Assembly: GCA_018524725.1 (NCBI GenBank)
Contig: JAEUWP010000261.1
Location: 1-23,078, forward strand
DNA length: 23,078 bases
Source of the DNA: Podaxis mareebaensis
Taxonomy: Eukaryota > Basidiomycota > Agaricomycetes > Agaricales > Agaricaceae
Direction of reading: 5' to 3'
Below the pieces are notes generated by a model. That model was not told where the DNA came from, made no database searches, and worked only from the letters and a program-made list of their open reading frames with translations. Below, one piece after another: positions 1 to 23,078 of this stretch. How positions within the stretch are numbered: the first letter of the stretch is position 1; each line of letters starts with the position of its first letter. Position numbers and translations under genes: made by a program.

Positions 1-72
1 ATTCTAGCCGTAAAACTTGATTGTATTATAATCTAAGTACCGCTTTCATGACTGAAAACAGTTTAGGCCGTA

Positions 73-177
73 ACATCGGTGGTTTTCAGTGTGATGGGGG
101 TCTCCACAGATGGAGCACCTTGGGTTACATGCTTTGCACAGATGTGTAGGGTGGCCCCACCTCCAGCATCTGTTGCA
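73..177 (-). other. CCHC zinc knuckle pair of the LINE ORF1-like frame
   Basis: Read on the minus strand, codons from 177 give C-N-R-C, then WRWG, H, PTHL and C, an exact C-x2-C-x4-H-x4-C knuckle. It is followed by KAC, NPRC, CSIC, GDPHH and ENHRC. This part lies in the same frame as the longer upstream reading frame but is separated from it by a TGA at 193-195, so a stop-to-stop ORF search misses it. Such knuckles bind single-stranded RNA or DNA in retroelement particles. Confidence 0.75.
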
Positions 178-1341
178 AAGGGGAGAGGCAGTTCACATAG
201 AGGCACCACAGAAGGTGCAGATGTGGTTCTCGAACAGGAGAGTGTGATTGATGAGGAGTTTGGCCCTAGTGGCTGATTGTGAGTCCCAGAGATCAAAGAA
301 AAGGATGGTGGAGTCAGAATGAGGGGAGACTCGGTGGAAGCATGGTTTGCCAACAAGATGTTGAGTCATCTCGTGGTATGGGGAGGATTTGATGACTTCC
401 TTGAAGTCGTTGGAGGTGTGTGGAGTGCCATTGGGGCAGAAATATGGGAGATTCCTCAATTTGATGAATGATTTGGACATGGGTAGTGAAGGGATGATGG
501 CATCCCTAATTTCTTGGGTGGCAAATGCTGACTGGTTGGAATCAGTGATGCCTTTTTTGACGATGAGGAGTTCCTCATCTGTCACAACCTGGTTGGTGGA
601 GAGCCAGAGGGTCCTGTCATTGGACTTTGCTGACTCGACTTTAAGCAAGAAACCCTTTTGGTAAAGGGCATTGTTGCAGTTCCTCACTACGAGGTTGAGA
701 GAAGTGATGAGGATAGGTTTAAAGACATTGTTGTTCCCTACAACAATGTTCTTGTGTGATGGGCCTTGAGTGGCCTTGGGAGAGTTGGAGGGGCAGGGTG
801 AAGGTTTGGATGGTGTTGAGGAGGGAGATTTAATGTCTCCTGATGAGTGGAAGAAGTTAATGATGTCAACTGGTGACATCTGGGGGAATTGGTTCTGAAG
901 GGTAGCATACTTCTGCAATTCTTCAGATTTAAGGGGGGAGTTGGAGGCAGCTCTGGCATAGGACAACCTCTGAGTAGATGGGGATGGGACATTCGACCTG
1001 GGATGGGTCTTGTAGTTGATGGGGGGAGGAGGGGAGGGAGGGAGAGAGGATTTAGGGGCTTGGGGGGGGAATGAGGGAGTGATGATAGGCTTACACTGAC
1101 CTTGGGTGGCTACCAGTTTGTGAGGTGCCCATCAGTGGGTGACAGAGGTCCACAAGCTGGATTTATTGTCACCTTTTCCAGAGGTTTGGGCCTCAGGAAT
1201 GGCTTCAAGATTAGTGGTGGTGGTGGGAGGGGGAGGGAGCATTTCAGTATCAATATTTGAACCAGAAGACTCACCTGGCTTATTCATGTCTTGAGGGGGG
1301 AGGCAGGAGAGGGCAATTGCTCACACTGTGTCTTTATTGAA

Positions 1342-1425
1342 TTGTGAGTCTGAGCCCTGGAGATACCCAGAGGCATCAGGAGGAATAGTGGAGGAGCTCT
1401 GGAGATTCCCAGTAGCATCCTTAGG
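1342..1425 (-). repeat. Imperfect direct repeat inside the LINE ORF1-like frame
   Basis: Two copies of a unit of about 21 bp, reading CTGGAGAT-CCCAG-GCATC on the plus strand with a few differences, lie about 45 bp apart. In the coding frame they give two similar short blocks, DATGNLQ and DASGYLQ, so this is a small duplicated linker in the low-complexity N-terminal half of the protein. Confidence 0.5.
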
Positions 1426-2427
1426 GGGAGGGGAAGACACAGCTGGTGCCTTTTCAGCCTGATGAGCATTGCAATGACCTGTTGACATGGGCATGGGAGT
1501 GGGAGAGAGAGTCTGTGAGGGAGGAAACTGCATAGATACAAAGTCATACAGCTTTAGTTGATGTCTGTTGTAGGGGACAGACTTATTGTGCAATTGATCA
1601 GAATGCATGATAGTTTGTAAAATGTGAATGATATGAGGAATGCCCTCAAAAGAGGAAAGATCCCCAGTTTTGGCCCAGTTTCCTAAATAAGAAGATACAA
1701 AGCCTAATAAGGAAGTGAGGCACTTAAGCCCCATGATGTCACTAGTATTGGTGATGTTGATCATGGAGATGCCATCACCAAGGGTTTCATGGATGGATGA
1801 CCAATCTGTTCTGTGGGTCGGCTGTGCTTCAGCATGAGGCTGTGCAGCAGCAGGGGGAGAAAGGGGAGTGAAAGAGGGGATGGTTGGGAGAGGGTCAGAA
1901 GGATGGGATTCATCCCAAGCAGCACCTGGAGTGGGTGGAACAAAGCCATGTGAAGTGGCGATAGCTTGTGAGGGAGATAGCACCCTATGAGATGAAGGTG
2001 CAATTTCTGGTGATATATCAATTTCATCACGAGCCAGTGCGATGGAAGGGTGAATGGATCTGGGAGTAGAGAGTCCTTGAGAACCCTCATTGGAATCTTC
2101 CTCTTTGTTTATCTCAGCAGAGGAGATGGAGGTGGCATCATCATCTTCTCTGAACTTCATGCTTTTCTCCAAGTGATTGGAGAGGGATTGGTCTGTGGAA
2201 TAGGAGTGTTTAACTCCAATAGATGGCGAAGGAGAGGGTGGCTTTTGAATGAAGTCCTCCAAGACTTGGAAATCATTGAAGAGGGGGACAGAGGCCTCTC
2301 TTGGTAAAGTTGGGTTGGGCACTAGGCTGGCGCTTGAATGCTGACAATGGGTGATGTTTGAACGGATGCTGTTGGTAGTCTTCTTCATACCTCCAAGGAA
2401 GCCGCTAGTCTCCTTAGAGCTTGACAT

Positions 2428-2571
2428 AGCAATTTAGGATGAGTAACTTTATTCCTTGTACTACAAATAACTGTGCCACTGAAACGATAGTGGTAGTTAC
2501 TGAGAAAGGAAGTGCTGTGACAATTGTTCATCTGGGTTATCTGGGCTGTACTGGATGAACTCATGATGTAG
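2428..2571 (-). other. Stop-rich spacer between two minus-strand reading frames
   Basis: In the frame shared by the flanking reading frames this 144 bp contains four stops (two TAA close to 2427, one TAG and another TAA) in under 50 codons, far denser than in the flanking coding stretches. It therefore looks like non-coding spacer rather than decayed coding sequence. No LTR-like TG...CA pair and no promoter motif was found in it. Confidence 0.45.
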
Positions 2572-3934
2572 TCAGATTTCAGGCTCTGGGAGGAGATTTC
2601 CTGGTGGGCATACCAGGATTGGTTGGCCAAAGGAGAGTCCCTCAAATAGGGACTCTGATGGGATAATACCACTCAAGGTCTGTTTTGTTGACTTCAAGGG
2701 AATTGTTTGAGGAGGTTCTGTCATGGAGACATCAATGTCCCTGGACAGTACCTCCTTGATGTATGGTAAGGTGACATCAGCCAGCAGTGGTGGTGGCCAA
2801 TGTGAAGATGAGGCAGTCAAAGGAGGCAAAGGTTGGCAACATTGGCAAGGTAATGGTTTTACCTTGTTACCAGTGTGAGGTGTTGGTGTCATGGGGGTTT
2901 GTGGGGTGCTAGGCACCCCCTGTTGAGACAACATTGTCAATTGAGATGTTGTGTGCTGTTTTGCAGGCCATTCTTTGTCTTGGTCCAACTTCTTGTTTAG
3001 TTGTCATTGCAGGTTCAAGACCTGCCTCTGTAGTAGACTATTTCATCCTTCAAGCATGATGAAATGATCTTGCAAGCTGTGGAGCTTTGTTAAAAGCTCC
3101 TCAATGATTGCATTGCAGCCAGCGTGTCTTGAGCTGGTGCTTAGTTTGGATATCAGGTCTATGGGTAGACCTGCTTTCGTTGAGTTGATTCATCAGCTCT
3201 TGGACATACTGGTTGTCCTCAAGCTCTACATCTACAGCTCTTTGCTTTCCTTGGGCTTTTGAGGAAGGGGTGGGCTGTGCTGACTTGGTTGATTTCTGTT
3301 TGCCCTTGTCCTTAGAGGATGAGGGTGCTGGGGAGTTCTTTGTTCTACTCCTTCCTTGAGTTGAGGTGACTGAGGATGATCAAGATGGAGGAATGTTATT
3401 CCTCCCTATGTTGGTTGCCAATGATGATGTTGGGGCCAGCATTGTTGGTCATGGTGTTGTGGCTGGCTGATCTTGGGTCAGTGGTGACAGTTGCAGTTGC
3501 AGTGGAAGTGGCAGCATTTGCTGAATTGGTGCAGTGGTGGGTTGTTGATATAGTGGATATAGCACCAATGGAGGAGGGTAGGGTCCATACAGTTGAGTGA
3601 AACTGTACATGTGTGGAGGAGGCAGGTAGAATGCAGGGTATGGGTAGCCCTGCATGAAAGGTTGGAGTAGTGGAGGCATCACATGTAAATGTGATGGATC
3701 CATTTGATTTAGGCCTTGTGGTATTGAGCCCACAAGGTTAGATAGTAGTGCTTGCTGGACAGTGAGTTGCTGCCCATTGTAGTGAGGAACTGGAATTGGG
3801 TTGGGCGATACATCCATTGCCCTCCCCCCTTTGAGGCCCATTGGAGGGCCTCCAGGATGTGCAGGGTAATTTGCATCACCCTGCACCAATGCATATTGTT
3901 GGTTTTGGTTGTGTTGGGGTTGTTGTGCATCCAT
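2572..3934 (-). pseudogene. Pro/Gln-rich protein with coiled-coil-like tail, unrecognised (broken)
   Basis: I do not recognise this protein. The likely start is the ATG at 3934, which sits in a strong context (CACCACCACCATGG). The first 150 or so residues are rich in Pro, Gln and Tyr (for example LPPPHMYSF and YGPYPPPLVLYPLYQQP). A Ser/Lys/Thr-rich stretch follows, then an acidic, helical segment around VELEDNQYVQELMNQL. Between about 3180 and 3120 the reading shifts frame and continues as a leucine-rich, coiled-coil-like segment (AIIEELLTKLHSLQDHF). In-frame TGA codons lie at 3449-3451, 3380-3382, 3043-3045 and 3004-3006; the frame closes at 2572-2574. It follows the chromodomain of the Ty3 gag-pol at 4085 with about 150 bp between them. 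The hairpins typical of that element continue through it, which suggests, without proving, that both belong to one unit. It could instead be the first frame of the adjacent LINE. Confidence 0.5.
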
Positions 3935-4087
3935 GGTGGTGGTGTTGAAGTGAGGACAAATTAAAGTTATTTGTCCCATCTTTGTGTTCCCAAACATTGG
4001 GAATGCGATCCTCAGGGTTGAGTGTCCAAATTTGGATGCTATCAATTTTTCCATGGATAGTCATTGACTGATCTGTAGTAGTTGTCA

Positions 4088-4270
4088 AATTGAGTTAGCA
4101 CCTTTCAGCTCTAGATACCAATCTAGAGCTGCTAGGTCTTTGCAATGGCAATATGGCTCCCATGTTGTATTGCCTAGACTCCAGCATACCTGGAACTCCA
4201 CCTTGTCATCATTTGTGAAACAATGACTGATGATTTTGTTGATGAACCATTCATGTTTGTCATCTATGCC
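4088..4270 (-). pseudogene. Integrase C-terminal chromodomain
   Basis: After the integrase C-terminal beta-barrel part (LNLPKGKAWKLCPKFIGPF near 4490-4430) the frame encodes EWFINKIISHCF, then VEFQVCWSLGNTTWEPYCH and LAALDWYLEL. The EWFI start, the aromatic W in VCWSLG and the TTWEP block match the three aromatic-cage regions of chromodomains found in fungal chromoviruses. These target integration to chromatin carrying histone marks. A TGA near 4291-4293 separates it from the upstream part and the frame ends at 4085-4087. Confidence 0.85.
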
Positions 4271-4629
4271 AAAGTCGTAGGGTTCTGGTTTATTTCAGCT
4301 AGGGAATAGTGCATTGTCCAATGCATTATAGGGCTGAAGCAATGATATGTGGAATGTCGGGTGTATTTGACATTCCTGCAGGGCTGGTGGTAGCTCAAGA
4401 CAGTAGTTAGATGTCTCAGGTTTGGCTTCCAAGACCTTAAAGGGTCCAATGAACTTTGGGCAGAGCTTCCAAGCTTTGCCTTTTGGTAGGTTTAGATTTT
4501 TGGTGGAGAGGAACACCAGGTCTCCAGCTTTAATGTCAGGTTCAGGTCCTCTTCTTTTGTTTGCCTGGTGGGTTTGGAAAACCTGTGCTTCTATGATGGC
4601 ATCATGAGCAGATGCCAAGTTCATCAGGG

Positions 4630-5400
4630 TGGCTTCAGCAAATAGTCTAACACCCTTAAGGGGTGTTAGGTCACCCCATATCTCTCAGATCATACTGGGC
4701 ATGTATCCACCATTCAGTTTGAACAGTGCATACCCAGTAGTGGCAGATATACTTGAGTTTATAGCAAACTCAGTCATGGGTACCTTGTCTACCCAGTTTT
4801 TTTGGTTATGGCTGACTGTTGCTCAGAATATCTGTCCAATATTCTGGTTCATGTATTCAGTCTGCCTGTTCATTTGTGGGTGGAATGATGTGGACATTAG
4901 GAGCTTAGCTCCTAAAATTTTGTGGAGTTCTACCCACCACACAGAGGTGAACTTTGAATCTTGATCACTTATGATTGAACTAGGGAGGCCATGTAGCCTC
5001 ATGATCTCTCATAGGTAGATCCAAGATAACTCAGATGCTTTCATCTGCATATGTACTGAAATCAGGTGTACCATACTTGTCATTCTACAAATGATGACCC
5101 AGAGGTAGTCAAAGCTTTTGGATTCAGGGAATGGACTGACAAAGTCCATTTCAATGGAATCCCAAGGTTTGGTTGGGACTGGTAGTGAGTGCAATGTTCT
5201 GGAAGGTTTCATATTCGAGACCTTCAAGCATTGACATATTTTGCATGTTCTGCAGAACATGCATGTGTCTTTGGCTATTTTTGGCCACCAGTACCACCTT
5301 TGGAGGTACTCTGCTGTCCATTGGTTGCTGAAGTAACCAATGATCTTGTGAGCTTTATTCAAAAGCTCTGTAATTAGCAGTCAGTTATTGGGAATACATA
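4630..5400 (-). pseudogene. Integrase: zinc-binding and DDE catalytic parts
   Basis: The zinc-binding part reads KAHKIIGYFSNQW and later CRTCKIC. The second His of the H-x4-H pair is Tyr here (TAC), so zinc binding should be lost, while the C-x2-C pair remains. The catalytic core keeps all three acidic residues: Asp in WDSIEMDFVSPFP, Asp in SIISDQDSKFTS and Glu in HPQMNRQTEYMNQ. Stops lie at 5009-5011, near 4827 and near 4686. Integrase inserts the cDNA into host chromatin. The His-to-Tyr codon begins with the last base of an inverted-repeat arm (5319-5342), so that substitution may be tied to formation of the hairpin. Confidence 0.85.
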
Positions 5401-5939
5401 CCACCTCCTGTCCTTGGAGGGTGGTTCTTTGAATAATACCATCTTCATTGATAGTAAAACCACTGTATTTCTCGGGTGCTTCAAGCACCACTGAAAACAT
5501 GAGGTCAGATGTGTATCCTGACATGATTGTTTTCATCACATTGATTGGGAGCTCCATTGGAGCTTCAGTGGAGATGTTACCTGTTAATGCATCTCCCAGT
5601 GTTAGAGACTCAATGAGTTGTTCTTGTGGCTCCTATTGAGCAACCTGTCTCTGGGCTGCTTCTTGAAGCTCACAAGTTTCAATCTCTCATTCTTCCTGCC
5701 ATTCACACAGGCAGGTGCTTCAATGCAATGGTCACTCGACCATTGCATTGACTCTGTTGAGAAGATGCTCAATCTCCTCGGCTTGTTGTAGGGGTAGGTC
5801 CTTGCAGTGAGGATCGATTCTATGATCGACTTGGACATATTCTCCAGGGGAGTGTTCCTCTCCTGGAGTATCACTTTCAAAGTAGTGGGACAAGCAGTCT
5901 GCTACTTTATTTCATTCTCCTTTGACATATGTAATGTCA

Positions 5940-6500
5940 AAGTTAAAACATGATAGATAGTCCATCCACCATCATTGTCAGCTAGACAGTTGCACTTGAG
6001 TTTTGAAAAACTCCAGCACCTTGTGATCTGTGATAACATGGATCCTGTAGCCAATGAGTTTATCCTCCCACTTCATTAGTGCTTCTAAAATTGCTAGTGT
6101 CTCAAGTTCATGCATGGCATAGTTCTGCTGTGCTGGGGTGAACTTCTTGGACATGAACCCTGCTGGGTGGCAGTCTGCCCAGGTGGGTCCTTGTCCATAC
6201 ATGGCTCCAACACCTGTCTTAGAGGTGTCGCAGATGATCCATATAGGTTCCCCAGTTCTGGGGTCTATCAGTTTGACAATAGGGGTCTTCTTGCAGATCC
6301 TTTTCACCATGTCAAAGCAACACTGGTGAAGGGGTCTCCAATGGAACAGGGTTCCATTCTGGGTGATTGTGAGCAGTGGCCTGGTGTATGCAGATACATC
6401 TGGCAAAAAGTTTGCCAGGTAGTTGACAAGTCCAACAAATTGTTGGACATCAGTATAGTTTCTGGGAGTGTGCCACTCCCAGATGCAGGTCAATTTGTCT
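5940..6500 (-). pseudogene. RT connection and RNase H domain
   Basis: The connection segment shows DVQQFVGLVNYLANFLPDV. The RNase H fold follows with PIWIICDTSKTGVGA (first Asp), AMHELETLAILEAL (Glu), IHVITDHKVLEFF (Asp) and a last block KVADCLSH containing the final Asp. The four acidic residues expected for RNase H are thus all visible, although two stops (near 5978 and 5971) lie between the third and fourth blocks. The domain normally removes the RNA strand from the RNA-DNA hybrid. Confidence 0.83.
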
Positions 6501-6559
6501 TCATCTGGGTGTATCCCTTGGTTATCTATGATATGACCAAGGCAGTCAATGCAATCTGC

Positions 6560-7250
6560 ATACAGATTGCATTTGGATTGTTTGACATATAACTTGTGTT
6601 TGTGCAGTCACTCAAACACAAGTTATAGATGATCTTCATGTTCATCTATTGAGTCAGAGAATATGAAGATGTTGTCAAGGTATATGTATACACATATACC
6701 TATGACATCATGAAATATAGCAGTCATTAACCACTGAAAGGTTGCAGGGGCATTGCAATCCCCTTGCTGCATTATGTTGCTGACATACATGCCAGTAATT
6801 GTGGCAAATCCTGTTTTGTCTATATCTTCCAGACATATTTGGACTTGTTCATAGGCATCAGTGAGATCAATTTTGGATTGATATCGCACTCGAGTGACAT
6901 CTTCTCAAATGACATCTTGGTCTGGCAAGGGTGTGGCGTCCTTGACAGTGTTTTCATTTCGTTATCATGCATCTATGACAGTTCGTGGTTGACCATCTTT
7001 CTTTGGGATGCACAGTAACAGTGCTGCTTGGGAGACATGTTATGGCTCCCACCATTTTGTGTTCATATAACAGTTGAGTTTCTGGTGAAACTCCCTGCAT
7101 AGAGATTGAGGGCATCAAGGAGTGAAGTAATTGTACTTCTTATTCTCATTGATGAGGTTTATTTCATGATTTACTTCATGAAATGGTGGTAATTCATTGG
7201 GAGGACCTTGCATGATGTCCTCGAATTCACTGAACCACTGCTGGCACAGT
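6560..7250 (-). pseudogene. Reverse transcriptase domain, YxDD changed to YLDN
   Basis: Recognisable RT motifs follow in order: LLLCIPKKDGQPRTVIDA near 7025-6970, SKIDLTDAYEQV (motif A with the first catalytic Asp) near 6875, MQQGDCNAPATFQ (motif B) near 6770, and YIYLDNIFIFSD (motif C) at about 6680-6646. The second Asp of motif C is AAC (6671-6673), Asn instead of Asp, a change that removes polymerase activity. It again fits a CpG-context change (GAC GAC to GAC AAC). The primer-grip and connection part continues as KLYVKQSKCNLYADCIDCLGH. Stops lie near 7115, 7050, 6960 and 6623. Two of the strongest hairpins of the element (6588-6627 and 6678-6701) lie inside this domain. Confidence 0.85.
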
Positions 7251-7885
7251 GTCAGTATGTCCTTCTTGGAGTACCAGCCTTGTTGCTCAGGGTGGCAATT
7301 CCTCTTCTCAGCATTGATCCAAGTGTTTTGTATTTGTGTTTCTGAATCATCTTCCACTGGAAGATGAGTGATGATCATACTGCAGAGTTGATCTTGTACC
7401 ATTTTATCAGGGTAATGTACCCTGGTAAACTCCTGGGTTTCGACTACATTGTCAAGGTTGGGTTGTGTGAACCCAGTCAAAGTTGGTAGTTTGTCCCCAG
7501 GATGACACATTTCCCATATGCCACAGACCATGGCATTCTATTCTGCAGGCATTCAGGGGTCATAATACCACTCAAACATTGGGTTCTGAGCTGGTCTGTC
7601 TATCAAACAAGACTTGTATCTCATTTTTTGTGGTCCATGAGGGGCATTTTGTCCCTCTTGATTTGGTGAAGGAGGTGCTTTCTCCTTCAGTTTGTTCTTC
7701 TTGGATGAGACCTTGTGTTCTTCTTGACCCATGTCCCCCCTTCAAGAGTTCATGGAACTCTTGACCTTTTCTAGGAGGTGATGGCTATTGTGGGGTAATG
7801 TTTCCCCTTGGGAGCTTTGTTTGTCATCTCAAACTTCTTCTATGGATGTTTGATGGACACTGTCCCATTGAACACCTTCCACAAG

Positions 7886-8330
7886 TCAACTTGACTTGTT
7901 TTTATCAGTTGCATGGTGGTGGCACAGGTGAGTATCTGATTCACTGGCAAAGTTCACTACTTCTATGGTCTTGCTTCCAATTCTGACTTCATTCTTGATG
8001 AAGTTGAGGATGATGTTGTTCATATGCATGAATGGCATACTGATTATCATGTCATAGTGATCAAAGTTCACTACATCTACATACATATGAGTGCATATGT
8101 TTCCAATGGCAACATTTACTGTCACTCCATACTTGACAGTGGATCAACTGCCCACTGTCCCCAGCTGCAGTGTGTGAGGGTCTAGTAGTTTGTTGACCCT
8201 GATTCCAGCCACTTGTGCAAATGTGGGGGTGATGCTGGTAGTCATACTACTGGAGTCCCACAGTGTCCAAGCATCAATGCCATTGACACTGATGAGAGTG
8301 GTGAGACATTGTTTCTTGCTGAGGGATGCT
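7886..8330 (-). pseudogene. Aspartic protease domain, active-site Gly replaced
   Basis: The domain begins around LISVNGIDAWTLWDSSS. The catalytic Asp is the GAC at 8255-8257. The usual D-S/T-G triad reads D-S-S here, because the third codon is AGT where a Gly codon is expected, a G-to-A change in a CpG context (TCC GGT to TCC AGT). Downstream the flap and second half are seen as VAIGNICTHMYVDVV and YDMIISMPFMHMNNI, matching the region that in relatives ends with a conserved bulky residue, Pro and Phe. A TGA at 8144-8146 splits the domain. The protease normally cuts Gag-Pol inside the particle; this copy should be inactive. Confidence 0.75.
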
Positions 8331-8725
8331 TGGGGCCAAAGGATCTTATCCTTCTCTTTATGGAGGGTGATGTGATGTACCCTCACTTCATGGTCTGGTT
8401 TCTCACTGGGCTCGACAGTGAGAGCGTTGATGACATTGAAGTCATTGCAGTCTTTGTTGTTGACATCTTTTGCATCACCAATCATGGCAGTGAAATCATA
8501 TTCATCATCAACATCAGATCTGTAGTCTGATTCAATGACTTTGACTTGTACTAGTTCATCTCTGTTTGACGAACTAGACTCTAGTTCTTCTTGGACCTCA
8601 GTGTTGTCATCTGAGGTTGAGTCCTGTTCAATTTCTTCAACTTCTTGTTGAAGAACTTCTTCATCATTCACTGGAACAACTGTGTGTGTGGCTCATACAT
8701 AGCTGCATCATTTCCCCTTCTCTGG

Positions 8726-8767
8726 GCATTCTTGTGCCCAGTGACCATGTTTTCCACATTCATAACA
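8726..8767 (-). other. Gag zinc knuckle (CCHC) of the chromovirus
   Basis: The minus strand reads C-Y-E-C-G-K-H-G-H-W-A-Q-E-C, a perfect C-x2-C-x4-H-x4-C nucleocapsid knuckle, immediately followed by a TGA. It binds the element's RNA. A 10-bp perfect inverted repeat (8763-8792, loop 10) overlaps its first codons. Confidence 0.85.
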
Positions 8768-9034
8768 AGGCCCTTTCTCTGTGGCCTTGTTACCTTGGAT
8801 CAGCTTCACAGGTGCTCTGTTTTGTACCTGAGGTTTAATTTGAGCCTTGGGTTTCTGTTGTCAAGGTGGGGGTCTCAACAGTCACCTTGGTGTAAAGGCA
8901 TTCAAGGATCGCTTTAGCTCATGAGCAGGGATGTGATCCCATCCTACAGATATGTGACAAGGGACCCATGTGGTCCTCGTTCTTGGTTCCACTGTGGCAG
9001 GTTTCTTTGAGAAGCCTGCTGATGGTTTGTGTGA

Positions 9035-9556
9035 TCAAGAAGGCTTTAGTACCTTCTTGAAAAAGGCACTGCTTTGCATCCAATTCTCATAATTGGCTGT
9101 GTGTGCCACAAAGTCCTCAAGTTGGTTCATCTCAGGAGACAACCCTCTGTTGAACATGAGGAAGTGTCTCATGGTTTGTGGGAGACCTTCCAAGAAGGTC
9201 TCAATAAGAGAATAATCATCAGGATGGATAGCCATATCTTGTGAGTATCCCAAGATGGCATCATAATAATGTTGAATCCCTTCTTTAGGACTATACTTGA
9301 CCCCTTTGAGGCTCTCATGAGCCTCATGCATTGATGTCAGTCTGATAAATCTGTCATAGAGCACTGTGATGATGCTCTTGAATGTCCAATCATATTTGCT
9401 ATGATCTATACTAAGTACATGGTGAATGAACATCTCCTTTGCCTCTCCAACAAGGTAATATTGGAGAGTTAGGATCCATAGTCGATCTGTAGCAGGGCTC
9501 TGTCCCCCTAGCCCCTTCATGGCAAAGTTGGCACAGAGACTTGTCACAAATGACAA
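9035..9556 (-). pseudogene. gag: Gag capsid region of the chromovirus
   Basis: The segment encodes the helical capsid region typical of Ty3 gag. It shows the block WILTLQYYLVGEAKEMF, then FKSIITVLYDRFIRL, then a segment ending QHYYDAILGYSQDM, and the closing motif IETFLEGLPQTMRHFL. It would assemble the virus-like particle in the cytoplasm. A TGA at 9035-9037 separates it from the zinc-knuckle part, and two stops (near 9557-9566) precede it. The family assignment is by pattern of conserved hydrophobic and aromatic positions. Confidence 0.75.
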
Positions 9557-11617
9557 TAAGTCTCAGAATCAGTGACTTCCACTGTATGGCTCCAAGCTCT
9601 TTTCTGTGGGAAGCTTGTTCAACAAAGGTTTATAACCTTTAGGGTATTCAATTGGTTGTGCAAGATATTGGTCAATCATTCAGTATAAATGATCATACAT
9701 GAGGTTATTGTAACTCTGGACAGATTGTATGATCCCCAGAGTTACTGACTTGTCATGTGCCTCTCTGACTAGGGAGTATTGACGGGTCCCTCAGTTTGGT
9801 ATGGGGAGTTGTGAGGTGATGTACACCTCCTGCTCCTCCTTTGTATCATCTTCTTCCTCTCCTTCTTCCTCTTGTATGGGAGGAAGATTTTGGAGGGGAT
9901 GTAGATTGTATAGCAGGGGCAGATTTTGCCCCTGCAAGGATGGTTGTTGGGGTGGGGAGGCCATCCTGACTGTTTTACAGGTATTAACTGTCTGAGGTGT
10001 CTTGAGGGGGCCTCTAAAGAACACACAAGTAGCTGCCTTTTGCTCCTTGTGTTCCAACATGGTGGCCTCAATAGGTATATGTCTGTTGAACCTAATATAT
10101 TGGTCATCTATCAGAGATGACCTGCAAGTATGGATGTCTTCATTTCGCATCCATTGTAGAGTGACCTGGTCACTCCATTTATTAGCACAAGGGGTTCATT
10201 TAGCCATAGGCAATATGAATGGGGTGCTCAAGGCTTGGAATGAACCAGCATTCATAGGAACACTAGTGGTGGAAGGTAGTTTGGCTTTAACATTTGATGT
10301 TGAAGCCACTGGGGACTTTCCACTGGCTATGGGTTTGGCCAATGGTGATCTCATGATTTCAGTATTCATTGCAGGGTAGTTACTACCCTGCACTGCTGTT
10401 CTTGGTGATGGCACACCTACCAGTCCTTTCCCTTTGGGAGAAGGAATAGGAGGCAGTTGAGGTGACCAGTGTGGGTGGAGGTTAGTGATCTGACCCCAGG
10501 GGTCAGGTTGCATTAACAGGGAAGGTGGCAGTCAGGTTTGTGATGCCCCAGTGGTTGAGGCATGGCATTGCAATTTGTTTGCAAATGTATTATTCCCTGG
10601 GATCATCTCACCATCTGTGACAGTGGACCCATTGATGGTGAAGTGTGTGGCCCTTAGGCCATACCCTTGTACATGTTGTTGTTGTGCACTGCAGCACTCA
10701 TTGTAAGCTTGATCTGTTTCCCCTGGTTGCCTGGGCACATGTAGATGCACCACAGCTTGGGCAGTATTTGATAACATGGTCAATGAGGGAGATGGATGGT
10801 GTGGGTGTAATTGAGGTGTTGCCAGTGGTCTGTCATTATTGCATTGACAGTGGTGCTCATGCACTGGGTGTTGTTCAGCCCTCTCAATCACTTTGTTGAT
10901 TTTGGCATTAAGGGGATCATAGGTGATCCCATCATTAGTGGAGTCAAGGATGTGCTCGAGGTACTGTTGAGTAGGTTGTATTTTATATACACTGTGCATG
11001 GGTGTAAGGTCAGTTTGTTTGACCTTCATGGCCTGGGCCTTTTGGTAGGCCATGCAAAGCTTTGTCAAAGCTTTGATATAAGTAGTGCAGAATCAGTTGG
11101 AGCTGACTTCTATTGGCAAGTCAGTTTCCCAGTATGACTCTGCTATGATCATTTCAGCATATACCAACATTTGGTGTTGGCATTGGTGTTTAATAATGCC
11201 ATAGTCTGTGAATATGGAATTGACTTGGTCTTCTAAGGAGACTATATTGTTGAGAGCAGGGGGCAAGAATTCCGGTGTCGATGGTTCAGAGTGTGAACCA
11301 TCAGATCAGTGTGTTGTGCTTGACATGGGGTGCAATGCTAGGGGATGGCTCAGCTTGAATTCAGGGAATAGGGGAAGCTCCTCTGGAGCTTCCTCACCAT
11401 TGGTGGATGATTCATGAGCTGATGCATCTGCTGGGGGTGTGGTGATGGGGAAGGGGATTGTTGGTTCATAATGTGGCAAGGGGATAGATGGGGAAGGGGG
11501 TGTGGATGGGGTGTGTAGGCCTTGTACATTCACATTGTGCATCATCACATTGAGATGTCATTGCATGTCTTCAGACATGTTGTAGTGTCCAGGGGGGTGG
11601 TTGTGCTGTGAGGCCAT
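9557..11617 (-). pseudogene. N-terminal gag extension of the chromovirus
   Basis: This is the part of the gag frame upstream of the capsid fold. From 11617 it gives HLNVMMHNVNVQGL, a Pro/Ser-rich stretch ending near 11306, a helical block at 11068-10800 (TKLCMAYQKAQAMKVKQTDL), Gln/His-rich sequence near 10750-10650, a Pro/Ser/Lys linker at 10513-10196 and an acidic Glu-rich run near 9870. Stops in frame lie near 11560, 11306, 10532, 10196 and 9791. I recognise no enzyme in it; it probably forms the flexible N-terminal gag region. The frame is fixed by continuity with the capsid, and composition alone gives no function. Confidence 0.6.
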
Positions 11618-11723
11618 TTGAGTAAGTGGTGACAAGAGCTTTTTACTTTAGGCTTTTAAGTGCAATAGTTGCATTTAATGGATTCACTTAGTACATGCCC
11701 AAGTGCAGGGTATTGTAAAAAAG

Positions 11724-11991
11724 TGTAAGCCTCTGGGGGCTTACTTAGAGCTCAGACCTTAAGTTCACACTGATGTACAATAAGCCCAATGTATTGGGAT
11801 GTACACAGTGTAGGTATAAGGTCAGCTGTCCTAATGACAGCTGACAATGAGATTATAAGGGATGTATTTTGATGGATTGAGTAATCCATCAAGGTCAAAG
11901 ACAAACAAGAAAATAATTGATTAATTAACAACAAACAACTCAAGATAATCTGGAACAATGATAACATGACTGTAAGGGCCCAGCCCTTACA
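11724..11991 (-). repeat. Probable 5' LTR of the Ty3 chromovirus
   Basis: On the minus strand the segment starts TGTAAGGGC and ends GGCTTACA, giving TG...CA termini with a 6-bp terminal inverted repeat (TGTAAG/CTTACA) and a length of 268 bp. It lies about 107 bp upstream of the gag ATG. A TATAA-like stretch (CCCTTATAATCTC on the minus strand, about 11850-11862) could be its promoter. Perfect hairpins fall at 11969-11993, 11869-11892 and 11821-11845, with shorter ones at about 11786-11799 and 11727-11744. No second copy is in the window, so the boundaries are inferred from the termini only. I could not identify a primer-binding site. Confidence 0.6.
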
Positions 11992-11999
11992 GTGAAGAG

Positions 12000-12119
12000 G
12001 CAATGACTGAGTGGGGTGTTGAGGCAGTGGTCTACCTCTTGCCTTAGGCTCTGTTTGGTAACAAAACACTGGTTCTGGTCATGGTTTTGATGTGCTTCCC
12101 ACATTGCCAAACCTAGTCA
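12000..12119. other. Junction between the chromovirus LTR and a LINE fragment
   Basis: The 120 bp right of the LTR edge contains no clear coding sequence on either strand. The LINE reading becomes convincing only from about 12120. I see no target-site duplication because the other end of the chromovirus is not in the window. Confidence 0.4.
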
Positions 12120-12684
12120 TCCCCAACAATTTTTGTTGTAGTTCATAGTGAAAAAACATGGTTCTCACTTGTCAATCTAAACACAGCCACCTTCACTCCA
12201 GACCAAAAGGAATGATCATGGCCCCCTTTCTCAACTAGGGAACTGACAGATGCTCTACTTCCATGTGCTAATTCCTCCACTCTGGGCCCAGACCATCTTT
12301 CATGAGCCCATATCAAACACCTCATGTCAGACAATGTCATTAAATTGAACTTCACTCTTTTCACTTCTGAATGCATTAGACTTCATACTTGGCCAGAATA
12401 TTTTAAAACATCTACCTCAGTTATCATCCCAAAACTGAATAAACTTCATTACTCCACACTGAAAATATTCCACCCCATTATCCTCCTCAACACTCTCACC
12501 AAACTGATCAAGAAAATGATTTCTAATCACCTCCAATTTGAAGTGACTCAGTTTGATCTTGTTCACCCCCTACAATTCAGCAGCATTATCCATTGCTCCA
12601 CAGAGGATGCAGGTGTCTATGTCACACACTTAGTTTGTTCTGGATGGAAAAGGAACCTTAAAATGAGCATCCTTGCTTTTGACA
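12120..12684 (+). pseudogene. LINE ORF2 reverse transcriptase fragment, cut after motif A
   Basis: The plus frame through 12324 reads, after two in-frame TGA codons (12213-12215 and 12303-12305), a fungal LINE reverse transcriptase. It shows the N-terminal block FSTRELTDALLPCANSS, GPDHLS preceding AHIKHLM, then TWPEYFKTSTSVIIPKLNK, the block ILLNTLTKLIKKMISNHLQF, and finally LKMSILAFDI, the start of motif A with its Asp. The homology stops there at about 12684; motif B and the catalytic YxDD are missing. The TGA before AHIKH sits where Trp or Arg is expected. It is a remnant on the opposite strand to the chromovirus and immediately right of its LTR. Confidence 0.8.
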
Positions 12685-12969
12685 TTATGGAGATCAGAGC
12701 TTGGCTGGCATTGCAAGACACCATCCTTCCTCCTCCTCTCATACAAAATCACTGCCAATTCACCACCTCATTGCCCCAATGTCCCCAGAACATGCAAATG
12801 AAGTCCTCACCTCTCTGCACACCATCTCCTTCCATCTTTGGAAGGTGGTGTCTGACCCCTTCAATGACAGGATCCACTCTCCAAATGTGCTATGCCATTG
12901 AGGGGCATCCAACATCCAATTTTCATTTTCACTTCATGCTCCATATTCAAATTTTGTTGTTGTTGAACT
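12685..12969 (+). other. Unrecognised segment between LINE fragment and LTR
   Basis: From about 12701 the second plus frame is open for 66 codons (MSPEHANEVLTSLHTISFHL, then VVSDPF) and beyond one stop continues through SNIQFSFSLHAPY. It is not LINE-like and I do not recognise it. It may be a fragment of another gene or element brought in by a deletion joined to the LINE. Confidence 0.3.
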
Positions 12970-13244
12970 TGTAAAAAGTGGGTTTAGAATGGAATGTCAT
13001 CATACATGGAAGATTCATACCTTTTGATTTGATTCTTCATTTTCTTGACTGTTTTCTAGCATTTTCTCTAATGAACAAAAACTTTGTTAGTTGTAGTATA
13101 AAAACCATGTCATAGGTACAATGAATACAAGTTGTTTTTACCCCCATATTTTTCCTCTGCTCTCTTCTTGCTCTCAGCTCTCTACCTCACTTCATCCCAT
13201 AACCACTCTCAATGCCAGACAGACACTGGCACTCTTCCTATTAC
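12970..13244 (+). repeat. Probable 5' LTR of a second LTR retrotransposon
   Basis: The segment begins TGTAAAAAG and ends CTATTACA, TG...CA ends with a 5-bp inverted repeat (TGTAA/TTACA), 275 bp long. A TATA box (GTATAAAAACC, 13097-13107) lies in the middle and is followed by a pyrimidine-rich stretch, as expected for a promoter in U3/R. The gag-like ATG lies 210 bp downstream. No second copy is available for comparison. Confidence 0.5.
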
Positions 13245-13454
13245 ACCCTAAACTCACCTCATCATTTAGAGCCCACTGTGAGGGACATCTAACTCAAGAT
13301 TCCAGACTGAAACCTTGCTGAAGAAATCTCTCTTATCCTTAACAATCCCCTCTTATCTCCTCTCCACCCTCTTTCTCCCTATACTATTTTCTACTCCTTT
13401 GCTCCATCAGATACCTCATCTCCATCACCTAGCCTCCATCTTTCAGTCTTCAAC

Positions 13455-13820
13455 ATGTCTCAGGCTGGAGATGAATTGGAAGCCTTATCCCAGTGTCACT
13501 ATAACTATCACCCTCATTATCATTACTTCAGCATGTCAGGAGATGACACAAATGTCAGCACTCACACTCCTGCTCACCCTCAGTTCATTCCTGCAAATTG
13601 GTGCACTCCAGATGGTCATATGGTCACCCCACAACCACTCATTCCTCTATCTCCACCCCAGCCTATTGTTATCCAAGCTCCTCCCAACCCTCATAGTATG
13701 CCTGCCCCAGGTGATTGAAGTGCTCTGAAATTCAATGGTCATCCACTTTCCCTTCAATGCTTCTTTGATGAAATTGAGACCTTGGGCATGTCTTGTCAGC
13801 TAGATGATCAAGACATGATT
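13455..13820 (+). pseudogene. N-terminal gag of a second LTR retrotransposon, interrupted
   Basis: From ATG 13455 the frame reads MSQAGDELEALSQ, a His/Tyr-rich and then Pro-rich region, and PAPGD before a TGA at 13716-13718 (an Arg codon expected). It continues as SALKFNGHPLSLQCFFDEIE and LGMSCQLDDQDMI. The block with KFNG, FFDEIE and an LDD is the start of the capsid part in gag proteins of basidiomycete Ty3-type elements. Homology stops at 13820, exactly where a TGTTAGG segment begins, so a later insertion probably split it. I did not find the continuation of this gag further right. Confidence 0.65.
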
Positions 13821-14368
13821 TGTTAGGTAGGTCCTTATCACTGGTCACCTAAGCTTTGCTAGGGGGCAGCTATCTCACTAGATGGTTCACAGAGGTGCTA
13901 GGATCTAGTGAGAAGGATCACAGTAAGTAGGTGGCAAGGCAAGTGTCCAGTTAAGCACACTCAAGAGGTCAAATGCTTATCAGTCAAGAGTATGACCAAT
14001 AAGATGTTTACTACCACACCGATCATGAACTAATGTCAATCACAGAGTTAAGGAAAATAACACTGAGATTTGAGAATATAGGAAGCTTGTGCTTCCAGTA
14101 CAAAGCAGCTATTTAAGCTTTACTTCTAAGGTCTGAATTTGGTAGCTATGATGAAGTAAGGCTACAAGTCTGAGAGTCAATAGAAGCATAACTATGGAGT
14201 GGAGCAAGATGAGAATAGAGACTAAGACAAGAATAGGAATAAGATAGGAAAGGAAACTAACTAAGTAAGGAAACAATTCAAGTCCAAGTTCAGCTGCAAT
14301 ACAAGGTTACAAAGCAAAGAGTCTGTAGTAAGAGATATAAGGAAGAAACTATTTACTAGTTTGTTACA
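13821..14368. repeat. LTR-like segment interrupting the second gag
   Basis: The segment starts TGTTAGGTAGG and can be closed at TTGTTACA (14361-14368), giving TG...CA ends and 548 bp; the terminal inverted match is imperfect. It has no open frame of note. It contains an 11-bp perfect inverted repeat, arm TCTCACTAGAT, at 13873-13913 with a 19-nt loop. Its position at the exact break in the gag frame is the main reason to call it an inserted LTR; the right boundary is weak. Confidence 0.32.
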
Positions 14369-14500
14369 GGTCCATATCAGGATGAAGGTGTCCATTAGAG
14401 AAGTCGGAAGAGTACAAGTCAGGAGATGAGGCAGAACTGGGAACAGTGAAGTTCCCTGCTAAAGGCATTGAGTCAGAGGAGTCTGACTTGTGAAGGAAGA
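14369..14500. other. Short non-coding stretch
   Basis: Nothing recognisable apart from a 7-bp inverted repeat (AGTCAGA with a 4-nt loop, about 14471-14488). It separates the LTR-like segment from the unrecognised minus-strand frame. Confidence 0.3.
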
Positions 14501-15994
14501 TCAGGCTGCAGTGTGGAGAGGATGATGATGATGACAATATATCAGTGGTGACATATAGTGGTGGGTATGGAGGGGAGTCACCAATGGGTTCTTCTGGGTT
14601 TGACTCATCGATGCCTGGAACATTGGAGTCAACACTGCAGAGGGGTGGAAGCTGTGTGTGACAGGGAGGGATGGCCAGAGGTTTGTCAGAGTTAGGATCA
14701 ACATGATAGACCTCTACTTCTCAAAAGTAGAAGCCATGTATGACTTCATATTTGATGATATGTGGGACAACCTCGGGTGGGTACATCATGTAAGGGTGAA
14801 GGAATACTATCAGCTTGCCAGTGTAGGGAATCATCTTCCAGCTGTGGGCCCAGGCAGAGTCAAAGTTATTATGGATCATTTGGATGTATAACCCATTGGG
14901 ATCAAAGACATGAGTAAAGGGAGCATTCTCCCAGGTGATGCATAATATCTCTGTCATCATGCAGTCAGTCTCATAGAAGATTGGTCCAGGTGTCAGCCAG
15001 TCTTGGGAGAATAAGGATGTGTGGCCAGGAAGGCAATGGTTAGCAAAGGCTTCATTGCAGTAATGGGTTGAGTCTTCAGCTGGTATACCCATATCTTGAG
15101 TGGTAGAGTGGGAGGCATTAGGAAGTCCAAGCTTGTGGACTAAGGCATTGTATATGACATTGCAATGAGGGGTACCAGGCTGGCTCATAACAAATAGTGT
15201 CTCCATTGTCACTGTTATCTATGCTTGTCAAGTCAATTACCTCTTGGGCACTGCAGTTCATCTCCAAGGCTAAGGTATCAGCAATCATTACTCCAGTCAC
15301 AGCAGTGCTGTTTGGGGATTCTATATCCTCATTCAATTTGTCAATCTCATCTGACCCAATATCCCCATACCCATACTTGTAGTCATCTTCATCATCTTCA
15401 CTACTCTCTTCTTTGTCTGTTTCCATATAGTCATCACCACTGTCATCTTCATCAACCTCCTCAATGAACCAGTGGTCTTCATTGTCTCCCATACTGCTGT
15501 CACCCAGATACTCATCATAATTGTAATGGAGGCCAGCTGCCCCTCCTTCATACTTATACTGCTTGCCATCCATAGAATCAGGATTCATAATATGGTGAAT
15601 TGTATCAAGCAATGAGTCAATGTAGTGTGGCAGTCCAAGGCATTCAAAGTCTTTGAGTTTGCTTCTCTTGATGAGGAGGCAGGGGTTGATAGATTGGGTT
15701 GATGGTCTGCATATGTGGGCATGGAATGGGATTGAATTGGCTATCCTGTGTAATGTATGGATCATAGGGGGCATAGGGGGGCTTGGTGCACTGGTAGAAC
15801 TCATAGTTGTCATTGAAAACTAGCTTCCCCTCAGTCAAGGGAATGTTATAGAAGTTGAGACCACTGTTTTTCTGGTAACAAATCAGTTGAATAAATGGAG
15901 GAAAGCTTAGTGGTGACATACAATGCTCCAGATGAGAACTGGGATAGTAGGGGTATTCATTATTCACTGAGAGCTGATGACTTGAATGTTTCAT
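14501..15994 (-). pseudogene. Unrecognised acidic protein, frameshifted, probably in a mobile element
   Basis: I do not recognise this protein. From ATG 15994 it reads through three frames. The first block (15994 to about 15660) contains YNIPLTEGKLVFNDNYEFYQ and a Pro-rich tail. The second (about 15680-15200) contains FECLGLPHYIDSLLDTIHH, then a strongly acidic stretch of Asp, Glu and Ser near 15480-15350 and the segment LNEDIESPNSTAVTG. The third (about 15200-14721) contains VIYNALVHKLGLPN, SQDWLTPGPIFYE and YTGKLIVFLHPYMMYPPEVV. A further open stretch, His- and Pro-rich, runs to 14501. Frame changes without splice sites at about 15670 and 15200 point to decay. It lacks zinc knuckles and polymerase motifs. 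Low CpG and its position next to an LTR-like segment suggest an element-encoded protein, but a captured host gene is possible. Confidence 0.45.
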
Positions 15995-16024
15995 GGAAAC
16001 AATCCTTATAACTAATCCAAAATT

Positions 16025-16200
16025 GTCACCCTTAGACTTGACTTGGGCAAATAACTTAGGAATGGACCTAGAAATGAACTTAGGCTACACCCTAAGTCAC
16101 AATTAAGGCCATCCTAGGACAGTAACCTCCCTAAGGCCAACTTGCCTTAATTTTCCCTTTGGCCTAAGCACAAGTTGACTAAGCCCTGCCTAAGTATAAA
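16025..16200. promoter_or_regulatory. Cluster of CCTAAG/CTTAGG motifs upstream of the acidic frame
   Basis: Within about 170 bp the hexamer CCTAAG or its reverse CTTAGG, exact or with one change, occurs around ten times in both orientations (for example near 16053, 16079, 16089, 16131, 16163 and 16189). A TATAAATA octamer at 16195-16202 closes the block. It lies just upstream of the minus-strand frame starting at 15994. It may be a promoter or LTR control region; the function is inferred from clustering only. Confidence 0.35.
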
Positions 16201-16202
16201 TA

Positions 16203-16499
16203 CATTTTACTGACGGGACACCTTGATACCATTGGCAACACTGTATAAAGTGGCCTTGAGGTGTTCTTTGACCCTAGAGGAAGGGTGCAGCAACAAAGAG
16301 TCAAATAGTTGGGTGGATGGCTGCACCACAATGGGATGCACCTATTATACCACAAGGTGAAACCGTGGAATGCTGTCAGCCATACACAATGCAAACACGA
16401 GGGCAAGCCCACAACCCACTTAGTGCCTTTTGGGGGTTCGATGAACAGGGAAAGCATAAACTAGGTGTGCACTACCAACAAATACATATATGACCATGC
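16203..16499. other. Transition zone without a supported gene
   Basis: CpG content begins to recover here (for example at 16214, 16363 and 16397). A minus-strand frame of 92 codons (16179-16457) is open but has no recognisable motif and I do not support it as a gene. The zone lies between the transposon cluster and the 3' end of the host gene at 16500. Confidence 0.4.
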
Positions 16500-17871
16500 T
16501 TAAGATTCGCCGATGTCCTGCCCTTTAATCAGGAAAATCCACCCATAATCCCTGATCTCACCCCCTCTCTTTCTCCTCAGGCCTGATTGGCGTTGCTCAT
16601 TGTCTTCGAGATTAGGGAAGAAATATTCAACTTCATATGCCCAATGGATAGTCCCCATCACCCAGTTTAGCAGCGTCCTCCGGATTTTTGAATCATCTGG
16701 CAAGTCCTGGGTGGTGTCTGTGTCGGGTGCTGCATCCGTGTTGGCTGGCGAGGAAGCGGCCTTTCGGGTGAAGAAAGAAGGGAATAGGCTACTCAGGATG
16801 CCACCCGAACCTCTCGCAGCGTCGGTGATTGTTGAAGGGCGTTTGTGGGTCTCCAGCTCGTCTTTGAGCTGCATAATGCGCTCACGTATCATGGCTCCCA
16901 CAAAATTGACTGCGCCTTGTAAGGTGAGCTCTGCGTCCGCTGCCAGAAGAAAAGCTATCAGATTCAAGTGACTGCGGTCGCTTTTCGATCTAGAATGCCA
17001 TGCTTGGTGGATATTGTAGGCGAAAAGTTCCTACGAGATAGTTAGAATCACGTGACAAATGGCACGACGATCAAGAGGCTTACCGTGACACAAGCAATGA
17101 TCTCAAGTGCCAACGCCAGTGAACGCCGAAATTGAACGTGTTTCTCCATCGAAAGGAACAGTTCCGAAACTATTCGATGACCGCTCATTGTTATTCGCCA
17201 TTCCAAATATTCCGTAACTGGGGCAGGCGACAGCCGTGAGGGGTTCGGCTTGGGTGGGGGATGAAAGTGAGCATTTAAGAGTTCCTGGATGAGGTCTTGC
17301 AAGGTTTCACTGGAGGCGGAGTTGAAGTATGACAGGTGATGCACGATACTAGGAGGACGATAGCAAGAGTCAGTAGTGTGGCATCTGCGACCAGTCGCTC
17401 AGGACTATGGGCGAGCACATACCATTGCCAAGGCGATTGAACCAGTAAATCGGAAAGCGGTTTGACGGGTTGAGTTGCTTCTGAAGGCGATACTGGAGAA
17501 AGGCCTTCAAAATCAATGATCCGATGAGGCCGAAGCGTCTCCTCGGCGACTAGAGCACATATGCCCATCCATTCTGTGGCTATTTGCAAAATCGAGGGGA
17601 CAGTGGCACTTTTCGCGACGGAAGAAAAGGGAAAGTAAGTGCTGGCAAGTAGCCCAGGGTTATACTCTTTCAGAAATTCGCGCGCTGTTTTCTGGAGCCG
17701 CGAGTTCTTGGTCATAGCAAGATCTTCCGAACGACGTAGATGCCCAAGGATCCACGACAAAGAGATACCGGAAACGTGTTGATAAGAAGAGTTGATGTGC
17801 AAATCTCCGTCATCGTCATCCCCGGCAAAAGAAGTCAAAAGGCTGAGGAGATCAGGAAGTTGGTAACTCAT
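16500..17871 (-). CDS. Conserved-looking host protein of unknown function, 3 exons, 414 aa
   Basis: Model: exon 1 17871-17423, intron 17422-17349 (GTATGT...CTAG, 74 bp), exon 2 17348-17084, intron 17083-17031 (GTAAGC...GTAG, 53 bp, with a CTAAC branch-like site), exon 3 17030-16500, stop TAA. Exon lengths 449, 265 and 531 bp add to 415 codons with no internal stop, and both splice phases fit. The start MSYQLPDLLS is chosen over upstream non-ATG starts. I do not recognise the protein. It appears mainly helical, with an acidic DDDDGD patch near residue 20, an N-terminal block SWILGHLRRSEDLA, a central helical stretch LQDLIQELLNAHF, and a Ser/Ala-rich low-complexity linker near residues 305-350 before a C-terminal block WAYEVEYFFPNLED. 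No signal peptide or clear membrane segment is seen. CpG content and codon use are normal, unlike the element cluster to its left. The intact frame suggests a live gene. Confidence 0.78.
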
Positions 17872-17987
17872 AGAGACAGCAGGCGCCTGTCTTGACTCTG
17901 CCACCGTCACGTAAGCTATCGCAAGCGTGACAGCGCCTATCACCAAACTCCCCTACCCTGACTTTGGAATTCATAGCATACTTTCGC

Positions 17988-18004
17988 GGAATATATAATA
18001 TATA
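17988..18004 (-). promoter_or_regulatory. TATA-rich core promoter candidate for the 414-aa gene
   Basis: The minus strand carries a run of alternating T and A (TATATATTATATATTCC) about 120-130 bp upstream of the ATG at 17871. Spacing is plausible for a fungal TATA element. Nothing else identifies the transcription start. Confidence 0.4.
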
Positions 18005-19020
18005 GCACGGAGCAAAAATGACCATTAATATTTATTGATGCAGGATCTCGAACCGGAAATCTAACACCCAACGTCACAGCTTTCCTTTCCGATGCACCGC
18101 GTGTGCGTCTGCCCCAGCTTCAATGAACTCGAAGGCGCATTCCAATTCTTCTGCAACTATAGAGCCAGTCTAGACCCCGTTACTCCTAAACCCCAGAACC
18201 ATTGAAGGAGATGGCCCCACAGTCTAGAAACACAACACGAGTCTGGGAATGCACTGCGCTACTTCTCGAGCAGTCCATCTATTAGATAAAGGAATGCTTC
18301 CATCGTCTTGTTTAATTGGGAGTTGGGCATATTGGCAACCTCCAATTGCAATTCTAGTGCGACGAGTAACAGACTAGGAATGTGCCATCAACTCAACCAT
18401 GCTAACGACTGGAGAAAAGACGGCTCACCTAATATAATAACGATTAGAACTTCATCCTCTACCTTCGCCATTCTTATTTACTCATCCTGACTGTACCATG
18501 CGGTTGTAGCACGGAACACGAGGTCTCCTGGCTTATGGCATAGTGCACGGAAGTCTCTGCTTTGTTCGGATCCCTTCCCTGAGTGACACGGAAATGCAAT
18601 GGCCCAGAAACTCAGCTCAGGGCTCGCCAATTAGATATCTGTAACCTGCGGGGCAAGGCGCCTCCCATGTGAGGCAAGTGACCACAAACCATTAATCTAT
18701 TACTGGAGCCTCCATCTCCAAGTTTTCTTCAATTTTCGATCTCTCTGACTCGCACAGCAGGAGGGTTCAGCCTCGTCCTGGAATAACCTCTAGTGGCTTG
18801 TCTTGCTTTGGGATGAGATTCAACCATATTACGTGTCAGCGTCGCGAGTACGGCCATACCTTTCTGTCTTTCTCAGGTTTGGTAATCAACTTCCCACCAG
18901 AACAATCGGAGTAGATGGAATGAGCATTAGAACCTCGTCTCTGGTCCTTTGCCTCGATATGGTGTATTCGAATTGCAGGACCAGCCGGTGTAACCGTGGG
19001 TAGACTCTGGTTGAAATTGC
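18005..19020. other. Divergent intergenic region between two host genes
   Basis: About 1 kb with only short unrelated frames (60-86 codons) and no motif I recognise. It separates the start of the minus-strand gene (17871) from the start of the plus-strand gene (19077), so it should contain both promoters. CpG is at the level of the flanking genes. Confidence 0.5.
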
Positions 19021-19028
19021 ATAAAAAT
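19021..19028 (+). promoter_or_regulatory. TATA-like element of the secreted kinase-like gene
   Basis: ATAAAAAT lies 56 bp before the ATG at 19077, a usual distance for a fungal core promoter. Assignment is by position only. Confidence 0.4.
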
Positions 19029-19076
19029 CCACAAGCTATTATGACAGTCCCCAGCTTAGCTCCAGCACAATTTGCA

Positions 19077-19991
19077 ATGAAGTTTGCCTCTCCCACTTTC
19101 CTCCTCGCCCCCTATCTCGCCAACATAGCCTGTGTTCTGGCACTGCCCCCGGATACTGAAGGATCCACTAGCCTTTCTCGAAGGCAAAATGTTGGATCAA
19201 GTCAGCCTATTCCGGCAGTTGATTTAAACATGACTGACAAACGTTTACAGCAATCACGATCAACGGAATGCAGTACAGACTAGACCGTGAAGTTTCTGGT
19301 GAAGGGGGTGCCGTGGTTCGTCCGAATCATGCTCTCACCACCGGAGAATGTTGTTTGACGTGATCTGCTTAGACGTTCTAAGCAACAGCCGTCGCCACAA
19401 ACGGAACTTTCTACGCCAAGCGACCAATCCGCGTCGACCCACCGAGCCAGGACTTCCTAAATGAAATCACAAACACCCGAGAAGCTTCTCAAGTGCTGGG
19501 AACCAATATCTTCGTAGCGAGTGGCTCTAACTTGGGCTATACTTGGTTGATCACTGCACCGGCCCCTGGGGGTGAGATCTGGCTCCGATGGGACGCAGAT
19601 AAAACCAGGTTCGCAACGAGGGCTGCCTGTGAGGCGGACATGGAAACTGCTCGTACCATAGTTATAAGCCAGAACCAGAGACTCGCTACTGGTGCTGGAT
19701 TCGTTCATGGAGATAATCATCCCGGAAATGTGAGTCTCGATTCAACTTCAGTTTCGTATGAGAGCTCACATTGTCTGGAGTGGTACGTGCCCTCCACCGG
19801 TACTATCAATACCGCGGTTCCTATCGACTTTGGACTAGTCCGTGCCCCGCCTCCGGTAAGGTGTTCTTATATCCCATGCCATCTTTCTTATTCCAGAATA
19901 GGCCACCAACATCGAAACACTGGTTCGGGGTCAATATATCTATAATGCAGCCATGTGGGCAATATTTGTACAAGGTGGATTCTGCCTTTAG
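19077..19991 (+). CDS. Small secreted protein-kinase-like protein, 5 exons, 234 aa
   Basis: Model: exon 1 19077-19200, intron 19201-19250 (50 bp), exon 2 19251-19319, intron 19320-19382 (63 bp, weakest), exon 3 19383-19729, intron 19730-19780 (GTGAGT, 51 bp), exon 4 19781-19855, intron 19856-19901 (GTAAGG...ATAG, 46 bp), exon 5 19902-19991, stop TAG. The spliced frame is 705 bp without stops. Residues 1-22 form a signal peptide (MKFASPTFLLAPYL start, cleavage expected near VLA-LPP), followed by a Kex2-type RR site (SLSRRQ). Kinase-fold marks follow: a Gly-rich turn GEGGAVV, a lysine in FYAKRP that fits the ATP-binding Lys, the catalytic loop FVHGDNHPGN, and PIDFGLV as the metal-binding DFG. 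A glycosylation sequon NGT precedes the Lys. I infer membership of the short secreted kinase-like proteins common in agaricomycetes; it is shorter than a standard kinase domain and lacks much of the C-lobe. Whether it has activity is unknown. Confidence 0.72.
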
Positions 19992-20739
19992 TGAGCTAGC
20001 CTTCATCAAATTGCAGATGTACCCCTTTTAGTTGTAGTAGTGGTTGGCACAAATCTGAATGTCTGTTTTCCGCCAGAATCAATTGTTTCATCTGAATACC
20101 CTCTGATCAATTTAAACATACCTTTGATTCACATTTAAACACACCACCTAGTGTGTACAATGTTAAGTACTGAATAGTGACTCCAGACCTGTTGCCAGCC
20201 TAAGCCCAACCAACACAACACATCTTGTCTCATGCCTATTCTCACACAGGCTCCAGGTGTTTGCAGTCAATGCAAGAAACATGGGAGTATTGATGACATT
20301 GATGTGAACGCAGTCGAGCTTCATATTCGCGTCAGCTCAACAAAAATTGTTTGGACCGGAGTCGGAGCTTCGAGTAAGTTTCCACTGTTAAATTTCTCCC
20401 TACAAGTTGGATAAAGGTGCGACAAATTTGCAACGCCCGTTGCTGTTGTGTTAGCCGCCAGAGTTTTTTTTTTCGATTTACGGTCTTTTATTGTTCTATG
20501 TAGGACCCTGAGTCCGTACATTTTGGCCTACTCTTTATCTACTGTCCATGAGAGTCCGCTTCTGCCGAAACCTGTGGCCTGAGGGCCCGACCTACTTACT
20601 GGATCTATGTAACTACGATTGCTATGGATCCGTAATGTGATTACGATGTCCGAGTCTTTATATATGCTACAGTAGAATGGCGTTCCGTGAAAGACAACGA
20701 ACTGTTGAAGAAGGAAGATATGCTGCATTGGGATCGCCG
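19992..20739. other. Intergenic stretch, no gene supported
   Basis: Short frames of 60-74 codons only, without motifs. It contains a poly-T run at about 20465-20475. The right part (from about 20640) probably belongs to the 3' untranslated tail of the LINE on the minus strand. Confidence 0.45.
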
Positions 20740-20744
20740 AGTCT

Positions 20745-20905
20745 TGTCTCATCCCCTATTCTTACCGTCCCCTCCTGTTCTCCTCCTATCCTCGCTATCT
20801 CCTCCTATTCTCTTTGTCCCCTCTTATTTTCCCTGTTCTCCCTTTCTCTCCCTCTTCCGTTTCTCTCTCTCCCGCTCTTCTTCTTCCTTTCCATACTGCG
20901 TTTGT
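20745..20905 (-). repeat. Purine-rich 3' tail of a LINE (pyrimidine tract on plus strand)
   Basis: About 160 bp is nearly pure C/T on the plus strand with CTCCTCCTAT- and CTCTCCCTC-like units, so the LINE strand reads GAGGA/AGAGA repeats. It follows directly on the LINE C-terminal coding part. A simple purine tract at this place is common in fungal LINE 3' regions. Confidence 0.55.
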
Positions 20906-21390
20906 CCTCCAGTTTCCCCCACATGCCCTCATGGCGTTGATGTATCTGAAGAGTGATCTCCATCTATTCGGCTTTCCCAAGAGGTTTTCTAGGCGTAGCC
21001 TCTCGTTCGGCTCCACCTCTTGCGCAATGTTCATTCTTGCGTCCTCATATGCCTTGCACTCCAGTAGGTAGTGTCCGACTGTCTCCTTCGCCTGTTTGTC
21101 ACATGCCTAGCACCACGGGTTGTCTCTGAGCTTGAATCTGTAGAGATATCCATTCAGCGGGACGCGTCAGGCTATTCTCAGTTGCGTCAGCGCTGACCTG
21201 TTCCTCCTTGGCATGTCCGCAGTTGCTTTGGCAAGTTTTCCTTTGTCGAACTCGGTGCGCGCCTTCCATAGCCTCTCCCGCTGTTCTCATTGTTTTCCGT
21301 CCTTTCCTCAGCTTCCTTGTGCACTTCTCTCTGAACCGCCTCTTGCACACCTTCGCTATTGAGTCCCCTGAGTTCCAAACCCACTCCTCG
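20795..21390 (-). pseudogene. LINE ORF2 C-terminus (RNase H tail and CCHC zinc motif)
   Basis: Reading on the minus strand, the fragment begins near 21390 with VQREVHKEAEER in one frame. It shifts frame near 21280 and continues ERLWKARTEFDKGKLA, RNRSALTQLRIA, a TGA, then VPLNGYLYRFKLRDNPWC, a TAG at 21107-21109, then ACDKQAKETVGHYLLEC and WRSLFRYINAM. Allowing for the stop, C-x2-C followed by H-x4-C forms the zinc-binding motif that closes ORF2 of fungal LINEs with an RNase H domain. The TGA and TAG fit CGA and CAG changed by C-to-T. Endonuclease and reverse transcriptase are absent, so this is a 5'-truncated copy, the usual outcome of LINE insertion. Confidence 0.75.
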
Positions 21391-22150
21391 GTTCTTGGTA
21401 TATCTTCCTTGGATCCTCCTCCATTCCGGTTAATGTCAATTGGGCACTCAGTGATATTAGTTGCCTTGATTATAGGCCTAGAGTAGATGCATAGTCTAGA
21501 AACTGCTACAGGAGATAGTGTAGAGCTCATACAAGATATACACCTCGGGCGAAAACGATATAGTGGCCGGATGAAATGGGTAGGGAAATGGCGGTCATAC
21601 ATGTAGATCAATGCATGTATGACTACATGAACGTGGACTTTGGCATATGACGTAGGTCCCACTGTCCTCCGCTACCGTGAGTCTCGTCTGCGGTGAAGCC
21701 CTTTCGGACATGCATTAGTTATTGTAGTGGTGCATGGAGGGTGTTCCCGACTCCGTTCTCCACGGCATTCAGTAGAAATGATAACAAAGATACAAAAGAC
21801 ATACCCGCCCAATATATTGTCCATAACCGGCGTATTCACTAGGAATGGAAGCAGGAGTAAAGGTAGATATGCAAAGATACAGTGGGCAGGAAGCACAGTG
21901 GCGAGATTACTAGGCAAGCGAGAGTACAGAGCTGGCTGCCACATTGTTCACAAAGTGCGGGCAGGCTACCCCCTAGAACACGGAAGATGGGATGAGGATA
22001 ATGTAAAGCAGCCGCCTGACTACTACGGTGTGCGAGTGCGATAGCGTCCATCTATCGCTGGGCTCTAGTCCAACCAAGGTGAACATTGGGCCATCCCTCC
22101 AAGAGGGAGCCAGAGTATACAAGCGAATGTACACTACTTATATACCACGT
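21391..22150. other. No gene recognised; one strong inverted repeat
   Basis: Frames of 90-105 codons occur on both strands (21672-21944 minus, 21727-22044 plus) but overlap each other and carry no motif I know. A 10-bp perfect inverted repeat, arm GTCATACATG with a 10-nt loop, is at 21594-21623. The left part may be older LINE sequence decayed beyond recognition. Confidence 0.35.
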
Positions 22151-22178
22151 AGTTGAGTCATAATAAAATTTTGTGGGT

Positions 22179-22211
22179 GGTGCCGGCTACATGCGTAGCC
22201 GAATCGGCACC
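22179..22211. repeat. Nested hairpin with GGTGCCG outer and GGCTAC inner stems
   Basis: The outer arms GGTGCCG and CGGCACC (7 bp) enclose an inner stem GGCTAC/GTAGCC (sharing one base) with loop ATGC and a 4-5 nt bulge on the right. It is perfect within the arms and stands alone here. It has no T-run, so it is not a simple terminator. Function unknown. Confidence 0.5.
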
Positions 22212-23078
22212 CCCATGCATGCACGACAGGAAAGGCACCTATGAACATCTGCTGTTTGGTCGAGGTAAGCACGAAGCTACCTGGTTAGCGGTCCAGGCTG
22301 ACCCTTAGTGCCAGGCATTTGCGAATCCGCATTCCCACGATGGCAGGCCATCTGCCGATGCCTCCTGCTTCGCAGAGCTAGGGATTCAAGTTCGCAGCTT
22401 TCGCTGATTTCTCCAAAACACTTGAATAGTACCGCAAATCCAAAAAGAAAACCAGGTCAAGGCTCATCTACCCCTCCCGCGCCTAGGTCATGCGTTTATC
22501 CAACGTCCTCCTGCCATTGCCCTTGAAGTGACGAGCGATGACGGCGGCGCGGTCGGCCCATAAGAAACAAGGAAGCTGAAGGAGGCATAAGGCTACATCG
22601 TGGCACCGATGCTGATTACCTGCGCCACCCATTTCCTTTGGGCAATAATCATCTTGTCGAAGCGAATACCAAGGCACCACCCCCAACAAGAAGGCTCGGA
22701 TCATTGTACCGACTCGTTCTGGAAGAACGGGCGTCGGGCCTGAAATCCCTGAAGATAACTCGAGACAGACGACGGCAAAGGTGATGAAAATACATCAGTA
22801 TGGTATGAAGAGGCGGTTCAAGATTTAGTTTGAGAAGGTTCCAGAAGGGGCGGGCGATCTCTCGTTACATAGGTAATGTATGAGCCCCCGCCATGGCCCC
22901 ATAGCTGGAGGAAAGCCCGGGTACAAAATGCGGGATGCTGTCCTAAGGCGGGGTCTCTATCATTGCAGGTATAGGGTCCCACTGCGGGGTGGACCTTGAT
23001 GCATCAGGAAAAACGTCGTTTCCTTATCCAGTCAACTAAGGTGACTATAAGAAGCAGTGAGATACAGCAAGATTCACT
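22212..23078. other. Unassigned right end of the window
   Basis: Short frames on both strands (22308-22526 plus, 22483-22704 minus) with no recognised domain. Composition differs from the rest: GC-rich and CpG-rich. No intron signals or promoter stand out. I see nothing here that I can call a gene; it could be non-coding or foreign sequence. Confidence 0.35.

Follow-up and report, generated by a model that had tools for sequence, protein, structure and literature searches.

Introduction

Many perfect inverted repeats within protein-coding genes have been described for the mitochondria of Nematomorpha. According to these accounts (PMC6649704, PMC10380579), most of the palindrome positions are species-specific, with both gains and losses, the repeats reach up to 284 bp, the long ones come without an excess of imperfect repeats, and template switching or repeat conversion is proposed by the authors. 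Short-range template switching (quasipalindrome correction), in which one arm is rewritten to be reverse-complementary to its partner and perfect stems result, is described in two further reports (PMC8794818, PMC8604942), including arm homogenisation in coding DNA and events in cellular genes.

Densely packed perfect stems within coding sequence pose a puzzle for which we found a description in nematomorph mitochondria, and these coding palindromes are the closest precedent for the locus analyzed here, a Ty3-type element in a 23,078-nucleotide stretch of Podaxis mareebaensis DNA (hereafter, the window). Genome-scale ordered RNA structure, i.e., genome-wide structure with folding beyond that of shuffles, is a feature of some RNA viruses. 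Tf1/sushi-type chromoviruses use self-primed reverse transcription, and fold-back priming is a part of Tf1 biology. Maize genes and transposable elements reportedly contain miRNA-like secondary structures linked to small RNAs.

Results

Extent and Classification of the Element

The element was delimited by BLAST against 13 further copies and by end alignments, and its recognizable parts are as follows:

2518..11993, minus strand: hairpin-studded Ty3-type element, window copy
9035..9562, minus strand: gag piece (Retrotrans_gag, E 0.0021, weaker than the curated cut-off)
6623..6904, minus strand: reverse transcriptase (RT) piece (RVT_1, E 5.4e-14)
5978..6607, minus strand: RNase H piece (RT_RNaseH, E 6.9e-23)
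5009..5380, minus strand: integrase zinc-binding piece (Integrase_H2C2, E 3.2e-10)
4295..4684, minus strand: Tf2-1-like SH3 domain (SH3_Tf2-1, E 5.7e-17)

RT, RNase H, and integrase follow each other in Ty3 order on the minus strand. The original prediction of a chromovirus agrees with the RT, RNase H, integrase zinc finger, and SH3_Tf2-1 matches, but not with the absence of a Pfam chromodomain match at E 0.1 after the integrase (piece 4085–4291) in the damaged window copy. By eye only, this piece resembles a chromodomain. The right edge (11993) is the point at which the 10 copies aligned there become homologous; they have a sharp common start at TGTAAGGG, and their 3' ends lie beyond the stretches compared; near 2518, the window copy diverges from other copies, which continue. 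An LTR pair, with an end of which the right edge was originally equated, was not demonstrable: the window holds no direct repeat of at least 60 bases, and comparing the ends of 10 sequences for such a pair gave no match, with matches of at most 13 bases at low stringency. Protein relatives are present in at least two named mushrooms, Hypsizygus marmoreus (73% at the amino acid level) and Moniliophthora roreri (58%); no relatives were confirmed in viral contigs, and none were found in phage records.

Hairpin Excess over Chance

Hairpins, defined as maximal perfect inverted repeats with arms of at least 8 bp and loops of up to 16 nt, were counted by an exhaustive scan, which yielded 64 in the whole window and 58 within 2634–11993 (approximately one per 160 bases along the element). 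This exceeds the 42 originally counted by eye; the subset of the 58 with arms of at least 10 bp numbers exactly 16, as claimed for arms of 10–15 bp. Dinucleotide shuffles of the same region (n = 100) produced no similar count, with a mean of 3.13 (SD 1.74, maximum 7) for arms of at least 8 bp and 0.16 (maximum 2) for arms of at least 10 bp, and the hairpin count over 9.4 kb of the element is ~18 times chance. Individual hairpins include four quoted in the original prediction (6588–6627, 5720–5751, 5242–5263, and 10370–10392), the coordinates and arms of which were correct:

11969..11993, minus strand: terminal hairpin at the element's 5' edge, arm ACTGTAAGGGC, loop 3
11869..11892, minus strand: 5' non-coding hairpin, arm TTGATGGATT, loop 4
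11821..11845, minus strand: 5' non-coding hairpin, arm GTCAGCTGTC, loop 5; present in slightly altered form in the 10 copies displayed
10370..10392, minus strand: hairpin, arm TGCAGGGTAGT, loop 1
6588..6627, minus strand: longest hairpin, arm TATAACTTGTGTTTG, loop 10; centre kept in 13/13 aligned main-family copies (arm of at least 7 bp) and 0/6 sister copies
5720..5751, minus strand: hairpin, arm TCAATGCAATGGTC, loop 4; centre in 17/20 copies
5242..5263, minus strand: perfect palindrome, arm TGCATGTTCTG, no loop; centre in 13/20 copies
4106..4131, minus strand: hairpin, arm CAGCTCTAGAT, loop 4; centre in 20/20 copies
2634..2656, minus strand: final hairpin toward the 3' side of the window copy, arm AGAGTCCCT, loop 5

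Arm sequences vary between the hairpins of the window copy. In a set of 101 hairpins, loops of 0–2 nt are frequent (18). Hairpins are far scarcer in the flanks of the window: the left flank (2,633 bp) is slightly raised, with three inverted repeats vs. a shuffle mean of 0.61 (maximum 3), and the right flank (11,085 bp) holds three vs. 2.47 (maximum 8). The 12.1–13.8 kb interval, originally judged hairpin-free by eye, contains a single hairpin starting at 13787. A repeat-type control with 20 shuffles of the region gave 58 inverted repeats vs. a mean of 2.8 (maximum 6), as compared with at most mildly raised direct (8 vs. 3.4, maximum 9) and mirror repeats (7 vs. 2.6, maximum 7) and mildly raised complement repeats (7 vs. 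1.9, maximum 4). Two 3-kb stretches, one from an unrelated Ty3 element (L041) and the other from a Copia element (L042), are free of hairpins.

Copies, Sister Family, and RIP-Like Mutation

Of the 66 hairpin centres in 20 dispersed copies, 59 are found in at least two copies; thus, the hairpins are older than dispersal and insertion. A sister family at ~68% identity is nearly as hairpin-rich, mostly at other sites, and in a 1.4-kb stretch 24 of 30 hairpin centres are confined to one of the two families. One copy, L043, was considered as a third family and rejected as such, being 88–93% identical to the sister family; a three-way polarity test is therefore workable for the main family only, where it gave 8 vs. 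4 of 22 hairpins.

The copies differ chiefly by RIP-like transitions, which break hairpins. Transitions account for 1260 of 1378 two-allele columns, 607 of 1265 transition sites are in CpG context, and C-to-T changes on both strands are accompanied by CpG depletion (CpG o/e 0.04–0.69 in 11 copies). Such mutation was rejected as the maker of the hairpins, since they are still carried by sister copy L043 with a CpG o/e of 1.02; the number of hairpins has no significant relation to the GC content of copies (Spearman -0.40, p 0.23). Insertion of hairpin units is unlikely given the few gaps among copies and, where alignable, between the two families. Longer ancestral arms were not seen; apart from the poorly aligned final part, the arms remain mostly at 8–15 bp. 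Within-family transversion clusters, considered as caught conversion events, appeared to be subfamily blocks, and no single copying event was caught.

Coding Constraint, Folding, and Pairing Type

Protein coding was rejected as the cause of the hairpins by synonymous shuffles: a 1,266-bp open stretch of L043 contains five inverted repeats with arms of at least 8 bp vs. 0.3 in the shuffles, and the open RT frame contains 11 with arms of at least 7 bp vs. 0.99, an excess over what the protein demands. Predicted folding is 18–32% more stable than that of shuffles on both strands in five copies of the two families (mean z -2.0 to -2.9 per 150 nt; controls -0.4 to +0.4), and is slightly stronger in sense than in antisense in 5/5 copies.

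The arms pair by exact Watson-Crick complement, with little indication of a G.U preference. The first fixed non-pair outside 7-bp stems is G.T in 5 of 93 cases (background 10%) and A.C in 23 of 93 (background 23%), and one-sided changes are GU in 32 vs. AC in 44. At most mismatch counts G.T is not favoured over A.C; the exception, with a small count, is span 11, where G.U occupies 4 of 21 one-mismatch stems vs. 0.2 of 4.8 in shuffles. Imperfect (one-mismatch) stems are likewise in excess, the values for stems without a fixed mismatch vs. exactly one being +32.7 vs. +26.8 (span 9), +19.8 vs. +24.3 (span 10), +11.4 vs. +16.2 (span 11), and +6.9 vs. +4.6 (span 12); mismatch-free stems are approximately equal in excess to one-mismatch stems, though a stem is breakable at several places. 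Shared hairpins contain eight two-sided compensatory pairs. Ongoing within-family covariation is weak (1234 Watson-Crick vs. 1171 expected).

Arm Polarity and Composition

Between the families, the 5' arm (sense) is more diverged in 40 hairpins and the 3' arm in 19 (p 0.009; 76 hairpins kept from 101, overlapping hairpins removed; sliding null 0.008–0.013), which supersedes an earlier 39 vs. 14 (p 0.0008) with overlaps included. At arms of at least 7 bp (n = 131), the polarity is 66 vs. 33 (p 0.003), and stems of 5 and 6 bp have none (18 vs. 28 and 19 vs. 21). It is not significant in the sister family alone (15 vs. 10, p 0.42), and the within-family test gave no bias (11 vs. 11; 17 vs. 12 once gappier sites are included). 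The polarity is thus ~2:1, with several tests run. An inner-to-outer gradient is observed at arms of at least 8 bp and is absent at arm 7. Multi-base copying predicts clustered arm differences, and the changes in arms are not more clustered than those outside.

While the sense strand is 57% A+C, main-family 5' arms in hairpins of at least 10 bp are 43% A+C (14 TG-rich vs. 4 AC-rich, p 0.025), the composition that copying from an ordinary 3' arm would give. Composition over all arms of at least 8 bp is not significant (main family p 0.56, sister p 0.21), nor is that of sister arms of at least 10 bp (p 0.22).

Discussion

Origin of the Hairpins

Two candidates were originally offered, a process perfecting near-palindromes and selection for structure. 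Our tests lean toward the former, on account of the Watson-Crick arms, the lack of G.T favour at most mismatch counts, and the 5'-arm excess of change; the support is moderate, because changes in arms are not more clustered than elsewhere, the within-family comparison is balanced, and the eight compensatory pairs fit selection as well. At a little short of even chances, we tentatively attribute the hairpins to recurrent templated arm conversion, of which they would be a by-product as the retrotransposon lineage replicates. A growing strand would fold back on a near-palindrome, copy its own newly made sequence for ~8–15 bases, and then return, with the result that one arm would become exactly reverse-complementary to its partner; the exact arm complementarity observed here is that of a template-switch palindrome. 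The polarity suggests the minus-strand cDNA step, where RT would begin by copying the RNA's 3' arm and then write the 5' arm from the nascent minus-strand cDNA, an order that predicts the 5'-arm excess of change. Hairpins would be made repeatedly and lost by point mutation, so that related families would have similar density at mostly different places, and after integration CpG-linked C-to-T mutation would break them. That the arms arise by copying is inferred, and the attribution of this copying to the element's own RT, on the minus strand, is more tentative. A bolder version, in which the RT of this clade habitually self-templates by fold-back in minus-strand synthesis and the whole element genome evolves by arm conversion toward a string of perfect hairpins, is less likely than not. 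The non-significant sister-family polarity and all-arm composition, the absence of a gradient at arm 7, and the imperfect-stem excess count against arm conversion, and a fold-back that needs some minimal loop does not account for the loops of 0–2 nt.

A less likely alternative is selection acting on the structure of the element RNA, with local stems that would protect, pack, or regulate genomic RNA in the manner of genome-scale ordered structure. The stable folding of both strands in five copies, the slight sense bias, the hairpins of the open RT frame beyond protein requirement, the compensatory pairs, and the G.U count at span 11 speak for it, whereas it is opposed by the Watson-Crick arms with little G.U preference (the remaining mismatch counts, spans 9 and 10 among them, give G.U no advantage), by the 1.4-kb stretch, where most centres are not common to both families, and by the 5'/3' arm polarity, which would be unexpected. 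Conversion of quasi-palindromes in integrated copies by host DNA replication or repair would also fit exact complementarity; such conversion has been reported in yeast genes (PMC8604942) and suggested for RNA genes (PMC8794818). It appears improbable, as the centres recurring in genome-scattered copies predate insertion, the unrelated Ty3 and Copia stretches (one each) are hairpin-free, and the 13.7 kb of window flank holds six hairpins (three in the left 2.6 kb, 0.6 expected).

Exact Watson-Crick arms and short loops would likewise suit selection for DNA hairpins (cruciforms, single-stranded cDNA structure, or protein-binding palindromes), which we consider very improbable with arm sequences varying from hairpin to hairpin, places shifting between families, and ~60 sites per element that would represent a heavy load for a selected function. 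An artefact of composition, protein coding, low complexity, or RIP-like mutation producing palindromes could draw on the heavy transition alteration and CpG depletion of main-family copies and on the mildly raised direct, mirror, and complement repeats; its likelihood is close to negligible in view of the dinucleotide and synonymous shuffles, the direct and mirror controls, the hairpins of a sister copy without CpG loss, and the lack of a significant relation between hairpin number and GC.

Significance

The two diverged families, with dozens of copies and protein relatives in mushrooms, make up a natural series in which the gain and loss of hairpins, and the direction of change, are measurable. 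Should reverse transcriptase prove to write the arms, it would exert a mutational force building RNA structure without selection, and a caution against taking dense RNA structure as functional proof. Habitual RT fold-back, if true, would amount to a directional, enzyme-made mutation pressure shaping a coding genome.

Comparison with Known Systems

As in Nematomorpha, perfect inverted repeats occur here in open coding sequence (the L043 stretch), at sites that mostly differ between families. Unlike nematomorph mitochondrial DNA, the element is a nuclear LTR-type retrotransposon, its arms are mostly 8–15 bp, and imperfect stems are in excess. Compared with quasipalindrome correction, it is distinguished by the hairpin density over 9.4 kb and by a polarity that would fit reverse transcription. 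The element resembles RNA viruses with genome-scale ordered RNA structure in folding more stably than shuffles, but differs from them in its perfect Watson-Crick hairpins, in the involvement of both strands, and in stems where, contrary to that type of structure, G.U is little preferred (span 11 being to the contrary). With the maize miRNA-like structures it shares local RNA structure in transposable elements, the small-RNA link being a feature of maize, and with Tf1/sushi-type chromoviruses a Ty3-type pol with a Tf2-1-like SH3 domain, self-priming being a feature of Tf1.

Hairpin Excess Within a Ty3-Type Element

Exhaustive searching of the window revealed 64 perfect inverted repeats (arm ≥ 8 bp, loop ≤ 16 nt; hereafter, hairpins). 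Of these, 58 fall within 2634-11993, where 100 dinucleotide shuffles give a mean of 3.13 (maximum 7), and 16 of the 58 have arms of at least 10 bp vs. 0.16 expected on average, confirming the excess over chance claimed in the original prediction. The enrichment becomes stronger with arm length (296 vs. 156 for ≥ 5 bp, 96 vs. 10.8 for ≥ 7 bp and 30 vs. 0.8 for ≥ 9 bp), and other repeat types with the same spacing show a mild rise over shuffles in this interval (direct, 8 vs. 3.4; mirror, 7 vs. 2.6; complement, 7 vs. 1.9). Three hairpins are present in the 2.6-kb left flank (shuffle mean 0.61, maximum 3) and three in the 11.1-kb right flank (shuffle mean 2.47). The unrelated-element control, comprising just two stretches of 3 kb each (Ty3, L041; Copia, L042), contains no hairpins with arms ≥ 8 bp (0.3 expected).

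Domain matches mark the hairpin-rich region as a Ty3-type element lying on the minus strand, with reverse transcriptase (RT), RNase H, an integrase zinc finger, a Tf2-1-like SH3 domain and a weak gag match; a chromodomain-like segment recognized by eye at 4085-4294 (-) has no Pfam chromodomain match. Ten aligned copies share a common start at window position 11993 or a few bases away, at TGTAAGGG, while at the opposite end the copies read extend beyond ~2518, where the window copy departs. The right edge of the hairpins, predicted to be an LTR end, does coincide with the start of the copies, but no LTR pair was seen in a repeat search of the window or in end comparisons of copies. Neighboring features are as follows:

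12306-12974, + strand: open frame resembling a LINE reverse transcriptase fragment by eye; no Pfam match
193-1131 and 1321-2433, - strand: two long proline/serine-rich frames adjoining the 3' side of the element; no Pfam matches

The left 2.6 kb with its three hairpins (0.6 expected) also carries the two proline/serine-rich frames.

Copies, Relatives and Age of the Hairpins

The searched genome (G000, 36.95 Mb) contains at least 28 main-family matches, the window included, at 84-100% identity (≥ 1,300 of 1,601 query bases covered; 40 of 53 candidates scored), as well as a second, sister family at 72-74% identity in the best-matching half of the query. RNase H proteins of both families show 67-100% identity vs. 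at most 39% for other Ty3 matches listed (150 of 338 candidates scored), and the two families therefore stand apart from the latter. Related proteins from Hypsizygus marmoreus and Moniliophthora roreri are among the 120 of 303 matches listed, few of them with an organism name, and suggest that an agaric mushroom is the probable host.

Both families are rich in hairpins, with 31-57 in each of 13 main-family 10-kb stretches (fewest in partial copies) and 24-47 in each of seven sister-family stretches of 4.7-10 kb. Alignment of 4.6-kb pieces from 20 main-family copies, which are 85-94% identical in pairwise comparison and show few gaps, gathered 543 hairpins at 66 centers, 59 of which are found in at least two copies and two in all 20. 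Among two-allele columns, 1260 of 1378 are C/T or A/G; about half of the transition sites (607 of 1265) lie in CpG context, and observed/expected CpG ratios range from 0.04 to 0.69 across 11 copies (window 2518-11993 and loci L021-L031 are among the copies strongly altered). So the main family dispersed already with its hairpins and underwent RIP-like mutation afterwards. Mismatches at hairpin sites in other copies are mainly A.C or G.T, and joint change of paired positions within the main family barely exceeds independence (1234 vs. 1171). In the gag and 3' parts of L021-L031, copy groups change membership along the element, which suggests recombination between related copies.

The sister-family stretch L043 (G000:C237:20000-21399) has no CpG loss (observed/expected 1.02) and carries a 422-aa open RT-RNase H frame, so this family may have moved recently. 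It contains five hairpins with arms ≥ 8 bp in 1.4 kb vs. 0.22 in shuffles; in its 1,266-bp open stretch, synonymous shuffles yield 0.3 (maximum 2) vs. five observed, and 0.99 (maximum 5 of 300) vs. 11 for arms ≥ 7 bp.

Of 30 centers in a 1.4-kb RT-RNase H alignment of the two families, 24 are restricted to one family and six, including those at alignment columns 1314.5 and 1389, are common to both. Across three aligned regions, Watson-Crick pairs occupy 56-61% of positions in the other family at hairpin sites vs. 23-27% for shifted partners, with values near background at some sites. Mostly family-specific centers and this partial pairing point to hairpin gain and loss at the time scale of the family split.

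Proposed Arm Copying vs. RNA-Structure Selection

Fixed differences between families were compared between arms (named on the sense strand) in 76 few-gap hairpins kept from 101. Divergence is higher on the 5' arm in 40 hairpins and on the 3' arm in 19 (p 0.009; main family alone 25 vs. 9, p 0.009; sister family alone 15 vs. 10, p 0.42), and 1.3% of 1000 sliding controls produced a gap in total differences as large as that observed (205 vs. 166). The bias extends to arms ≥ 7 bp (66 vs. 33, n = 131, p 0.003; arm 7 alone 18 vs. 8, p 0.08) and is absent in stems of 5 bp (18 vs. 28) and 6 bp (19 vs. 21). Composition of long main-family 5' arms (≥ 10 bp) agrees with it, having 43% A+C vs. 57% in the sense strand and 14 TG-rich vs. 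4 AC-rich arms (p 0.025), with no significance over all arms ≥ 8 bp (p 0.56 and 0.21). Speaking against it, subfamily contrasts show no arm bias (11 vs. 11; 17 vs. 12 when gappier sites are included), and changes are not additionally clustered in arms. A three-way test overlapping in part with the between-family data gave 8 vs. 4. As several tests were run, we take this direction of change as suggestive.

Templated arm conversion during element replication appears the most likely origin, with a probability that we place just short of even, and the minus-strand step is our best guess within it: nascent minus-strand cDNA would fold back, with the 3' arm serving as template and the 5' arm being the copy. 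The main rival, selection for RNA structure, we consider rather unlikely. Both strands of five copies are predicted to fold 18-32% more stably than shuffles, and near zero excess is seen in a flank and two controls; this predicted stability is a consequence of the hairpins and does not by itself demonstrate selection. Such selection would favor G.U throughout, and some G.U is indeed seen in one-mismatch stems of span 11, albeit at a small count (4 of 21 vs. 0.2 of 4.8 in shuffles), but counts elsewhere show no preference: 4 of 53 vs. 2.2 of 26.2 at span 9, 2 of 35 vs. 0.8 of 10.7 at span 10, 32 GU vs. 44 AC among one-sided changes between families, and, where 7-bp stems meet their first fixed non-pair on the outer side, G.T in 5 of 93 (background 10%) and A.C in 23 of 93 (23%). 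Loops of 0-2 nt at 18 of 101 centers in both families, vs. ~7 by a hand estimate if true loops need three bases, are a surplus that none of the readings explains well. Such loops are commoner than minimal-loop fold-back predicts.

Comparison With Known Systems

No report of hairpin-studded LTR retrotransposons was found among the papers listed for the open-access literature, a scope mostly excluding subscription papers and not implying absence from print. A survey of 118,019 genomes gives a Eukaryota average of 1.91 bp of inverted repeat per kb (arm ≥ 10, spacer ≤ 8; PMC13155455); at these settings, the element has 13 qualifying hairpins, or 315 bp in 9.36 kb (~34 bp per kb, summed by hand). 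For nematomorph repeats, PMC6649704 argues from long repeats showing no surplus of imperfect ones. In our element, in contrast, the excess is similar for perfect stems and for stems with one fixed internal mismatch, and the imperfect-repeat argument is therefore weaker here than for nematomorphs.
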